From positions 1 to 64,000 of the forward strand of contig NZ_JACGWS010000009.1 in NCBI RefSeq assembly GCF_014397005.1: 64,000 nt of DNA, in the 5' to 3' direction. Positions 1-64,000 of the stretch are shown one piece after another (the stretch's first letter is position 1; every line of letters starts with the position of its first letter). The translations under genes were made by a program, and so were the position numbers. Below the pieces are notes generated by a model that did not search any database, had not been told where the DNA came from, and was given only the letters and a program-made list of their open reading frames with translations. The DNA comes from Kordia aestuariivivens. GTDB taxonomy: Bacteria; Bacteroidota; Bacteroidia; Flavobacteriales; Flavobacteriaceae.

Positions 1-1
1 A

Positions 2-127
2 GATCCAAAATTAAAACGACTCTTAATCAAGGATTCATCAAAAGAACATTGGAGACTTTGGGTTCTTAAAAAATATATTCTACCCTATCTATATTGGAAT
101 AAAATGCTAAAAGGGAAAGAAGTCTAA
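2..127 (+). CDS. C-terminal end of an unknown protein (cut by window edge)
   Basis: An open frame enters from the left edge and stops with TAA at 125-127, giving 41 residues rich in Lys, Leu, Trp and Tyr (SSKEHWRLWVLKKYILPYL in the middle). The Trp/Leu-rich helix loosely resembles the end of DUF5071-type helical repeat proteins, but this is a weak impression. The start is outside the window. Opposite-strand frames over 107-304 show no protein-like features. Confidence 0.4.
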   Translation, partial: DPKLKRLLIKDSSKEHWRLWVLKKYILPYLYWNKMLKGKEV

Positions 128-365
128 TACAAATGTCAATCTGTTTTCCTCAATACAATAGATAGTGATTTCTTGACCTAAAAGTAAGCGAATAATATTG
201 ACCACATAAAAGAGTATTTCAATGGTGCTAGCACCAAAAATAGTTGGTATTTTTGTTAAAAATATTTCTGAAATCCGCTTGGTGCGCATTGAATCTGCAT
301 GCAATAATACAGTTTTTGCTACTTATCCTTTTTTTGCTTCTATATGTATACTCATAATCTACATT

Positions 366-662
366 TTAATTTGATTTTATAATTTTTATAATATCATCTT
401 TTTGAAGCACTCCAGATTGTCGCCACACTTGTTTGCTATTTTTAAACAATAGCATAGTTGGAACACCACGTACTTGGTATTTTACAGCTAGCGGTTGATT
501 TTTATCTACATCTATTTTTATGACCTTAACGGTGTCTCCTAATTCTTGTTTTACTTGTTTTAAAATTGGAGACAATATTTTACATGGACCACACCAATCG
601 GCAAAAAAATCTACTAATACTGGTGTATCTGAATTAATGATTTTATTAAAACTACTCTTCAT
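366..662 (-). CDS. Thioredoxin
   Basis: A 98-residue single-domain thioredoxin, a cytoplasmic protein-disulfide reductase. The redox motif WCGPC is at residues 23-27, preceded by VDFFAD. The cis-proline lies in RGVPT (Pro68), followed by the MLLF strand. Length is slightly short for the family (usually 100-110), and there is no signal peptide, so it acts in the cytoplasm. It stands alone: the gene to its left points the other way and more than 1 kb of non-coding DNA lies on its right. It would be reduced by a thioredoxin reductase that is not in this window. Confidence 0.93.
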   Translation of the reverse strand: MKSSFNKIINSDTPVLVDFFADWCGPCKILSPILKQVKQELGDTVKVIKIDVDKNQPLAVKYQVRGVPTMLLFKNSKQVWRQSGVLQKDDIIKIIKSN

Positions 663-940
663 TACTTCTATTTTTTATTGCTTTTTCTAATCTTAAGCTC
701 ACATTGTTTATTATTATCATTACTAAATAACTTATTAAAATTTTAATAAAATACTATTAGCCCTTCTTAAATGGATTTATAGTATAATTAACTAATACAA
801 ACTTAAAGAGTTATTAACTTTATATATATGATATAGATCATTTTATAATGAAAGCTAACCCTTTATAATAAAAATACTAGATAACAAAAAATCATACGCC
901 GTTAAAGGATTGTACTGCTAAATTTTTAATTAGTAAACTT

Positions 941-1222
941 CTACAATTTGTGTTCAACTTTTCGAACATATAGTTCTTTTAAGGTATTTATTGCTTCTTG
1001 TATAAATACATCAGTTAATACATCAATTTTTTTTAATTCTTCAACGGAAATCCTTTTAATATATGTTGTGTTTTACAACCTTCATTTAAAGGAACTATTG
1101 TGTTGCAACTCACTACTAATAAATAGCCGCAAGCTATTCTTCCCTTTTTGATAACTGTAAGATTGTTTGAAACGAAATCTTTAATAATACAAAGAATAGT
1201 TTTTTTAACATTGATCCATTAA
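941..1222 (-). pseudogene. Frameshifted remnant of an unknown coding sequence
   Basis: On the minus strand two adjacent frames read like protein and join near 1045-1060. The upstream part contains DFVSNNLTVIKKGRIACGY. The downstream part contains RISVEELKKIDVLTDVF and ends at TAG 941-943. A single-base shift joins them into one continuous segment of about 90 residues. No ATG is seen upstream, where a stop cuts the frame near 1222. I do not recognise the family. It could be chance in AT-rich DNA, but the Glu/Lys/Val-rich helical tail favours a decayed gene. Confidence 0.35.
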
Positions 1223-1597
1223 CTGATAGTTAAAACCTTATAACCAAAAACTAAGGGAAGTCCTTATATTTTAATTCAATAAGATATTCATCTTATTATT
1301 TCTAATCTTTTACTTGATTTTGTATCAAATATGAATAGAATTTTAATAATGCTTTACAGTTTATGAATGTTCATGATGATTCGTTAAGCTTCGTTTAAAA
1401 CAATTTGTATTTATTGCATTATTTTTTAACCTACACAGGTTTTTTACTCTTCATGAGTAAAAATTAAAGATTTATGTATATTTTTGAAATCTTTAATTAA
1501 ATAAGAGAATACACAAACGAATACGATTAGGTCGCTCTTTAGTTTTTTTAAATATATAAATATTTGATTTTAAGAATATTACATTTAAAAAATCTTT
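1223..1597. other. Intergenic DNA without genes
   Basis: Very AT-rich. It holds two small hairpins: TTTACTC..GAGTAAA near 1450 and AAAGATTT..AAATCTTT near 1466-1496. No coding frame is convincing on either strand. Confidence 0.5.
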
Positions 1598-1663
1598 AAG
1601 GAACAGCGGATAGCCTGACCGCCGTACACGGAACAGCGTGGAAGTGTAAAGGTGGGAACGCCC
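1598..1663 (+). ncRNA. Structured RNA candidate, copy A (Flavo-1-like?)
   Basis: A GC-rich island in AT-rich DNA with the pattern GCGGAtAGCCtGACC ... GGGAACGCCC. A second copy with the same ends lies at 42265-42349. In copy A the central hairpin is longer (TACAC..GTGTA inside GACC..GGT). In copy B it is GACCC-tta-GGGT, so the stem is kept while the sequence changes. The layout recalls the Flavo-1 RNA motif of Flavobacteria, but I cannot confirm that from memory. It could also be a small mobile palindromic element. Function unknown. Confidence 0.45.
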
Positions 1664-1778
1664 TAATAAAAAAATGTATTTTCTTAATGATACATAGTTT
1701 ATTTGGTATAACTATTCACAAGGAACTTAGGAACTGAAAACGAGTGGTTTTATACTTTCAAAATTTAGAAGTTTCCCC

Positions 1779-1786
1779 TATCTTTG
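1779..1786 (+). promoter_or_regulatory. -7 promoter box of ffh
   Basis: TATCTTTG matches the flavobacterial TANNTTTG -7 box and lies 27 nt before the ffh ATG. A TTG start at 1784 would fall inside this box, so the ATG at 1814 is the real start. Confidence 0.65.
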
Positions 1787-1813
1787 CTTCTTCTAAAAAA
1801 GAATACACATCGT

Positions 1814-3145
1814 ATGTTTAATAATTTAAGTGAAAAGCTAGATAAAGCGTTGCATGTACTGAAAGGTCATGGAAGTATAACGGAAGTAAATGTTGCCGAA
1901 ACATTAAAAGAAGTGCGTAGAGCATTGCTTGATGCCGATGTAAACTTTAAAATCGCAAAAGATTTTACTGCTAGAGTAAAGGAAAAAGCTTTAGGACAAA
2001 ACGTATTAACGACATTACAACCAGGACAATTGATGGTGAAACTCGTAAAAGACGAGTTAACCGAATTGATGGGTGGCGATGCAGCAGGAATTAACTTGTC
2101 GGGAAGTCCATCGATCATTTTGATGTCTGGTTTACAAGGTTCGGGTAAAACGACGTTTTCGGGGAAACTTGCCAATTATTTAAAAACTAAAAAAACAAAG
2201 AAACCTTTATTAGTTGCCTGTGATGTATACCGTCCGGCGGCGATTGATCAGTTACACATTGTAGGTGAGCAGATAAAAGTAGATGTATATTCAGATAAAG
2301 GAAATACAGATCCGGTTGCCATTGCACAAGCAGGTGTTGCCCATGCAAAAGAAAACGGACACAATGTAGTTATTATAGATACCGCAGGTCGTTTGGCAGT
2401 GGATGAAGTGATGATGACCGAAATTGCAAATATTCATAAAGCCATTGAACCACAAGAAACATTATTTGTGGTGGATTCCATGACAGGGCAAGATGCGGTA
2501 AATACAGCAAAAAGCTTTAACGATGTATTGAACTTTGATGGAGTTATCTTAACGAAATTAGATGGTGATACACGTGGTGGAGCAGCAATATCTATTAAAT
2601 CAGTCGTAAACAAACCAATCAAATTTATTGGTACAGGTGAAAAGATGGAAGCCATTGATGTTTTCTATCCTACACGTATGGCAGATCGTATTTTGGGAAT
2701 GGGAGATGTTGTCTCTTTAGTAGAAAGAGCCCAAGAGCAATTTGATGAAGAAGAAGCACGAAAGTTACAAAAGAAAATTGCGAAGAATCAGTTTGGTTTT
2801 GACGATTTCTTAAAGCAAATACAGCAAGTGAAGAAAATGGGGAACATGAAAGACTTAGTCGGCATGATTCCTGGCGCTTCCAAAGCAATGAAAGGTATGG
2901 AAATTGAAGATGATGCCTTTAAACATATTGAAGCGTTAATTCACTCTATGACTCCAGATGAACGTTCAAAGCCAACGCTTATCAATGCAAGTCGTAAAAA
3001 GCGTATTGCAAAAGGAGCAGGGCGTTCGGTACAAGAAATGAATCAATTACTAAAGCAGTTTGACCAAATGAGCAAAATGATGAAGATGATGCAAGGCGGC
3101 GGCGGAAGAAAGATGATGCAGATGATGAAAGGTATGGGCGGGTAA
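1814..3145 (+). CDS. ffh: Signal recognition particle GTPase Ffh (SRP54)
   Basis: Binds 4.5S RNA and signal sequences of nascent membrane proteins, and hands ribosomes to FtsY at the inner membrane. The 443-residue protein has the N-terminal helical bundle (1-90), the G domain with P-loop GLQGSGKT (106-113), DVYRPAA (near 137-143), DTAGR (189-193) and TKLDGDTRGG (about 247-256), and a methionine-rich M domain ending in MMKMMQ and KMMQMMKGMGG. Length is typical. The start is the ATG at 1814: an in-frame TTG 30 nt upstream is part of the promoter box. folD follows 119 bp downstream, separated by a 7-bp repeat array. Confidence 0.97.
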   Translation: MFNNLSEKLDKALHVLKGHGSITEVNVAETLKEVRRALLDADVNFKIAKDFTARVKEKALGQNVLTTLQPGQLMVKLVKDELTELMGGDAAGINLSGSPSIILMSGLQGSGKTTFSGKLANYLKTKKTKKPLLVACDVYRPAAIDQLHIVGEQIKVDVYSDKGNTDPVAIAQAGVAHAKENGHNVVIIDTAGRLAVDEVMMTEIANIHKAIEPQETLFVVDSMTGQDAVNTAKSFNDVLNFDGVILTKLDGDTRGGAAISIKSVVNKPIKFIGTGEKMEAIDVFYPTRMADRILGMGDVVSLVERAQEQFDEEEARKLQKKIAKNQFGFDDFLKQIQQVKKMGNMKDLVGMIPGASKAMKGMEIEDDAFKHIEALIHSMTPDERSKPTLINASRKKRIAKGAGRSVQEMNQLLKQFDQMSKMMKMMQGGGGRKMMQMMKGMGG

Positions 3146-3204
3146 TTTTTTAAATGCTAAATGCTAAATGTAAAATGCTAAATTTTAAATTTAAAAGTAT
3201 TTTC

Positions 3205-3242
3205 ACCTAATACCTAATACCTAATACCTAATACCTATTACC
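3205..3242. repeat. 7-bp tandem repeat (ACCTAAT)n
   Basis: About five head-to-tail copies of ACCTAAT between ffh and folD. Larger arrays of the same unit occur at 45364-45440 and 45838-45955. Confidence 0.85.
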
Positions 3243-3264
3243 ACACAACACAACACAACTATAC

Positions 3265-4152
3265 ATGATTTTATTAGACGGAAAAAAGGTATCCAATGAA
3301 ATAAAAGACGAAATAGCCGCTGAGGTTACTAAAATGAAAGAACGTGGCGAAAAAGTTCCCCATTTGGCAGCAGTTTTAGTAGGAGATGATGGCGCAAGTT
3401 TAACGTATGTAGGCAGTAAAGTGCGCTCGTGTGAGCGTGTCGGATTTGAATCTACAATGGTGCGTATGTCTAATACAACTTCGGAACTTGAACTATTAAA
3501 AAGGATTCACGAATTGAATGACGATGATGATATTGACGGATTCATCATTCAGTTGCCTTTACCACCACAAATCAATACGCAAAAAGTATTAATGGCGGTG
3601 CATCCTGATAAAGATGTAGACGGATTCCATCCTGAGAACTTCGGGAAAATGGCCTTAGACATGTCTACCTTTATTCCTGCAACACCTTTCGGGATTCTAG
3701 AATTATTAGAACGTTACGACGTTGAAACCAAAGGAAAACATACCGTAGTAATTGGAAGAAGTCACATTGTGGGAAGACCGATGAGTATTTTAATGGGAAG
3801 AAGAGGTTTTCCAGGAAACTCAACCGTTACCTTAACACACAGTCATACCAAAAACATTACACAAATTACTTGTCAGGCAGACATTATCATTACCGCTTTG
3901 GGGCAACCAAATTTCTTAAAAGCAGAAATGGTAAAAGATGATGCCGTTGTCATAGATGTAGGAATTACACGTGTTCCAGACGAAACAAGAAAACGCGGAT
4001 ATCGTATTACTGGTGATGTAGATTTTGAAAACGTAAGCAAAAAGACAAGTCATATTACACCTGTTCCAGGCGGTGTTGGACCTATGACCATTGCGATGTT
4101 ACTAAAAAACACCTTACTCGCTAGAGAACGTCACAGAATGAATTTAAAATAA
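3265..4152 (+). CDS. folD: Bifunctional methylenetetrahydrofolate dehydrogenase/cyclohydrolase FolD
   Basis: Interconverts 5,10-methylene-, methenyl- and 10-formyl-tetrahydrofolate in cytoplasmic one-carbon metabolism, using NADP or NAD. The 295-residue protein has the catalytic YVxxK motif (Tyr48, Lys52), DVDGFHPENFG, PATPFGILELLE, the nucleotide-binding segment VVIGRSHIVGRPM, and the signature PVPGGVGPMT near the C-terminus. Length fits the family. It starts at ATG 3265, about 120 bp after ffh, and may be cotranscribed with it. A strong terminator hairpin follows. Confidence 0.97.
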   Translation: MILLDGKKVSNEIKDEIAAEVTKMKERGEKVPHLAAVLVGDDGASLTYVGSKVRSCERVGFESTMVRMSNTTSELELLKRIHELNDDDDIDGFIIQLPLPPQINTQKVLMAVHPDKDVDGFHPENFGKMALDMSTFIPATPFGILELLERYDVETKGKHTVVIGRSHIVGRPMSILMGRRGFPGNSTVTLTHSHTKNITQITCQADIIITALGQPNFLKAEMVKDDAVVIDVGITRVPDETRKRGYRITGDVDFENVSKKTSHITPVPGGVGPMTIAMLLKNTLLARERHRMNLK

Positions 4153-4172
4153 TACACGTTATACCATATACT

Positions 4173-4204
4173 GAAAAGCAACTTTGAAAGAAGTTGCTTT
4201 TTTG
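4173..4204 (+). terminator. Rho-independent terminator after folD
   Basis: AAAAGCAACTT-tgaa-AGAAGTTGCTTTT hairpin followed by T residues, 20 bp after the folD stop. Confidence 0.85.
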
Positions 4205-4342
4205 TTTCTGCGTCACCTTGAACTTGATTCAAGGTCTCACCACGCAGCACAAAGTTTCCCGACTTTGTACTTATCAAACTTGATTTATACTTTCAGGTAA
4301 GAACTAAATCAAAATTAAATTATCTTTATATAAAATTATAAT

Positions 4343-4783
4343 ATGAAAGCTTCTGAACCACCAATCATCGTCTCACAAGTATTTGAAGCTTCTGCTGAAA
4401 CTGTATGGAATGCCATTACGGAAGTGGAACAAATGCAGCAATGGTTCTTTGATAACATTCCCGATTTCAAAGCTGAAGTAGGTTTTCAAACACAGTTTAA
4501 TGTAAAAGCACCTTCGCGCGACTTTCTACATATCTGGAAAGTTACCGAAGTTGTTCCGCAACAAAAGATCGTGACCAATTGGAAATATGAAAATTGCAAA
4601 GGGAATTCGTTTGTAACTTTTGAATTAAAGCCACACAAAGATGGAACACAGTTCACGGTAACGACAAAAGTAACAGAAGACTTCTCTGACGACATTCCTG
4701 AATTTGAACGTGAAAGTTGTATTGGCGGTTGGACTTATTTTATAAAAGAACGGTTATATCCTTATCTGCTTAAAACAATATAA
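4343..4783 (+). CDS. SRPBCC (AHSA1-like) domain protein
   Basis: A 146-residue protein that is one START-like/SRPBCC fold of the Aha1 C-terminal type. Typical features are the opening strand IIVSQVFEASAETVWNAIT, the Trp-Phe segment MQQWFFDNIP, and the C-terminal helix GGWTYFIKERLYPYLL. Such proteins bind small hydrophobic ligands. The exact ligand or partner cannot be read from the sequence, and the Aha1 name does not mean it stimulates Hsp90. Single gene with its own upstream region, cytoplasmic. Confidence 0.85.
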   Translation: MKASEPPIIVSQVFEASAETVWNAITEVEQMQQWFFDNIPDFKAEVGFQTQFNVKAPSRDFLHIWKVTEVVPQQKIVTNWKYENCKGNSFVTFELKPHKDGTQFTVTTKVTEDFSDDIPEFERESCIGGWTYFIKERLYPYLLKTI

Positions 4784-4975
4784 AAGGTTTTAATCTAATT
4801 CGGGAGTTTGCTTTTATGCAGAATAGAAATGTAAACACGTTAAGAATTTTTGAAGCCTTGGAAAAATCGAAGATTGGCTTCGCCGAATTTAAATTTGGCA
4901 AACAAATTTTTCATTTCATGAATTCCGATTTATGAAAATAATGTTGTATGAATAAAAGAACATAAAAAATAAAAG

Positions 4976-5362
4976 TTACGAATGCTTCTTAAAAGCAACA
5001 CCTTTCATTCGTTTCTTAAACTCTACACTAGGTCTAAACTTCACACTTACATCCTTTATAGATTGTGCATTCACAGCCTCAGGCGTATCTTTTCCTTCAC
5101 TACTAATATGGACACTAAACGTTCCAAAATCGCCTAAAGAAACAGTATTGCCATTGCACAAATACTCAGGTAACAAATGCACTAAACCTTGCAATACGGC
5201 AATTGTATCAATCTCACTTACGGTAGAAATAGCGGCGAGGCGTTCACTCAATTGTTTTAAGTCAATCTTATTTCGCGCTGTGGTTGATGCATAATATTTC
5301 TTGGTGCCACCACCAGCTACACCGGGCGTTCCACGTTCTGTGACTTTATATTTTATAGGCAT
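4976..5362 (-). CDS. HU-family DNA-binding protein (Bacteroidota histone-like type)
   Basis: A 128-residue nucleoid-type protein. It has the N-terminal extension MPIKYKV...GVAGGGTKKYYA common to the Bacteroidota HU-like subfamily, the dimerisation helices (about 30-70), and the beta-arm core GNTVSLGDFGTFSVHI followed by a basic tail SVKFRPSVEFKKRMKGVAF. It is longer than classic HU (about 90) because of the N-terminal extension. Expected to bind DNA without strict sequence specificity. It stands alone in its orientation, with a 450-bp AT-rich region upstream. Confidence 0.88.
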   Translation of the reverse strand: MPIKYKVTERGTPGVAGGGTKKYYASTTARNKIDLKQLSERLAAISTVSEIDTIAVLQGLVHLLPEYLCNGNTVSLGDFGTFSVHISSEGKDTPEAVNAQSIKDVSVKFRPSVEFKKRMKGVAFKKHS

Positions 5363-5667
5363 ATCTTGTTGTTTTAAAGTTTTACACTTGAGAAAACGAT
5401 CCTCTTATCAAGTGTATTTGTATTTATTAACTTGATCTTTTAAAAATTTACTACTTATAAAGATAAACTTTAATACCTATTAAAAAAAAGTTTAATATGT
5501 ATTAAAAATAATTTTTATATGTATTAAAAAAATTAAATACCTTGATCTTTTTATGAAAACATCAAGACAAAACATATAAAACTCCTTGATCATAGCATTC
5601 ATTCGTAAAGATAAAATGTATTGTTTGGCGGTATGGAAATGTTGGTTGCTAAAGATGATTTTATAAA
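5363..5667. other. AT-rich upstream region of the HU-like gene
   Basis: Contains three close copies of a TTTAATAnnTATTAAAAA motif (about 5470-5531) and three CTTGATCTTTT/CTTGATC words (5431, 5542, 5583). These could be binding sites for an autoregulator, but no coding frame is visible. Confidence 0.4.
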
Positions 5668-5669
5668 AC

Positions 5670-5798
5670 TTGTTGGTAGTTACTGCTATTACTAGAAATC
5701 TTATTGTATTTGTATAGTATTATCTTATATTTATAAAGGACAACAGAAACAAGAACTTCGTGTACAGAGTAAAACAAGAGTTCTATACATATTTCTTA
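5670..5798 (+). repeat. Duplicated leader, copy 1
   Basis: Shares with 6078-6200 the order TTGTTnGTnnTTnCTGCTAT, then a CATTGT-like block, CTTATATTTATA, and GTTCTATACATA. Each copy ends just before a gene start (5812 and 6213), so it may carry the promoter and a 5' leader. Confidence 0.55.
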
Positions 5799-5811
5799 CT
5801 AAACAAAACGT

Positions 5812-5991
5812 ATGATTCCTAAAACTAAAATACTTTCTGGACTTATTTTTATTAGTGTCGGACAATTGATAGCCTTACTCATTTGGTTGGTTTTTAATCA
5901 CAACTATTTTGTTATAGTATTGATAAGTTCAACAGTAGGTTTTATTGTAAGCTATAAAGAAAAGAAAACAACTAAAAAAAAGGTGACGTAA
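5812..5991 (+). CDS. Small membrane protein, 59 aa
   Basis: An ATG-initiated frame of 59 residues with two hydrophobic helices (about 7-25, containing LIFISVGQLIALLIWLV, and 29-46, containing YFVIVLISSTVGFIV). The tail is strongly basic and ends KEKKTTKKKVT. The topology suggests a hairpin inner-membrane peptide with a cytoplasmic Lys-rich tail. A strong terminator follows 30 bp later and the upstream leader is duplicated before the next gene, both arguing that it is expressed. Family unknown. The charged tail and size would fit a toxin, a regulator or a partner of the 454-aa protein, but none of this is shown. Confidence 0.6.
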   Translation: MIPKTKILSGLIFISVGQLIALLIWLVFNHNYFVIVLISSTVGFIVSYKEKKTTKKKVT

Positions 5992-6022
5992 AGTAACATA
6001 CAGAAAATACTATATAGTAACT

Positions 6023-6064
6023 AAAGGTAGAAAATGACATACGTGTCTTTTCTGCCTTTTTTGT
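6023..6064 (+). terminator. Terminator after the 59-aa membrane protein
   Basis: AAAGGTAGAAAAtGACA-tacg-TGTCTTTTCTGCCTTTT hairpin running into a T-tract. Confidence 0.8.
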
Positions 6065-6077
6065 TTTTGGGATGGTT

Positions 6078-6200
6078 TGTTAGTGATTTCTGCTATCATT
6101 ACGGGAAACCTCATTGTGTAGTTGTAATGTTTGTCTTATATTTATAGGGAATTATAGGGATTCTGAATAGAAGTTCTATACATACGTTAGCTTTCATCAA
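6078..6200 (+). repeat. Duplicated leader, copy 2
   Basis: Diverged copy of 5670-5798, ending 13 bp before the ATG of the 454-aa protein. Shared words are CTTATATTTATA and GTTCTATACATA. Confidence 0.55.
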
Positions 6201-6212
6201 AAAAACACAAAT

Positions 6213-7577
6213 ATGGATATTACATCAATGTTCAGAGGAAATCAAGAAATAATTGGTTCAAAGCGACAAATTCTTTCATCTCTTAAAGATTACTTTGATT
6301 TAGGATTAATATCTAAGTTAAATGGAGACTCGAAAAAGAAAACAGAAGACTTGGTTTTTGAGGAAGATGAATCCTTCTGGCATAATGCTTTAAATTCGAA
6401 TCTTTACCCTGGACAAATAATTAGATTAAACAATTTTAAAATATTAGAGTGGATACCATCGTCTCCAGGAAGATACCATACGATTGAGGCAAAAATAGAA
6501 AGAGAATCAGCATTAAGAAGATACTTTGAAAATGAAAAGAGAAAAGGAGTTGACCAAAGGAAAGGAAGATTCATAGAATTAAGACCGAGTGGTAAAAAGA
6601 GTATGGTAAAAGGTGGTTTGGGTTCATTAAGAGTTGGTCCAAAACAAGTAATGGGAAATCTAAAATATATCATGTGTGCTTCTTCATCTGGTGTAAGTCA
6701 TGAAGGTATTGTTGTTTTATTAGAAAAAGAATTTTATGAAAAATTAATCGAGGAAATCAAAGCTAAACGAAATCCAACAGTAAATCTTATTGGAAGAGTT
6801 ATGCTAATACCAAAAGAATTATCACTTATCAATTTTGAGTATCATAGAGAAGTGCCAAAATATTATGTAGATGTAGAAGAGTGTAATTTATTGCCCAATA
6901 AAAGTCCTAATCAAGGTCTTGTTAGTGTTGCCATTACTTATGCTCGTGAAGAAGAATTAAGTGAATATGGAGCCTTTTCGTATTCTTTCTGTCAATTTGC
7001 TGCATTAGGAACTGATTTATTAGGAATAGCAGATTGGTTAACAAACTACGCAGTCAAATATTCAAAATCTGAATCGCCTATAATTATTGGTGATTATGAC
7101 GAATATCATGACTATTTTGAAAAAGTTGAATTCCCCATAAGTGACATTGCGAACGGGAAAATATCAATAGATAATTTATATAAATTTAAAAAACTTTTTG
7201 ATTTTCAAATAAATGAAAAAACTATGGGAGATAAAAACATATTTAACAATACACAAATAGGTGCAGTTGGCTCAAATGCTACTTCGTCCAATAATTCCTT
7301 TCAACAAATCAACTACAATGTTCCTGAAGATTTAGACTATGACAAACTTCATAGTCAATTAAAACAATTAAGAGAAAATTTGGCTACACGAGCAAAGTCA
7401 CCAGAAGAATTTAAAGCAATTGGTGAAGTTGCAATAGCAGAATTGGCTTCTAAGGAAAAAGACGGAAACAAAGTTATTAAGTATTTGAAAGATGCTGGGA
7501 AATGGGTTTTCGATACAGCAAAAGATATTGGAGTTGATGTTGTAACAGAATTAATAAAGAAACAAATGGAATTGTAA
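6213..7577 (+). CDS. Orphan 454-aa protein with a modular helical C-terminus
   Basis: Function unknown. Residues 1-335 are a soluble, mixed alpha/beta region that I cannot place. Residues 338-367 are a Gly/Asn-rich linker (GDKNIFNNTQIGAVGSNAT) and 372-454 are predicted helices (LKQLRENLATRAKSPEEF, then GDGNKVIKYLKDAGKWVFD-like, then IGVDVVTELIKK). I recall this linker-plus-helix arrangement as a C-terminal module joined to many different N-terminal domains in bacteria, often accessory or conflict-related proteins. That is recollection, not a search. No signal peptide or membrane segment. It follows a duplicated leader and ends before a perfect inverted repeat. Confidence 0.75.
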   Translation: MDITSMFRGNQEIIGSKRQILSSLKDYFDLGLISKLNGDSKKKTEDLVFEEDESFWHNALNSNLYPGQIIRLNNFKILEWIPSSPGRYHTIEAKIERESALRRYFENEKRKGVDQRKGRFIELRPSGKKSMVKGGLGSLRVGPKQVMGNLKYIMCASSSGVSHEGIVVLLEKEFYEKLIEEIKAKRNPTVNLIGRVMLIPKELSLINFEYHREVPKYYVDVEECNLLPNKSPNQGLVSVAITYAREEELSEYGAFSYSFCQFAALGTDLLGIADWLTNYAVKYSKSESPIIIGDYDEYHDYFEKVEFPISDIANGKISIDNLYKFKKLFDFQINEKTMGDKNIFNNTQIGAVGSNATSSNNSFQQINYNVPEDLDYDKLHSQLKQLRENLATRAKSPEEFKAIGEVAIAELASKEKDGNKVIKYLKDAGKWVFDTAKDIGVDVVTELIKKQMEL

Positions 7578-7601
7578 AAAAAGAAGATGAGAAGCGATAG
7601 A

Positions 7602-7644
7602 GTGTAAACGCTTTAGCTGCGCATAGAATCTAAAGCGTTTACAC
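7602..7644. repeat. Perfect 15-bp inverted repeat
   Basis: GTGTAAACGCTTTAG and its exact reverse complement are separated by 13 nt, 24 bp after the 454-aa stop. No T-tract follows. It may be a hairpin protecting the mRNA end, a terminator variant or a protein-binding site. Confidence 0.7.
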
Positions 7645-7733
7645 GAACCATTATACTCCAATCAAAACAAAATCCTTCCAAAAAAATAATTCAATTCAAA
7701 TCTAATAATCACCATTTTTGAATAAAACACAAA

Positions 7734-7772
7734 AAAACCAAACAACAATTTCCACAACTGCTGTTCGGTTTT
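7734..7772 (-). terminator. Terminator of the outer-membrane barrel gene
   Basis: Read on the minus strand: ACCGAACAGCA..TTGTTTGGTTTTTTT, an imperfect hairpin with a T-run, 36 bp after the barrel gene. Confidence 0.65.
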
Positions 7773-7807
7773 CAACTCATAATAACTTACTAACTAAGTA
7801 ACTTTTT

Positions 7808-10516
7808 CTACAACGTATACACAAATCGGAACGTTACAAACCTTGGTTGTATAAACGTTTCGGAAGTAAATACCGATAAATTGTTGGCACTGTTTCGTAC
7901 CTGAGAACTAATATCTAAAATATTCGTCGCTTTGATTTCATATTCCCATTTGGCATCTCTATTCTTTCTGTACGAAAGTGTCGCATTCCAGTTTTGGAAC
8001 GATTGCGATTCGCCATTTCCTAAATCTTGATTCGTATAGGTATAATCTGAACGTAAAGTCAAACGCTTCCAGATATACGCATCAAAACTTATCGATGGAG
8101 CCGTCGTGACAAACTTCGTCTTACGACTTCCTTGCGTATTATTGGTCACCTGATAGCGATAGCGTACGCTCACGTTTGGTGCTTCCCTGTAATTTGTACG
8201 GATGCCTGGCGTGTACGTTTGTGTATAACCTTCATTCAATGATTGTTGTCCTTGAATAAACTGATTGATCTTACTATAATTAAAACTAGCATTCAACGTT
8301 CCTCTGATCTTCCCGAAAGTTCGTTGCACACGTCCAAAGACATTTACATTTTCATCTGCAAAATTAGAGTTGAAAAAAGTACTCGTTCGGATCACATTCT
8401 CAAAATTCGTTAAGCCACGTACTTGATCAATATTACTTGAATACGATGCTCTAGCGAATACATTTGTATAATTAAACAAGTTGAAACTTGTATATACTAA
8501 ACTCACATTGTGCGACAATGCATTTTGTAAATCGGGCGTTCCAAATTGATAACTATTAAAATTATTCATCACTAAACCTTCTGCCAATCGTGTTACATCT
8601 GTAAACTGATTACGCATGCTGTAGCGCAAGGTCAATGCTTCACTCTTTTTAAACTGAATTCGTGTTTCTAAATCTGGTAAAAAGCGAAAGAAGTTGTCCT
8701 TAAAGGTTTCTCCAAATTGTGTATTGTTATTCCCATAAGCATGCAGTGAAAAACCGGGCGTAAACGTGAACTTACCACTTTTTAATCGGTAATGAACTCC
8801 TAAATATACATCACTAAAGTTGTATTCGGTATCGTTTGTAGCACGTCCAGCATTAAATGTTGGCGTTGGATTTAATGTAAGTCCAGGTCCTAAAAACTGG
8901 AAAAGATTGGAATTGAATTCTTGACGACTCAAAATAGTTCCAAGCGTAATATTGATATTACTTTTCGAATTTAAAATATTGTAATAATCCAACTTCGCAT
9001 CCAATTGATTGGACTTGATTTGTCTGTTCTGATTCAAACTATAATTATCTACGGAAGTGTCCAAACCTAAAGCTACTGCAGTAGTATCAAAAGCACCATT
9101 TTGTTCATTGCCTAAAGTGGCATTGTAAAACGGATCTTCGTTTTTCAACAAATGCTGTGCTTCAAATGCCAGAATATTTGTTTCATTAATCGTATAATAA
9201 TAATTTATATTTTGATTGATGCTATACGGAGTCACCTCATCTAATTGATCAGTATTTCCGATCACCGATGAAAAAACATTTTGTACTTGTGAATCGTTTG
9301 ATACGCGACCCAACACATCATAATCTAGTTGATTGTTAGCATTAGGTTGATAGGAAGCGCTCAGTTTTACTAATACTTGATCAGAGCGTTCTCTACTTTT
9401 TTGTTCCGTTGCTTCATCAGGAATTCCTAATTCTGGATCTGTATATTGTACAAAACTTGTTTCTTTGGAAAGTATTCGGCTGCTGTTGTAGATAACAAAT
9501 CCACTAAAATCCAACGCCTGATTTGGAGAGTAACTAAAATTCCCTGTGGCAAGTTTATTTTCTATTTCTAATGCATTCTCTTGATTCGTCAAGAAGTTGA
9601 GTCCATTATCTCCCAAATTAATATTCGTTCCGCTACTTCTGCTTGGCGCTCTAAAACCGCCGCCGAAGTTTCTAATATCTCGACGTGATAAGGCAAGCTC
9701 ACCGATGTTGTTTACATCTCCAATAAAATTGATCGTATATTTTGGACTGTAATAGAATAGTTTTGGTTGAAATAAATACAATTCATTATCTGGTGAAGCT
9801 CCTGATCCGGCAGTGATATTCCCAAACCAAAAGTTTTCTTTTCCTTCTTTCAGTTTGATATTAATAGCGACATTATCTTGATTGTTTGTCACACTTCTCA
9901 GTTGACCAACTTCAGAATAGTTACGCAATACTTGAATTTTATCAACTGCTTTCGACGGAATGTTCTTCGTTGCTAATTTGGTGTCTCCATCAAAAAAGTC
10001 TTTTCCATTCACCATTAACTTATTGACAACTTTTCCTTCTACTTCTATCTGTCCATCTTCATTGATTTCTACTCCGGGTAGTTTTTCAAGAACATCTTCT
10101 AACTTTCGTTCCGTACCATTTTTAAAAGAGTCCGCATTGTAGATTAAAGTATCGCCTTTTACGGTGACGGGCATTTCGTAGGTAAGCTTTACGGCATCTA
10201 ATTTATTTCCTTCTCTAAGGATAAAATCTTTTATGATATCAACTTCTTTCGTGGAAAGTGTTTCTTCCAAGTTTTTTAAACCGATATAACTTACTTGAAT
10301 TTTATAGGTAGCATTCTTTCCCAATGCTAGTTTGTATTTACCATTCGCATCTGTAATGCTATACGATTCTAAAGCACTTGTTTCTTTATTGATGGCAATT
10401 ACATTTGCCAATTCTAAAGGTTTGTTCAAGCTGTCTTTTACGACGCCTTCCATTTTAATTTGTGCAAAAGTTAAGTTCGCTGCAAAGAATAGGAGAATGC
10501 AAAGTATTTTTTTCAT
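7808..10516 (-). CDS. Outer-membrane beta-barrel protein, TonB-receptor-like
   Basis: A 902-residue protein with a signal peptide (MKKILCILLFFAANLTFAQ). A carboxypeptidase-like regulatory domain follows (about 20-105, GVVKDSLNKPLELANV). A plug-like segment (about 120-230) contains RKLEDVLEKLPGVEI and IPSKAVDKIQVLRNYSEVGQ, and then a long barrel ends in FVTFRFVYTL with a terminal aromatic-x-Leu pattern. It belongs to the Bacteroidota barrel family that often pairs with GLPGLI proteins, and the GLPGLI gene is 79 bp upstream on the same strand. Probably transports or exports an unknown substrate. No SusD partner is nearby. Confidence 0.85.
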   Translation of the reverse strand: MKKILCILLFFAANLTFAQIKMEGVVKDSLNKPLELANVIAINKETSALESYSITDANGKYKLALGKNATYKIQVSYIGLKNLEETLSTKEVDIIKDFILREGNKLDAVKLTYEMPVTVKGDTLIYNADSFKNGTERKLEDVLEKLPGVEINEDGQIEVEGKVVNKLMVNGKDFFDGDTKLATKNIPSKAVDKIQVLRNYSEVGQLRSVTNNQDNVAINIKLKEGKENFWFGNITAGSGASPDNELYLFQPKLFYYSPKYTINFIGDVNNIGELALSRRDIRNFGGGFRAPSRSSGTNINLGDNGLNFLTNQENALEIENKLATGNFSYSPNQALDFSGFVIYNSSRILSKETSFVQYTDPELGIPDEATEQKSRERSDQVLVKLSASYQPNANNQLDYDVLGRVSNDSQVQNVFSSVIGNTDQLDEVTPYSINQNINYYYTINETNILAFEAQHLLKNEDPFYNATLGNEQNGAFDTTAVALGLDTSVDNYSLNQNRQIKSNQLDAKLDYYNILNSKSNINITLGTILSRQEFNSNLFQFLGPGLTLNPTPTFNAGRATNDTEYNFSDVYLGVHYRLKSGKFTFTPGFSLHAYGNNNTQFGETFKDNFFRFLPDLETRIQFKKSEALTLRYSMRNQFTDVTRLAEGLVMNNFNSYQFGTPDLQNALSHNVSLVYTSFNLFNYTNVFARASYSSNIDQVRGLTNFENVIRTSTFFNSNFADENVNVFGRVQRTFGKIRGTLNASFNYSKINQFIQGQQSLNEGYTQTYTPGIRTNYREAPNVSVRYRYQVTNNTQGSRKTKFVTTAPSISFDAYIWKRLTLRSDYTYTNQDLGNGESQSFQNWNATLSYRKNRDAKWEYEIKATNILDISSQVRNSANNLSVFTSETFIQPRFVTFRFVYTL

Positions 10517-10595
10517 TAGTGTTTATTACTGGTTAGTTTTAAATATCTAATTTAGACTATATATTAAAGCAAAGGTTTAATATTAAATTAAAAGT

Positions 10596-11438
10596 CTAAC
10601 CTCTTCTTCTCCCGCGATTGTTTCTCATTTCAAGCATTTTTTTCTGAACAGTTGCTTGATATTCACTTTTAGTTGTTTCCTTTCCTTTATCTGGTGCTTC
10701 AATTTTAATTTCATCACCTGAGTTTAGTACTATTTTAGAACATAGCATTGTTGTATTGTCTGCACTAACTTCTAAAATTAAACCCGGCAATCCCCAATAT
10801 TCAGCCGGACCATGACTTACTGGTATTTGTGGTGTATACCAAGCTTCAACTTCTGTCATTTTTACTTCAGGTTCCTTAGCTTCAACTGGTGTGCCATCCG
10901 CTTTCTTTGCGTCAGTTGTAGGTCTTCTTAAGTCACCCCACGAAAAATTATACCAAGCCAATTCGCTTGTTGGAATGGAAGCTGTTGCTTTAAAGCAAGT
11001 ATATTGTCCTATTTGCTTTGTTTCTTTCCCCATTTTCCATTCAATGGTTTGTAATTTATCTTTCACTAGAAATTTCTTTCCATAGAACTCTTGACTTTGC
11101 ACTAAGGCATTTTGCTTCACATTTTTATATTGTTCACCTCTAGCGAAGTTGCTTCCCCAAGAATCTGTTGCGCCAGAAATTGCATCGAGTTTGTCTTCTT
11201 CTTTAAAAACAGATGCTTCTTTGTCAAAACTTAAAACGTATGTTTTTTCCAATCGATTTTTTAAACGTGCTGCCACGTCCTTTTTCTGAGCTTCACTCAA
11301 TCTTGCTCCCCAACTTCCTAACTCCATTTTTGATTTAGAAAAATAGTAGGCTTGTCCTTGAAATTCTTGGACATTTGGCTTGAATGATAGTAATACTAAA
11401 AAAGAGAGTGCGAAGAATTTAAGTAGTAATGACTTCAT
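10596..11438 (-). CDS. GLPGLI family protein
   Basis: A 280-residue secreted or periplasmic protein with the signature WGLPGLILEVS (about residues 213-223) that names the family. A hydrophobic N-terminus (FFALSFLVLLSF) serves as signal. Family function is unknown, but members commonly sit beside outer-membrane barrel genes, as here, where the barrel gene follows after 79 bp and is likely cotranscribed. Other features are a conserved WYTPQIPVSHGPAEYWGLPG block and a basic C-terminus (RNNRGRRRG). Start at ATG 11438. Confidence 0.9.
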   Translation of the reverse strand: MKSLLLKFFALSFLVLLSFKPNVQEFQGQAYYFSKSKMELGSWGARLSEAQKKDVAARLKNRLEKTYVLSFDKEASVFKEEDKLDAISGATDSWGSNFARGEQYKNVKQNALVQSQEFYGKKFLVKDKLQTIEWKMGKETKQIGQYTCFKATASIPTSELAWYNFSWGDLRRPTTDAKKADGTPVEAKEPEVKMTEVEAWYTPQIPVSHGPAEYWGLPGLILEVSADNTTMLCSKIVLNSGDEIKIEAPDKGKETTKSEYQATVQKKMLEMRNNRGRRRG

Positions 11439-11556
11439 GACTTGTATTTAAAGTTAGAATTGTTCAACGAATATAGTTAAACATTAAACACTTTAGCCTT
11501 ATTTCTTAAAAAATTAACATTAATTTATGTTGATGACGCTAAAAATGGATGTTTCT

Positions 11557-11617
11557 TCTAATAACCTAATAACCTAATAACCTAATAACCTAATAACCTA
11601 ATAACCTAATAACCTAT
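11557..11617. repeat. 8-bp tandem repeat (CCTAATAA)n
   Basis: About seven copies of CCTAATAA, running into the stop region of the following minus-strand gene. An 8-bp relative of the ACCTAAT arrays elsewhere. Confidence 0.85.
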
Positions 11618-12192
11618 TCCTCACGCTTCACACACGCAATCTTCCAAAACGGAAAAACAACGGTTTCGGTTTTGTCAACCCATTCGCCAACCCATTTGTA
11701 ACCTTTGTCAGTAATGTCGTAAAACGTTAAACGTGAAAATCCATCGGTACCATTTGGCGCTTTTTGTGGTTTGTATAATACAATTCGTCCATCATCAGTT
11801 TTGTTGCCTTCCCAAGCAGCTAAGGTTGCTGTTGGAGAAGCAGATGCGTAGTAATGTACATACCATTTTAAACTGTCTTTACTGAATTGACGAATGCTTC
11901 CCGAATGCTTTCCATCTGCCTTTAAAGTTTCATCTTGGATTGCCATGCCGTTCATAATGTACTTAAACTTCCAAGTCATTTTTACAGCTTTCGCCCAAGT
12001 TCTATCTGGGTTTCTTCGTTCCGAATCGCAATCGCACATACCAATTAGCGGTTTAAAATCATCCAACTGTTTTGGTGCTTTCGGATTCTTTGTTCCGTAC
12101 GGATCAATTTCTGTAGGTTCATATTCGCTTTGCGCTGTCGCTACGGCTGCAACCAATAAAAATAAGACTAGGAGTGAGGATGGTGTTTTCAT
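11614..12192 (-). CDS. Secreted DUF1579-like protein
   Basis: A 192-residue protein with a clear signal peptide (SSLLVLFLLVAAVATAQ). The body has LIGMCDCDSERRNP, MTWKFKYIMNGMAIQDE and the late block KGYKWVGEWVDKTETVVFPFWKI. This resembles lipocalin-like beta-barrel proteins of the DUF1579 sort, which carry an N-terminal G-x-W/C motif. Periplasmic or secreted, function unknown. Its 3' end abuts an 8-bp repeat array. Single gene. Confidence 0.75.
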   Translation of the reverse strand: MKTPSSLLVLFLLVAAVATAQSEYEPTEIDPYGTKNPKAPKQLDDFKPLIGMCDCDSERRNPDRTWAKAVKMTWKFKYIMNGMAIQDETLKADGKHSGSIRQFSKDSLKWYVHYYASASPTATLAAWEGNKTDDGRIVLYKPQKAPNGTDGFSRLTFYDITDKGYKWVGEWVDKTETVVFPFWKIACVKREE

Positions 12193-12446
12193 AATTCAGT
12201 TTTTAAATGCTTAGGAAGATAAGAAAATAAAAATTGATAGAAAATGTTCTTTTTTATTTAACAGTTTTCAGTTGTCGGTTTTCAGTTTCGTCAGTTCGAG
12301 TGGCGAATCGGAGATTCGTTGTATCGAGAACAGTTTTGTATATCGAATGATTCTCGATACTTCGTCTTCAACTCAACTCTAGTGACGGCTTATAAATCTA
12401 ACAAGTCTAACAAATCTAAGATGTCCAACAATCTAAGGAGTCTAAG

Positions 12447-13199
12447 TTATTTCCGATGAATACTACTCAAAACTTCCATCACTTCTACTTTTTTACGAAC
12501 AGAAACAGGAACTGTACTTTTATCTTTCAATAATATATAACCGCCATCAGTTTTAATGAACGCTTTTATGAATTGCAGATTGACCAAATGACTTTGATGT
12601 ACACGTAAGAATTGGTAATTGCGCAACATGTCTGAGAAGTATTTGAGCGTTTTCGTCACGAAAATCTTCTGTCCGTCTAGTAAATAGAAAATGGTGTTAT
12701 TACTGTCCGATTCACACCGAATGATTTCATCCAAACTCACAATAATGATTTTATCTAACGTGTGAAGCGAAATTTTATTTGGCTTTTCATTTGGAGCCGC
12801 CAAGGTATCTTTTAGAATGTCCAACCGTTCTTTGTTCGGATGAATTTGACTTTTAGCTTTGTTGATCGCCAACGAAAGTTCTTCTTCTGCGTACGGTTTC
12901 AATACATAATCAATGGCAGCAAATTTAAACGCACGAATCGCGAATTCGTCACTTGCCGTTACAAAGATAATTTTGGATGTTAAGTTTGGAAAAATTTCCA
13001 ATACATCAAAACCAGAACCATCGCCCAACATAATATCTAAAAATAAAATATCGGGTTGTTGCTTGCGCAAGAGTTTTGCCGTTTCTACAACACTGGAAGC
13101 CGTTCCAATAATATTCAATTCAGGATGTAAACGTTCAATATCGCCTTTAAGCATTTGTAAAGCAGCAGGAATATCGTCAACAATAACAGTGGTAAGCAT
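12447..13199 (-). CDS. LytTR-family response regulator
   Basis: A 250-residue regulator. The receiver domain (1-120) has acidic residues Asp8-Asp9, phospho-acceptor Asp55 (FLDIM) and Lys101 (VLKPY). The LytTR DNA-binding domain (about 143-245) has IIRCESDSNNTIFYL and FLRVHQSHLVNLQFI. It almost certainly pairs with the LytS-type sensor kinase upstream on the same strand. The two are separated by about 340 bp of repeat-rich DNA, which is unusual for such a pair. Confidence 0.95.
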   Translation of the reverse strand: MLTTVIVDDIPAALQMLKGDIERLHPELNIIGTASSVVETAKLLRKQQPDILFLDIMLGDGSGFDVLEIFPNLTSKIIFVTASDEFAIRAFKFAAIDYVLKPYAEEELSLAINKAKSQIHPNKERLDILKDTLAAPNEKPNKISLHTLDKIIIVSLDEIIRCESDSNNTIFYLLDGQKIFVTKTLKYFSDMLRNYQFLRVHQSHLVNLQFIKAFIKTDGGYILLKDKSTVPVSVRKKVEVMEVLSSIHRK

Positions 13200-13543
13200 A
13201 GTTTTTTTAGTTGTGAGTTATGAGTATTGAGTTATGAGTTGTGCACTTCGACTTCGCTCAGTGTGAAAGTTTTTAGTGTAACTACTTTATCTTTTACATT
13301 TAAAATTTGGCGTTTAATATTTAACCTTTTTTCTTCATTTCATTCCAAAAAATCACTTGAAGAGACGTATTGTGAATCAGAACTTAAAGCGTCACTTCGA
13401 GTGAAATTCGTTAGAATTTTGTATCGAGAAGTACTTTGAATCGTAATTGATCTAAAATTCTAACAATCTAACAATCTAACAGCGAAGCAGTCTAATATCT
13501 AACAGCGTCAGCGGTCTAAACTTTCACATTCAGCATTTAACAT
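13200..13543. repeat. Repeat-rich spacer between kinase and regulator
   Basis: Holds ATGAGTT repeats (13209-13240), a TTCTTCATTTCATTnCAAAAAATCACTnGAA element (13329-13367) also found at 44656 and 47212, and TCTAACAA repeats (13464-13510). No gene seen. Confidence 0.6.
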
Positions 13544-16500
13544 TTAATAATCCGTTTCCAACGGAATTTTAAATGAAATTTTCGTTCCTGCTAAGGTATG
13601 ATCTTTTTCGGAAACTTCTTCAATCTTTAAGGTGTTGCGACCTGCCAAGGATTCAATACGTTCTTTGGTCACTTCCAACGCCATCGATTGATGATCGGTG
13701 TTGGTTTTGTTTTGCTGTGATTGATAAATTCCGATGCCGTTATCTGTTATACTTGCATACAAAAAGTCATTGTCTGTTGAGAAATGAACTTTCAATTCGC
13801 CCGGTCGTTGCAACGGCATGATTCCGTGTCGAATTGCGTTTTCTACAAACGGCTGAATCAACATGGGCGGAATTAACACTTCTTCCGGATCTAACTCAGA
13901 GTTCAACTCAATTTCATACGCGAAGTCTTTGCTTGCCATTAATTTTTCTACTTCTACATAGTTTTTCAAGGTTTTTATTTCTTGCGCAAGCGTAATGGTA
14001 TCTTTTCTGGAATTCGTCAAGGTTTCACGCAATAATACGGCAAACGTATTGATGGTTTTGTCCATCTTCGCAATATCGTTTCGGCTCATGCCTTTAATTC
14101 CATTCAACACATTGAAAATAAAATGCGGATTCATCTGCAAGCGCAGTGCTTTGTGTTCAAGCGATAACAAATGGTTTTCGAGTTGTAAACGTTCACGAAT
14201 GGCACGGTTTTTCGCTTTTACACGTTTAATGTATAAGAGTACCATCGCGATCGCAATTAAACCCAAAATTCCCCACAACAAATTGCGAAACCATGTTTTT
14301 TTGTACAAAGGTTGAATGACATGAAATTTGAAACCAATCGCATCACTTTCGAGCCAATCTTTATTGCGTGATCTCGCTAAAAATGTATGATCGCCATAAT
14401 CTAAACCACCAAATGTAATTTTGTTTTCCTTCGTCCACGGACTCCAATTGTCTTTGTCAAATTTGTACTGATATACAATCGCTTCCGGATTGTCCAAATC
14501 GACCGAACGAAACCGAAACGCTAAGTGATTTTTATCTTCTGAAAGTTGTAATTGTTTGTCTGAATTTGTCCAATCGTGCAAGTCTATCGAATCTAAACTT
14601 TGATAGGCAACTTCGATATTTTCAAAATGTATTTGCGGTTTTGATGATTCTTGTTCTGAAGTTGAAGGCGCATATTTGGTAAGTCCATAAATGGTTCCAA
14701 ACCAAAGATTTCCTTCGGTGTTTTTTGTGATTGCGTTATGACAGGTTTCTATTCCTAAAAAACCATCATTTTCACCATAATGAATTACATTGACGATTTC
14801 ATTTTTCTTATTTAATGAAATTTGATCTACGCCACGTTCGCTTCCTGCCCAAAGCATGCCGTTATCGTCAAAAATAAGTTGGTAAATATTCTTTGAATAC
14901 AATTCTTTTTCACCGCGTAATTCCTCAAATTTTAATTCTTTAGATAAGGTTGAATACCAAATTCCTTTCCCAAAAGTACCAATGTACATATCGTAATTAT
15001 GAAAAAGAATCGTTCCGATCGTGACTTCTTCTCCAGTAACATCTTTGGGTTCAATATGTGTGACTTTGTTGTTTTTGATATAACCTAAATGTCCTTTACT
15101 TGTGGAATACCAAACACGACCAGTTTCATCGCGCGCCAAATCGCGAATTGCTAAATCTTTAATGCCTTGTTCAGCGCCAAAAGCTTTAAGATTGTAGATT
15201 TTTTTGCTTTTGTAATCGTATTGAAAACTCACAATTCCGTCTGAATAGGTTGCGACCCAAATTCGCGAACCGTATATTTTTATGTTCCGAATCCAATTGG
15301 ATGGCAAACCATCTTCTGTAGTAATTGTGGCCGTATAAATGTCTTCTAATTGCAGTTTTTCATAGCTGATTTCATCCACTAATATGCTATCGTACACAAT
15401 AGTATCGCGTATTTTTTTTTGATAAATGTAAATTCCTTTGTTTTCAGTTCCTGCCCAAATTCTATTTCCGGTATCGTTTGTTAAGGTTTTTACTTTTACG
15501 TTCAGATATTCACTCGTTGTTGTTTCTTGATGAATTCCGGTAGAATCAATCGTCATTAAACCAGATTCTGATGTAGAAAGCCATAAAGTATTTTCCAGAT
15601 GATGAACGGCGTAAATTCGATTCGCGGTTAAACCATTATTTTTAGTGTAATGCCTAAAGTTGTTCTTTTCAAACTTAAACAATCCGCCACCTGAAGAACC
15701 AATCCACACATTGTTTTGACGATCTTTGTACGCTATGCGAATGTTGTACACCGATAAACCATTTCGTTTTGTAATGGACTTTTCTACTAAATTATCCTCT
15801 AAATTGACACGTTTTATGCCTGCGTTTGTAGTGTTGATCCATAATTCAGACGCATTGATCAAGTTGATACTATTGATTTGTTTTACTTCTGAAACGATTT
15901 GAAAACTTTCTTTTCCTTTCTCAAACAAAAAAATACCATCTGTAAAACTCGCAGCGATTATTTTTTCTTTGTATTGTACCAACGATTTAAAATCGCCATT
16001 GAGCATTTTTATAAACTTTCCAGTGTTTGACAAACGATCTGTTTTCCACAAACCATTTCTGGAAGCAATCCAAAACGAAGTACCATCAAATAAAATAGCA
16101 TTAATTTGTGTCGAATTGATACTTGCATTACAATCCACACGTTTTGGCTCATCAACAGTATTGTAAGCGTAAATTCCTTTTCGAGTTGCTAAAAAGACTT
16201 TATCATTCACCATTTCCATATCATACACACGTGGAGTCGTATAGTTTTTGAATGTATTTTTAATGCGAACCGAAAGTCCTTGACGCGTTCCTATGAATAA
16301 GCTATTTTTTTGAAAAAGCAGGGATTGAATGTAATTAGAGCCTAAACCGTTTTTTTCAGTATAAACTTTAAAAGAAATTCCGTCAAAACGGGCAATTCCG
16401 CCACCTTGTGTTCCAACCCATAAATACCCAGCAGCATCTTGTGTGACAGCATTTACTTGCGATTGTGGCAAACCATCTTTCAAGGTATATGCGCGTAACT

Positions 16501-16579
16501 GATTGTTTTGTGCGTTTGAAAACCAAGTTCCAAATACCACAAAAAAGAGTAGGAGATATTTTTGTAAAAACAGTTTCAT
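13544..16579 (-). CDS. Sensor histidine kinase with periplasmic beta-propeller
   Basis: A 1011-residue membrane sensor. It has a signal or anchor helix (LLLFFVVFGTWFSNA) and about a dozen two-component regulator propeller repeats (pattern GLPQSQVNAVTQDAAGYLWVGT, GLTANRIYAVHHLENTLWLST). A Y_Y_Y domain (about 680-745, YQYKFDKDNWSPWTKE) and a transmembrane helix near 765-785 follow, then a LytS-type kinase with QMNPHFIFNVLNGIKG (His near residue 817) and an HATPase region (PPMLIQPFVENAIRHGI, DNGIGI). It is not a hybrid kinase. It should phosphorylate the LytTR regulator downstream. The upstream SH3 gene ends 1 bp away, implying cotranscription. Ligand unknown, possibly a glycan. Confidence 0.94.
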   Translation of the reverse strand: MKLFLQKYLLLFFVVFGTWFSNAQNNQLRAYTLKDGLPQSQVNAVTQDAAGYLWVGTQGGGIARFDGISFKVYTEKNGLGSNYIQSLLFQKNSLFIGTRQGLSVRIKNTFKNYTTPRVYDMEMVNDKVFLATRKGIYAYNTVDEPKRVDCNASINSTQINAILFDGTSFWIASRNGLWKTDRLSNTGKFIKMLNGDFKSLVQYKEKIIAASFTDGIFLFEKGKESFQIVSEVKQINSINLINASELWINTTNAGIKRVNLEDNLVEKSITKRNGLSVYNIRIAYKDRQNNVWIGSSGGGLFKFEKNNFRHYTKNNGLTANRIYAVHHLENTLWLSTSESGLMTIDSTGIHQETTTSEYLNVKVKTLTNDTGNRIWAGTENKGIYIYQKKIRDTIVYDSILVDEISYEKLQLEDIYTATITTEDGLPSNWIRNIKIYGSRIWVATYSDGIVSFQYDYKSKKIYNLKAFGAEQGIKDLAIRDLARDETGRVWYSTSKGHLGYIKNNKVTHIEPKDVTGEEVTIGTILFHNYDMYIGTFGKGIWYSTLSKELKFEELRGEKELYSKNIYQLIFDDNGMLWAGSERGVDQISLNKKNEIVNVIHYGENDGFLGIETCHNAITKNTEGNLWFGTIYGLTKYAPSTSEQESSKPQIHFENIEVAYQSLDSIDLHDWTNSDKQLQLSEDKNHLAFRFRSVDLDNPEAIVYQYKFDKDNWSPWTKENKITFGGLDYGDHTFLARSRNKDWLESDAIGFKFHVIQPLYKKTWFRNLLWGILGLIAIAMVLLYIKRVKAKNRAIRERLQLENHLLSLEHKALRLQMNPHFIFNVLNGIKGMSRNDIAKMDKTINTFAVLLRETLTNSRKDTITLAQEIKTLKNYVEVEKLMASKDFAYEIELNSELDPEEVLIPPMLIQPFVENAIRHGIMPLQRPGELKVHFSTDNDFLYASITDNGIGIYQSQQNKTNTDHQSMALEVTKERIESLAGRNTLKIEEVSEKDHTLAGTKISFKIPLETDY

Positions 16580-16580
16580 A

Positions 16581-17423
16581 TTAATTAGACGTTTCTCTTT
16601 TTTTGAATTCTTTTGAAAATTCTGGAACTAATTTCGTGCCATTCCATTCGTATATGCGTGTTATTTTTTTCGTTTCAAACCAGCGTTTTTCTTCATCTAC
16701 TTGTTCCTCTTCTTCTTTTGTAAATAGAATAATTGGCTGTCCGTTTTCTTCATCTATTTTGTATGTAAATGTTTCTGATAAACCATAGATTCCACCATCT
16801 CCAATTTCAGATAAATCGGCTACTTTGACTAATTCATAATTCTCCTTCAAAAATAATACCGTGTTTCCACCTTCTTCTCCACAAGAATCGCCAAAATAGT
16901 TAATGATCACAATTTGTAGTATGTTTTTTAAATCGTGATGAGCTTCAAAACTGATCCCGATACTTTCATTCATGAGTTTTTGCGTGGTTTCTGTATAGGC
17001 TTTTGTAGTTGTATTGTATACAATTCGGATGTGTACTTGATCGTTTTCTTCATCTGGTATTTTACGAAAGTAAAAGTGTTGATTTCCACTTTTTTTGTGT
17101 CCATTCGCGATAAATTTTCCAGCAATGAATCCTTTTTCACCTTGAAAATCTACTTCATACCAAGCAGTTTTAGAAGTTGCATCTTCTAGAAAAAAATAAG
17201 TCTTTTTAATAATTTTCACCTCATCACCAATGCGAAGTAATGTTACAACTTCGGAAGTCGTATTTGGTTCGGCTCTTAGTTTTACATTATCGCCAAATAA
17301 TGAATACGTCTTATCAATGTCATACTTATGGTATAAATAGGTAGTATCGTTTTGAGCTTGACTCAGCATACAAAACATAAAAGATAAAAGAAGTAAAACA
17401 GTGTTGGGTTTGAAAATATACAT
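16581..17423 (-). CDS. Secreted SH3-domain protein
   Basis: A 280-residue protein with a signal peptide (VLLLLSFMFCMLSQAQ). A bacterial SH3 domain follows (about 40-105: VKLRAEPNTTSEVVTLL, GDEVKIIKK, KGFIAGKFIA). The C-terminal part is acidic with no family I recognise. Periplasmic. It lies directly upstream of the propeller kinase with 1 bp between stop and start, so it is probably part of the same operon and could contribute to envelope or cell-wall sensing. That role is inference. Confidence 0.82.
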   Translation of the reverse strand: MYIFKPNTVLLLLSFMFCMLSQAQNDTTYLYHKYDIDKTYSLFGDNVKLRAEPNTTSEVVTLLRIGDEVKIIKKTYFFLEDATSKTAWYEVDFQGEKGFIAGKFIANGHKKSGNQHFYFRKIPDEENDQVHIRIVYNTTTKAYTETTQKLMNESIGISFEAHHDLKNILQIVIINYFGDSCGEEGGNTVLFLKENYELVKVADLSEIGDGGIYGLSETFTYKIDEENGQPIILFTKEEEEQVDEEKRWFETKKITRIYEWNGTKLVPEFSKEFKKRETSN

Positions 17424-17462
17424 AAAGCAAATATAAGTTAATTAGGTTGAAATTTTTTGGTT

Positions 17463-17527
17463 TGTAAAATTGAGCACAGTCGAGAATATCTATTCGCTAG
17501 ATAAGCATCTCGACTGCGCTCGATGTG
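17463..17527 (-). terminator. Long hairpin between lipoprotein and SH3 genes
   Basis: TTGAGCACAGTCGAGA and TCTCGACTGCGCTCGA form a long near-perfect stem with a nested TATCT..AGATA hairpin. On the minus strand it follows the lipoprotein gene and could terminate it. The GTCGAGA/TCTCGAC core also occurs in dispersed intergenic repeats here. Confidence 0.55.
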
Positions 17528-17554
17528 ACATTTTTTTTGAAAAGGTTACATTAA

Positions 17555-18604
17555 TCAAAGTTGTGTATAATACCGTTGATTGTCAAATTCTGTACGCACA
17601 TACGATAATGGATTGTTACGTTGCATCATTGGTTTCAATACGCAAACCGCCGTAGTTTTTCCTTTGATGATTACTTTTTGCCCAACTTTTACAGCGTTCC
17701 ATCTAAACTTTTCTATGGAAATTCCCATGTCTGTGATGCGATTTTTGTATTCTTGGTTATCGTCAATCCAATCCATAATTTCATTTGCATCTGCTAAAGA
17801 AGGTACATCTTCATCATCTGAGAATTCAATTTCCCAACGCACAGGAATATTAAATTTATACGCAAATGCTTTTCCTGGTTCTTCTTCTTCTTTTGTTCTA
17901 ATCGCGTCTAACCAATGAATATCTTCTAAAGGATATTTACGGATAAACTGCTTTGATAAATCTACATTTCCGGGCGATTGTGCTGTTGGATAATATCCGT
18001 AGAATGCTTTTGCTAAGAAATGTTTTTGAAACTGTCCGTTAAAAACCGTTGCGTGTTGTGTTGCGAATACTTTTGGCTGGTAATTTGCCGTAAACGTTTG
18101 CTTTAAGATATTTAATAAATCTGTATCTTTTCCTAATTCAGAAGTGTGAAATACCAATTTGCTATCTTTTGCTAACACATTTTCAAGCTTCGGAAGTTTG
18201 CCTTCTTTCAAACAGTTGAGTAAGCTTTTTTGTGAAAGTAACTCGCCGTGAATTGTCGTTTCTAGCGAAAGTCCTTTTTTAGAATTTCCTTTATTTACAA
18301 TGTGAATCTCGCTATAATCTTGTTTGTGATGGTTTTTATTTAACCAAGCAATGATTTCTTGAAGCGAAAATGCATCGTCTACAATTGTATAACTCAATCC
18401 TTGAAAATGTGCTGTTGCATCTTTATAATACGTGCTAGAACCTTTGTCATATCCAGCGATGAATACAACGGATTGTTTAGAAGCAAGTACTTCGCTTGTG
18501 GTTGCTTCAGCGAGTTCATCTGAACTTTCTTTTGGGGAACATGCAAATACGAATGTTAATACAAGTCCCATGAATGCTGCCATTTTTAGTGCTTTTGTTT
18601 TCAT
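17555..18604 (-). CDS. Lipoprotein of unknown function, 349 aa
   Basis: Signal peptide with lipobox VFAC (lipidated Cys22) followed by SPKES, so anchored in a membrane. The first part (about 45-200: VVFIAGYDKGSSTYY, SEIHIVNKGNSKKGLSLET) reads as an alpha/beta domain reminiscent of DUF4347-like segments that discuss hits of a bounded string, but I am not sure. The rest contains FYGYYPTAQSPGN, RWEIEFSDDEDVPSLADANE and a C-terminal basic stretch. No partner gene is evident, and it lies upstream of the SH3-kinase genes on the same strand with a hairpin between. Confidence 0.7.
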   Translation of the reverse strand: MKTKALKMAAFMGLVLTFVFACSPKESSDELAEATTSEVLASKQSVVFIAGYDKGSSTYYKDATAHFQGLSYTIVDDAFSLQEIIAWLNKNHHKQDYSEIHIVNKGNSKKGLSLETTIHGELLSQKSLLNCLKEGKLPKLENVLAKDSKLVFHTSELGKDTDLLNILKQTFTANYQPKVFATQHATVFNGQFQKHFLAKAFYGYYPTAQSPGNVDLSKQFIRKYPLEDIHWLDAIRTKEEEEPGKAFAYKFNIPVRWEIEFSDDEDVPSLADANEIMDWIDDNQEYKNRITDMGISIEKFRWNAVKVGQKVIIKGKTTAVCVLKPMMQRNNPLSYVRTEFDNQRYYTQL

Positions 18605-18716
18605 AGTGTTGTTGTTTTTAAAGTTATTTTTTTGAGTTATGAGTTATGAGTTATGAGTTGTCAGTTATGAGTTTTTTAATCATTTAATCTTTCAATCTTT
18701 TAATTAATATGAAAAT
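18605..18716. repeat. ATGAGTT-type simple repeats
   Basis: Four copies of the 8-bp unit GAGTTATG at 18634-18664, followed by TTTAATC/TTTCAATC words. Part of the repeat-rich spacer upstream of the lipoprotein gene. Confidence 0.6.
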
Positions 18717-18836
18717 CAGCTTGGATAAGATCAATCCACTTTTTGATTGAAATCACGATTGTTATTGCTTTTGAAAACCCACTCTTCAATAGTTTGCAAT
18801 CGTAGCTTTTGACAGCCATCAAAAGTATCCAAGCTG
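18717..18836. repeat. Multi-stem palindromic element
   Basis: Outer arms CAGCTTGGATA (18717-18727) and TATCCAAGCTG (18826-18836) match perfectly. Inside them CTTTTTGAT pairs with ATCAAAAG, and ACGATTG with CAATCGT. This is a folded RNA candidate or a decayed miniature element. No coding potential. Confidence 0.6.
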
Positions 18837-18871
18837 AGATTCCCCAACTAACCAACTAACCTAAATTTGTT

Positions 18872-19087
18872 TTATCTTTTTAATGTGATAGAAGCTTCTC
18901 GTCGCATTGGCAAAGTAATATGTCGTAAGCGCATTCGTTTTGCCAAGGTTGGACTTTGAATCCATATGCCATCTTGAAATAGCGCGACTGTATTTACTTT
19001 CCCTTCGCCATCAAACTGCATTTTGATTTGCGAATAGCTATTCAAATAATTTTGAATCATTTTTGTTGCTGTTATATCGTACCACAT
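18872..19087 (-). CDS. Small ORF, possible gene remnant, 71 aa
   Basis: The frame reads like protein (SQIKMQFDGEGKVNTVALFQ, then LAKRMRLRHITLPMRREAS). It continues in frame 10 codons above the ATG (KDTNFKQQHQ) before a stop, so the ATG may not be the original start. The strand pattern F-x-G-E-G-K-V-x-x-V-x-L-F-Q resembles C-terminal domains appended to hydrolases. It could be the surviving tail of a lost gene. No promoter box found upstream. Confidence 0.35.
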   Translation of the reverse strand: MWYDITATKMIQNYLNSYSQIKMQFDGEGKVNTVALFQDGIWIQSPTLAKRMRLRHITLPMRREASITLKR

Positions 19088-19410
19088 TTGATGTTGCTGT
19101 TTAAAGTTTGTATCTTTTTAATTGTGATTAAGATGACTTTGTTTCTTAATTACATTTCAAATGTAGTGGCAACTTCAGGCTTTTTCGGAGTCGTTTTAGA
19201 ATTCGTTAGCGTTAAACTAGAATTCGTTTAAAATCTTCAGAAACCTTTTTGTTTTTTATCATTTACGATTGGAATTGTCTGTGTTCAGAAAGATTCAATA
19301 CACAAATACTACTACTAGTTCCAAGTGATTTCTTGAAACCGTAATAAAAATCCGTCTTTTTCCTGTATCGAATTAGTTTTTATGCTCTTACACAGTGTAT
19401 TAGTGCGTTG
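19088..19410. other. Intergenic DNA before the CBM9-like gene
   Basis: Contains two GAATTCGTT words 25 bp apart (19189 and 19213), otherwise no coding frame or RNA structure that I can support. Confidence 0.4.
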
Positions 19411-19418
19411 TAATTTTG
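19411..19418 (+). promoter_or_regulatory. -7 promoter box of the CBM9-like gene
   Basis: TAATTTTG matches TANNTTTG and ends 39 nt before the ATG at 19458. An in-frame TTG at 19416 is part of this box, not a start. Confidence 0.55.
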
Positions 19419-19457
19419 TCCTTTAAAATGATATATAACCTAAAAACTAAAAAAAAC

Positions 19458-20924
19458 ATGGGAACTATTAAATCAACTTGGGCAGGAACGCCCATTTCTT
19501 TAGACGACCAATTAGAAGATGCGGCTTGGTCAGGCGCGCAAGACAAACAAATGAAATTCGATGGCGGTTTTATGCTTGCCAAGAATGATGCTAAATATTT
19601 ATATGTAGTGTTGGATGTTGTAAAAGACACACACAACGATCCTGGAACAGGCGATTATTTCTGGTTTACTTTTGATTTGAATCGTAACAGAGCCATTACA
19701 CCACGATATGATGTAAACTATGGAAACTATCCTGGAAACCCAAATAAGATGGGAAGACAGTATTATTTAGGCGCAGGACGATGGACAGGTTTGCTAAATG
19801 AAGTACAAAAGTCAGAATGTAAAAGTACATTCGGAACTTCCCCAAATTCTTCAACACCGCACAGAATCTGGAAATTCAAATTTAGATTGACAGATTTAAA
19901 AATCAACTTATTATGGTGGTGGTTTAGTTCATACACAAAGTTTGGATTCAGAGTGCATTCAAACAAACCAAATTTAAACTACGATACACCTGCAAATTTC
20001 TTTAGAGATTTTTCTAAGTTACATACCTTGTATTTCTCTAGAAAACCATCTATTTCAACAGCAGATTTAGGTCCAGTGATGGGAAGTGTAGGATTGATTC
20101 CAACAACAAAGATTAATTCGTCAGGACGTGCTACTACAGCTTCAAACTATTTCATTTATGCTCGAAATGCTGCTTTTGGTGGCTTGTTGAATGTAATTGG
20201 AAACCGTACAAAGATGAATCAGTTGCCTGGAATCGGAGCAAAGAAGTATAAAGTATTTCATAGAAAAGGAACTTCAGGAGGATTTTCTGAGTTTGTAACT
20301 TCTTGGTACAACTACAAGTGGAATGGTTCCGATTATGTATTGGAAGCATCTTCACCAGATAGTAGTAATTTCTACAAAATGCCAAATTCAGGTGTCGATT
20401 ATTCTATTGATGATTTATTGTTTCAATTCAATTCAACAAAACTCAATACAGGATTGCATCAGTTTAAAGTAAAATTCTATAACAATGCAGGAATAGAAGT
20501 TGGTGCAACAAGTCCAGAACAAGTATTAGGAATGTATATTGATAATAATGTGCCAGAAGTAAGTATCAATTCTGTTAAGTATAAAAATGCAGAAATTGGT
20601 GCGTGTGGTATTGTGAATTTACAAAACGCAAACGATCAAATAGATGTAGATTTTGAAGCGTTTGATACCGAAGGAAACTTATTGGATTATAGCTTAACAG
20701 CACGTTGGGGCGATGGAGATTCTAAGAATATTGTCTACAAGAAGTACGATCCAGTAACAACTCCAGGAAATTGGAAAGGAAGTCACCATATTTTAGGAAG
20801 TTTTAAAGCTGAAAAGACGTGTGCACATTCATTTAATGTATACGCAAGAGCCAGAACTACCAATGGATATGGCTATGTAGGAAAGAATACTACATACAGA
20901 TATGTAACGATTATTAAGCCGTAA
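19458..20924 (+). CDS. CBM9-like protein without a signal peptide
   Basis: A 488-residue protein opening MGTIKSTWAGTPISLDDQ. The first 170 residues look like a family 9 carbohydrate-binding or DOMON-like fold: LEDAAWSGAQDKQMKFDGGF, ANDAKYLYVVLDV-like strands, then DYFWFTFDLNRN. The central and C-terminal parts are strand-rich (FNSTKLNTGLHQFKVKFYNN, SLTARWGDGDSKNIVY), the latter PKD-like. No signal peptide, lipobox or sorting domain is visible, odd for a glycan-binding protein. It may be cytoplasmic, exported by another route, or phage/contractile-system-like. The ATG at 19458 is chosen because the upstream TTG lies in the promoter. Confidence 0.7.
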   Translation: MGTIKSTWAGTPISLDDQLEDAAWSGAQDKQMKFDGGFMLAKNDAKYLYVVLDVVKDTHNDPGTGDYFWFTFDLNRNRAITPRYDVNYGNYPGNPNKMGRQYYLGAGRWTGLLNEVQKSECKSTFGTSPNSSTPHRIWKFKFRLTDLKINLLWWWFSSYTKFGFRVHSNKPNLNYDTPANFFRDFSKLHTLYFSRKPSISTADLGPVMGSVGLIPTTKINSSGRATTASNYFIYARNAAFGGLLNVIGNRTKMNQLPGIGAKKYKVFHRKGTSGGFSEFVTSWYNYKWNGSDYVLEASSPDSSNFYKMPNSGVDYSIDDLLFQFNSTKLNTGLHQFKVKFYNNAGIEVGATSPEQVLGMYIDNNVPEVSINSVKYKNAEIGACGIVNLQNANDQIDVDFEAFDTEGNLLDYSLTARWGDGDSKNIVYKKYDPVTTPGNWKGSHHILGSFKAEKTCAHSFNVYARARTTNGYGYVGKNTTYRYVTIIKP

Positions 20925-20947
20925 TTACGGTTATGATTGTAGAGTAA

Positions 20948-21081
20948 AAAGGTTATTTAGAAAAGTACGATTGCGTCAAACTGAACTTGATTCAGTTTCA
21001 CATAATCATTGAAATTGCAACGATGAGATTCTGAAATAAATTCAGAATGACGTTTCAAAATCATTTTTCTAAATAACCTTT
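20948..21081. terminator. Terminator stem with a palindromic element in its loop
   Basis: The arms AAAGGTTATTTAGAAAA (20948-20964) and TTTTCTAAATAACCTTT (21065-21081) are perfectly complementary over 17 bp and serve the convergent genes on both sides. The loop carries about 80 bp with its own palindromes (AAACTGAACTTGATTCAGTTT-like and TCTGAA..TTCAGA) bounded by GCGTCA and TGACG. This looks like an element inserted into a terminator. Confidence 0.7.
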
Positions 21082-21085
21082 ATTA

Positions 21086-21457
21086 TTATTTTTCTTCTCG
21101 GTTTACCAAATCCATAGAGAATGCAGGTAAACAAATTGCTAAGTATTCGCAGTCTTCTTCAAACGGATTGGAATATTGTACGCGCGTATTTTTTTCAATT
21201 TTAATCGATTGTCCAGCTTCCAACACAATAGTTTCACCTTCAATGATAAATTGTTTTTTTCCTTTGATGATGTATGTGAATTCATCAAATTCAGGAGATT
21301 GATAGGGTTCGCTCCATTTTGGTGGCGCAACCATGTGTGCAATACTTACATCCGAATTTCCATCGGTAGCATTTCCAAAATGTTCCTCAATCAGTTTTCC
21401 GTCAGTTGTTGGCACCACAAAAGGTGCTTTTTGAACTTTATATTTTTTAGAGCTCAT
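21086..21457 (-). CDS. Cupin-domain protein
   Basis: A 123-residue single cupin barrel. The strand FDEFTYIIKGKKQFIIEGE and the turn VLEAGQSIKIEKNTRVQYSN match cupin motifs 1 and 2. The usual metal-binding HxH of motif 1 is not obvious (SPEFDEFTYI instead), so metal binding may be altered or absent. Resembles EutQ-like small cupins. Cytoplasmic. Its start overlaps the end of the upstream lipoprotein gene by 11 bp, suggesting translational coupling and a shared mRNA. Confidence 0.85.
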   Translation of the reverse strand: MSSKKYKVQKAPFVVPTTDGKLIEEHFGNATDGNSDVSIAHMVAPPKWSEPYQSPEFDEFTYIIKGKKQFIIEGETIVLEAGQSIKIEKNTRVQYSNPFEEDCEYLAICLPAFSMDLVNREEK

Positions 21458-22037
21458 CTTTTGAATCGTTTTTAGCGGCTTCCGTATGTTCCCAATTGAT
21501 CATGAAATACTTGATTTTTGCTGCATCAGGTATTTGAAGTGCTTCAATATTCAAGTTGATATCGTAGCGTAAATCTTCGGGAAGTTGTTTTTTATCAATC
21601 GTAAAATATTCGTTTCCATCCACCGTAATGACAAGATTTCTGAACGTATTGTGAATGTTTCTAATTTTATAATGTTCGCGAATATCCTTAAACGTACTTT
21701 TTAGCGTAAGCCCTTTGGCAGTTTTAAAACGTGGATCGTGAACTTGAATCGTTTTGATTTTTTCCTTCACGTCATGTTGCTGTCTTGGCGTTAAGGTTAG
21801 CAATTGTTTTCCACCTTTTTCATAAATCAAATATTTGTCGTCTCCGGCTTGTACAAAGTCACCTTCGCCAATGCGTTTTACCAAAGAATCGTTGGCAAAA
21901 ATAGAATCTAATTGTTGTACAGTAATTTCTTTAGATAGTTTTCCAATTTGATCTTTTTGAATCAAAAACGGATCTTCTTTTTTTGCACAACTTGTCAAAC
22001 AAGCAATGATAATAGTAAGTAATAGAGACTTTTTCAC
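21447..22037 (-). CDS. Lipoprotein of unknown function, 196 aa
   Basis: Signal peptide with lipobox LTSC followed by AKKEDP (lipidated Cys17). The mature part is soluble and charged: QKDQIGKLSKEITVQQLDSI, then a DKYLIYEKGGKQLLTLTP segment, a YKIRNIHNTFRNLVITVDG block, and an acidic tail (AAKNDSKDEL). Family not recognised. It overlaps the cupin gene downstream by 11 bp and sits 63 bp after the HerA-like gene on the same strand, so a three-gene transcript is possible. Confidence 0.75.
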   Translation of the reverse strand: MKKSLLLTIIIACLTSCAKKEDPFLIQKDQIGKLSKEITVQQLDSIFANDSLVKRIGEGDFVQAGDDKYLIYEKGGKQLLTLTPRQQHDVKEKIKTIQVHDPRFKTAKGLTLKSTFKDIREHYKIRNIHNTFRNLVITVDGNEYFTIDKKQLPEDLRYDINLNIEALQIPDAAKIKYFMINWEHTEAAKNDSKDEL

Positions 22038-22100
22038 GCGATTTTTAGTTTATATTTTTAATGATGAAAGGATAACCTTTTTATTATTTTTTTATTGTTG

Positions 22101-23624
22101 CTATTTGATAACTTTTTTCAGAATACCTAAAATACTTCTGATAAATGTCGCACTTGTCAACACTTTAATGATAGGATTTTGGCGTGTACTTTTTCTGCTA
22201 GAAGTTCTGGAAGATTTTGCTTTTTCTTTTGCCTTTTCTTCTTTCTCGTGAAGCTTCTCAGCTTTTTCAATCTTTTCGTTGAGCATTTCGTATGCACTCT
22301 CACGATCGATTGTTGAGTTGTATTTTTTGACTAATTTTGAATTGTCAATCACTTCATCTAATTCAGAAGCTGTTAAAACGTCCATGCGACTCATTGGCGC
22401 ACGTAACATGGTTGCAGCTAATGGCGTTGGTCTTCCTTTTTCATCTAAAGCAGAAACCAAGGCTTCTCCAATACCTAAGGAAGTTAATACTTCGGCAGTA
22501 TCATAATATTCAGAATCTGGATAGTTTTCTGCGGTAAGCTTGATGGCTTTTCGATCTTTTGCTGTAAATGCACGCAATGCATGCTGTATTTTTAAACCTA
22601 ATTGCCCTAAAACTGCTTCTGGAACATCCGTTGGATTTTGTGTGACAAAGTACAATCCGATTCCTTTGGAACGAATCAGTTTTACAATACTTTCAATTTG
22701 ACTTAATAAGGCTTTGGAAGCTTCTTTAAAGATTAGATGTGCTTCGTCAATAAACAATACCAACTCTGGTCGTCCGCTATCGCCTTGCTCAGGAAATGTC
22801 TCATAAATTTCTGCTAATAAGCTCAACATAAACGTTGAAAATAGCTTTGGTTTGTCTTGAATATCTGTTAAACGAATAATGTTTATATAACCGCGTCCGT
22901 TTTTGTCAATTCGAGTTAAATCGTTTACATCAAATGAAGTTTCACCAAAAAACAATTCAGCGCCTTGTTGTTCGAGTTCTACAATTTTACGAAGAATAGA
23001 TCCTGTAGAAGCTGTGGAAATTCGTCCGTATTGTTCTTTAAATTCTTCTTTTCCTTCGCCCGTAGCATATTGCAATACTTTTTTGAAATCTTTTAAATCA
23101 AGCAATGGCATTTTGTTGTCGTCGCAATATTTAAAAACAACGGCAACAATTCCTGATTGTGTTTCTGTTAAGTCTAAAATTCGAGAAAGTAATACAGGTC
23201 CAAATTCGGAAACTGTAGCACGCAAACGCACACCATCTTGATCGGATAAGGAAAGAATTTCAATTGGAAAGCTTTTTGCTTCAAATGGAAACCCAATTTT
23301 AGCATGACGTTCGTCAATTTTTGCATGTCCAGGACTTGGTTGTGCAATTCCACTTAAATCACCTTTTAAGTCCATTAATAACACAGGAATTCCTTTATCG
23401 GAAAGATTTTCGGCAAGTACTTGAAGCGTTTTTGTTTTTCCAGTTCCAGTGGCTCCAGCAATCAAACCATGTCTATTCAGGGTTTTTAGCGGAATTTTCA
23501 CAAACGCATCTGTAACCGTTTGACCTTCATACATAGCCGATCCTACGGTAATATAATCACCTTTTGTAATATATCCTTTGTCAATATGATCAATAAAATT
23601 GTCCTTACTACTCATGAGTTCCAA
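22101..23624 (-). CDS. HerA-like ATPase (DUF853/YjgR type)
   Basis: A 507-residue P-loop ATPase of the FtsK/HerA group, cytoplasmic. Walker A is GATGTGKT (57-64), followed by LMDLKGDLSGIAQP. Walker B is LVLFIDEAHLIFKEA (about 287-301), and the sensor is IGLYFVTQNPTDVPE. The C-terminal region has a Lys/Glu-rich coiled coil (NEKIEKAEKLHEKEEKAKEK, within about 440-475) and a basic hydrophobic end (SILGILKKVIK). The family is proposed to act on DNA or protein translocation, but its biological role is not established. The start could be MELMSS or the second Met, 3 residues later. Confidence 0.9.
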   Translation of the reverse strand: MELMSSKDNFIDHIDKGYITKGDYITVGSAMYEGQTVTDAFVKIPLKTLNRHGLIAGATGTGKTKTLQVLAENLSDKGIPVLLMDLKGDLSGIAQPSPGHAKIDERHAKIGFPFEAKSFPIEILSLSDQDGVRLRATVSEFGPVLLSRILDLTETQSGIVAVVFKYCDDNKMPLLDLKDFKKVLQYATGEGKEEFKEQYGRISTASTGSILRKIVELEQQGAELFFGETSFDVNDLTRIDKNGRGYINIIRLTDIQDKPKLFSTFMLSLLAEIYETFPEQGDSGRPELVLFIDEAHLIFKEASKALLSQIESIVKLIRSKGIGLYFVTQNPTDVPEAVLGQLGLKIQHALRAFTAKDRKAIKLTAENYPDSEYYDTAEVLTSLGIGEALVSALDEKGRPTPLAATMLRAPMSRMDVLTASELDEVIDNSKLVKKYNSTIDRESAYEMLNEKIEKAEKLHEKEEKAKEKAKSSRTSSRKSTRQNPIIKVLTSATFIRSILGILKKVIK

Positions 23625-23716
23625 AATTTGGTTAAAAGTAAGCGATTTTAGTGAAGTCTAAAAAAAATGCTGTTAGATTTCCGCTAAAGTTTTTCAATCA
23701 CAAAGTAGCACAAAAA

Positions 23717-23755
23717 AGAGCATCCGCTTTTCAAAAGAAAAACGGATGCTTTATT
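23717..23755 (-). terminator. Terminator of the secreted protease
   Basis: Read on the minus strand: AGCATCCGTTTTTC..AAAAGCGGATGCT, then CTTTTTT. It lies 23 bp after the protease stop. Confidence 0.85.
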
Positions 23756-23777
23756 ATATAATGTAATGCTACTATTT

Positions 23778-26117
23778 CTAGTATTTTACAATCTTTTTAG
23801 TCACACTAATATTTGAATCTAGATCAGTAATTCTGATAAAGTACATACCTGCAGCTTCGCTTCTCATAGAAAGTGTATTGTTTCCATTGCTAAACGATCC
23901 CGCTTGTATACGTTGTCCAGTAATACTGCTAATTTCATAAGCTACGTTCGTAAAATTGCTTACAGCAACTGTAAAATCAGCCGCAGAAGGATTTGGATAA
24001 ATTCGTAAGTTGCTACCTAATAGGCTTTCGCTTACGCTTAATGATGGATCTGTTATTTTGAATAAGTCAGAAGCAGTTGCTCCGAAATCTCCATTTCCAG
24101 TAACTAAAATATTAGAAGCTCCATCTTCCAAACGGTAAGTTCCAGCTCCATACAGACAGCAAATTCCATCTCCATACGAGTCATTTATTGTAAATGTATA
24201 ACAGTCATCAAATGCTGTGATAGTGATATCTTGAATTTCATCTGGTTGCGTACCATTTGTTCCTGTAGTCGTATAGGGTCCGCCACTTCCAACAACAGTT
24301 CCTGCTGAATTTGCTAATTGCCAAGTTGTTTCTCCTCCGTAACGGTCAGGTGTAATGATCACTCTTATTGTTGTTGTTGCGAAACTATCAGGAATAGTAA
24401 AGTTTTTTGTGTTAGAATCATTTGATGGCGATTGATCTACATTTCCATTTGGGTTAGCTACAGTAGCTACGAATGAATGTGCGCCTTGACCTGATACAGC
24501 GATAGCTGATAAAGGAATATCTTCAAATTGATCTGTTGATAAACTTCCTGTCCAGTTAATTGTTACTGCAGTATTACTATCTAATTGGTGCATGATAGTA
24601 GCACTTGTTAATTGTAAGTTTCCTGCATTTCTAATACGTAATGTTGGTGTAATGGTTGCATCACATAAATCAGTTGGAATATTTAATATGCTAATAGCTG
24701 CATCATAATCAAATGTTTGTAATGGAGGAAATTGTACCAAATCCATTGGGTTTGTTCCTGCTGGATCTAACCAGAATTGTAATTGTGTAGCGTTTGTTGT
24801 ACCGAAGTCCCAAGAAACACCAAAACGTCCATAAATATCAAAACCTCCGTTGTCATTGGTTCCAGAACATGCTGCAGATCCACCAGATAGTTTTCCGATG
24901 ATTAATCCATTTTGATCAAATAGTGGAGATCCAGAAGAACCTGGCTCCGTTACTCCTAAATCCCAATCAGCAATTCTCCACATTTCAGTAGTTGGATTTC
25001 CGTTGAAATTTGATACAGTTCTTGTCGCTCCTTCAAAATCGACACATACTTTTTGAATGTCTCCACTTGGATGATGAACACCAACGTTTAAAGAAGGAAC
25101 TGCCGTTGTAGAACGGTTCCAACCTGCCCAAACTACATCTGGACTTCCTGCGAAGAAAGCTGCATCTGTAATTTCAACTAACGCCATATCTGATTCTGAG
25201 TTAGCAGCTCTTAAAATTGCTCCACTCGCAGTTTGTAAAAATGTATTATCTACACTTGGTGCAGTTGTAGCACAGTCAGCAACTGACGCATCACTTGCCC
25301 AGTTGAAACGAAATGCCCAACCAGCTACCGAACCACCTAAACAGTGATTTGCAGTTAAGAAGTATGGAGTTCCATCATTGTTTGTGTTGTTTACCAAAGC
25401 TCCCGTACAAAATCCGTTTCCACCGCTAACAAGCATTCCAACAGATTTTTTTACATCATCTTTAATATCATTTGCAAGTACTGAAGTTCCAGTAATATCG
25501 CAGTTTACATCTACGTTACAAGCTCCTGAGTCATTTAAAGCTTCAGGGTTATTTTCGTTGTACATGTCTGCAGTTCTGTATCCGTGAATTACGTTTCCGA
25601 TATTCAATCGTGCCTGACCACTTACTTTTTTTGGTTCAAAATATTCAATCCAAAGACTTTCACCATTCACCATCCATGTTCCTAAAATTTCTTCAGGATT
25701 GTTATGTAAGTGTGTAAAAGTGTTTAAGATTTGTGAACGATCATCATTATAGATGTATACTTTTCCTCCAACAGGAATATGATAACGATCAAATATTAAG
25801 TTCATCGTTAATGCATCAGGAGAAATAATGTTAACTCTCCAAATACGATCTCCGTTTGGTAATGTGTGCCATTTTCCAGCATTATTTAAACCGTAATCTA
25901 CAAAATGATCATATCCAAATCGCCAAGGAATGGATTTGTCTAAGTCGTTAACAGCATCTTCTGCTTGTAAAGTTGTTAGATTTGGTTTTTGAAGTTCAAT
26001 TGGGACTACTTTTTCTATAGTAGCGATGTTCCAACTTTCAGGAACAGGACGTTGTAAATTTTGTGCAGTTGCCTGAAAAATAAAGGCAAACAACAGAATA
26101 AAAGTAAAGTTTCTCAT
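23778..26117 (-). CDS. Secreted trypsin-like serine protease with T9SS sorting domain
   Basis: A 779-residue extracellular endopeptidase, similar in layout to lysyl endopeptidase. Signal peptide MRNFTFILLFAFIFQATAQ, pro-region to about 190, then a chymotrypsin-fold domain. The catalytic residues are in FLTANHCLGG (His near 257), ESDMALVEI (Asp near 309) and EPGSSGSPLFDQNG (Ser near 396). A CARDB-like domain (about 470-580) and a GDGICC-containing strand domain follow. The type A sorting domain (NLRIYPNPSAADF to VTKKIVKY) directs type IX export and surface attachment. Single gene with its own terminator. Confidence 0.93.
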   Translation of the reverse strand: MRNFTFILLFAFIFQATAQNLQRPVPESWNIATIEKVVPIELQKPNLTTLQAEDAVNDLDKSIPWRFGYDHFVDYGLNNAGKWHTLPNGDRIWRVNIISPDALTMNLIFDRYHIPVGGKVYIYNDDRSQILNTFTHLHNNPEEILGTWMVNGESLWIEYFEPKKVSGQARLNIGNVIHGYRTADMYNENNPEALNDSGACNVDVNCDITGTSVLANDIKDDVKKSVGMLVSGGNGFCTGALVNNTNNDGTPYFLTANHCLGGSVAGWAFRFNWASDASVADCATTAPSVDNTFLQTASGAILRAANSESDMALVEITDAAFFAGSPDVVWAGWNRSTTAVPSLNVGVHHPSGDIQKVCVDFEGATRTVSNFNGNPTTEMWRIADWDLGVTEPGSSGSPLFDQNGLIIGKLSGGSAACSGTNDNGGFDIYGRFGVSWDFGTTNATQLQFWLDPAGTNPMDLVQFPPLQTFDYDAAISILNIPTDLCDATITPTLRIRNAGNLQLTSATIMHQLDSNTAVTINWTGSLSTDQFEDIPLSAIAVSGQGAHSFVATVANPNGNVDQSPSNDSNTKNFTIPDSFATTTIRVIITPDRYGGETTWQLANSAGTVVGSGGPYTTTGTNGTQPDEIQDITITAFDDCYTFTINDSYGDGICCLYGAGTYRLEDGASNILVTGNGDFGATASDLFKITDPSLSVSESLLGSNLRIYPNPSAADFTVAVSNFTNVAYEISSITGQRIQAGSFSNGNNTLSMRSEAAGMYFIRITDLDSNISVTKKIVKY

Positions 26118-26270
26118 AGTAAATAGGTTGTGTTAATTAGGTTGCAATTCTTTTTTATGTGAAATTAACGAAAAAATAACATTTTCAAGACTTTTTTTTT
26201 AGTTTGTAACACAATTTGTTGGATATTTCTTAATATTTGCCAGAATTTAACAAATTGAGCAATAAAAAAA

Positions 26271-26278
26271 TATCTTTG
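26271..26278 (+). promoter_or_regulatory. -7 promoter box of the DUF2059 gene
   Basis: TATCTTTG, a TANNTTTG match, 69 nt before the ATG at 26348. Confidence 0.55.
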
Positions 26279-26347
26279 TACTGCTTTTGGAATGCTATTT
26301 GGAAAGCAAACTAGTATAAAACACCTACCCCGTTTTATTTTATAGAT

Positions 26348-26881
26348 ATGAAAAAACTATTGATTGCCGTATTGCTTTTCGTTTGTGTACAAACTTCTTT
26401 TGCACAAACAGATCCGTACATAGAGAATGTAAAACATTATTTAACAATTAACGGAACGCAAGAACAATACGAAGGTGCTGTTGATGCCATGTTTGTAATG
26501 TTGAAAAAACAGTTTAAAGACTATAAAGTTTCAGATGCTATTTGGAAAGAACTCGAAAGTGCTAAAAAGCCGCAAGTAGAAGAAGTGAAAGCCGTTTTAG
26601 TTTCTGCTTATAAGGCTTATTTTACAATGAATGATATTAAGAACATGACCGTTTTTTACGAATCAACTGCTGCTAAACTAATGTTGGCTGATCCTTCTAA
26701 GTTAACAGCTACTCATCGACAACAAATAGGAAACTTCTACGATTCAGAAACTGGTCAAAAAATGATTGTTAGTAAAGATGGATTGGCAAAAATAGAAGGC
26801 GAAATTTCCATGCAATGGAGTGGAGAATTTTATAAAAGTGTCATTCATAAATTAGCAGAAAAAGGCTATAGCTTAAACTAA
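26348..26881 (+). CDS. DUF2059 protein, secreted
   Basis: A 177-residue protein with a signal peptide (MKKLLIAVLLFVCVQTSFAQ). The mature helical domain is of the DUF2059 type, with FTMNDIKNMTVFYESTAAKL and FYDSETGQKMIVSKDG. This family is widespread in Gram-negative periplasms and has no assigned activity. Length is normal for the family. It converges on the methyltransferase gene with a shared long terminator hairpin between them. Confidence 0.88.
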   Translation: MKKLLIAVLLFVCVQTSFAQTDPYIENVKHYLTINGTQEQYEGAVDAMFVMLKKQFKDYKVSDAIWKELESAKKPQVEEVKAVLVSAYKAYFTMNDIKNMTVFYESTAAKLMLADPSKLTATHRQQIGNFYDSETGQKMIVSKDGLAKIEGEISMQWSGEFYKSVIHKLAEKGYSLN

Positions 26882-26886
26882 GTTTT

Positions 26887-26942
26887 TTAATAAATAACTT
26901 CATAAAGTTCACTGAGGCACTCGAAGTGAACTTTATTATTTA
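26887..26942. terminator. Bidirectional terminator
   Basis: AATAAATAA..ATAAAGTTCACT and AGTGAACTTTAT..TTATTTAT form a long stem between two convergent genes. Its right end overlaps the stop codon of the methyltransferase gene. Confidence 0.8.
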
Positions 26943-27640
26943 TATAACTTCGCTAAATAATCATAATGTTCACCTTCAAGGATCAATTCGCATTTTAAGC
27001 CAGACGCGTGTGCGGCGTTTTGTAATGTGTTGTAATCAATATACAACCAATTGAAAGGTTCTTCATGTTCGCCTTTGTAGCTTACATTGTATTGTAATTC
27101 ACCATAATATTCATTTTCAGAAGGAATCCACTTTCCGCCATCTTCATCTTCATCAAACATATAAATGATATCGGAAGAATCTACCAAAATTTGCCCGTCG
27201 TCGGTCAATATTGTTTTCAGGTGATTCAAGAAGTTTCCAATTCGATTGAGTTTTCCGCACATACCAGCGCCATTCATCAATAAAAGAATCGTGTCAAACT
27301 GTCCAGAAAATTCGAGTACATCTGCAGTGATTGCTTTGTGAATTCCTCTGAGTTTACAGGCTTCTATGGCAGCTTCCGAAACATCAATGGCAGTCACTTC
27401 TAAGTTGCGTTCGTTTTGTAAATACAAACTATGACTTCCTGCGCCGCAACCAACATCCAAAACCTTTCCTTTAGCTAGTTGTAAGGCTAGTTGTTCTATT
27501 TTTGGCATTTCATCATACGAGCGAAATAAATAGGGAAGTGGCAACGTATCTTCTTCCGAAATAGACGTTGAGGTTGTAATGTCTTCTGTGTAATTTCCTT
27601 GCTGGTAGTCTAAAATAGCTTTCCCGAATAAATCTTTCAT
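26936..27640 (-). CDS. Class I SAM-dependent methyltransferase
   Basis: A 234-residue cytoplasmic enzyme with the Rossmann-type SAM site. Motif I is VLDVGCGAGSHSLYLQ (about 60-75), then an acidic residue in TAIDVSEAAIEACK and the motif III/IV region FDTILLLMNGAGMCGKL. Helical N-terminus. The substrate cannot be predicted from the sequence. Close in style to small uncharacterised methyltransferases of Bacteroidota that share a YDYLAKLYK-type C-terminus. Single gene. Confidence 0.9.
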   Translation of the reverse strand: MKDLFGKAILDYQQGNYTEDITTSTSISEEDTLPLPYLFRSYDEMPKIEQLALQLAKGKVLDVGCGAGSHSLYLQNERNLEVTAIDVSEAAIEACKLRGIHKAITADVLEFSGQFDTILLLMNGAGMCGKLNRIGNFLNHLKTILTDDGQILVDSSDIIYMFDEDEDGGKWIPSENEYYGELQYNVSYKGEHEEPFNWLYIDYNTLQNAAHASGLKCELILEGEHYDYLAKLYK

Positions 27641-27780
27641 CTGTGTACGAACTAAGTCGCAAAAATACAGGAAGTAATTGAAATTTCACTTAATAACTTT
27701 AGTTCTATATAAAATCATATTGAAAAGAATAGTTCAAGTTATTCAATAATAGTATTTTTTAAAAATTGGAATTATTGCTT

Positions 27781-27950
27781 CTGATTTTCATTTTCTTTGC
27801 TCGCCCAAAGAAAACGAAACAAAAGAAAAGGCGCTTTTTCCAGAGGTATTTTTAGCTGAAAAAGCTAAAACCGCATGTGTTTTTCTAAATTTTTTCCAAG
27901 GCTTCAAAAATTTTTAACGAAAAACACCTGCTATACTTCGGAAAAAGAAT
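27781..27950. repeat. Nested palindromic intergenic element
   Basis: Arms CTTTTTCCAGAGGTAT (27834-27849) and ATACTTCGGAAAAAG (27933-27947) are nearly complementary. Within them lie TTTTAGCT..AGCTAAAA (about 27851-27870) and GTGTTTTTC (27877-27885) with GAAAAACAC (27919-27927). The left flank TTTTCTTTGCTCGCCCAAAG resembles dispersed flavobacterial non-coding repeats that I have seen before. No coding frame. Confidence 0.6.
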
Positions 27951-27990
27951 CCGCAGCGGGCTATTTCTTATACTATATTGAACTTCATAA

Positions 27991-28030
27991 AAAAAAGCAA
28001 CGATTCGTACAGAAGTAGTCCTCGTTGCTT
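27991..28030 (-). terminator. Orphan terminator-like hairpin
   Basis: AAGCAACGA (27995-28003) pairs with TCGTTGCTT (28022-28030). On the minus strand it runs into a T-tract. Upstream there is only a 26-codon ATG frame (28052-28132), so it may end a small RNA or tiny ORF. Confidence 0.5.
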
Positions 28031-28194
28031 GTGTTAACTATAACCTAAATAATTAACCTAGATTCGTAAAATCCCCCAATTTTATGATTCTATTAATTTT
28101 GAAAATATACCATAAGTTGTATATTTTCTTCATGTTATACTAACAAGTGCCGCTTTAAATGTTTTGTTACCCAACAAATCAAAAAAATATCATG
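28031..28194. other. Intergenic DNA before the YkgJ gene
   Basis: Apart from the tiny minus-strand frame at 28052-28132 and the promoter box at its right end, no gene or strong structure is visible. Confidence 0.4.
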
Positions 28195-28202
28195 TATTTT
28201 TG
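28195..28202 (+). promoter_or_regulatory. -7 promoter box of the YkgJ-type gene
   Basis: TATTTTTG, a TANNTTTG match, 20 nt before the ATG at 28223. Confidence 0.6.
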
Positions 28203-28222
28203 TTCACAAACGAAGTAGACAC

Positions 28223-28738
28223 ATGCAAGATTTTATCAATGAGCTTCCTAAACTCGCTAAAGACGTGGAAGTAGCGAATAAAAAATTCTTTATTAAGCTC
28301 AAAAAGAAAACACCTAAAAATTTAGATTACATCATGCAGGATTTGCATGATGAGGAGTTTGAAAAAACAGATTGTCTTACTTGTGCTAATTGTTGTAAAA
28401 CGACAAGCCCAATATTTACAAATGCTGATATTGGTCGTATTTCAAAGCATTTCAAGATGAAAGAACATCAATTCATCAGTCAGTTTTTAAACTTTGATGA
28501 AGACAATCATTATGTATTGCACACTGCGCCTTGTCACTTTTTAGGAGCCGATAACGAATGTATGATTTACGATGTACGTCCAAAAGCATGCAGAGAATAT
28601 CCACATACCAATCGCAAAAAGTTTCATAAGATTTCTGAAATCACGATGCATAATATTCCTATTTGTCCTGCTACGTATAATATTGTAGAAAAATTAAAGA
28701 CCATTTTGGCAGATAAGCCAAAAAAGCAATTCAGATAG
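28223..28738 (+). CDS. YkgJ-family cysteine-cluster protein
   Basis: A 171-residue cytoplasmic protein with the family pattern of cysteines: CLTCANCC (residues about 53-60), then CHFLGADNECMIYDVRPKACREYP and a final Cys in PICPATYN. These probably bind a metal or iron-sulfur cluster, and the precise activity of the family is unknown. Length is typical. It starts about 20 nt after a clear promoter box. The sterol-desaturase-like gene begins 56 bp downstream, with its own weak promoter between. Confidence 0.9.
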   Translation: MQDFINELPKLAKDVEVANKKFFIKLKKKTPKNLDYIMQDLHDEEFEKTDCLTCANCCKTTSPIFTNADIGRISKHFKMKEHQFISQFLNFDEDNHYVLHTAPCHFLGADNECMIYDVRPKACREYPHTNRKKFHKISEITMHNIPICPATYNIVEKLKTILADKPKKQFR

Positions 28739-28794
28739 ATGTACAGAAAAACCGTATCTTTATAACCTTGTAAAACCCAATACATCTTACTATT

Positions 28795-29646
28795 TTGGAA
28801 CCTATTTTAGCATATTTTGAATCGATACCTTCTTCGCACAGAAGTGCGATTTTAGTTGGTGGAATTGCCTTTTTTTGGTTGATTGAATATCTAATTCCTT
28901 TATTTCGATTCAACTATAAAAAAGTACAACACGCAGGTATAAACATCTTTTTTACGTTGACGACAATTGTGGTCAATTTTGTGCTTGCCTTTTTACTATT
29001 CCAAGCTTCAGAATGGACAGTTGCTAATAAATTCGGTATTTTACAATGGATTGATATTCAATTTCCAACCTTATCCGTTTGGTGGTTTGTGCTCATTGGT
29101 GTTGCGGCTTTGGACTTTTTTGGTGCTTGGTTGGCGCATTATGTAGAACATAGAATTCCTGTGTTATGGCGTTTTCATTTGGTACATCATACCGATACGC
29201 ATGTTGATACAACCACTGCAAACAGGCATCATCCGGGCGAAAGTGTTATTCGGTTTGTATTTACCTTACTTGGTGTTGTACTTGTTGGTGCGCCAGTGGC
29301 AATTATCATGTTATATCAATCATTATCAGTGGTTTTATCACAGTTTAATCATGCAAATATTGTCATTCCAAAAGTGCTTGACAAATGGATTAGTTACGTC
29401 ATTGTTTCGCCAAACATGCACAAAGTTCATCATCATTATCAGTTGCCATATACGGATACCAATTACGGAAATATCTTCTCTATTTGGGATCGTATTTTTA
29501 GAACCTTCGCTGTCAAAGATCCAAAAACATTGGTCTACGGAGTTGATACGTATCCAGCTGCAGCTGAAAATAACAACTTAAAAAGCTTACTCAAAATTCC
29601 TTTCAATAAATATCGTCCGCCGACAACGTTGAATGCGGATGAATAA
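28795..29646 (+). CDS. Sterol desaturase / fatty acid hydroxylase family membrane protein
   Basis: A 283-residue di-iron membrane oxygenase family member with four to five transmembrane helices (GIAFFWLIEYLIPLF, FFTLTTIVVNFVLAFLL, FVLIGVAALDFFGAWL, TLLGVVLVGAPVAIIM). The histidine boxes are HYVEH, HLVHHTDTH, NRHHPGE and HKVHHHY. Acts on a lipid substrate in the inner membrane, which one is unknown. The reading starts at TTG: there is no nearer ATG, and residues from MEP onward are needed for the first helix. A near-consensus TATCTTTA box lies about 30 nt upstream. Confidence 0.88.
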   Translation: MEPILAYFESIPSSHRSAILVGGIAFFWLIEYLIPLFRFNYKKVQHAGINIFFTLTTIVVNFVLAFLLFQASEWTVANKFGILQWIDIQFPTLSVWWFVLIGVAALDFFGAWLAHYVEHRIPVLWRFHLVHHTDTHVDTTTANRHHPGESVIRFVFTLLGVVLVGAPVAIIMLYQSLSVVLSQFNHANIVIPKVLDKWISYVIVSPNMHKVHHHYQLPYTDTNYGNIFSIWDRIFRTFAVKDPKTLVYGVDTYPAAAENNNLKSLLKIPFNKYRPPTTLNADE

Positions 29647-29655
29647 TTTCACTAC

Positions 29656-30894
29656 ATGCAACAACACGTTTTAGTTATTGGATATGTGTGGCCAGAACCA
29701 AAATCTTCTGCCGCCGGAACGCGCATGTTGCAATTGTTACAGCTTTTTAGAGCGAACGATTGGGAAGTGACGTTTGCATGTCCAGCTGCGAAAAGTGAAT
29801 TTATTTTTGACTTACGTCAGATAGATATCGCTGTCAAAACTATTCAGATTAATGATGCAAGCTTTGATAAATTTATAAAAAAACTCAATCCGTCTATTGT
29901 ACTGTTTGATCGTTTTATGATGGAAGAACAATTTGGTTGGCGTGTTGCTGAAAACTGTCCAGCTGCCTTGCGAATTTTGGACACAGAAGATCTACACAGT
30001 TTGCGAAAAGCTAGGCATCAAGCATTAAAAGATGGAAAAGAATTTCATATTGATCAATTGAAAAACTATCAATTGGCACAACGCGAAATAGCAAGTGTTT
30101 TACGCTGCGATATTTCATTGTTGATTTCAGAAGTAGAACACAATTTGTTAGTCAATGAATTCAAAATTGATACTGAATTGTTGTTATACCTGCCGTTTAT
30201 GTTGGAAGCGCCATCAAAAGCACAAATAGAAGCCTTGCCAAGTTTTGAAGAACGACACCATTTTGTCACCATCGGAAACTTTTTGCACGCGCCAAATAGA
30301 GACATGGTGTTGTATTTAAAAAAAGAAGTTTGGACAATCTTACGAAAAAAGTTCCCCAAAGCAGAAATGCACATTTATGGCTCGTACGCCAAGGAAAACA
30401 GTTTGCAACTGAATCAACCGAAAGAAAAATTCTTCGTTCACGGTCGCGCCGAAAGTGCTTCTGAAGTAATTTCTAAAGCAAGAATCTTATTAGCGCCATT
30501 GCGTTTTGGTGCAGGTTTAAAAGGGAAGTTTATTGACGGCATGCAAAACGGAACACCTTGTGCAACGACAACAATTGGCGCAGAAGGCATGCATGGAAAT
30601 CTCCCGTGGAACGGAATTGTTTCAGATGATATCGAAACTTTAGTTGATGAAGCAATTGCTTTATACACAGACAAAAATAGTTGGTTGCAAGCACAACAAA
30701 ATGGTTTTGAAATTCTCGCAAAGCGGTATCCAAAAGAAATCTTTCAACAGCAGTTGTTAGAGAAAATTCAGATCATACTCAAAAATTTAGAAACACATCG
30801 CACGCAAAACTTTATGGGAAGTTTGTTGCAATTGCACACTACAAATAGCACGAAATATATGTCTAAGTGGATTGAGGAGAAGAATAGAAAATAA
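29656..30894 (+). CDS. Glycosyltransferase, GT4-like
   Basis: A 412-residue cytoplasmic or membrane-associated GT-B enzyme. The N-terminal Rossmann domain opens VLVIGYVWPEPKSSAAGTRM, the typical donor-side start of GT4-type proteins. The C-terminal domain has FVTIGNFLHAPNRDMV, AEMHIYGSYAKEN, and the sugar-nucleotide region LAPLRFGAGLKGKFIDGMQN followed by GTPCATTTIGAEGM. A predicted basic C-terminus (WIEEKNRK). Donor and acceptor are not readable. It starts 9 bp after the sterol-desaturase-like gene, so the two are very probably cotranscribed. Confidence 0.88.
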   Translation: MQQHVLVIGYVWPEPKSSAAGTRMLQLLQLFRANDWEVTFACPAAKSEFIFDLRQIDIAVKTIQINDASFDKFIKKLNPSIVLFDRFMMEEQFGWRVAENCPAALRILDTEDLHSLRKARHQALKDGKEFHIDQLKNYQLAQREIASVLRCDISLLISEVEHNLLVNEFKIDTELLLYLPFMLEAPSKAQIEALPSFEERHHFVTIGNFLHAPNRDMVLYLKKEVWTILRKKFPKAEMHIYGSYAKENSLQLNQPKEKFFVHGRAESASEVISKARILLAPLRFGAGLKGKFIDGMQNGTPCATTTIGAEGMHGNLPWNGIVSDDIETLVDEAIALYTDKNSWLQAQQNGFEILAKRYPKEIFQQQLLEKIQIILKNLETHRTQNFMGSLLQLHTTNSTKYMSKWIEEKNRK

Positions 30895-30957
30895 ATGCTA
30901 AATGTTGAATTTTAAATGTAAAATGTAAAAGTTTTTCAACAATAAAATTATAAGTAG

Positions 30958-31620
30958 ATGTTTAAATTATTTAGAAAGAAAAAAGTAACAATTGACTCCA
31001 TTAAAATACCAAAATTTGGGTTGAAGGAGGTTGAAAACACGAAGGAAGAACAAGCTTTTGTCAATCAAGAACAAACACTTGTATTGTTGAAGAATTTTTT
31101 TGACTTAGAACCTGATCTTCCAACAATAAAAGACATCGATTTTTTAAGAAAGTTTTACAGAGAACTCATTGCTCCAAATGGAGGCGCACTTATTGAGGTT
31201 GATTTGCTACAATTAAAAGGATTTGCTACGGTAAAAACAATTTTTAAATTTCCTATGGACCCTAAAGGAATGGCGTATGTAGGATCAATTACGATTCCTT
31301 TTGAAAACTATAGTTATGTTGTAAAAGTTCAAGCTGCTGAAGTTGGTATGACAGGTATGAGAGATGCCGTAATATTAGATAAGTTAATGGGAACAAAAGA
31401 GGTGTTCATAGGCGATGATGATGAAATTAAAAATTGGTTTAGTGATCCGTATGATTCAGAAATTACAAACCCAGGTTTACGAAATAAATCGGATGCAAGA
31501 CAGTATGATGCTGAATTTCCAGAGCATCCATTAAGTCTCGTGCGAAAAATGCTTGACAATATAGAACAGGAAATTGTGTTTGATACTAAGTTAACTGAGA
31601 TTGCTAAGTTTGATAAGTAG
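30958..31620 (+). CDS. Conserved hypothetical protein, 220 aa
   Basis: A soluble protein with no signal peptide beginning MFKLFRKKKVTIDSIKIPKF. It has a central strand-rich segment (LIEVDLLQLKGFATVKTIFK, MAYVGSITIPFENYSYVVKV) and an Asp-rich part (GDDDEIKNWFSDPYDSEITN). A C-terminal helix (LSLVRKMLDNIEQEIVFD) completes it. I do not recognise a domain. It follows the glycosyltransferase gene by 63 bp and could be in the same operon. Confidence 0.7.
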   Translation: MFKLFRKKKVTIDSIKIPKFGLKEVENTKEEQAFVNQEQTLVLLKNFFDLEPDLPTIKDIDFLRKFYRELIAPNGGALIEVDLLQLKGFATVKTIFKFPMDPKGMAYVGSITIPFENYSYVVKVQAAEVGMTGMRDAVILDKLMGTKEVFIGDDDEIKNWFSDPYDSEITNPGLRNKSDARQYDAEFPEHPLSLVRKMLDNIEQEIVFDTKLTEIAKFDK

Positions 31621-31752
31621 AATGTAAAAGTTTTTATTCTGTAAACTGTAACTAGACGTATGTGTTGGCAGTTGCAAGTGCTTTCTGCGCATTTTGTTGT
31701 TCTTTAGCGTCACATCTTGTGAAAAATCCAATTAATAACAACAATAAAAATG

Positions 31753-31760
31753 TATTTTTG
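31753..31760 (+). promoter_or_regulatory. -7 promoter box of the FtsX-type permease
   Basis: TATTTTTG, a TANNTTTG match, 25 nt before the TTG start at 31786. Confidence 0.6.
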
Positions 31761-31785
31761 AAAAATATATAAACCATTCTTTAAT

Positions 31786-33027
31786 TTGAATTACGAGTTT
31801 TTTATTGCCAAACGTATTATTAAGGCAAAACAGTATAAAAGTAGTGTGTCAGCAACAATCATAAAAATTGCAATTGCCGCAATAGCTATTGGTATTGTGA
31901 TGATGATGGTTGCGATTGCTACGGGAATGGGATTGCAAAAAACGATTCAAGAAAAAGTTGCGGCTTTTAACGGGCATATTCAAATCTCTAATTTTGACAA
32001 TAACGACTCGGAAGTTTCGTTGATGCCTTTAGATTCAAAACAAGCTTTTTATCCAGAATTTACAGATGTTTCAGGCATTAAGCACATTCAAGCAGTAGCA
32101 ACCAAAGCAGGAATTATTCGCACAGAAAAAACGTTTGAAGGTGTGTTGGCTAAAGGTGTTGGTGCCGATTATAATTGGGATGCTTTTAAAGACTTTTTAA
32201 AAGAAGGACGCTTGCCTGATGTTGCTGGAAAACGTGAAAATAGAGAGGTATTAATTTCTGCATACTTGGCGCGGCGATTAGAATTGAAACTTGGCGATAC
32301 GTTTAAGTCTTTATTCTTAAAAGAAAATACAAGCGAAATCCCGAACGAACGCACCTTTGAGATTGTTGGAATTTACGAATCGGGTTTTCAGAAGTTTGAT
32401 GCTAATGTAATGTTGGTCGATATTCGCCACATACAACGCATGAATAAATGGAACGCTGATCAAGTGGGTAACTTTGAAGTCTTCTTGGATGATTTTGATA
32501 TGATTCAGGATAAAGGTGATGAAATCTACAGCGTGATTCCACCAAACTTAGATACACAAAGTGTTACGAGCAAGTTTCCGTTTATTTTTGAATGGATTTC
32601 ATTGTTTGATGTCAATATATTTCTCATCATCGGCATTATAATTATTGTTGGAGGCATCAATATGATTACCGCACTTTTGGTCTTGATTTTAGATAGAACA
32701 CCTATGATCGGAATCTTAAAATCACTCGGAAGTAGCGATTGGAGCATTCGTAAAATCTTTTTATACAATGCTGCGTATTTGATTGCTATTGGATTGTTTT
32801 GGGGAAATGTTATTGGTATTTCTTGTATCTGGCTACAACGCACCTTTGGATTTTTAAAATTCCCGAACCCTGAGCAATATCACACGGCTATCATTCCAAC
32901 ACACATTGAAGTTTGGCATATCCTAGCGCTCAATGTGGGCACATTAGTATTGTGTGTGCTAATGTTATTAATTCCTTCCTATATCATCACAAAAATTACG
33001 CCTGTAAAAGCGATTAAGTTTCAATAA
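31786..33027 (+). CDS. FtsX-like ABC transporter permease (LolC/LolE type)
   Basis: A 413-residue inner-membrane permease of the MacB/FtsX fold. It has an N-terminal helix (IIKIAIAAIAIGIVMMMVAI), a periplasmic domain (about 55-260), and three C-terminal helices (LIIGIIIIVGGINMITALLVL, NAAYLIAIGLFWGNVIGIS, LALNVGTLVLCVLMLLIP). The family moves lipoproteins or substrates out of the inner membrane, powered by a separate ATPase that is not in this window. The start is TTG: the opening NYEFFIAKRII matches the usual start of this family, and the promoter box lies 25 nt upstream. Confidence 0.9.
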   Translation: MNYEFFIAKRIIKAKQYKSSVSATIIKIAIAAIAIGIVMMMVAIATGMGLQKTIQEKVAAFNGHIQISNFDNNDSEVSLMPLDSKQAFYPEFTDVSGIKHIQAVATKAGIIRTEKTFEGVLAKGVGADYNWDAFKDFLKEGRLPDVAGKRENREVLISAYLARRLELKLGDTFKSLFLKENTSEIPNERTFEIVGIYESGFQKFDANVMLVDIRHIQRMNKWNADQVGNFEVFLDDFDMIQDKGDEIYSVIPPNLDTQSVTSKFPFIFEWISLFDVNIFLIIGIIIIVGGINMITALLVLILDRTPMIGILKSLGSSDWSIRKIFLYNAAYLIAIGLFWGNVIGISCIWLQRTFGFLKFPNPEQYHTAIIPTHIEVWHILALNVGTLVLCVLMLLIPSYIITKITPVKAIKFQ

Positions 33028-33090
33028 AAGAATAGTCTACTAATTAACAAGACTTTAAATATTGTATGACATTAAATTGATAGAACTTTG

Positions 33091-33098
33091 TATCTTTG
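33091..33098 (+). promoter_or_regulatory. -7 promoter box of the cystathionine beta-synthase gene
   Basis: TATCTTTG, a TANNTTTG match, 18 nt before the ATG. An in-frame TTG at 33096 lies inside the box and is not the start. Confidence 0.65.
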
Positions 33099-33116
33099 TC
33101 GCTTGAAAAAATAAGA

Positions 33117-34478
33117 ATGGAATACGCAGAAAATATATTAGGGACTATTGGAAATACACCTTTAGTCAAAATGAATGCCTTAGTAAAAGACGTTGATGCT
33201 TTGGTATTGGCAAAATACGAAACATTCAATCCAGGGAATTCTGTAAAAGATAGAATGGCGGTAAAGATGATTGAAGATGCAGAAGCAGATGGACGTTTAC
33301 AGCCAGGCGGAACAATCATAGAAGGAACTTCTGGAAATACAGGAATGGGATTGGCATTAGCTGCCATTATAAAAGGATACAAGCTTGTTTGCGTAATGGC
33401 AGACAAACAATCAAAAGAAAAGATAGATATTTTACGTGCCGTTGGCGCAGAAGTAGTGGTATGTCCAACTGCGGTTGAGCCAGATGATCCACGATCGTAC
33501 TATTCTGTGTCAAAACGTTTGGGAGAAGAAACACCAAACTCATGGTATGTAAACCAATATGACAATCCAAGTAATGCTGCTGCGCATTACGAAAGTACAG
33601 GTCCAGAAATTTGGAAACAAACCGATGGGAAAGTCACACACTTTATTGTGGGCGTTGGTACAGGTGGAACTATTTCTGGTGTTGGAAAATACTTGAAAGA
33701 ACAAAATCCGGATATAAAAATTTGGGGCGTTGATACCTATGGTTCTGTCTTTAAAAAATATCATGAAACAGGCATCTTTGATGAAAACGAAATCTATTCA
33801 TACATCACGGAAGGAATTGGAGAAGATATTTTACCTAAAAACGTAAACTTTGATATTATTGATGGTTTTACGAAAGTAACCGATAAAGATGCTGCGGTAT
33901 ACACGCAGCGTTTGGCAAAGGAAGAAGGTATGTTTTTAGGAAACTCTGCCGGATCAGCCATTAAAGGATTGTTACAACTAAAAGAACACTTTACAAAAGA
34001 CGATGTTGTCGTGGTGTTATTCCATGATCATGGAAGTAGATATGTTGGAAAAATGTTTAATGACGACTGGATGCGCGAACGTGGTTTCTTAGAAAAAGAA
34101 GTTTCTACGGCTGCCGATCTAATCAACGATCATCACGATAAACCTTTGGTTACCGTAAAAACAGGTGAATTGGTTTCGCATGCTCTTGAACGGATGCGTA
34201 AATTCAAAATATCACAAATTCCTGTGGTTGATGCAGATGGTTTTGTAGGTTCTATTGACGAAACGGTATTGTTTACAAAATTTATGGAGAACAAAGATAT
34301 TGCAGATACATATATTGCAGATGTCATGCAAAAACCATTTCCAATAGTACAAAAGAACGCTTCTATTGATGATATTTCTAAGTTAATCACCAAAGATAAT
34401 CAAGCATTATTGGTCGATTTAGGAGATGATAAGTATCATATTATTACAAAGTACGATATTATTAAAGGAATTCATTAA
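33117..34478 (+). CDS. PLP-dependent cystathionine beta-synthase with CBS domains
   Basis: A 453-residue cytoplasmic enzyme condensing serine (or an activated derivative) with homocysteine. A cysteine-synthase-like role cannot be ruled out. The fold-type II PLP core has the Schiff-base lysine in FNPGNSVKDR (Lys44), the substrate loop EGTSGNTGMG, and the phosphate cup GTGGTISGVGKYL. Two CBS domains follow (about 330-450: LVSHALERMRKFKISQIPV, DVMQKPFPIVQKNASIDDI), which usually bind adenosyl ligands and regulate. The ATG at 33117 is preferred because the upstream TTG lies inside the promoter box. Confidence 0.92.
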   Translation: MEYAENILGTIGNTPLVKMNALVKDVDALVLAKYETFNPGNSVKDRMAVKMIEDAEADGRLQPGGTIIEGTSGNTGMGLALAAIIKGYKLVCVMADKQSKEKIDILRAVGAEVVVCPTAVEPDDPRSYYSVSKRLGEETPNSWYVNQYDNPSNAAAHYESTGPEIWKQTDGKVTHFIVGVGTGGTISGVGKYLKEQNPDIKIWGVDTYGSVFKKYHETGIFDENEIYSYITEGIGEDILPKNVNFDIIDGFTKVTDKDAAVYTQRLAKEEGMFLGNSAGSAIKGLLQLKEHFTKDDVVVVLFHDHGSRYVGKMFNDDWMRERGFLEKEVSTAADLINDHHDKPLVTVKTGELVSHALERMRKFKISQIPVVDADGFVGSIDETVLFTKFMENKDIADTYIADVMQKPFPIVQKNASIDDISKLITKDNQALLVDLGDDKYHIITKYDIIKGIH

Positions 34479-34497
34479 ACCCTTACTTATAGCGCAT

Positions 34498-34531
34498 AAA
34501 AAAAGTCGAATAGCAATATTCGACTTTTTTT
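34498..34531. terminator. Bidirectional terminator
   Basis: AAAAAAAGTCGAATA-gcaa-TATTCGACTTTTTTT, a perfect hairpin between two convergent genes. Confidence 0.9.
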
Positions 34532-34544
34532 GTGTTGTATATTT

Positions 34545-34880
34545 TTATAATATGGGTTCTTTGTTTTTGTAGTCGGAAACGAGTTTTTTATAACGTTTCT
34601 CTAAATTTCTATTGTCAATTAGTATAATAACTAATATGGAGAAGAAGATAAGTATAGAAAAACTGAGAATAGAAACTAAAGGGTTTTTGTCAGTGCTTAG
34701 TCCGCCACCGTCAGAATTGCTCGTTATTGTAGGTCTAGGTAACACACCAGTATCATTGGTATTGTTACTTACGACTGTTGAGTTAATATTTACCTTTGAT
34801 CGATCTTTGTCGGTCGTATTAAAAGCTGGTAGGCTATAGGTGAATATGAGAAATAATAATATGGTAATATGTATTTTCAC
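34545..34880 (-). CDS. Small membrane or secreted protein, 111 aa
   Basis: The reading VKIHITILLFLIFTYSLPAFN gives a signal peptide, then a short Ser/Thr/Asn-rich stretch (NSTVVSNNTNDTGVLPRP, STDKNPL). A transmembrane helix follows (LVSILSFSILIFFSILVIIL), and the C-terminus is charged and basic (NRNLEKRYKKLVSDYKNKE). A bitopic protein with the tail in the cytoplasm is likely. The GTG at 34880 is chosen as start because a TATTTTTG box (34907-34914) lies just upstream and an earlier in-frame GTG at 34907 overlaps it. Family unknown. Confidence 0.6.
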   Translation of the reverse strand: MKIHITILLFLIFTYSLPAFNTTDKDRSKVNINSTVVSNNTNDTGVLPRPTITSNSDGGGLSTDKNPLVSILSFSILIFFSILVIILIDNRNLEKRYKKLVSDYKNKEPIL

Positions 34881-35471
34881 AGCATAAATGTATAAAAAAA
34901 AACTCACAAAAATAATTTTAACTACTGATTTTTAATATTTTAGGAATTTTAAAAGTGAAATCTTCTGTTTGTGTTGGTGTTTTATAGCCGCACATTCTTT
35001 CGCTGCGCGATCGCATCAACAGATGATATTTTAAAATTCATGAAGCATTAGTTCTTGATGTGTAAAGGTGCGTAACTGTGCTTTTGTATTTTAGTTAAAC
35101 TCCTTAATTATCAATAGTTTACTGTGGTTTTTTGCAATTGGTTAAATTCATTAATATCACTAAAAGAAGCATCTTAGTTTCAAAAAAGTTGATGAACAGC
35201 GGCAAAAGTTTAGGGGGAAGATTATGCTTGCTAAAGATCAACTCAGTATTGAAAACGGAATTTCTATATTCCGATCATTCATTCAGTGTTTCCACAAAAA
35301 TAACAACTTTTTTCTTAAAATATTGTATTTCAGCATTAGATTAACTGCAAAGAAAGGAAGATTAACTGCATTTCTTAAGATTTCCTTTGTAAGAATACAA
35401 TACTAGAGGTTTCTTACGCTTCTATACATAGATTTTTACTTGGTGTAATTGGTTTTAATACAATTGCTATA
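34881..35471. other. Intergenic DNA without genes
   Basis: Holds the -7 box of the small membrane gene at 34907-34914 (minus strand, CAAAAATA on the plus strand). The rest is AT-rich, with a few short frames in both strands that lack protein-like composition. No hairpin of note. Confidence 0.45.
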
Positions 35472-36218
35472 TTATAAGCTTAATGTACTTAATAAGGTTT
35501 CATTTTGTATATCGTTTGAATCTAATGCATATTGATACACGCCTTGCGCTCCAATTAAAATCAATAAGTCATCCTGAATAATAACATCAAAACTTTCCGT
35601 ATCAATTGCATGTACTAAGTTCATATCTTCAGGATCAGAAATGTCAAATATTTTTACCTCATCATCACATACAAATAAGTAATCGCCATAAAAGCCCATT
35701 CCCACAGGTCCTGCTAAATTTCGTTGTGAAATCAACACTGGGTTTGATACATCGGTTACGTCATACACTTCCAATACATTTAAGTTTACGCCACATTGAT
35801 TTCCACCTTTTAGGGTCACAAACGCATGTGTTTCGTTAGCAATCACAGGATCACAAGCCGTAAAGTGTTGTACGGATGATAATAATTGAGGTGTTTCAAG
35901 CGTAGCGGCATCATAAATAAACATGCCGTTTCGAGAACCGATATACAAATAGGTTTTGTAAGCGAATAAGGTTTCAATATTAAATCCAATATTGATGGAG
36001 TTTACCAAAACTGGATTTTCGTTATTGCTAATATTAAAAACATTTAGGTTCTGATAATCTACCGTATACAAATAATCGTTCAGTATGGTAAAGCGCGCCA
36101 ACGATCCTGATTGTCCATCTTCGCTGGCAAAATTACCGTCAGTAGCTGCGTTGTCAGCATCACAAGCAACAAGAATCATTGCTATGCTGAGTATACATAT
36201 ATATGTGATTTTTTTCAT
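35472..36218 (-). CDS. LVIVD-type beta-propeller lipoprotein
   Basis: A 248-residue lipoprotein whose signal peptide ends in ILVAC, followed by DADNAATDG. The body is built from propeller-like repeats with the pattern LxVFNISNNENPVLVNSI and VKIFDISDPEDMNLVHAI, with strand words YTVDYQNLNVFNIS and YLFVCDDEVKIFDIS. Surface or periplasmic, ligand unknown. The start is taken at ATG 36218, which clears the upstream stop, because the longer reading would overlap the upstream gene by 16 bp. It follows a related lipoprotein gene directly. Confidence 0.85.
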   Translation of the reverse strand: MKKITYICILSIAMILVACDADNAATDGNFASEDGQSGSLARFTILNDYLYTVDYQNLNVFNISNNENPVLVNSINIGFNIETLFAYKTYLYIGSRNGMFIYDAATLETPQLLSSVQHFTACDPVIANETHAFVTLKGGNQCGVNLNVLEVYDVTDVSNPVLISQRNLAGPVGMGFYGDYLFVCDDEVKIFDISDPEDMNLVHAIDTESFDVIIQDDLLILIGAQGVYQYALDSNDIQNETLLSTLSL

Positions 36219-36223
36219 CATTT

Positions 36224-36715
36224 TTAGTTTAGGATCCAATTAACAACGATTTCATCTGCACTTAGCTCCGGATGATAAAAATCGGGAGAATATAATATGG
36301 GAAATACGTCTCTAACTCTTTTAGTTTCAGTAATGCTTGTTAAGGATTCATTAAACTTTAATGCGACTAAATCGACTGCTTGGTTTATGTAGAAAGATTC
36401 ACCTTTAAAAATGATGTCTGTTACGCCTGGAGTTGTCAAAAATCGTTCTACAATTGGGTTGGAAGGATCTTGGTTATTAATAATGTGAAAGCCAACATTG
36501 GGTTCATTCACAAATAAATAGCCGCTGATGACATATATTTTTCCTGTTTCTAAAATTGGGCGTGCCGCTTGCAGTTCAATAGAACTTTCTAGTTCCGTGC
36601 GTGAAAGTATGACAGCTTCGTAGTTGCTGTTTATTATAGGAGCTCCGTCGTCGTCTCCATAAATACAGGAAACAAGACTCAGGCAGAGTAGTGCCGATAA
36701 AATTTTGGTTTTCAT
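36224..36715 (-). CDS. Lipoprotein related to LVIVD repeats, 163 aa
   Basis: Signal peptide with lipobox LVSC (Cys17), then IYGDDDG. Contains strand blocks typical of one or two propeller blades (YVISGYLFVNEPNVGFHIIN, DIIFKGESFYINQAVDLVAL). It lies immediately before the larger LVIVD-type lipoprotein and may be the same operon, or the two may be parts of a split surface protein. Shorter than a full propeller, so it may work as a partner. Function unknown. Confidence 0.75.
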   Translation of the reverse strand: MKTKILSALLCLSLVSCIYGDDDGAPIINSNYEAVILSRTELESSIELQAARPILETGKIYVISGYLFVNEPNVGFHIINNQDPSNPIVERFLTTPGVTDIIFKGESFYINQAVDLVALKFNESLTSITETKRVRDVFPILYSPDFYHPELSADEIVVNWILN

Positions 36716-36844
36716 TGTGGTTGTTTGTTGATAGATACAGAAGTATGCAAAAGGTTGCGTTGCCCTTGTGAAGAATGTGAAAAACGAATCGCAAACTAAA
36801 GCTTGCCTAAGCGTACTTTAGTATGCGATGAAATTTTAAAATGA

Positions 36845-37018
36845 CTATTTCTCAGTAGGACATTCTGGACAAGAATGACAACTAAGATTGCATGTACATA
36901 TACCAACAGGAATTGAGGTTCGTCCATTGTCTAATTTTCCACCTTCAATAATGAGGCGGTCTAGTTTACTAATCGATTTCTTGTTTAGTACTAAACTTTT
37001 TGAAATTACTTTTTTCAT
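36845..37018 (-). CDS. Lanthipeptide-type precursor, 57 aa
   Basis: A short ATG-initiated frame too small for most gene callers. The leader MKKVISKSLVLNKKSISKL is the LNKK-type leader common in Bacteroidota, ending at EGG (residues 25-27). The core of 30 residues begins KLDNGRTSIPVG and has five cysteines in CTCNLSCHSCPEC. Thr and Ser next to Cys could form thioether rings if a LanB/LanC pair acts on it, but none is in the window. Predicted cytoplasmic precursor, then exported. Confidence 0.6.
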   Translation of the reverse strand: MKKVISKSLVLNKKSISKLDRLIIEGGKLDNGRTSIPVGICTCNLSCHSCPECPTEK

Positions 37019-37343
37019 GATATAATAAATTTGGATTATTCAATAATATACAAATAAATACCAGACTTCGTATACCATATATCTATATGCGACACAAACT
37101 AAGGATTCTAATAAAGCCAATTAAACTGACGTGAAAAAACAACAACAGTTCTAGTAACAATGTCTTATCAAAAAAATCATGGTACGGTTACTAAATACAA
37201 TAGCATAAGGAAATTATCTGACATGAAGCGCATTGTTTTTGATAGCTTATGTATGGTGTTTCCGTAAGATATTGGTTACGTGTTTGCTTAACTTTATAGA
37301 GTAATATTTTAATTATTCTATAAACCACAAATCAAACTTAACC
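37019..37343. other. Intergenic DNA before the metalloprotease
   Basis: No coding frame or strong RNA fold. A TTCTAGTAACAAT word (37150-37162) also occurs at 40973-40985, both upstream of an accessory gene. Confidence 0.4.
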
Positions 37344-38471
37344 ATGAAAAAAGTTTTTAATTACCAGCTAGTGTTCATTTTGATGGGCTTGCTCTTTGTA
37401 GTAGGTTGCCAAAATGATCCAGAAGAATTAATTGAAGAAGCAACCACAACAGCGCGTGTTGATGTAAAATGGCTTGCTTCAGACAACCATCCTGTGGTGC
37501 AGTTATTGTATAGCAGAGGGTATGAAAAAGGCACTATTTATGAAACAGAAGAACACTTCTTAGCGCCACCAGATTTATTGTACAGCAAAGACATTAATGA
37601 TTATGACTTGTCAGACGATGGGAGCAATGCTAAGCAAGCGTTTAACACAGGGAAGTTAGTGTCCTTAAACAGAATGCGCATCAATGTATTTATTGATAGT
37701 TCTGTTGGAACAAATTTAACAACAGATTCCGTAAATGCTATTGCCCAACTAAACGGAATCAATAACTGTGCGTTGTTTTTTGTGCGTGTATTCAATGCGA
37801 ATCAGGCAAACATTACCATTCGAAGCGATTTTGGCGCAGAAAGTTCTAACGTATTAGGAAGAGCAGGATTCCCATCTAACGGACGTGCATTTAACACCGT
37901 TACATTAAACGTAGATACATTAGGTGCTTATGGATCTACATTAAGAAGAAATGTAGTCATTCATGAATTGGGTCATTGTGTAGGACTAAGGCATACTGAT
38001 TGGAGCGCCAACGGCGAAGGAGGTGCAGTTAACATTCCAGGCACAAGTGCTAACGATACAGGATCAATCATGTGGCATACAGCTCGTGGTGGTGGTGCAT
38101 TTTCTGCGGGTGATTTAGTAGCTTTTAGAGCCTTATTTCCACGTGCTTTGCGTATCGATGTTGTCAACGTAATTGACGATTATGACTATGGCGAAATTTA
38201 TATACAAGACGATGTATTTGTAGATGTCTTTACAAACGGAAGCTACACTACCTCAACAACCTTAAACAGAAATGTAAATGTTAGCTATCGCATCAATGTG
38301 CAGGAGTACAACCATACTTCAGGAAGTTACTATTACAACCGAAACCGTACTTTAACGGCAGGAAGCAGTCGGTATTTTATTGATGAAGAAGAAGAAGAAT
38401 GTTCGCCGTATCAAGGTGAAACCTGTACAGAGGAATATTTAGAAATCAGGTTGGCATCGTCCATATTATAA
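37344..38471 (+). CDS. HEIGH/M57-type zinc metalloprotease lipoprotein
   Basis: A 375-residue lipoprotein (LLFVVGC lipobox, lipidated Cys22) with a metzincin-like zinc site HELGHCVGLRH near residues 207-217, matching HExxHxxGxxH. A downstream segment SIMWHTARGGGAFSAGD and an N-terminal insertion fit dual-action metallopeptidases of this type (M57). The C-terminal extension is strand-rich (FVDVFTNGSYTTSTTLNR) and ends in an acidic DEEEEECSPYQ stretch with paired cysteines. Anchored in the outer membrane or surface-exposed. Neighbours are peptide precursors, so a role in processing them is possible but unproven. Confidence 0.88.
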   Translation: MKKVFNYQLVFILMGLLFVVGCQNDPEELIEEATTTARVDVKWLASDNHPVVQLLYSRGYEKGTIYETEEHFLAPPDLLYSKDINDYDLSDDGSNAKQAFNTGKLVSLNRMRINVFIDSSVGTNLTTDSVNAIAQLNGINNCALFFVRVFNANQANITIRSDFGAESSNVLGRAGFPSNGRAFNTVTLNVDTLGAYGSTLRRNVVIHELGHCVGLRHTDWSANGEGGAVNIPGTSANDTGSIMWHTARGGGAFSAGDLVAFRALFPRALRIDVVNVIDDYDYGEIYIQDDVFVDVFTNGSYTTSTTLNRNVNVSYRINVQEYNHTSGSYYYNRNRTLTAGSSRYFIDEEEEECSPYQGETCTEEYLEIRLASSIL

Positions 38472-38511
38472 CACGATTCATCACCTACTAGAAACACTTA
38501 TTTTTATATGT

Positions 38512-38541
38512 AAAAGCCCAATGATATCGTTGGGCTTTTTT
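38512..38541 (+). terminator. Terminator after the metalloprotease
   Basis: AAAAGCCCAA-tgatatcg-TTGGGCTTTTTT hairpin 40 bp after the stop. Confidence 0.85.
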
Positions 38542-38653
38542 GATTTGTTAGACAGTTAGACTTGTTGGATTGTGTTTCATTTCGACCCAGCTCAATGACC
38601 TTATTTCTGAACACCGAACACCGAACACTGCATTTCGACCTTGCTCAATGACC

Positions 38654-38696
38654 TATTACTGAACACTGAAAACTGAAAACTGAAAACTGAAAACTC
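38654..38696. repeat. 7-bp tandem repeat (ACTGAAA)n
   Basis: Consecutive copies of ACTGAAA and relatives. Same family as 39052-39197 and 46462-46556. Confidence 0.8.
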
Positions 38697-38720
38697 TTCT
38701 TCTTATGGTTTTTTTAGTGC

Positions 38721-38873
38721 CTAATGACAGTGGCAAATAGATGCCGGTCTTGATCGTTCGCAATTGGCTCTTGTGTAATTACTATCAAGAGGTGCTTGCA
38801 ATCCTCCTGTAAGGTTGTAATTAGAAATTGATTTCTTTTGAAGTTGTAACGATGTTAATCCTTTCTTTTTCAT
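38721..38873 (-). CDS. Lanthipeptide-type precursor, 50 aa
   Basis: Leader MKKKGLTSLQLQKKSISNYN, ending with the double glycine at residues 23-24 (NLTGGLQAP). A core of 26 residues contains two Ser/Thr and three Cys (the last pattern ICHCH). Too short for standard gene callers. A heptamer repeat array lies just downstream. No biosynthetic enzyme nearby. Confidence 0.6.
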   Translation of the reverse strand: MKKKGLTSLQLQKKSISNYNLTGGLQAPLDSNYTRANCERSRPASICHCH

Positions 38874-39051
38874 AGTAATATGTTTTAGTTAAACCTAAAA
38901 TTACTAAAACAAACGAATGTTGTATTACGGGAATACCGTAGACTTATTGGGTGTTAAATTTGTTGTACATCATAAACGTAGTCTTCGGCTCCGCTCAGAC
39001 TTCTTTTCCGTGCATCCGAGTGCTGCATTTCGACCCAGCTCAATGACCTCA
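38874..39051. other. Repeat-associated spacer
   Basis: No gene. Contains GCATTTCGACCCAGCTCAATGACC (39024-39047), a word also at 38580 and 38632, and leads into the 7-bp array. Confidence 0.5.
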
Positions 39052-39197
39052 TTTCTGAACATCGAACACTGAAAACTGAACACTGAATACTGAATACTGA
39101 ACACCGAACACTGAACACTGAGAACTAAACACTGAACACTGAACACTGAACACTGAATACTGAAAACTGAATACTGAACACTGAACACTGAAAACTC
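39052..39197. repeat. 7-bp tandem repeat, imperfect (GAACACT/GAAAACT/GAATACT)
   Basis: About twenty heptamers with a single variable base. Long open frames here encode only FSVQCSV-like repeats and are artefacts. Confidence 0.85.
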
Positions 39198-39238
39198 TTC
39201 TTATTATTATTGCCTCAGTAATACATACCATGAGCCAT

Positions 39239-39264
39239 AAAAAAAGCGAACCGAAGTTCGCTTT
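39239..39264 (-). terminator. Terminator after a precursor gene
   Basis: AAGCGAAC-cgaa-GTTCGCTT with T-tract on the minus strand. An almost identical hairpin ends another precursor at 44755-44782. Confidence 0.8.
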
Positions 39265-39288
39265 CATTCTATTAATAAGTAAACATGT

Positions 39289-39450
39289 TTACTTAATATG
39301 ACAACCTAAGCCGCCTTCTTGCACTGGAACAGAGTTGCATGTTACTTCGGTAGCATGTGGTGCTTGTGTTCCACCTTTAAGACGGTTCGTTTTTAAGATA
39401 GCTACTTGTTTCTTGTTCAATTGTAAGGTTTGTACATTTCTTTTTTTCAT
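39289..39450 (-). CDS. Lanthipeptide-type precursor, 53 aa
   Basis: MKKRNVQTLQLNKKQVAILK leader, double glycine in RLKGGTQAP (residues 26-27), then a core with two cysteines (EVTCNSVPVQEGGLGCHIK). The ATG at 39450 is preferred over an upstream GTG or ATG since MKKRN is the canonical leader start. Ends in a strong terminator on the same strand. No maturation enzyme in the window. Confidence 0.65.
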   Translation of the reverse strand: MKKRNVQTLQLNKKQVAILKTNRLKGGTQAPHATEVTCNSVPVQEGGLGCHIK

Positions 39451-39687
39451 GATATAAGGTTTTTTGGTTATGAAACTAAAGTAAGAAAGTAAGCTCACAA
39501 TATGTTACGGGAAAACCATCGTTTGCATCTGCTAGTTTTTTCGTAAGAAAAATTAGAAGCGAGTACGGATGTTTTGCCTGAATTTGCCTCGTTTTATCAC
39601 TATTCATACTATTTGTTTTTAAAAAATAACTGAGATTCATCATATGAAACACGCTTGCAGCAGCCTTATGTAGTCAAAAGTTTTCGT
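39451..39687. other. Intergenic DNA
   Basis: Promoter region of the precursor gene plus AT-rich spacer. No further gene seen. Confidence 0.4.
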
Positions 39688-39885
39688 GTTGCACGTCTGC
39701 GAGACGCTTTCAAATCCGTTGGAAAGTCTGTTGCACGTCTGCGAGAACGTTTCCAACACGTCGGAAAGCTCCCTGCAGGTCTGCGAGACGTTTTCAAATG
39801 CGTCGGAAAGCTTCCTGCAGGTCTGCGAGACGCTTCCAAACGCGTTGGAAAGCTCCCTGCATTGCTGCGAGAAGGTTTCAAACGG
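39688..39885. repeat. 42-bp tandem repeat, five copies
   Basis: Units of 42 bp built on GCACGTCTGCGAGACGCTTT and TCGGAAAGCTCCCTGCAGGT. Because 42 is divisible by three, four frames stay open (such as RLRDAFKSVGKSV repeated), but no other coding sign is present. GC-rich compared with its surroundings. Confidence 0.85.
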
Positions 39886-39960
39886 CTTTTTATTGCGAAT
39901 TATGCAATAAAAAGCTAAAAAGTGAACAAAAAATTATTAATTCTTTAAAATCGATGAATT

Positions 39961-40737
39961 ATGGAAACACCAGTTTTCTCTCGCTATCGTAATAGCGAAT
40001 TTTTACAATACATGAAAGATGTATTAGAATTAGTCAACGCGCATGACGTTGCAACATTACAGTTAACGGCACAACACAGTGTCTTAACTACAGTAACCGA
40101 TCAAATGGATGATTTGTTTCAGCAGGAACAGAGTAGTGGTATTACCCAAGAACTGATTGATTTAGATACCCAACGCGATAAAGCGTTTATGGGAATTAAA
40201 GCAATTTTGGAAGGCTATCAATACCACTATGATGAAGCTATAAAGAATGCCGCACGTAATTTGTTGTTCAACTTGAATAACTACGGTACCAACATTCCAC
40301 GGATGAATTACCAAGCAGAAACTGCCGTGATAGACAGCATGTTGTCTGATTGGGAAACGGAAACAAAACTAGTCGCAGCTATTACCACGTTAAAACTTGC
40401 GGATTGGATTGCAGAACTAAAAACGGCAAACGCAACATTTAACGATCGGTACTTGGCACGTGTTTCGGAAACAGCAGCCAATCCTGCTACGAGTTTTACG
40501 GCTATCCGCGAAGATGGTACAATAGCTTACCGCAAATTGGTATCGCATATTGAGGCACATGCTACGCTTGGAAGCAACGTTATTCACCAAGAGTTGGTGA
40601 GTGAGGTAGGCGTCTTAGCAAAGCAGTACAACCAAACGGTTGGGTTGCGACTTGGCTCAGATGCTACTGATGAGGTTTCGGATGGCATACAAGACGGAGA
40701 AGATACTAATGGTTCGGATGGAGAAACGAAGAGTTAG
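39961..40737 (+). CDS. DUF6261 family protein
   Basis: A 258-residue soluble, helical protein that fits the DUF6261 family of Bacteroidota (no known function). Recognisable features are FSRYRNSEFLQYMKDVLEL at the start, QRDKAFMGIKAILEGYQYHY, and KNAARNLLFNLNNYGTNI. The C-terminal tail is acidic and Gly/Asp/Ser-rich (DEVSDGIQDGEDTNGSDGE). It follows a 42-bp repeat array and is followed by a terminator. Confidence 0.85.
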   Translation: METPVFSRYRNSEFLQYMKDVLELVNAHDVATLQLTAQHSVLTTVTDQMDDLFQQEQSSGITQELIDLDTQRDKAFMGIKAILEGYQYHYDEAIKNAARNLLFNLNNYGTNIPRMNYQAETAVIDSMLSDWETETKLVAAITTLKLADWIAELKTANATFNDRYLARVSETAANPATSFTAIREDGTIAYRKLVSHIEAHATLGSNVIHQELVSEVGVLAKQYNQTVGLRLGSDATDEVSDGIQDGEDTNGSDGETKS

Positions 40738-40785
40738 TATATTCTGTTATTACGAGGAGCGGTAGCAACGAAGTAATCTGTTTAT

Positions 40786-40833
40786 CAAAAACACTCAAAT
40801 AGTTTTATGGCTAGTTGGGTGTGTTTTTTTTTG
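40786..40833 (+). terminator. Terminator after the DUF6261 gene
   Basis: AAAACACTCAAATAG..CTAGTTGGGTGTGTTTTTTTT imperfect hairpin with T-tract. Resembles the terminator at 41394-41436 (loop words CAAATAG and TTTATGG/TTTATAG). Confidence 0.75.
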
Positions 40834-41119
40834 TTGGTGTATATTGTTTTGAGCAAAAAACATCCAACTGCACACACAAATTTTCCGAGAAGTTAGTATC
40901 TTTAACACTCCCTCAAAGTAGTAGCAAAAGGCTACGTACTTTTTCTTTTTAGTTTGCATAATCAAAAAACCTTCTAGTAACAATAATGTCTTGTCTATAG
41001 TAGTAGTCTGCTATATAATAGTCTATTAGCAATATGAAAAAACACAGAGCGTAGATGCTCTGACTATTCTTTGTGTTCGTTTGGTATTCAGAGTTATAAT
41101 TAAAATTAAATAATTGATT
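40834..41119. other. Intergenic DNA before a bacteriocin-like gene
   Basis: Contains a hairpin AACACA..TTGTGTT (41041-41077) with a nested AGAGC..GCTCT stem at 41046-41061, possibly a terminator or leader structure. No gene. Confidence 0.45.
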
Positions 41120-41377
41120 ATGTTAAAAAACATTTTAAAATTACAAGGAGTTCAAGAGTTGAGCAAACAAAAGCAAAAGGCTGTAAGCGGTGGTAGAACC
41201 GAAATTGATGGTGTTTGCTGTTTTAACAGTGCCGATTATTATATGGAAAGTGTTCCTAACTATGCAGATCCTGCGTATGAAGGGTATTTGACACATTCAC
41301 AGCGTCATGATATTTGGTTACAAGCGTATGATGGTTGTATGGCGGGTATGGTTAATGCATGTCTTCCTGCGCAGTAA
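41120..41377 (+). CDS. Double-glycine leader peptide precursor, 85 aa
   Basis: MLKNILKLQGVQELSKQKQK leader ending AVSGG (residues 23-25 about), followed by an acidic core with aromatic residues (RTEIDGVCCFNSADYYMES, YDGCMAGMVNACLPAQ) and four cysteines. The GG leader indicates export and cleavage by a peptidase-containing ABC transporter, not found in the window. The start is the ATG at 41120, since the TTG at 41114 would only add three residues. Followed by a strong terminator. This leader style differs from the LNKK type of the other precursors. Confidence 0.7.
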   Translation: MLKNILKLQGVQELSKQKQKAVSGGRTEIDGVCCFNSADYYMESVPNYADPAYEGYLTHSQRHDIWLQAYDGCMAGMVNACLPAQ

Positions 41378-41393
41378 GTAAACGTATATATTA

Positions 41394-41436
41394 GAAAGCC
41401 ATCCAAATAGTTTATAGCTGTTTGTGTGGCTTTTTT
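41394..41436 (+). terminator. Terminator after the 85-aa precursor
   Basis: AAAGCCAtcCAAATAG..CTGTTTGtGTGGCTTTTTT hairpin with T-tract. Confidence 0.8.
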
Positions 41437-41499
41437 AGTAAAGCCAAAAAAGATCGTTAAATTTGAGAATTATAAAAACTTTAAAATTGCTGCATAATT

Positions 41500-42012
41500 A
41501 TGGGAGAATTTAGATACCAATTATTTCCAAGGTCATTTGGAATAACAGAACAAGTTGAAGAAGCAATAAAATGTTTTGAAAATAATTTCAACCTAATAGA
41601 TTCACACACCCACAATTATGGTAGTAATGAAGTTCTTGAAATTGTGAGAGATGAATTAGAAAGTATCGGATTTAAAATAGAAAAGAGTAAAAAGAAAGAT
41701 GACAAAATTAGAGTTCCGGTTCTATTTGGATTAAATAATAAAATTGATAAATTTTTTGATGCTGATGGTATAAGTGAAGATAAAACGATTGTTCTAGAAG
41801 TTGAAGCAGGAAGAGCATATCGAAATAATCAATTTTTAAAAGACGTATTTCAAGCTTGTATGATGCCTTCTGTTGAATATCTAATTCTAGCTGTAAGAAA
41901 TACCTATGCTGGAACAGATGATTTTCAAAGTATATTTGCTTTTTTAGAAACGCTATATGTTAATGGAAGATTAAAGTTGCCTCTAAAAGGAATTGTTTTA
42001 ATTGGATATTAA
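41500..42012 (+). CDS. PD-(D/E)XK-like nuclease-fold protein, 170 aa
   Basis: Probably a small nuclease of the restriction-endonuclease fold. The core is FFDADGISEDKTIVLEVEAG, where Asp plus Glu-x-Glu could supply metal ligands. The usual Lys of the motif is not clearly in place. It is followed by the helix NNQFLKDVFQACMMPSVEYL and the hydrophobic strand LILAVRNTY. The C-terminus (LKLPLKGIVLIGY) matches a widespread small family whose members I recall as uncharacterised. Context is a nuclease-rich stretch (zinc-ribbon peptide and HNH gene follow), so a defence or DNA-repair role is an inference. Confidence 0.65.
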   Translation: MGEFRYQLFPRSFGITEQVEEAIKCFENNFNLIDSHTHNYGSNEVLEIVRDELESIGFKIEKSKKKDDKIRVPVLFGLNNKIDKFFDADGISEDKTIVLEVEAGRAYRNNQFLKDVFQACMMPSVEYLILAVRNTYAGTDDFQSIFAFLETLYVNGRLKLPLKGIVLIGY

Positions 42013-42024
42013 AAATTGATAAAA

Positions 42025-42249
42025 ATGAATACTAATTGTGATTTATGCAACGGTAAAGGCTGGATTTGTAGTGCTGCCTATTACTCAAAATTTGTTAAAG
42101 ACGGCACTACAATAATTGAAAAGTGTGATGAATGTGAATTTTTTTTAGATGACAATGAAGCTTCTCAATTTGCTTCAAAAACTGAAAATGTATTATCTTT
42201 TAAAATTCAAAATGGAATTAATGTGAAAATTGATTTTCATTTGAATTAA
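42025..42249 (+). CDS. Small zinc-ribbon protein, 74 aa
   Basis: Starts MNTNCDLCNGKGWICSAA and has a second pair at KCDECEFFLD. The two CxxC pairs, about 30 residues apart, predict a zinc ribbon reminiscent of the DnaJ-type CxxCxGxG repeat. No other domain. It starts 12 bp after the nuclease-like gene and is likely cotranscribed. The in-frame TTG at 42016 is not used. Function unknown. Confidence 0.6.
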   Translation: MNTNCDLCNGKGWICSAAYYSKFVKDGTTIIEKCDECEFFLDDNEASQFASKTENVLSFKIQNGINVKIDFHLN

Positions 42250-42264
42250 AATTTATTCTTGTAA

Positions 42265-42349
42265 CTGCGTTAGGGATTGGAGAGAAAATCCTTTTGTGAG
42301 GCACGAACAAAAGATTGTAACGGAAAGCCCGACCCTTAGGGTAACGCCC
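42265..42349 (+). ncRNA. Structured RNA candidate, copy B (Flavo-1-like?)
   Basis: Second copy of the element at 1598-1663. Layout: GCGTTAGGGATT, two imperfect stems (GGATTGGAG..AAAATCC; TTTTGTGAGGCACGAACAAAA), then AACGGAAAGCCCGACCC-tta-GGGTAACGCCC. It sits exactly between the zinc-ribbon gene and the HNH frame and seems to have replaced the normal start region of the latter. An RNA role or a mobile palindrome are both possible. Confidence 0.5.
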
Positions 42350-42368
42350 AAAAGATTTAAGATACTTA

Positions 42369-43313
42369 CTGATAGATAGTTTAAGACTTTATTCAGATAA
42401 TGTAGTTTTTATAGATGGTAATAATCCATATCGATTTTCTATTAATAAAAAGACATTTTTTGTTTTAATCAAAAATGTACACGAATCGGGAGATGGAAGA
42501 GAAAATCAAGATGAGTGTAGAATTCAAGTTGCAAAGTCTAAAAGTTTTAATGTAGCATTAAGTTCGGGAAATGATGTAATTGTATTGGGCTATTTTGCAG
42601 ACGAAAAAGTCTTTACCGCTTGGAATCCTTATCTTATGAGAGAAAGATTTAATCAAAAACAGACAGTATCTCTTTATTCAAGATTTTCAACTCAAAAATT
42701 AGCCGCAAAGGAAAAAATAGGATCTTACAGAGATAGTAATGGGCAATCTGTGATAAGTTTTGTTCCTGACTATCTCGGTTTATATTTAGAAAACTTAAGT
42801 TTTATTCATTTAGTAACCGATATAGAATTAAAAGAACTAGTAGAACAATCAGACTCCTTAAATAACGACAATGCTGATGGAGAATTTGATTCATCTGAAG
42901 GAAAACTAACTATAACGCATGCTAGACAAAAAAGAGACCCTAGCTTTAGAAAGAAAGTCTATGACGCTTATAATAATAGATGTGCAATGTGTGGAATAGG
43001 ATTAGAGTTAATTGAAGCTGCTCATATTGTTCCTCATTCGCATGAAAAAGGTACGGATGAAATTGATAATGGCATGGGACTTTGCGCCTTACATCATACT
43101 GCTTATGATCGTTCTTTAATTTACTTTGATGAAGAATTAAATATTCTTATCAATGAAAATAAAATGGAATATTTGGAAAAAGTAGGTCTTGATTCTGGTA
43201 TCAGAAAATTTGAGAAATTAGCTTTTGATAAAGTTCAGATTCCAAAAAATCATACATTAAGACCTAATATTGGAAATATTAAAATAGCAAATCAAACTAG
43301 AGGGATATTTTAG
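42369..43313 (+). CDS. HNH endonuclease, 5' end damaged or with a non-ATG start
   Basis: The protein-like frame runs from near 42345 to a stop at 43313 with no ATG, GTG or TTG before residue 72. I give the CTG at 42369 as nominal start. The N-terminal region (SLRLYSDNVVFIDG, INKKTFFVLIKNVHESGDG, DVIVLGYFADEKVFTAWNP) matches the usual N-terminal domain of this HNH family, so only the first few residues are missing. The HNH core is CAMCGIGLELIEAAHIVPHS with CALHHTAYDRSLI. DNA-cleaving enzyme, perhaps restriction or mobile-element related. The RNA element directly abuts it, so the gene may be truncated by that insertion. Confidence 0.7.
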   Translation: MIDSLRLYSDNVVFIDGNNPYRFSINKKTFFVLIKNVHESGDGRENQDECRIQVAKSKSFNVALSSGNDVIVLGYFADEKVFTAWNPYLMRERFNQKQTVSLYSRFSTQKLAAKEKIGSYRDSNGQSVISFVPDYLGLYLENLSFIHLVTDIELKELVEQSDSLNNDNADGEFDSSEGKLTITHARQKRDPSFRKKVYDAYNNRCAMCGIGLELIEAAHIVPHSHEKGTDEIDNGMGLCALHHTAYDRSLIYFDEELNILINENKMEYLEKVGLDSGIRKFEKLAFDKVQIPKNHTLRPNIGNIKIANQTRGIF

Positions 43314-43416
43314 TATACGTGATATTCAATATATTTTAAGTTTTAATGGTAGTAAAGAATTTTTATACTAACCATCTGCATAAGAGTTGTTGGTGAATTT
43401 CGAAGCTTATAAGATA

Positions 43417-43758
43417 TTATCTTAATACGGTTTCTTCCTCACTTTTACTTTTTTCAATCCTATGCTGTGCAACACTCCTTAGCCAAAAAACATCCATCAA
43501 AAGCAACACATAAAATAGTCCTATAAAATGATTAGGAATATTGGATTGATTTACACGAATTACATGATGATGTTCAATGGAACCTTCCCAACCCAATCGA
43601 TAAAAAAGTAAAAGAGCAATAAATATAATTAATATCCTTGAAGTGCTTTCATAGAATTTAGGTTTCTTATACGCTAAGAAGATCAATATTGTTGCACTTA
43701 TCACAGCTATAATAGCCGTATGGATTAAGGTAACTTCTAATAAAAAATCTCCAATCAT
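43417..43758 (-). CDS. Small membrane protein, 113 aa
   Basis: Three hydrophobic segments (IHTAIIAVISATILIFLA, SRILIIFIALLLFYRLGW, FIGLFYVLLLMDVFW) with charged ends. It starts with a TAATG overlap on the stop of the RadC-type gene, so translation is probably coupled to it. Family not recognised. Inner membrane. Confidence 0.7.
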   Translation of the reverse strand: MIGDFLLEVTLIHTAIIAVISATILIFLAYKKPKFYESTSRILIIFIALLLFYRLGWEGSIEHHHVIRVNQSNIPNHFIGLFYVLLLMDVFWLRSVAQHRIEKSKSEEETVLR

Positions 43759-44381
43759 TATTCCAATCCTTTTATATCCCGAATATACAAACCAGTCAAT
43801 TCTTTGATCGTTTGATTGTCAAAACCTTTCGCTTTCATCTTACGCGCCACTTCCATCGCTTTCGCTTTCTCAGCATTCTTACGTTCATAGCGCAATTGCA
43901 TTTCCTTCATTTGGTCGCTTTCCCGATCTTGAATTTCATAGAGCCCGCTTTTGCGAAGTGCTGACATAATGCCTTTATCCTTAAAAGAGGTAAAGCCACT
44001 TTCGGTAATAATTAAATGATCTATGACGTCAATATTAATGAGCTTACCAACTTTTAAAAGTCTGTCGGTAATGTCTTTATCACTTGCAGATACTTTCAAG
44101 TTTCCACTTGGATGGTTGTGTACCAATATCATGCGTACGGCAAGTTTGTAAATTCCCATACGGAACACATCGGGCGGAGATGCATTTACTCTGTTTTGCG
44201 CGCCAATGGCAATGAGTTCTACAAACAAAATGCTATTATCAGCTTTGAGTCCTACAACCCAAAAGTGTTCTTGCGCTCTGCGAATTTTATTCTGACGCAG
44301 CAGTATTTGTTGCATTACACTGTATACGTCGTGCGCATTGAGGATTTGTATTTTTTGTGCTTCGGTCAGTCGTACGTTCAT
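43758..44381 (-). CDS. RadC/JAB-domain protein
   Basis: A 207-residue protein with the JAMM metal site HNHPSGNLKVSASDKDI (His-x-His-Pro plus Ser and Asp), as in the RadC family. Members resemble deubiquitinase-type JAB domains and occur on mobile elements and near DNA repair genes, but the enzymatic role is unclear. The extended C-terminus (RYERKNAEKAKAMEVARKMKAKGF) is helical and basic. Couples to the small membrane gene. Located in the accessory region. Confidence 0.88.
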   Translation of the reverse strand: MNVRLTEAQKIQILNAHDVYSVMQQILLRQNKIRRAQEHFWVVGLKADNSILFVELIAIGAQNRVNASPPDVFRMGIYKLAVRMILVHNHPSGNLKVSASDKDITDRLLKVGKLINIDVIDHLIITESGFTSFKDKGIMSALRKSGLYEIQDRESDQMKEMQLRYERKNAEKAKAMEVARKMKAKGFDNQTIKELTGLYIRDIKGLE

Positions 44382-44755
44382 ATTTCAAATATACATTATT
44401 AATTCAAAATGTGTCACATCGAGCGGAGTCGAGATGTTAAATGTTAAATTAAAAAGTAAAGCGTTCATAAATTTACTAATTTAGGATGTATGATTAGTTG
44501 TGTATTGAGATTTTAGTAGTGAGAAGTGAGGTCATATCTTTATAAGGTTTCTAATTTACAAATAACGAACAACAAACCAGTAAAAAACAAATCAACAAAA
44601 AACAGAAAACAAACAACAGGAGCAAAGCGACTAACCGCTACCTCAAAAAACTGTTTCTCGATACAATTTTTCTTCATTTCATTGCAAAAAATCACTCGAA
44701 ATGACGTTTTTTGATCGCCAAGAGCCAAGAGCCAAGAGCTGAGCGAAGCCCAAAC
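44382..44755. repeat. Repeat-rich intergenic region
   Basis: Contains TCGAGCGGAGTCGAGATG (44417) and the CTCGATACAATTTTTCTTCATT element (44656-44706) shared with 13329 and 47212. No gene. Confidence 0.6.
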
Positions 44756-44782
44756 AAAAAAAAGCGAACCGAAGTTCGCTTG
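44755..44782 (-). terminator. Terminator after a precursor gene
   Basis: AAAGCGAACCgaAGTTCGCTT with T-tract on the minus strand. Same hairpin as at 39239-39264. Confidence 0.8.
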
Positions 44783-44793
44783 TTCATTATCAA

Positions 44794-44934
44794 TTACAAC
44801 GGATAACAACAATGTTCTCGTGTACCGTTTTGCATATTGGAGTGTGAATACCCTTTTCCTTTTACATGTGTAGTGTGTAAGGTAGAAATTGCTTTCTTGT
44901 GAAGGTTCAATACTTTTAAACGTTGCTTTTTCAT
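44794..44934 (-). CDS. Lanthipeptide-type precursor, 46 aa
   Basis: Leader MKKQRLKVLNLHKKAISTLH, then a region lacking a clear double glycine (THVKGKGYSHSN). The core ends MQNGTREHCCYPL with two adjacent cysteines. The leader is of the same LNLKK type as the others and the terminator is shared with 39289-39450, so I count it as a relative. The processing site is unclear. Confidence 0.5.
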   Translation of the reverse strand: MKKQRLKVLNLHKKAISTLHTTHVKGKGYSHSNMQNGTREHCCYPL

Positions 44935-45043
44935 ACTAAAATGGTTTTAAAAATTAATAATGATAAAATGTAAGCATATAAAAGCGTGAACCCGTGCGAG
45001 GTTTCACAAATAGTTTAAAAATACGTGCCTGTAAGTACGCGGA

Positions 45044-45289
45044 CTATCGATAGCCATCCATACAAAGAGAAGCAGGATTTGTATCTGTGTCTACAAATTT
45101 AGTTTTTCCAACACCTCGAGGACAAGCAGCAACAGAGTCGCACTTCATTAACTCAGAACATCCTGTCGCCGTAACTTCCTGTATTGTACGAATAATAGCG
45201 ATGGTAATATCAGTACCACCAGAAATTGTTTGCAAATTAGAAATTGTTGCTTTTGTTAAGCTTAAGGTTTTTAGATTCTTTTTTTTCAT
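45044..45289 (-). CDS. Lanthipeptide-type precursor, tandem paralog 1, 81 aa
   Basis: Leader MKKKNLKTLSLTKATISNLQ with double glycine in TISGGTDI (residues 24-25). The core is about 55 residues, with Cys in TGCSELMKCDSVAACPRG and a conserved end KFVDTDTNPASLC. Thr/Ser-rich, compatible with thioether formation. Part of a three-gene tandem array, with the same cysteine spacing in the paralogs and conserved 5' flanks. No LanB, LanC or exporter in the window. Confidence 0.7.
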   Translation of the reverse strand: MKKKNLKTLSLTKATISNLQTISGGTDITIAIIRTIQEVTATGCSELMKCDSVAACPRGVGKTKFVDTDTNPASLCMDGYR

Positions 45290-45363
45290 AATTGTGGAGT
45301 TTTATAATGGTTTTACTAAGTTTCTTTTAAATGATTATCATTTTAAATGTTAAATTTTGTACT

Positions 45364-45440
45364 TACCTAATACCTAATACCTAATACCTAATACCTAATA
45401 CCTAATACCTAATACCTAATACCTAATACCCAATACCAAG
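45364..45440. repeat. 7-bp tandem repeat (ACCTAAT)n
   Basis: About eleven copies between precursor paralogs 1 and 2, with a degenerate end CCCAATACCAAG. Confidence 0.9.
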
Positions 45441-45504
45441 TACTTTAATAAAGCGATTGAACAGCTACGGAATTTAGTAATGATTTAGAAATTTAGACCT
45501 ATTA

Positions 45505-45750
45505 TTAATGACGTATACAAGCGGAAGCAGGTTTTGTATCGATATTTACAAATCTTGTTTTTGGAACACCTACGGGGCAAATTCCATCAGAATCACATGC
45601 AGCAAATTTTGAACAAGTGCCTACTGTTGCATAATCTGTGGTGCGAATAATAATAGTAAAAATGTCTGTTCCACCGTTAAGAGTTTTTGCGGTTAAACTA
45701 GAAATGGTTGCTCTTTTTAGGTTCAATGTTTTTAGATTCTTTTTTTTCAT
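45505..45750 (-). CDS. Lanthipeptide-type precursor, tandem paralog 2, 81 aa
   Basis: Leader MKKKNLKTLNLKRATISSLT, double glycine in TLNGGTDI. The core begins FTIIIRTTDYATVG, then GTCSKFAACDSDGICPVG and the end RFVNIDTKPASACIRH. Cysteine spacing matches paralog 1. The 5' flank TTGTGGAGTTTTAAAATA is nearly the same as in its neighbours. Position is offset by 461 bp from paralog 1. Confidence 0.7.
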   Translation of the reverse strand: MKKKNLKTLNLKRATISSLTAKTLNGGTDIFTIIIRTTDYATVGTCSKFAACDSDGICPVGVPKTRFVNIDTKPASACIRH

Positions 45751-45837
45751 AATTGTGGAGTTTTAAAATAGTTTTATTAAGCTTCTTTTAAATGATTATA
45801 ATTTTAAATGTTGAATTGTAAATGTTAAATTTTGTAC

Positions 45838-45955
45838 TTCCCTAATACCTAATACCTAATACCTAATACCTAATACCTAATACCTAATACCTAATACCTA
45901 ATACCTAATACCTAATACCTAATACCCAATACCTAATACCCAATACCAAGCACTC
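45838..45955. repeat. 7-bp tandem repeat (ACCTAAT)n
   Basis: About fifteen copies between paralogs 2 and 3, with a degenerate tail CCCAATACCAAGCACT. Confidence 0.9.
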
Positions 45956-45965
45956 AATGAATATC

Positions 45966-46214
45966 TTAACAAACAGGACGCGTTTCGGTATCTACTTCAT
46001 TAGTTTTACAAACATTTCCAGTACATGCCGCAACAGAGTCACACTCCATAAACTGAGAACACCCAGTTACAGTAGCTTGCGGAATTGGTATTGTGCGAAT
46101 AATGGTTTTTACAGCAATAATAATACTATCAGTACCACCAGAAATAGTTTGTGTACGTAAACTAGAAATTGTTGACTTTGTTAGGCGTAAGGTTTTTAGA
46201 TTCTTTTTTTTCAT
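45966..46214 (-). CDS. Lanthipeptide-type precursor, tandem paralog 3, 82 aa
   Basis: Leader MKKKNLKTLRLTKSTISSLR, double glycine in TISGGTDS. The core contains RTIPIPQATVTGCSQFMEC, DSVAACTGNVCKTNEV and a final DTETRPVC. It has an extra Cys compared with the paralogs. 5' flank conserved as in the others. The gene is 464 bp from paralog 2 at the start codon. Confidence 0.7.
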   Translation of the reverse strand: MKKKNLKTLRLTKSTISSLRTQTISGGTDSIIIAVKTIIRTIPIPQATVTGCSQFMECDSVAACTGNVCKTNEVDTETRPVC

Positions 46215-46695
46215 AATTGTGGAGTTTTATAATGATTTTACTAAGTTTCTTCTTTGAGTAATTAGAATTTTAACGTAAAAAGATAAAAAGAAAACGCAAC
46301 AATGAACTACGGTTTTACCGTAAAACAGAAAGTTATGGATTGAAAATGAGTGGATTATGGTTTGATCTCGTCTTTGCGAGCGGAGCGATCTACTTATGAA
46401 GAAACAGATTGCCACAAGTTTTTTCAAAACTTTCGGAATGACGTATGTAATTTTTTAGTTTTGAACATTGAACACTGAACACTGAACACTGAACACTGAA
46501 CACTGAACACTGAACACTGAACACTGAACACTGAACACTGAACACTGAAAACTGAACGGAGCGAAGCAATCTCATTCATGGAATGCATTAAGCAGATTAC
46601 TTCAGCAGGAAGGTGCTTCGGATGACGGAATATAGAACAATGTTGGGTTAATTAAACTTGTGGGACATTGAGCTTTATCGAAATGTTGGTCTTTT
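46215..46695. repeat. Repeat-rich intergenic region
   Basis: Holds the conserved 5' flank of paralog 3, then a 7-bp array GAACACT (46462-46556, about thirteen copies), and GAAGCAATCTC-type words. No gene. Confidence 0.7.
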
Positions 46696-47082
46696 CTATT
46701 TGCTATTGTATCTTTCTAATACCAACTTCATCGTGTACATAAATCCACCGTTGTCAATAGGGGCTACTACGGTCTCATAAGGTTGAGGAATCCCTACATC
46801 TTTTATAGTTTGGGTATCGGTATCGTTTTGTGCTAAGAAAATAAACGTAACAGATAAGGGAGTATATCTAGAGAGCGATTTAATAAACTCAACTTTTCTT
46901 GATTCTTCTCTGAAAGAGAGATCAACCATAAAAAGGTCAATTTTTTCTTGGGTTATTATTGACAGCGCTTTTGGGTATGATCTGGACTCATGGAATTCAA
47001 GATTATAGTCTGTTAATGCCTCTTTAATATATTCAAAGGTTGCATTACGTTTTGTTATAATAAGTACTTCTATTTTGCTCAT
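46696..47082 (-). CDS. Orphan receiver-like domain protein
   Basis: A 128-residue response-regulator-like fold (MSKIEVLIITKRNATFEYI, LSIITQEKIDLFMVDLSFRE, FIFLAQNDTDTQTIKDVGI). The phospho-acceptor position matches VDLS with an Asp, but the acidic cluster at the N-terminus is weak (ITKRNA instead of two Asp). It may therefore be a degenerate receiver with no phosphorylation. No output domain and no kinase nearby. Cytoplasmic. Confidence 0.7.
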   Translation of the reverse strand: MSKIEVLIITKRNATFEYIKEALTDYNLEFHESRSYPKALSIITQEKIDLFMVDLSFREESRKVEFIKSLSRYTPLSVTFIFLAQNDTDTQTIKDVGIPQPYETVVAPIDNGGFMYTMKLVLERYNSK

Positions 47083-47318
47083 GTGAGGAATGATAGTGGT
47101 TAGTATTGTGTAAATGAACTCTCGTATTTTTTATGCTGAAAGCTAAATGTAAATTTTGGTTTAGCTCAATGAAAACAAAACTTTTTTAGTTTCTGAAAAC
47201 TGAAAACTATTTCTCGATAGTTCTGCTGGGCTTGTCGAAGTACAATTTTTCTTCATTCCATTGCGAAAAACCATTCGAAATGACATATGTAATTTTTAGT
47301 TTTCTAACAACTAACAAC

Positions 47319-49589
47319 TCATTCAACCGTAAACCGCTCCTTAAGCACCGTATACGAACTTCCACCAACGAATACTTCAAAGTCGCCAGGTTCTACAATG
47401 TACGTTCCGTTGTTGTCGTAAAAACCAAGTTCTTTTTTGGTCAGGGTAAATTGAATCGTTTTCGTTTCTCCTTTTTTGAAGTTTACCAATTCAAAACCTT
47501 TTAGTTCTTTTACAGGGCGTGTAATGCTAGCATATAAGTCTCTGATGTATAACTGTACGACTTCTTTTCCGTCGTAGTTTCCTGTATTGGTGACATCTAC
47601 TGTAATTTTGATGTTGTCATTCACAGAGAAATCTTTTCCGTGTATTGTAAAGTTTGTATACTTAAAAGTGGTATAACTCAGTCCATGTCCAAAAGGATAC
47701 AAAGGTGTATTTGCAACATCTATATAGTGTGACCAAAAAACGTTTTCATTGTTGTTATAAGGTCTTCCGGTGCTTTTGTAGTTATAGTATATAGGAATCT
47801 GTCCCACGTTTCTAGGAAAGGTCATAGGTAACTTTCCACTCGGATTGTAATCGCCATATAATACTTGTGCAATGGCATTTCCTGATTGTGTGCCTAGTTG
47901 CCAAGCTTCTACAATAGTAGGAATGTGCTCGGCTGCCCATTCTATGGCTAACGGTCTTCCGTTGTTGAGTACCAATACAATGTTTTTGTTAACGGCGTAT
48001 ACGGCTTCTAGCAATTCTTGTTGCAAACCTAGTAAGTCTAAACTCGTTCTGCTGCGTGCTTCGCCACTTTGAAAACCGTGTTCACCCAATACCATCACCA
48101 CAACATCCGCTGTTTTTGCAGCTTGTACTGCTTCCTTAATACCATCTCGGTTAGTCGTGTTTATTTGAACTTCTTTAATGAAAGCGGTGTTTCCAATGAC
48201 TAAATCCACTCCTTTATTATGTGTGAGTGTATTGCCCGTATATTTTTTCATTCCTTCCAAAACAGAAACCGCACTGTTATTGTCAGAGGCAAGTCGCCAG
48301 CTTCCTAGTGGACTGTTTTTATCTGCCGCAAGCGGTCCGATTACCGCTATTTTTTGTCCTTCCTTTTTCAGTGGAAGTATATTCCCTTCATTCTTTAAAA
48401 GTACAATTGATTTTTTAGCGATATCCAATACGGCTTCATGATGTTTTACATGTCCGATAGTTTCTTTTTCGTGTTCAGCATCGCAATAGGTATATGGATT
48501 GTCAAAAAGACCTAGTTCATACTTTACAGTTAAAATACGTCGTACTGCATCGTCAATAATGCGTTCTTCAACGACACCATCTTTCACGAGTTTTACCAAT
48601 TCTTGAATGTATACGTTTCCTTCCATGTCTAAGTCAGAACCTGCGCGTGCCGCAAGTATCGCAGCTTGTCGTTTGTCTTTGGCGTGTCCCCAATCAATTA
48701 ATTCGGAAATAGAAGCCCAATCAGAAACGACAAATCCTTTAAAGTCCCATTTGCCTTTTAGGATGTCTCTTTGTAGAAATTCGTTCGCCGTCACAGGAAT
48801 CCCATTAAGATCGTTAAACGAATTCATGAATGTTTTTACGTCACTTTCAGCTGCAGCTTTAAAAGGTGGCAATACGGTATTGTATAATGTTGAGGTTCCA
48901 ATGTCTACGGTGTTGTATTCTTTTCCAGCTTCTGTAAAACCATACGCTGCAAAATGTTTTGCACAGGCTGCAATGGTATTTTTTTGGGTTAAATCGTCTC
49001 CTTGAAAACCTTCTACACGTGCTTTGGCAATTTTACTTCCCAAGTATGGATCTTCTCCAGCACCTTCCATAACTCTTCCCCAACGTGGATCTCTTGAAAC
49101 ATCAACCATTGGCGCAAATGTCCAGTTGATTCCAGCCGCAGATGCTTCCGTAGCAGCAACGCGTGCAGAATTTTTGATGGCTTTTAAATCCCAACTTGAC
49201 GATTCTGCAATTGGAACAGGACTTATGGTTTTGTAACCGTGTATCACATCAAACCCAATTAAAAGAGGAATTCCTAAGCGTGTTTCTTCAACGGCAATGC
49301 GTTGTAACTCTTTCACTTTTTTGGAGCCTCGCACATTTAACATCGCGCCAACCCAACCTTTTTTGAGGTGTTCATATTTTGTTTTCGCTGATCCGCCTTC
49401 AGGTACAGGACCTGTTGCGTCCCAAAAACCATTGTACATATTCATTTGCCCCACTTTTTCTTCAAGGGTCATTTTTGCGAGTAAAGAATCAACTTTCATG
49501 TGTACGGATACTTTTGAAACTTCCGTTTGTGCATAGGAAGTGGTAACGAGGAATAGTAGGATAAAAAAAAGCTTTGGAAAAAGGCTCAT
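47319..49589 (-). CDS. Glycoside hydrolase family 3 beta-glucosidase, secreted
   Basis: A 756-residue enzyme with a signal peptide (MSLFPKLFFILLFLVTTSYAQ). The GH3 N-terminal domain contains TLEEKVGQMNMYNGFW, NWTFAPMVDVSRDPRWGRVM and the nucleophile region FKGFVVSDWASISEL (Asp of SDW). The C-terminal domain has MVLGEHGFQSGEARSRTSL (acid/base Glu region) and a fibronectin-like end (VKELKGFELVNFKKGETK). Hydrolyses beta-linked glucosides or similar sugars in the periplasm or outside. The ATG at 49589 is chosen: a TATATTTG promoter box lies 15 nt upstream, and an earlier in-frame start would cover it. Confidence 0.95.
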   Translation of the reverse strand: MSLFPKLFFILLFLVTTSYAQTEVSKVSVHMKVDSLLAKMTLEEKVGQMNMYNGFWDATGPVPEGGSAKTKYEHLKKGWVGAMLNVRGSKKVKELQRIAVEETRLGIPLLIGFDVIHGYKTISPVPIAESSSWDLKAIKNSARVAATEASAAGINWTFAPMVDVSRDPRWGRVMEGAGEDPYLGSKIAKARVEGFQGDDLTQKNTIAACAKHFAAYGFTEAGKEYNTVDIGTSTLYNTVLPPFKAAAESDVKTFMNSFNDLNGIPVTANEFLQRDILKGKWDFKGFVVSDWASISELIDWGHAKDKRQAAILAARAGSDLDMEGNVYIQELVKLVKDGVVEERIIDDAVRRILTVKYELGLFDNPYTYCDAEHEKETIGHVKHHEAVLDIAKKSIVLLKNEGNILPLKKEGQKIAVIGPLAADKNSPLGSWRLASDNNSAVSVLEGMKKYTGNTLTHNKGVDLVIGNTAFIKEVQINTTNRDGIKEAVQAAKTADVVVMVLGEHGFQSGEARSRTSLDLLGLQQELLEAVYAVNKNIVLVLNNGRPLAIEWAAEHIPTIVEAWQLGTQSGNAIAQVLYGDYNPSGKLPMTFPRNVGQIPIYYNYKSTGRPYNNNENVFWSHYIDVANTPLYPFGHGLSYTTFKYTNFTIHGKDFSVNDNIKITVDVTNTGNYDGKEVVQLYIRDLYASITRPVKELKGFELVNFKKGETKTIQFTLTKKELGFYDNNGTYIVEPGDFEVFVGGSSYTVLKERFTVE

Positions 49590-49603
49590 GAATTGCGTTT
49601 GTT

Positions 49604-49611
49604 CAAATATA
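49604..49611 (-). promoter_or_regulatory. -7 promoter box of the GH3 gene
   Basis: TATATTTG on the minus strand, a TANNTTTG match, ending 14 nt before the ATG at 49589. Confidence 0.55.
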
Positions 49612-49704
49612 TACATCACGCAGTATAGAAACAAATATTGCAATATATTCCTATGGTACTTTTTGTTTAAAGCATTAGAAAGCCTTTTTGAATGTAGTTG
49701 AGAT

Positions 49705-50646
49705 TTACTTTTTTAAGAGTTCAGATAAGATATTAATGTTGTTCGGCAATCTTCCGACGTTTTGTAGTTTAAGCGCTGCTAAGTTTAATGCGATTCGTAA
49801 ACAATCTTCAATGGTATTTTCTTTTAGATACGCAAATAAGAAGCCTGACCAAAACGCATCGCCTGCGCCCGTCGCATCCATGACTTTGTTAATTTTGATT
49901 GCGGGTTTATGAATCAATTCTTTGTTGCGTTGCGATAGTTTTACGCCGTTTTTCCCTAAAGTTAAACACACTAAATCTACACCAAGTTTGTGAAAGAACT
50001 CAAAGACTTCTTCATGCGTTAAGGTATCATCAAACAAACGCGCAACATCGTCCTCACTAATTTTTACTAACGGATTGTAGCTACAATATTCTTTAATAAT
50101 GTGCAATGCATTTTCTTTATTCTGCCATATTTTTTCAGAATAGTTGATGTCAATACTCAATTTACAACCGAGTTGAAATGCTTCTTTTGCTTTTGAAATG
50201 ATCGTTTTTTGTGCCGGGTTTTTGCTTAACGCGAAACACGTTGTGTGAAAAATAGTCGTCTTTTTAAGTAAGCTTGAAGGTAGTTGCGTTTCTGTAATGA
50301 GAAAGTCTGCATTTCTGTATGGAATGAAATCGGGTGTATCTAACGATCGCGATACAAAAATAATCGATGTTGGACTTGTCTCAATTTTTTTGATGTGATC
50401 AATGTTGATCTCTACTTCATTCAGTCTTTCTAAAATATATGCTCCTAATCCGTCAGTACCAATACTTGCTACTAAGGTTGTGTTGAGTCCTAAACGCGCC
50501 GTATTCATGGCTACATTCGTTGGCGAACCGCCTAAGTATCTGTGATAATCTCTGGTATTATTGATAAGCACACCTTCTTGATGTCCGATGAAGTCTACTA
50601 AGGCTTCACCTACGCAAAGAATATCTATGTCTCTATTTGTGATCAA
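49705..50646 (-). CDS. PfkB-family sugar kinase (fructokinase-like)
   Basis: A 313-residue cytoplasmic ribokinase-family enzyme. The N-terminal signature DILCVGEALVDFIG and GGSPTNVAMNTARLGLNTTL (substrate binding), and the C-terminal signature DATGAGDAFWSGFLFAYL (catalytic Asp and anion hole) are present. Likely phosphorylates a ketohexose such as fructose. Start overlaps the hydrolase gene by 4 bp (ATGA type), so it is in one operon with the transporter and the GH100-like enzyme. Confidence 0.92.
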   Translation of the reverse strand: MITNRDIDILCVGEALVDFIGHQEGVLINNTRDYHRYLGGSPTNVAMNTARLGLNTTLVASIGTDGLGAYILERLNEVEINIDHIKKIETSPTSIIFVSRSLDTPDFIPYRNADFLITETQLPSSLLKKTTIFHTTCFALSKNPAQKTIISKAKEAFQLGCKLSIDINYSEKIWQNKENALHIIKEYCSYNPLVKISEDDVARLFDDTLTHEEVFEFFHKLGVDLVCLTLGKNGVKLSQRNKELIHKPAIKINKVMDATGAGDAFWSGFLFAYLKENTIEDCLRIALNLAALKLQNVGRLPNNINILSELLKK

Positions 50647-51818
50647 ACTAAAAGTCTTTTTCCGTTAATGTATTGTGCTACTAATATTTCGCCTGCGGCA
50701 CTCCAGGTACAACTTGGAACTCCGATGGCTTTTTGAGTTTTTGAATTGAAATTTTCATAAAACCCATAGTCTTCTTTCGCGTTTAGCTTTTGTATTTCTG
50801 CTAAAACTGCTTGTGCACTTTCTATGTTATGTTGCGAAACCAAACTGATTCCGTAAAAACCATTCACCATTTGCCACGTACCGCCATTGTGAAATTCATA
50901 CGGGAAGTTTCTGAATTCGTATTTGCAATTGTTGACTAATAATTTCCAATCGTCATCAGCTTCTGTGATGGGTTTCCAGAAAGCAGGCACTAATTGTAAA
51001 GGCAAACTTTTGCGTAAATCTTCTGTATATGTTGTCAAGTCATCTTGAAAACTTTGATCGCCCAGTTTCAATAATTGCGCGATGGCATTTCCAAACGCGT
51101 CAAACATCGTCTGATAACCCGAAGGATTTACAGAAGCCATCCAATACGAATGCTTTTGTAAACTTTTGTATGCTTTTGGATGAAAAGGCTTTTCGTAATT
51201 TGTTTTTCTATAGTTTCCGTTTAATTTTTCTGTGATGCGTTCCATCTTTGTTTGAAACTTCTCAGATGGACGTAACCTTTGCATACAGCGCAATGCCCAC
51301 AATCTTAATACCTGATCGTAAAACGTGTGACCTTCCGTGATGTATTCGTCTGCCCAATTTCCAGATCGTGGAACGTATATTAAATCGTTGTTATTAAATT
51401 CCCACGCTTCTAGCAGTTTGAATCCTTTTTCAATATTTGGAAGTAATTCTTCGAGTAATTCTTCATCATTTAGCATCCAACAATAGTTGCAAACACCAAT
51501 GATAAACCAAGAAATGGTATCTACTCTGCCAGCCAAACCACCAAAACTTACCTCAACTTCATTGTTTTCTTTGAAATATACATTAGAAGGAATGTGTCCT
51601 AATTCATGTTGATGCTTCGCAAGTGTTTGTACTGTGTTTTTAAACGTATTGATTAAGGTTTCATCTCCATCAAGTAAGGCGGAAAGTCCACAAATAACGC
51701 CGTCTCTTGCCCAAACGCGCTTGTAGTTCGTGATGTTTTCGGCACTCGCTAAAAAACCCTTTTCTGAACTCGCTTTGCGCAATAATGCAATGGCTTTTAT
51801 GTAGGATTCATTCGTCAT
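50643..51818 (-). CDS. GH100/invertase-like glycoside hydrolase
   Basis: A 391-residue (alpha/alpha)6-barrel-type enzyme without a signal peptide. RVWARDGVICGLSAL contains the conserved Asp of the GH100-type (neutral invertase) and related glucosidase active site, HELGHIPSNVYFKE and GGLAGRVDTISWFIIG are the next conserved blocks, and SGNWADEYITEGHTFYDQV follows. I read it as a cytoplasmic sucrose or related sugar hydrolase. A glycogen-debranching-like enzyme is the alternative. It overlaps both neighbours (4 bp each) in a transporter-hydrolase-kinase operon. Confidence 0.85.
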   Translation of the reverse strand: MTNESYIKAIALLRKASSEKGFLASAENITNYKRVWARDGVICGLSALLDGDETLINTFKNTVQTLAKHQHELGHIPSNVYFKENNEVEVSFGGLAGRVDTISWFIIGVCNYCWMLNDEELLEELLPNIEKGFKLLEAWEFNNNDLIYVPRSGNWADEYITEGHTFYDQVLRLWALRCMQRLRPSEKFQTKMERITEKLNGNYRKTNYEKPFHPKAYKSLQKHSYWMASVNPSGYQTMFDAFGNAIAQLLKLGDQSFQDDLTTYTEDLRKSLPLQLVPAFWKPITEADDDWKLLVNNCKYEFRNFPYEFHNGGTWQMVNGFYGISLVSQHNIESAQAVLAEIQKLNAKEDYGFYENFNSKTQKAIGVPSCTWSAAGEILVAQYINGKRLLV

Positions 51819-53119
51819 GCAGTCGCTACTTTCTTTTTCGTTTGAATCATTAGTGTACAGACTAAACTTATGAGTAATAATACGCCTGCAAACGTGATTG
51901 CATTTCGCGGATCGTTCCCTAAAAAGGTTTTTAAGATATATCCAAATGATACTGTTTGAAGAATCATCGGGATGACAATCATCATGTTAATGATTCCCAT
52001 ATATACACCATAGCGTTCTTTTGGAATTTCAGAAACAACCATCAGATACGGAATTCCCATCATACTTGCCCAACCAATTCCAAAACCAGTAATGGCAAAG
52101 AGTAATAGGTTTTTATCTTCTATGTGCGGAAACGCTAAAAAGCCAAGTGCTGCTAGTAGTAAACAAAACGCGTGTACTTTTTTGGGACTGTATTTTTTGG
52201 CAAATCCGACTAAGGCAAACGCTACTAAAAACGTAACCACATTGTACCAGCCGTTTACCAAACCTGTCCAACTTACAGCTTCACTGTATGCTTCTGTATC
52301 GTCAGGTGTTGCATTCCAAACAGAAAGTGCGACACTTTTGGAGGAGTTTTGCCAATAGCAAAATAGCGCATACCATTGAAATAGATAGACTAATGCTAAT
52401 TGCCACATTACTTTTGGCATGTCTTTCACTGCCGAAAAAATCTCTATTAAAGGTCCTAAAACACTTCTTTTTTCGCTTCTTAGTTTTGCTAATTCTTCGT
52501 CGGTAGGCGGAATTTCTTTGGTTTTACTAACACTCCATAATATAGACGCTATGGAACAAAAAGCACCTAAGAAAAAAGAAGCGTATACCCACGTTGGTAA
52601 TGAACCTGTGGTTCCTATAAAAATTAAAGGGAAAATGAATAGTGATAAATTCGCTAATACTTGCCCCAAACCTGTAAAGAAACTTTGCATTTGAAAGCCA
52701 AGCGGTTGTTGTTCGTCATCTAATTTGTCTGCAATCAATGCTCTGTAAGGCTCCATTGCTGTGTTATTTCCCACATCTAAAATCCATAGTAAACCAGCTG
52801 CCATCCATAACGAACTACTGTATGGAAATACTAATAAGGTTAAACTACATAAGATAGCACCTATTAAGAAAAAAGGTTTGCGTCTTCCAAATCGGGGACT
52901 CCATGTTTTATCGCTTATTGCTCCAATAATAGGTTGTACTAACAAACCTGTTACTGGACCAGCAAGATGTAATATTGGAATTTGATCTGGGCTTGCACCT
53001 AAGAAATCATAAATGGGTGTTACTGCACTTTGTTGTAGACCAAAACTGTATTGAATTCCGAAGAATCCAACATTCATGTTTAATATTTGCCAGAAACTTA
53101 ATTTAACTTTTTTAAACAT
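51815..53119 (-). CDS. MFS sugar transporter, SLC45-like
   Basis: A 434-residue inner-membrane protein with about 12 helices. It has the family-like loop [20 protein letters not shown] (a major-facilitator loop motif) and a central cytoplasmic loop [20 protein letters not shown]. Layout resembles SLC45-type sucrose or maltose proton symporters. Located first in the operon upstream of the hydrolase and kinase, so it probably imports the sugar that they cleave and phosphorylate. Overlaps the next gene by 4 bp. Confidence 0.92.
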
Positions 53120-53133
53120 TGTGCTATTTTTTT

Positions 53134-53155
53134 AATATTCCTTTTCAGGAAATAT
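53134..53155. promoter_or_regulatory. Inverted repeat upstream of the transporter operon
   Basis: ATATTCC-ttttca-GGAAATAT imperfect palindrome 15 bp before the MFS start. Could be an operator or a leader hairpin. Confidence 0.35.
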
Positions 53156-53187
53156 CTCGGAGATTCAAGATACTATTTTAAGTAAAA

Positions 53188-53224
53188 AAAAGAGCTAACA
53201 TTAATTAACATTAACTCTTTTTCA
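53188..53224 (-). terminator. Terminator of the TonB receptor gene
   Basis: AAAAAGAG..CTCTTTTT hairpin with a TTAATG-type centre, running into a T-tract on the minus strand. It separates the receptor gene from the transporter operon. Confidence 0.75.
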
Positions 53225-53253
53225 CTAATTAAAAAACTTATGGATTCAAATAA

Positions 53254-55869
53254 TTAAAACATGTATTGTAGTGTAAGAGATATAGATCTTCCAGGTAAAG
53301 GTCTTGCTCTTACGATATTCGTTTGTCCTTCTACAATGCTTCCTTCTTCTGATTCAGTAATCCCTAAAGAATCAAATAAATTGTTTGCCGCGATGTTTGC
53401 GTTTAATGATTTTGTAATTCCAATGTTAATGAAACTATTTACCATTACAAACCCTGGCATGATGAGTTCGTTAGAATCTTGTGCATACGCTTTTGTTTGC
53501 CCAATGAAACTTAAACCAACTGAGTTTTGCTTTTCTTTTCCAAAGTTATATGTTGGAATGATGTTATAGATAAAATCAGGTTGTCTTCTTGGTGTGTTTC
53601 CTGCATTGTCTCCAGAATCTACTTCTGCATCTGTCCAAGTAACTGCTCCACGTACACTGAAATCGTTGAATTTGTAGAAACCTTCTACTTCCACACCAAA
53701 CGACTTGTAATCGTTTTCAATGATGCTGTTTGTCGATGCTTCAAATCCGCCTTCTTCTTCTGTTTTTGCGTAGAATGCTGTTGCATAAATAGCTCCGTTT
53801 TCAAAACCTCTTTTGTATCCAAATTCAGCTTGTGTGATAAAATCTAAGGCATTGATACGATCGCCATCTAAGTAATCTAATCCTGAGAATAAGATTCTGT
53901 CTGCTTTTGCAGAAGCACCTTTACTGTATCTACCAAATACAGCTTGTGTGTCATTTAGTTTGTAGTTTAACCCTAAAGAGTATGATACATAGTCATAATC
54001 GTAATCTACTGCTGTAGGGTTTGCAGTGTCTATTGCAAATACGTTTTGTTCTGGAACAGAAATCACTCCGTCATTGTTTACATCAAACTCTCTTTGCGTT
54101 CCGCCTGTAAACGAACCTGAAACACGTCCTTTGTCATAACGTAAACTTGCGTCAATCGTAAAGTTTTCTGTTGCTTCTAATGTAAAGTTTACATAAGGTG
54201 CAGAAACGTTGTAGTCTGTATCATAGTTTCTGTGTAGATTTCCCCAGAAAGGAGTTCCATACGCATATAAACCATTTTCACTGAGTGCGCCACCAGTTGC
54301 ATCAAATGCATTGATGAGTCGTGCATTGTCGTCATTTACTTCTTGTAAGTATGAATTCCATAACCATGACATTGAGATACTTTGAAACGATTTGAAATAT
54401 CCTACCGTAACATCTAAGTTGTCAAATGATTTTGAGAGTTTGAAATCGTTCATGAAGTTATTGAAGTTGTTCAATTCTACATCAAACATGTGAATTCTTG
54501 CTACTAAGCTGTTTCCGCCAACCGCAGTACCATCTGTAAAAGCAAGTGTTGAACCTGTTCCGAAAGAATCTGCTATGGTATTTGCATCAGCTACTTGTGA
54601 AGGAAATGGCGATACAAATGTACCATTGTTAGAAGAGAAACGTCCGTTGTTGCTTACTTTCCAGTTATTTCCTAAATCGAAATTTGCTTGCATACCTATA
54701 GAGGTAGAAATTGGATTCATTCCTTCGGTAACATCACCTCTTTGTACTTGTCCGTCAGCACCAAGTCTCACCGTTTGTGTAAGGTTTGCACTGTGTAATG
54801 AACCTCTTGTTGCGTCAAAGTTTGGCGCATTGCCCCAATCTGGATTGCTGTTTGTTCCCGTTACTTGTATTGGCATTGGTAAATACGCGGCTGCTCTATC
54901 ATTTAGATATTTAGCATATACACGTATGGAACCTTTTTCAAATTCTTTTGTTAGGCTTAGTTTTAACTGTCCACCATTATTAGCAGTAAATCCAGTTTCT
55001 CTAACGCCTTCTCCAGCTCTGTAAAATCCACCTGTGTGGAAATATAAACCTTCTCCTATTTGGGAACCGTAACTAAAGTCTGTTCTGAAAGAGTTATAAT
55101 CTAAACCAAAGGTAGTTCCGATAGCGCCACCTTCATTTTTTCCTGTTTTGCTAATGATATTGATAATTCCACCAGGTCCGTTAGATGTCAATGTGGATGC
55201 TGAACCTCCACGGATTGCTTCTATTCTTTTTACATTATAATCAAATCGTGTAAAAATATCTGCGGTTCCAAAAGAGATATCACCATATAATAATACAGGC
55301 AGACCATCTTCTTGTAGTTGTACATATTTAGATCCACCAGAAGAAATTGGTACACCACGAACTGCAATGTTTGCGTTTCCTTCTCCACCAGATGATTCTG
55401 CACGAATACCTGGAATTGTTCTAAAGATTTCCGCCGTAGTTCTTGGTGCTGATTGTTTAATGGTTGCTGGTCGCATGCTCGTTACAGAGATACTCGATTC
55501 AATTTTTGATCTAGGATTTACAACTCCCGTTATAATTACTTGATCTAAAGATTCTGCGTCTTCGGCTAAGGTAATAGTGAGTGTAACATCTGTACCACTT
55601 ACAGTTACTGCCTTATTAAAAGTTGTATATCCAATAGAAGATGCTTTTAGCGTATACGTTCCGTCTTCTACATTAGTGATAGAAAATTTCCCATCAAAAT
55701 CCGTGACAGCTCCTTTTGTAGTTCCGTCTAAAACGACATTTACTCCCGGAATAGGAATTCCTTTTTGGTCATTTACAGTACCTGAAATTTTGGTCTGAGC
55801 AAAGGACATTGTTGCCACAAGAAAGAGCAACACTGAACAAAGCTTCTTTAAGTTAGTATAGTTTTTCAT
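53254..55869 (-). CDS. TonB-dependent receptor with carboxypeptidase-like N-terminus
   Basis: An 871-residue outer-membrane receptor. Signal peptide LCSVLLFLVATMSFAQ, carboxypeptidase regulatory-like domain (about 27-105: ISGTVNDQKGIPIPGVNVVL), plug (about 115-240: PRTTAEIFRTIPGIRAESSG, IEAIRGGSASTLTSNGPGG), 22-strand-type barrel, and terminal SISLTLQYMF. It should pull a sugar through the outer membrane using TonB energy. There is no SusD partner, unlike many polysaccharide loci, so a small sugar is more likely. Divergent from the LacI-type regulator, with two operators between. Confidence 0.94.
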   Translation of the reverse strand: MKNYTNLKKLCSVLLFLVATMSFAQTKISGTVNDQKGIPIPGVNVVLDGTTKGAVTDFDGKFSITNVEDGTYTLKASSIGYTTFNKAVTVSGTDVTLTITLAEDAESLDQVIITGVVNPRSKIESSISVTSMRPATIKQSAPRTTAEIFRTIPGIRAESSGGEGNANIAVRGVPISSGGSKYVQLQEDGLPVLLYGDISFGTADIFTRFDYNVKRIEAIRGGSASTLTSNGPGGIINIISKTGKNEGGAIGTTFGLDYNSFRTDFSYGSQIGEGLYFHTGGFYRAGEGVRETGFTANNGGQLKLSLTKEFEKGSIRVYAKYLNDRAAAYLPMPIQVTGTNSNPDWGNAPNFDATRGSLHSANLTQTVRLGADGQVQRGDVTEGMNPISTSIGMQANFDLGNNWKVSNNGRFSSNNGTFVSPFPSQVADANTIADSFGTGSTLAFTDGTAVGGNSLVARIHMFDVELNNFNNFMNDFKLSKSFDNLDVTVGYFKSFQSISMSWLWNSYLQEVNDDNARLINAFDATGGALSENGLYAYGTPFWGNLHRNYDTDYNVSAPYVNFTLEATENFTIDASLRYDKGRVSGSFTGGTQREFDVNNDGVISVPEQNVFAIDTANPTAVDYDYDYVSYSLGLNYKLNDTQAVFGRYSKGASAKADRILFSGLDYLDGDRINALDFITQAEFGYKRGFENGAIYATAFYAKTEEEGGFEASTNSIIENDYKSFGVEVEGFYKFNDFSVRGAVTWTDAEVDSGDNAGNTPRRQPDFIYNIIPTYNFGKEKQNSVGLSFIGQTKAYAQDSNELIMPGFVMVNSFINIGITKSLNANIAANNLFDSLGITESEEGSIVEGQTNIVRARPLPGRSISLTLQYMF

Positions 55870-55944
55870 TGTATTATTAATAGTTTTTGGATTAATTTTC
55901 TACTAAATTATATTTATTCACATGCTATATTACATTTTTCGCAA

Positions 55945-55958
55945 CGAAAACGTTTTCG
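55945..55958. promoter_or_regulatory. LacI-type operator O1
   Basis: Perfect palindrome CGAAAACGTTTTCG in the divergent promoter region. The central ACGT and GC-pair layout is typical for LacI-family sites. Confidence 0.8.
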
Positions 55959-55965
55959 ATTTTAC

Positions 55966-55979
55966 CGAAAACGTTTTCG
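55966..55979. promoter_or_regulatory. LacI-type operator O2
   Basis: Second perfect copy of CGAAAACGTTTTCG, 21 bp (two helical turns) from O1. It directly precedes a TATTTTG box of the regulator gene, so binding here would block transcription of the regulator itself. Confidence 0.8.
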
Positions 55980-56027
55980 ATTTTGTATTTTGTGGGTTCT
56001 TTAAATAAAAAAACTACTTTAGTTTCC

Positions 56028-57047
56028 ATGAAACCAGTCACTTTAAAAGATATTGCAGAAACCTTAGGTATTTCTATTACTACCGTTTCAAAAGCTTTAA
56101 AAGGGTATCCCGATGTTAGTAAAAAAACGCGCGCCTTAGTTAAAGAACTCGCCAAGACTTTAAATTATAAGCCAAATGCTTTTGCTGTCAACTTGCGAAC
56201 CGAAGAATCTAAAACCATCGGATTGATTATTCCCGAAATCGTACATCACTTTTTTTCGAGTGTGATTAAAGGAATCATCAGTCAGGCAGAGAAAAAAGGC
56301 TATTTGGTTATTATTCTACAATCGAATGAATCGTATGAGCTAGAAAAGAAACAGCTAGACTTGTTATTGAGTAAGCGTGTAGATGGCATTTTAATTTCAC
56401 TAGCCAACGGAACTGCCGATTTTAAGCATTTGGTAGAAGTGATAGAACAAGGAAAACCTTTGGTGATGTTTGATAAGATAGCGAAGATTGTCAAATGTTC
56501 TAAAGTAATTATTGACGATCGAAAAGCTGCTTATACCGCAACGCAGCATTTGATTGATACAGGGTGCAAGCGCATTGCACATTTTAGAGGTCCATTGTTA
56601 CCTCAAAACGCCATTGATCGATTTTTGGGGTATAAAAAAGCATTGTTAGACAATAATATGGTATACGATCCTTCTTTGGTGTATCTATTTGAAGATATGA
56701 CTTTTGAAGTTGGAGAAATGTTTGCTAAGAAAATAATGGACGAACATACGGATGTTGATGGCATTTTTGTAAATACAGATTTGGTAGCTATCGGTGCTAT
56801 TACGGAGTTTAATAGGCAAGGCGTTAAAATTCCTGAAGATATTTCTATCGTAGGTTTTAGCAATTGGTTTATGTCTTCTGCAATTACACCCTCATTAACC
56901 ACCATAAATCAACCTGGGTTTGAGATGGGAAAAAAGGCTTTTAAGCAATTGTATAAGGAGATGAAAGCTAAGAAAAATAAAAAAGAGGTGATCCCTAAAA
57001 TCATTGAATTGGAGACGGTTTTAGTGAAACGAAATTCTACCAAATAA
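56028..57047 (+). CDS. LacI-family transcriptional regulator
   Basis: A 339-residue repressor-type protein. The helix-turn-helix is VTLKDIAETLGISITTVSKA, followed by the hinge LNYKPNAFAVNLRTE and a periplasmic-binding-protein-like sugar domain (TIGLIIPEIVHHFFSS, GIFVNTDLVAIGAIT). The ATG at 56028 is chosen: the upstream TTG at 55983 lies next to the second operator and the promoter box. Divergent to the TonB receptor, with two operators in between, so it most likely controls both genes and perhaps the sugar operon. Confidence 0.95.
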   Translation: MKPVTLKDIAETLGISITTVSKALKGYPDVSKKTRALVKELAKTLNYKPNAFAVNLRTEESKTIGLIIPEIVHHFFSSVIKGIISQAEKKGYLVIILQSNESYELEKKQLDLLLSKRVDGILISLANGTADFKHLVEVIEQGKPLVMFDKIAKIVKCSKVIIDDRKAAYTATQHLIDTGCKRIAHFRGPLLPQNAIDRFLGYKKALLDNNMVYDPSLVYLFEDMTFEVGEMFAKKIMDEHTDVDGIFVNTDLVAIGAITEFNRQGVKIPEDISIVGFSNWFMSSAITPSLTTINQPGFEMGKKAFKQLYKEMKAKKNKKEVIPKIIELETVLVKRNSTK

Positions 57048-57120
57048 TACTACTGAGCTACTATTTGTATGTGCTAAAGAATGATTTAATACGTGTAGCT
57101 TCTTGAGTTAAATTTTGACT

Positions 57121-57150
57121 AAAAAAATAGGTCAGAATTTCTTCCGACCC
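57121..57150 (-). terminator. Terminator after a short precursor-like ORF
   Basis: Read on the minus strand: GGTCGGAA-GAAA-TTCTGACC then a T-tract. It shows that the minus strand here is transcribed. Confidence 0.75.
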
Positions 57151-57175
57151 TAGCTGAACCTTAGTTCGTTTTGAA

Positions 57176-57301
57176 TTATTCTTGTACACAACATTCTGAT
57201 AAATCTGTCCAATCGCTTCTACGTAAGCCGCCTCTAAGCAGCTCAGGATTCATGTCAGAAACGTGTAATTTGTTGACTTTTAATGTTAATAATGAAAACA
57301 A
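57176..57301 (-). CDS. Double-glycine leader precursor-like ORF, 41 aa
   Basis: The frame LFSLLTLKVNKLHVSDMN, then PELLRGG, reads as a Bacteroidota natural-product precursor leader (LK-x-NKLxVSxxxxExLRGG). A short core follows (LRRSDWTDLSECCVQE) with adjacent cysteines. The only available start is TTG at 57301, which is uncertain, since an in-frame stop lies seven codons further up. A terminator follows 25 bp downstream. Possibly a real gene with a rare start or the remains of one. Confidence 0.45.
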   Translation of the reverse strand: MFSLLTLKVNKLHVSDMNPELLRGGLRRSDWTDLSECCVQE

Positions 57302-57664
57302 GATGGTTAAGAAATGCTAAAAACACTACGTATTAGAATTTTAAACTACATAAGCTTTGTGAAATTTGTGGAGTCGGAGAGGAAAATTTCGAACTTTTTG
57401 GAAGAGGATTTGGAGTTGATCGTTTGTATATCAATACGAAGTTATTATTGATAAATTGAATCTTATATACATCTGCTCCAGACTATAAAATAGTTTGATA
57501 AAACGATGGAAAGAGAACATGAGAAGTGGAATTGGACCTTTATACACAATATTTGATCTTTTTTAAGTATCCATAAGATTTACTCTTAAATACTTTTGCT
57601 GTAAGATTTACTCTAAATTGAGTTAATCACAAAGTAATTACTAATTTCAAATCAAACTTTTCTT
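57302..57664. other. Intergenic DNA with a possible coding remnant
   Basis: On the plus strand, a 36-codon frame (about 57345-57455) contains KLCEICGVGEENFELFGRGF, protein-like with a CxxC pair but no start codon. This may be the tail of a decayed gene. Otherwise the region holds the upstream area of the next lipoprotein gene. Confidence 0.35.
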
Positions 57665-59122
57665 ATGGAAAAAATAAATCTATTTGTCATTTTCATTATA
57701 GGTATTGCGCTTACCTCTTGTGAGAAGGAAAACTTTATACCTGAAAATCAAACCAGGTTAGCTAAAGTACTACCTACAGAAGTATACGGTTACTCAATTG
57801 AGCAGCATGGTATTACTTGGAGTTTTGCTAGTGAACAACAATATGGACAATTCGCTAATGGAGACTATTGGGTTGTAGGTCCAGTTAAAATTATAAACAT
57901 CAGTAATACCTATCATAACGAAGGGTTTACTCCATCTAAAAAGCAAGATGGATCTATGATTAACCCTGGTACAAATAGCAATCAAGGATATGATGGAACA
58001 TTAAATTCATATAATTCAGTTCTAAATGTGAATTACCCAAATGATCAAATTATTTCCAGAGATAATGTCTTGCTTTTAGGAGTAAATGAATCTTTGGTTA
58101 CTTCAGTGAGTTGGCTTTATAATTCTGAAACAGATAAAGAAACTGGTACTCCAAGATTTAATAGAGGTACCAATACACCAAGACCTGTTTTAAGAACTGC
58201 AGCTATACTAACGTGCTTGAGTGAAGCTCCTCCTGAAGGAAGTTTTAGACCTCCATATTGTGGTTCTGATAAATCAATTAAGTATAATAAGAATAAGATC
58301 AAAATGTCTTTGTTGAAGAACTTAAGTCCTTCAAATATTACAAGTATTCCTGATGTAGTACAAATTGAAAGGCAATTTCAACGAGTGTGGTTAGATCATG
58401 TTTATCAATCATTTGGAGCTTACTTACATCCTAGTGAAAACATGAGGCATTATGGACGAGATCTTGCAAAGGAAATAGGTGATGCTGCCTTAATTTTAAA
58501 CCTTGACTTTTCATCTTTACCAGGAAGTCCGTCTAAAGATGTATTATTATATGAATTCATACAATTGGGTATTGATTTTGCAGGAATTGCAGACAATGGA
58601 GGAAGTTGGCCACCGAATGGAGGATTTCATATGGGAAGAAAATGGCCTATCCTTTTTGCTGGAATAATACTTGAAGATGACCACATGAAAAATGTTGGAA
58701 ATTGGTCAACAGTATTTCAAGAAGATGCACAAACCTTTTATATATCGCAAGCAGAAATAGATATTACCAATAGCAATTCATGGAACCCTGATTCACGAAT
58801 TAATAACCCTCAGCCATATTCACAGTTAAACTTAGATTTGCCTGAATGGGGAATTAGACATGCTACACAGCCTACACGCGATGCGCTTAATTGGGATGCA
58901 ACCTATAGACATATTAATGGAGTCGCAAACAGTGGTTTTGTATTAGCAGCACATATAATGGAGCAAACTCCTACTTGGAATCATCAACCTTTATTTGATT
59001 ATATGGATCGTTGGTGGGAACTAACCAATGGAACTTACACTTCACAGAGAACAACTCCTTTTACGAAAAGTATGTGGGAAGAATATAGATCAACCTATAC
59101 TCCAATTTGGGTTTCTGAATAA
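57665..59122 (+). CDS. Large conserved lipoprotein, glycan-related family
   Basis: A 485-residue lipoprotein (IALTSC lipobox, then EKENF). The sequence carries long conserved blocks (ITWSFASEQQYGQFANGDYW, GPVKIINIS, RTAAILTCLSEAPPEGSFRP, QFQRVWLDHVYQSFGAY, GRKWPILFAGIILEDDHM) that I have met in marine Bacteroidota and Planctomycetes proteins of unknown function. A carbohydrate-active role, such as a lyase or hydrolase with a helical barrel, is plausible but unproven. Surface or periplasmic. Single gene with a strong terminator. Confidence 0.75.
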   Translation: MEKINLFVIFIIGIALTSCEKENFIPENQTRLAKVLPTEVYGYSIEQHGITWSFASEQQYGQFANGDYWVVGPVKIINISNTYHNEGFTPSKKQDGSMINPGTNSNQGYDGTLNSYNSVLNVNYPNDQIISRDNVLLLGVNESLVTSVSWLYNSETDKETGTPRFNRGTNTPRPVLRTAAILTCLSEAPPEGSFRPPYCGSDKSIKYNKNKIKMSLLKNLSPSNITSIPDVVQIERQFQRVWLDHVYQSFGAYLHPSENMRHYGRDLAKEIGDAALILNLDFSSLPGSPSKDVLLYEFIQLGIDFAGIADNGGSWPPNGGFHMGRKWPILFAGIILEDDHMKNVGNWSTVFQEDAQTFYISQAEIDITNSNSWNPDSRINNPQPYSQLNLDLPEWGIRHATQPTRDALNWDATYRHINGVANSGFVLAAHIMEQTPTWNHQPLFDYMDRWWELTNGTYTSQRTTPFTKSMWEEYRSTYTPIWVSE

Positions 59123-59138
59123 AACAAAAGTATGAAAT

Positions 59139-59182
59139 CATAAGAGCGAGCAAATTTATCTTTTGTTCGCTCTTATTTTTTT
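59139..59182 (+). terminator. Terminator after the large lipoprotein
   Basis: ATAAGAGCGAGCAAA-tttatc-TTTTGTTCGCTCTTAT hairpin with T-tract. Confidence 0.85.
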
Positions 59183-59211
59183 AAATAATACTGGAAATCA
59201 TTTTTTTTTGA

Positions 59212-59219
59212 TATATTTG
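59212..59219 (+). promoter_or_regulatory. -7 promoter box before the membrane protein gene
   Basis: TATATTTG, a TANNTTTG match, 75 nt before the ATG at 59295. Confidence 0.5.
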
Positions 59220-59294
59220 TAACCTAAAGGTATCAAAAAGATAGCTTAAGGTTTCTTTTTGATAAACAAAAGTTTCAATTAAATTTAGATAAAT

Positions 59295-59756
59295 ATGAAA
59301 AAAGTATCAGGAGCTAACCAAATAGATAACCATAGAATTCTTCTTTTTGTATCTATGTTTCTATTGTCATTAGTTTTTTTAGTCAAATCAAGCTATCATT
59401 TATTAAGTGAGGAGTTTAGAAGTTATTTACCAATAATTGGGAATGTTGTATTCGTATTGTTTTTAATAGTTTTGGTAGTTTTAATTTTTTGGAGGATTAA
59501 GTATGTTCCAAAAGGGAAACAATATCAACTACTTTCTATGGGAAGTTTCGTTAATGAGAAATTTGATCAAGCATGTAGAACTTCATGGGTTTTAACTTTT
59601 TTATTGCTTCTGTTTGTTACGAATATAAAAGATGGTAACGACAATCTCTTTCCAGTACGATTTTATATCGATTTAACATTGTTCTGTATGCTTGCTGTAT
59701 TTAGTGTAAGCTTCTTTTATTATTTCCGATTGTGGGAAAAGGAATCTAATATATAA
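59295..59756 (+). CDS. Four-helix membrane protein, 153 aa
   Basis: Four hydrophobic segments: LLFVSMFLLSLVFLVKSS, LPIIGNVVFVLFLIVLVVLI, WVLTFLLLLFVTN and LTLFCMLAVFSVSFFYYF. An uncharacterised inner-membrane protein that in my experience often accompanies a small Xre-type regulator, as it does here 12 bp downstream. The pair resembles other operons where a membrane protein and a YozG-like regulator are linked. Function unknown. Confidence 0.8.
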   Translation: MKKVSGANQIDNHRILLFVSMFLLSLVFLVKSSYHLLSEEFRSYLPIIGNVVFVLFLIVLVVLIFWRIKYVPKGKQYQLLSMGSFVNEKFDQACRTSWVLTFLLLLFVTNIKDGNDNLFPVRFYIDLTLFCMLAVFSVSFFYYFRLWEKESNI

Positions 59757-59768
59757 AACTTTTAAGTT

Positions 59769-59975
59769 ATGAATCCATTATTAGAGAACCGCATCCGTGT
59801 GCTGAGAGCAGAGCATAGGTTAAGTCAAAGTGATTTAGCTGAGTTAATAGGTGTATCAAGAAAAACGATTAGTACAATAGAAGTTGGGAAATTTATTCCT
59901 TCTACTGTTATTGCTTTGAGAATTGCACGTCATTTTAAAGTTCCTGTTGAAGACATCTTCATGTTAACGGACTAA
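59769..59975 (+). CDS. Xre-type helix-turn-helix regulator
   Basis: A 68-residue one-domain regulator with the helix-turn-helix LSQSDLAELIGVSRKTISTI (about residues 18-37), typical of the YgzD/YozG group. Starts 12 bp after the membrane protein gene, so cotranscribed and probably regulating its own operon. Dimeric DNA-binding protein in the cytoplasm. Confidence 0.9.
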   Translation: MNPLLENRIRVLRAEHRLSQSDLAELIGVSRKTISTIEVGKFIPSTVIALRIARHFKVPVEDIFMLTD

Positions 59976-60052
59976 ATTAATTGGTTGTTACAAACATGGA
60001 GCAATCATTCTGTATTTCATATAAAAGCAATTAATTATCAAAAACTATTCTA

Positions 60053-61171
60053 ATGAAAAACTATTCATTCATTTTATATGTTACATTTTTATTATTTTCA
60101 TTTAATAAATCTATTGCCCAAGAGTTTGATTATAGCGATCAAATTACGGCAATTGAGCAAGCATTTCATGCAAAGAAAGTCGGTGGTTTGCTTAAGTTTT
60201 TAAGTGATGACTTAAAATTTCCGCCTTTACCAGCTAATAAGACACAATTTTTACTATCTAAAGTTTTTGAAAACTTCCCTAAACTCAATTCACTTCAAAC
60301 TATTAAAATGAAGGAAAAATATGCGCTAGTAAAATACTATTTTGAAGGTTCTAGAGGAACAGAATCAAAACTTTATTTTGATACAGCAGGAAAAATCACT
60401 AGAATCGAATTAATTGAAAAAGTCCTTGAGAGAGAAATGGAGAATGGGCGCAGTGTGCCAAAACCAAGCCTAGGAGTTCTAGCCGAAAAATTTCCTTTTA
60501 AACCTGTAACAATTATAGCTAAAGATGGTTTAACGATTTATGGTAACTTATTTGAGGTTGATCCTGAACTTCTTGTAATATTACTTTGCCATCAAGGCTC
60601 GTTTAATAAATTTGAGTATGCAGATATAGCACCAAAGTTGAATAAGTTAGGTTTTAATTGTTTGGCAATTGATCAAAGATCTGGCGGTTTTTTTGCAAAT
60701 CATAATAATGAAACTCATAATCTTGCAGTCAAAAAGAATTTTGACACTGATTTTTTAGAAGCTGAACAAGATATAGAAGCTGCTATAAATTACCTCAACA
60801 AACTATATAACAAAAAAGTCACTTTATGGGGAAGTTCTTACTCATCAATTCTCGCTTTATTTTTAGCAAATAATCCAAATGTAAATGCAGTAATAGCTTT
60901 TAGTCCGAGTGATTTTTTTAAAGACGAAAGACCAATGATTAGTGAAGTTATTTCGAAAATCGTAAAACCGTATTTCATAACTTCATCTAAAAGTGAAAGT
61001 AAAGTATTGATTGATATTATGAAAACAATTGAGCAAGAGAGTAATCAAGTTCACTTTGTTCCTAAGGCATTAGGTTTTCACGGTTCTCGTTCTTTATGGC
61101 AAAATCAATTGGGAGCAGAAGAATACTGGGGAAGTCTAAAAATATTTCTTGATAATATTAAGCAATTATAA
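60053..61171 (+). CDS. Secreted alpha/beta hydrolase-fold protein
   Basis: A 372-residue protein with a signal peptide (FILYVTFLLFSFNKSIAQ). An N-terminal helical/strand region (about 25-130) resembles a DUF3887-like domain. The C-terminal alpha/beta hydrolase has LVILLCHQGSFNKFEYADIA and LNKLGFNCLAIDQRSGG. The nucleophile elbow is VTLWGSSYSSILALF (Ser of GSSYS), and a His-containing turn (GFHGSRSLWQNQLG) follows near the C-terminus. A hydrolytic activity on an ester or amide is likely. Periplasmic. Confidence 0.82.
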   Translation: MKNYSFILYVTFLLFSFNKSIAQEFDYSDQITAIEQAFHAKKVGGLLKFLSDDLKFPPLPANKTQFLLSKVFENFPKLNSLQTIKMKEKYALVKYYFEGSRGTESKLYFDTAGKITRIELIEKVLEREMENGRSVPKPSLGVLAEKFPFKPVTIIAKDGLTIYGNLFEVDPELLVILLCHQGSFNKFEYADIAPKLNKLGFNCLAIDQRSGGFFANHNNETHNLAVKKNFDTDFLEAEQDIEAAINYLNKLYNKKVTLWGSSYSSILALFLANNPNVNAVIAFSPSDFFKDERPMISEVISKIVKPYFITSSKSESKVLIDIMKTIEQESNQVHFVPKALGFHGSRSLWQNQLGAEEYWGSLKIFLDNIKQL

Positions 61172-61217
61172 TAATATAATCAGTTCTGGATAACTTGTAT
61201 TATAGTTATAGTATTCG

Positions 61218-61252
61218 CAAACCTGTAATAGTTTCTTTATTACAGGTTTTAG
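61218..61252 (+). terminator. Terminator after the hydrolase gene
   Basis: AAACCTGTAATA-gtttct-TTATTACAGGTTTT hairpin with T-rich end. Confidence 0.85.
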
Positions 61253-61484
61253 TATTGACAACTTTATTACCGAAGCAATTCGACTAAAAAGCTGCAAAAA
61301 TATAGTTTAGAGCTCCGTTTTATCATTGCAACATGTAGTGTATTCTTTTTATACAACCTTCCATTAAACACTTAATTTCCAACTATTATCCTAACAATGA
61401 GAAATTAAATCTCAATATCTTCCAATTAGACTTTTCAGAATGTTTTTTGAACTTAATGAAATAGCAGCGTTGTGTGTTTGCGGG

Positions 61485-61492
61485 TATTTTTG
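61485..61492 (+). promoter_or_regulatory. -7 promoter box of the SMP-30-like gene
   Basis: TATTTTTG, a TANNTTTG match, 39 nt before the ATG at 61532. Confidence 0.55.
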
Positions 61493-61531
61493 TGCCATAC
61501 AAATTATATAGATAATACAAATTTTAATGTT

Positions 61532-62536
61532 ATGAAAATCGTGAAAAATGCGGGAAGAATGGTTCTTCTTTATTCAATTATTGGTTTATTGTCAACGAAT
61601 GTCTTTGCTCAATTACCAAAAGAAGTATTAGTTAAAAGTCCTGGTTTATACCCTGAAGGTCTCGTTTATGATGCTACAACAGAAAGTTTCTTCACAACAT
61701 CTGTTAGTCAAGGTAAAATTGTTAAGGTATCCAAAAAAGGTAAAGTAACTGTTTTTGCAGATGATGAAGATTTAGTTTCAACCATTGGGCTTGAAATTGA
61801 TGTCAAAAGAAATCGTTTAATTGTCTGTAATAGTGATCCAGGTGCTAGTATAAAAAGTACTGAAGCTACAAAAGGAAAACTAGCAGCAATCGTTTTTTAT
61901 AATCTTAAAACGGGAAAACGAGAAAAATATATTGACTTAGCGGCTATTGCACCACTAGGTGGTCATATGGCAAATGATGTGGTAGTTGATAACAAGGGCA
62001 ATTTTTACATTACGGATAGTTTCTCTTCAATTATCTATAAAGTTACTAAAAGAGGTAAAGCTACTATATTAATAAATGATAAAAGGTTGGCTTCTCCCGC
62101 TGGAACGTTTGGACTTAATGGGTTAGCTTATCATCCTGACGGGTTTTTAATCGTTGCATTATACAATGGCGGAAGATTATTTAAAATTCCATTAAAAAAG
62201 CCTTCTAATTTTACAGAAATTAATCTGGGTAACAAACCATTTCCTACCATTGATGGCGTATTACTTTTAGATGATAATACTATTGCAGTGGCGTGTAACA
62301 ATCTTACTGGAGCAAAATACCCAAGTGCGGTTTATAAAGTAAAGAGCACTAATAATTGGCAATCTGCTAATACTATTGGAGTTTTTGAAACAGGTGACAC
62401 GTTTCCCACAACTTTAACTAAAGCAGATAATGATGTATTTGTAGTGTATGCTAAACTTCCAATGCTTTTTGGAGGTGTAAAACCAGTAGCTCAAGAATTT
62501 GAAATTACAAAAGTTGAATTCCAAAAAAAAAAGTAA
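61532..62536 (+). CDS. SMP-30/gluconolactonase-like secreted protein
   Basis: A 334-residue protein with a signal peptide (MVLLYSIIGLLSTNVFAQ). The mature part is a six-bladed beta-propeller of the SMP-30/NHL sort: SPGLYPEGLVYDATTESFF, GKIVKVSKKGKVTVFADD, GGHMANDVVVDNKGNFYITD, GLNGLAYHPDGFLIVALYN. This group includes lactonases and calcium-binding lactone hydrolases. The substrate here is not known. The ATG at 61532 is chosen since the longer reading would include the promoter box. The DUF1330 and SDR genes follow, probably as one operon. Confidence 0.85.
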   Translation: MKIVKNAGRMVLLYSIIGLLSTNVFAQLPKEVLVKSPGLYPEGLVYDATTESFFTTSVSQGKIVKVSKKGKVTVFADDEDLVSTIGLEIDVKRNRLIVCNSDPGASIKSTEATKGKLAAIVFYNLKTGKREKYIDLAAIAPLGGHMANDVVVDNKGNFYITDSFSSIIYKVTKRGKATILINDKRLASPAGTFGLNGLAYHPDGFLIVALYNGGRLFKIPLKKPSNFTEINLGNKPFPTIDGVLLLDDNTIAVACNNLTGAKYPSAVYKVKSTNNWQSANTIGVFETGDTFPTTLTKADNDVFVVYAKLPMLFGGVKPVAQEFEITKVEFQKKK

Positions 62537-62553
62537 CTCAAAACAAGAATATT

Positions 62554-62853
62554 ATGTTAGAAAAATCAATAATGATTGTTAATGCGGTGTTAGACCCAAA
62601 TGAAAAAGAAGCATTTGCTTTATACTCTGAGCGTTCTGGACCCTTATTTAAAAATGTTGGAGCAAAACCTATTTCAAAATATAAGGTAGCGCAAAATATT
62701 GTTGGTGATAAAAAACTTCAAGTAGTTGCGATTATGGAATTTCCAAGCAAGAAAGCTATTTTGGATGTTTTTGAATCAGAAGCATATAAAGAATTACTTC
62801 CATTGAGAGCTAAGGCTTTTACTGAATTAGAAGTTTTTATAGGAAAGGAATAA
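62554..62853 (+). CDS. DUF1330 family protein, 99 aa
   Basis: A short dimeric alpha+beta-barrel type protein (ferredoxin-like fold), matched by the opening IMIVNAVLDPNEKEAFALYS and the tail VVAIMEFPSKKAILDVFESE. These proteins have no assigned catalysis. Starts 17 bp after the propeller gene and precedes the SDR gene by about 70 bp, so an operon is likely. Cytoplasmic. Confidence 0.85.
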   Translation: MLEKSIMIVNAVLDPNEKEAFALYSERSGPLFKNVGAKPISKYKVAQNIVGDKKLQVVAIMEFPSKKAILDVFESEAYKELLPLRAKAFTELEVFIGKE

Positions 62854-62923
62854 ATAAGAAATAATATGTTAATGTGTAGTCATCTTTTTGAAAAGGATTG
62901 CTACACATTTTTTAATTGATGTC

Positions 62924-63697
62924 ATGGAATTATTAAAAGGAATTAAAGCGGTAATAACTGGAGGAAGTGAAGGAATCGGATTTGCTATAGCAATGGCATT
63001 TGTAAAGAATGGTGCAGATGTTATTATCATTTCAAGAAATAAAGATAAGCTTCAAAATGCCAAGGAAAAATTGTCTGTTAGTGGTCAAAATATCTATCCT
63101 ATTTGTTATGACTTATCAAACCTTTCAGAAATACCAAATCTAGTTAAGGAAATACATTTAATTTTTGAGGAAGTAGATGTTTTGGTGAACAATGCAGCCA
63201 TGACTTTATTTGATAAAGTAGAAAATATTAAGCCACAGGATTTAGCTAAAATTATTGAATTGAATGTACAATCTCCCTATGTATTAACTCAACAGTTACT
63301 TCCGTCTCTAGTTAATACAAAAGGAAATATTATTAATATATCATCCTACTTTTCTCATAGAATGATACCAGGAAGATACAGTACAGCTTATTCATTGACT
63401 AAAGGCGCCATAGATGCATTTACTAAGTCTTTAGCCTGTGAATTAGGTCCAAAAGGAGTACGAGTTAATGCAATTGCTCCGGGAAGCGTAAAAACGCCTC
63501 TTTTTAATGCAGCCATGAGAAAAATGAAAAAAGAGGAAAGGATAAAATTTGAGGAATCAGTAAAAACAATCTATCCTATTGGACATGTAGGAGAGCCGGA
63601 TGATTTAGGTGGAATAGCCGTGTTTTTGGCTTCTAATCAAGCTAAATGGGTAACTGGTTCGATAATGAGTATTGATGGCGGACTGACAACTAATTGA
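62924..63697 (+). CDS. SDR-family oxidoreductase
   Basis: A 257-residue cytoplasmic NAD(P)-dependent enzyme. The cofactor site is TGGSEGIGFAIA, the NNAAM turn follows, and the catalytic Ser (ISSYF), Tyr and Lys (YSTAYSLTKGAIDAFTKS) are in order. The C-terminal loop VNAIAPGSVKTPLFNAA fits the family. Substrate probably an alcohol or ketone, perhaps linked to the lactone-type propeller upstream. The ATG at 62924 is preferred over the TTG at 62888, since the first residues MELLKGIKAVITGG match usual SDR starts. Confidence 0.9.
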   Translation: MELLKGIKAVITGGSEGIGFAIAMAFVKNGADVIIISRNKDKLQNAKEKLSVSGQNIYPICYDLSNLSEIPNLVKEIHLIFEEVDVLVNNAAMTLFDKVENIKPQDLAKIIELNVQSPYVLTQQLLPSLVNTKGNIINISSYFSHRMIPGRYSTAYSLTKGAIDAFTKSLACELGPKGVRVNAIAPGSVKTPLFNAAMRKMKKEERIKFEESVKTIYPIGHVGEPDDLGGIAVFLASNQAKWVTGSIMSIDGGLTTN

Positions 63698-64000
63698 TTA
63701 ACGTATATATAAATCACTATTTCATCTAATATAACTTCTTTCTGATGGCGTGAGGTAAAAGGTTAAGGTTGAAAAAAATGAACTAAATAGAACATTATTT
63801 GAACTAATATCTATAAACTAATAAATCTGACTTTTTTACTTTTGAACAGTAGTTTTATTGTGTGTTAAAACACACTATTTCAGTGCGCTAATATAATATT
63901 TCTGCTCTTAGCTGAGTAAAATTAATATAGGTTTAGGTGTAATTGAATTATTGCAAATTTAGAATTCTTAGGTGCAAATTGATGGTGACTTGCCTAATGT
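63698..64000. other. Intergenic DNA at the right edge
   Basis: No coding frame. A 16-bp near-perfect palindrome GTGTGTTAAAACACAC lies at 63860-63875 and could be a binding site for a regulator of a gene beyond the edge. Confidence 0.4.

Follow-up and report, generated by a model that had tools for sequence, protein, structure and literature searches.

Dispersed class I lanthipeptide-type precursor genes in Kordia and a single LanB that may serve them in trans

The seven short minus-strand genes in the window (the whole stretch of 64,000 nucleotides of Kordia aestuariivivens DNA that was analysed) are assigned, by sequence comparison, to a dispersed, genome-wide family of about 240 putative class I lanthipeptide-type precursors. 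It is likely, in our judgement, that this assignment holds together with the explanation we prefer for it, namely maturation in trans by LanB and regulation of the precursors in at least two ways. According to this model, LanB would read the shared leader in trans and dehydrate Ser/Thr in many different cores, the rings would then be closed by LanC through thioethers with Cys, and cleavage at the double glycine and export of the product would fall to a C39 transporter. About a fifth of the precursors would be controlled through a palindromic operator-like site, and about twenty others through an upstream membrane TPR-AraC regulator. That one LanB modifies all of the roughly 240 precursors is inferred, and no lanthionine has been observed.

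The seven genes had been proposed in an initial annotation of the DNA, and all of the open reading frames are present at the ends given there. Together with an eighth peptide gene on the plus strand, they are as follows (NF038153 is the NCBIfam model of the class I lanthipeptide leader).

36845–37018, minus strand: lanthipeptide-type precursor, 57 aa, leader end RLIIEGG, core Cys-rich; NF038153 E = 0.0004; in the genome leader set.
38721–38873, minus strand: precursor, 50 aa, leader end NLTGG; NF038153 E = 0.041; in the genome leader set.
39289–39450, minus strand: precursor, 53 aa, core TCNSVPVQEGGLGCHIK; no NF038153 match; in the genome leader set.
44794–44934, minus strand: precursor, 46 aa, leader end VKGKG (no GG); NF038153 E = 0.025; in the genome leader set.
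45044–45289, minus strand: precursor, 81 aa, core with CSELMKCDSVAACPRG; NF038153 E = 0.01; found by the leader HMM.
45505–45750, minus strand: precursor, 81 aa, core with CSKFAACDSDGICPVG; NF038153 E = 0.012; in the genome leader set.
45966–46214, minus strand: precursor, 82 aa, core with CSQFMECDSVAACTGN; NF038153 E = 0.066; in the genome leader set.
41120–41377, plus strand: peptide of a second GG-leader type (MLKNILKLQG...SGG), outside the leader family; only NF038167 at E = 0.11.

The leader is indeed shared by the seven genes; the motif first suggested for it, MKK...L(N/H/T)KK-x-(S/A)IS, is slightly too narrow, with KKQVA in 39289, KRATIS in 45505, TKATIS in 45044 and TKSTIS in 45966. 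Most leaders had been said to end in a double glycine, which is the case in six of the seven, 44794 with its GKG being the exception. The gene at 41120 had been set apart as another GG-leader type, and its leader does differ from that of the seven. NF038153 recognises six of the seven genes (E from 0.0004 to 0.07), all below the curated threshold of 22 bits, and elsewhere in the genome at least about 33 places exceed the cut-off of this model. In the NCBIfam scan of the window peptides, 39289 gave no NF038153 match; relatives of its core TCNSVPVQEGGLGCHIK occur in three other genomes of the genus, and this core resembles cores near LanB on Aquimarina contigs. The coordinates of 39289–39450 refer to the ATG start, and a longer GTG frame is also listed. 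No Pfam family was found on the eight window peptides, and a Nif11-type leader is thus not supported.

A leader HMM seeded with 187 ORFs of the genome, six of the seven window genes among them, was run over 788 kb of genome stretches and retrieved 236 ORFs at E < 0.01, including 45044, which lay outside the seed. With four further ORFs the count reaches 240 in one Kordia genome. It should be noted that the stretches behind this count were chosen around earlier hits, and that the E-values of the four additional ORFs and of the random control refer to smaller sets than the 236-ORF search. Residue-shuffled ORFs gave none at E < 0.01 and three at E < 1 (best 0.02). The random control, 20 stretches totalling 400 kb from outside those already included, likewise gave none at E < 0.01; a real-looking ORF scored E = 0.027 there, and another ORF E = 0.46. 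The shared leader can be written as MKKxxLKxLxLxKKxISxL...GG, and besides it the genome encodes the second GG-leader type. The 236 ORFs occupy 128 loci, most of them not adjoining LanB. The earlier reading of a combinatorial peptide set served in trans remains the best one, with its size corrected from seven to about 240 genome-wide and with the modification itself inferred.

The window had been described as devoid of LanB, LanC, LanM, radical SAM proteins and peptidase transporters. This is borne out by a Pfam scan of its 40 ORFs of at least 150 aa, in which no RiPP maturation family was found (30 ORFs with a match, 10 without any), and every LanB, LanC or C39 match in the genome falls outside the window. 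The Pfam matches of the window do include a generic methyltransferase and a glycosyltransferase. The absence of lanthionine enzymes and GG-type exporters from the whole genome would have spoken against the annotation, and a genome-wide search found both on other contigs. A profile search of the contigs detected a single LanB in the genome (contig C16, E = 1.5e-151), with the structures 9g04 (E = 4e-51) and NisB 4wd9 (E = 1e-23) as relatives in the PDB. The LanB is of the glutamyl-transfer type and split: the only elimination domain of the genome is a separate protein at the same locus, which also holds an adjacent LanC (WCYG and CHG segments retained in the alignment), leader-family precursors and a C39 exporter. 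C39 domains were found in frames of 743 and 748 aa on contigs C16 and C1, the C1 frame combining C39 with ABC. LanB and LanC usually, not strictly necessarily, share a gene cluster with their precursors; the C16 precursors conform to this and the window precursors do not. Other LanC-type loci are a LanM (DUF4135+LanC) on contig C34 and a HopA1+LanC pair on contig C44, and a LanC-like protein lies beside DUF6734. Because of these additional proteins, LanB may not be the sole enzyme.

Profile matches in other genomes suggest that the leader tracks LanB; tracking with LanM or radical SAM enzymes was not compared. All 11 same-genus genomes contain exactly one LanB, and each has at least 123 leader matches (counts from 123 to at least 150). 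Among 299 genomes of the family, 25 have LanB, whereas of the 15 with the leader 14 have it (Fisher p = 2e-16; p = 2e-14 without the two Kordia). In both screens the leader counts are minimum values, and an isolated weak leader may have escaped detection. Of the 12 non-Kordia genomes with both, 10 have a leader no more than 3 kb from LanB, and leader ORFs were found at 19 of 20 named LanB loci. As to exceptions, a leader match without any LanB occurs in one genome (G199), all leaders are remote from LanB in two (G112 and G204), and 11 LanB genomes of the 299 showed no leader at the threshold.

The cores are rich in Cys, Ser and Thr, as had been noted for the window genes: Cys is present in 235 of 236 (at least two in 229), and Ser+Thr equal or exceed Cys in 233. 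Over 196 cluster representatives, Ser/Thr is enriched five residues before Cys (z = 9.0) and depleted five residues after it (z = −5.3), and adjacent Cys-Cys is depleted. The spacing test shuffles residues within cores, which does not remove gradients along the core, and such gradients exist for hydrophobic residues; a Cys-spacing control on long window proteins contained only 36 Cys and was underpowered. Comparisons of window-type cores across genes and genomes gave dN/dS below 1 (0.05–0.79) in all 39 computable pairs of 45. Synonymous sites are near saturation in most pairs; the lowest values come from the most similar ones (0.05 for G004–G006, 0.12 for G007–G008), and one pair of moderate dS gave 0.79. 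On these estimates, window-type cores evolve under constraint.

This constraint, the absence of shuffled ORFs at E < 0.01 and a start region that is consistently A-rich and G-poor over 235 upstream regions led us to reject junk or chance ORFs; that the precursors are decaying or chance repeats without function is hardly conceivable to us, even in a window as rich in tandem repeats as this one. A more serious alternative is that the distant peptides are exported unmodified, cut at GG by C39 and released disulfide-bonded or with free Cys, while LanB serves only the precursors that adjoin it. The C39 frames, the second GG-leader type and the location of most precursors away from LanB (236 ORFs, 128 loci) would fit such a scheme; the joint presence of leader and LanB in 14 of 15 leader genomes, the membership of LanB-adjoining precursors in the same leader family, the depletion of adjacent Cys and the Ser/Thr offset before Cys would not, and we regard it as improbable. 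Somewhat less improbable, though still unlikely, is a division of labour in which some precursors go to LanB and others to the C34 LanM, the C44 HopA1+LanC pair or radical SAM enzymes. Both LanC-type loci exist, and the available part of one account published in 2024 (PMC11118758) mentions a LanC accompanied by a nucleotidyltransferase in the vicinity of Kordia precursors, as well as Kordia clusters of the rSAM type. However, the leader follows LanB in other genomes (with the above reservation about LanM), and none of the leader matches listed is closer than 10 kb to either the C34 LanM or the C44 HopA1 locus.

Maturation by one LanB in trans, which we prefer, has partial precedents. Walker et al. 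2020 (PMC7268733), as far as the accessible text goes, describe Bacteroidetes class I precursors with LxLxKx5L-GG leaders; the leader motif, GG end, C39 protease and LanB/LanC agree with ours, and the same chemistry is expected; three features of this class (leader model, cores with Cys and Ser/Thr, LanB and LanC in the genome) are found here. That survey, by the same text, took in a precursor only if a LanC-domain gene was at most seven genes away, whereas the roughly 240 Kordia precursors lie mostly elsewhere; surveys restricted to LanC surroundings miss such a set. In picocyanobacteria, one promiscuous synthetase acts on many prochlorosin or SyncM precursors with a conserved leader and diverse cores (excerpts of PMC9872173 and PMC12328550), and many prochlorosin genes are far from their enzyme (PMC7268733, in part). 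Kordia is similar in having one LanB and 240 dispersed leader ORFs, and it differs in its class I split LanB, its precursor number and its leader: the picocyanobacterial enzyme is a class II LanM, for 29 precursors in the case of the prochlorosins and 79 in that of SyncM (excerpts of the same two papers, PMC9872173 and PMC12328550). In other genomes the leader tracks LanB, yet the Kordia genome also holds a LanM, whose tracking was not compared. RiPP precursor numbers of up to 176 per Bacteroidota genome, Kordia being named as exemplary, appear in the portion of PMC11118758 at hand, and a K. antarctica lanthipeptide cluster is listed in the published accounts of the genus (PMC11118758; PMC7477175). 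Leader type and RiPP richness of Kordia are thus already published; unlike our account, the text available from these reports (figures and supplements excluded) contains no tie to one LanB, no palindrome and no TPR-AraC pairs. A ratio of one LanB to 240 precursors was not found in the open-licence literature without supplements, which is weak evidence of absence. If one LanB serves all, the gene count would exceed that of the promiscuous synthetases named in the consulted part of the 2025 review (79, SyncM; PMC12328550), and a class I split enzyme would be useful for peptide engineering.

A subset of the precursors is associated with regulators of an unusual architecture. Of 25 TPR-transmembrane-AraC genes, 21 have a precursor directly downstream. 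All 25 proteins contain Pfam TPRs, and HTH_18 lies C-terminal to them (residues 481–562 of 570). The HTH was sought with a domain HMM, a strict regular expression having proved too narrow. Judged from hydropathy alone, nearly all full-length members have a transmembrane segment that separates the TPRs from the HTH, L045 being without one. The AlphaFold model (pLDDT 85.6) matches NprR and Rap with Z of 22–24 and eukaryotic LGN structures higher, as the best hits; the PDB ranking is a reordering of Foldseek hits only. Sensor-paired cores have fewer Cys (3.1 vs 4.5 per core), and their leaders more often carry IA instead of IS (9/18 vs 31/208 in the others); on sequence grounds, these peptides are a distinct subclass.

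RRNPP receptors such as Rap and NprR are cytoplasmic; their DNA-binding or effector part precedes a superhelical TPR part in the chain, and they are encoded beside a small exported peptide. The Kordia pairs share the TPR superhelix (fold Z 22–24) next to a small peptide gene. In contrast, the Kordia protein has an N-terminal hydrophobic segment, a predicted transmembrane helix and an AraC-type HTH located after the TPRs, and the paired peptide carries a GG leader and Cys. The TPR-AraC regulator probably controls the downstream peptide and may sense it. Going further, Kordia and Aquimarina might use lanthipeptide-type autocrine signals, with about twenty paralogous pairs, each made up of a receptor (TPR superhelix in the periplasm, a single transmembrane helix, AraC HTH in the cytoplasm) and a downstream GG-leader Cys peptide, forming a Gram-negative signalling family within the 240-member set matured by one class I dehydratase; we offer this only as a tentative idea, with more doubt than conviction. 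It competes, on the point of signalling alone, with a reading to which we give an even chance, in which the paired precursors are ordinary products and the TPR-AraC protein senses something else and switches the downstream gene. AraC-type regulators often act on their neighbours, many different ligands bind to TPR folds, and eukaryotic LGN structures lead the fold matches, all of which agree with ordinary products; the distinct Cys content and IA frequency of the paired peptides and the peptide receptors NprR and Rap among the fold matches do not. A targeted search of open-licence literature, supplements excluded, returned no TPR/AraC-peptide pairs (again, absence is weak evidence). Through such receptor-peptide pairs, peptide signalling in Bacteroidota could be approached by direct tests.

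The other putative mode of control rests on a palindrome. A weight matrix finds it in 50 of the 235 upstream regions of precursors, and its spacing to the start codon varies little. This count is partly circular, since the regions scored also served to refine the matrix; the count by pattern in same-genus genomes is not. We propose that the palindrome is an operator-like site on about a fifth of precursors. Its interpretation as an RNA hairpin was dropped, mismatched stems being common by eye (no formal test), and a TTG/TAnnTTTG promoter upstream of precursors showed no enrichment over shuffles. The sites in the window, with two terminator-like hairpins identified by eye without a terminator program, are the following.

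38922–38946, minus strand: palindrome TACGGTATTCCCGTA, a 25-mer beginning 73 nt before the ATG of 38721–38873; score 18.0; in the same-genus pattern count.
39502–39526, minus strand: degenerate palindrome, a 25-mer beginning 76 nt before the ATG of 39289–39450; score 19.6.
46304–46328, minus strand: palindrome TACGGTAAAACCGTA, a 25-mer beginning 114 nt before the ATG of 45966–46214 (farther than usual); score 16.8; in the same-genus pattern count.
39239–39264, minus strand: terminator-like hairpin GCGAACTTCGGTTCGC with T run, after 39289–39450.
44756–44781, minus strand: terminator-like hairpin GCGAACTTCGGTTCGC with T run, after 44794–44934.

Many tandem repeats were also seen along the window.

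Calling ORFs in the window recovered all seven minus-strand precursor genes of the initial annotation and its plus-strand gene at 41120, and six of the seven matched the NCBIfam model of the class I lanthipeptide leader, NF038153, with scores under the curated cut-off. The reported lack of maturation enzymes also holds: none of the 40 window ORFs of at least 150 aa had a Pfam match to RiPP maturation, and 10 of them had no match at all. A distant locus could have been excluded by a genome without lanthionine enzymes or GG exporters; LanB, LanC and C39 matches do exist, every one outside the window. Profile search of the genome (99.98% complete) placed its sole LanB on contig C16; other lanthipeptide-type enzymes are on C34, C44 and C17.

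C16 6867–8102, LanC
C16 8113–10368, LanB
C16 10361–11269, elimination-domain protein, separate from LanB
C16 at 11358, 13477, 15746, 16140 and 16469, leader-family precursors
C16, after these precursors, two TPR-HTH regulators, then HlyD and a C39-domain frame on the other strand
C34 229372–230421, LanM (DUF4135 and LanC)
C44 63261–64340, HopA1 and LanC pair, presumably class V-like
C17 19933–20520, LanC-like protein adjoining DUF6734

Eight named relatives of the C16 LanB (87–91% identity) come from Kordia in every case, from which the genus is inferred to be Kordia, and its solved-structure relatives are 9g04 and NisB. The LanC alignment keeps the WCYG and CHG segments, which carry the zinc ligands in NisC.

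NF038153 had at least 147 matches genome-wide (E ≤ 10). Our own leader profile, seeded with 187 leaders from chosen genome stretches, gave 207 ORFs at first and 236 after more stretches were added (E < 0.01), and four later ones brought the list to 240. No residue-shuffled ORF matched at E < 0.01. Since 20 random, previously unexamined stretches (400 kb) likewise yielded nothing at E < 0.01 and a single ORF at E = 0.027, directly 3′ of a TPR-AraC gene, the list of 240 is probably near complete. The 236 ORFs are spread over 128 loci (spacing > 2 kb), 222 have GG at the leader end, and their cores fall into 196 similarity clusters, of which 169 hold one core only.

The same-genus genomes had exactly one LanB in 11 of 11 cases, together with leader matches numbering from at least 123 to at least 150 per genome. 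Among the matches listed for 299 genomes of the family, the leader occurred in 15 (E ≤ 1e-4) and LanB in 25, including G285 with a match to a 35-position piece only; LanB was present in 14 of the 15 leader genomes (Fisher p = 2e-16), G199 being the sole one without it, and 11 LanB genomes had no leader at this threshold. Among the matches listed, a leader lay within 3 kb of LanB in 10 of the 12 genomes outside Kordia that have both, with G112 and G204 as the exceptions. Leader ORFs were present in 19 of 20 named LanB loci and lacking only from an 8 kb contig of Aminicenantes. Another genus, g78 (G087, G297), has many dispersed leader genes and a single LanB.

Earlier publications already describe Bacteroidetes class I clusters with this leader type, GG and C39 (PMC7268733), up to 176 RiPP precursors in Bacteroidota genomes with Kordia as RiPP-rich (PMC11118758), and production of Bacteroidota class I products in E. 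coli using the native tRNA-Glu/GluRS (PMC9993889). A ratio of one LanB to 240 precursors was not met in the open-licence literature searched.

Cysteine makes up 11.7% of core residues and occurs in 5 of 236 leaders. When one core per cluster was compared with shuffles within cores, Ser/Thr was enriched at −5 from Cys (246, z = 9.0; Ser alone, z = 9.5) and at +2 (z = 5.3) and depleted at +5 (z = −5.3); Cys-Cys neighbours were rare in cores. Judged from sequence alone, such directional spacing would be the expected trace of rings in which Cys closes onto an upstream dehydro residue. Within-core shuffles leave gradients along the core in place, and these may be the source of part of the Ser/Thr asymmetry, but the sharp peak at −5 is not easily explained in this way.

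With the window glucosidase as an anchor, the same place was taken from 7 of 10 other same-genus genomes. There, G004, G005, G006, G007, G008 and G010 carry relatives of the 45044, 45505 and 45966 precursors, which all show the CSxxxxCDS pattern, while 39289 has relatives in G001, G006 and G010. Core dN/dS among ten sequences of the 45044/45505/45966 type was below 1 in all 39 computable pairs of 45 (0.05–0.79); values were lowest in the most similar pairs, and synonymous sites were near saturation in most pairs. Two Aquimarina contigs (L051, L052) also have cores of the MCNSVP...GGIGCH type close to LanB.

The commonest recurring neighbour family (28 ORFs, 24 loci) is a TPR protein with an N-terminal hydrophobic segment, a predicted transmembrane helix and a C-terminal HTH; counting by the HTH domain gave 25 across 795 kb of stretches with precursors and 3 across 400 kb of control sequence. 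The stretches were mostly picked for precursors, and therefore only the internal contrast counts: a same-strand leader ORF starts within 420 nt downstream of 21 of the 25 such ORFs with enough downstream sequence (E < 10; 20 at E < 0.2, 17 at E < 0.01), against 33 of 367 other large ORFs in the same stretches. The arrangement was found again in named LanB loci of Kordia and Aquimarina, where 22 of 25 full-length sensors were followed by a GG-leader ORF; one of these ORFs was identified by eye after the search pattern missed its start. Paired peptides have fewer Cys per core, on average 3.1 (n = 23) against 4.5 for the others (n = 219; p = 0.0004). The sensor topology is inferred from hydropathy, and an AlphaFold model of the K. 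algicida protein (pLDDT 85.6, pTM 0.57) predicts a TPR superhelix, a long helix crossing the membrane segment and the HTH. LGN tops its fold matches, with NprR and Rap at Z 22–24; having a TPR fold is not enough to show peptide binding. A Bacteroidales survey mentions two RiPP clusters that contain TPR genes, points to TPR regulators that bind pheromones and suggests a signalling role (PMC10352776); pairs of TPR-transmembrane-AraC and precursor genes were not met in the open-licence literature searched.

The palindrome TACGG-N5-CCGTA, within a longer GTTAATTACGGTnTTACCGTAA consensus, lies upstream of 50 of 235 precursors, including 38721, 39289 and 45966 in the window, and is absent from the other 185; none of the 50 is sensor-paired. 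Its 25-mer starts at −72 to −80 from the ATG in 42 of the 50. The lowest of the 50 scores is 13.0 and the next is 7.5, with none above 12 in three shuffles, the matrix having been refined on the very regions scored. In precursor stretches, 56 of 75 sites lay upstream of a precursor at no more than 400 nt, and 400 kb of control sequence had five sites over threshold. In each same-genus genome the TAYGGNNWWNCCGTA pattern had between 36 and 88 strand matches, symmetric sites being counted twice, and its reversed form had 2 to 5.

Among 20 further palindrome places of the genome, chosen without a known precursor, one precedes a new leader-family gene, five lie 67–74 nt before a second GG-peptide type (MLKNILNLKG...GG), two are inside genes, and the rest stand before secreted proteins, before lipoproteins or before nothing recognizable. 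The second type has these copies, with the palindrome before the five elsewhere and not before that in the window:

window 41120–41377, plus strand
C2 149827
C3 39549
C4 19039
C4 19333
C34 259766

At C1 199701 and C4 169955 the palindrome precedes, by 72 and 75 nt, two secreted proteins that resemble each other and have about 500 aa. Other features of the window are as follows, the heptamer repeats (CTGAACA, TACCTAA, CCTAATA, TGAACAC) lying between or beside precursor genes:

37252–37266, palindrome-like TATGGTGTTTCCGTA, 92 nt before the M57 metallopeptidase gene 37344–38471, a bit beyond the usual distance
39055–39196, 45364–45437, 45841–45947 and 46462–46557, heptamer tandem repeats
39690–39884, 42/84-bp tandem repeat with several frames open
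42585–43313, MTaX1 and HNH endonuclease, with weak likeness to phosphorothioate-DNA restriction proteins
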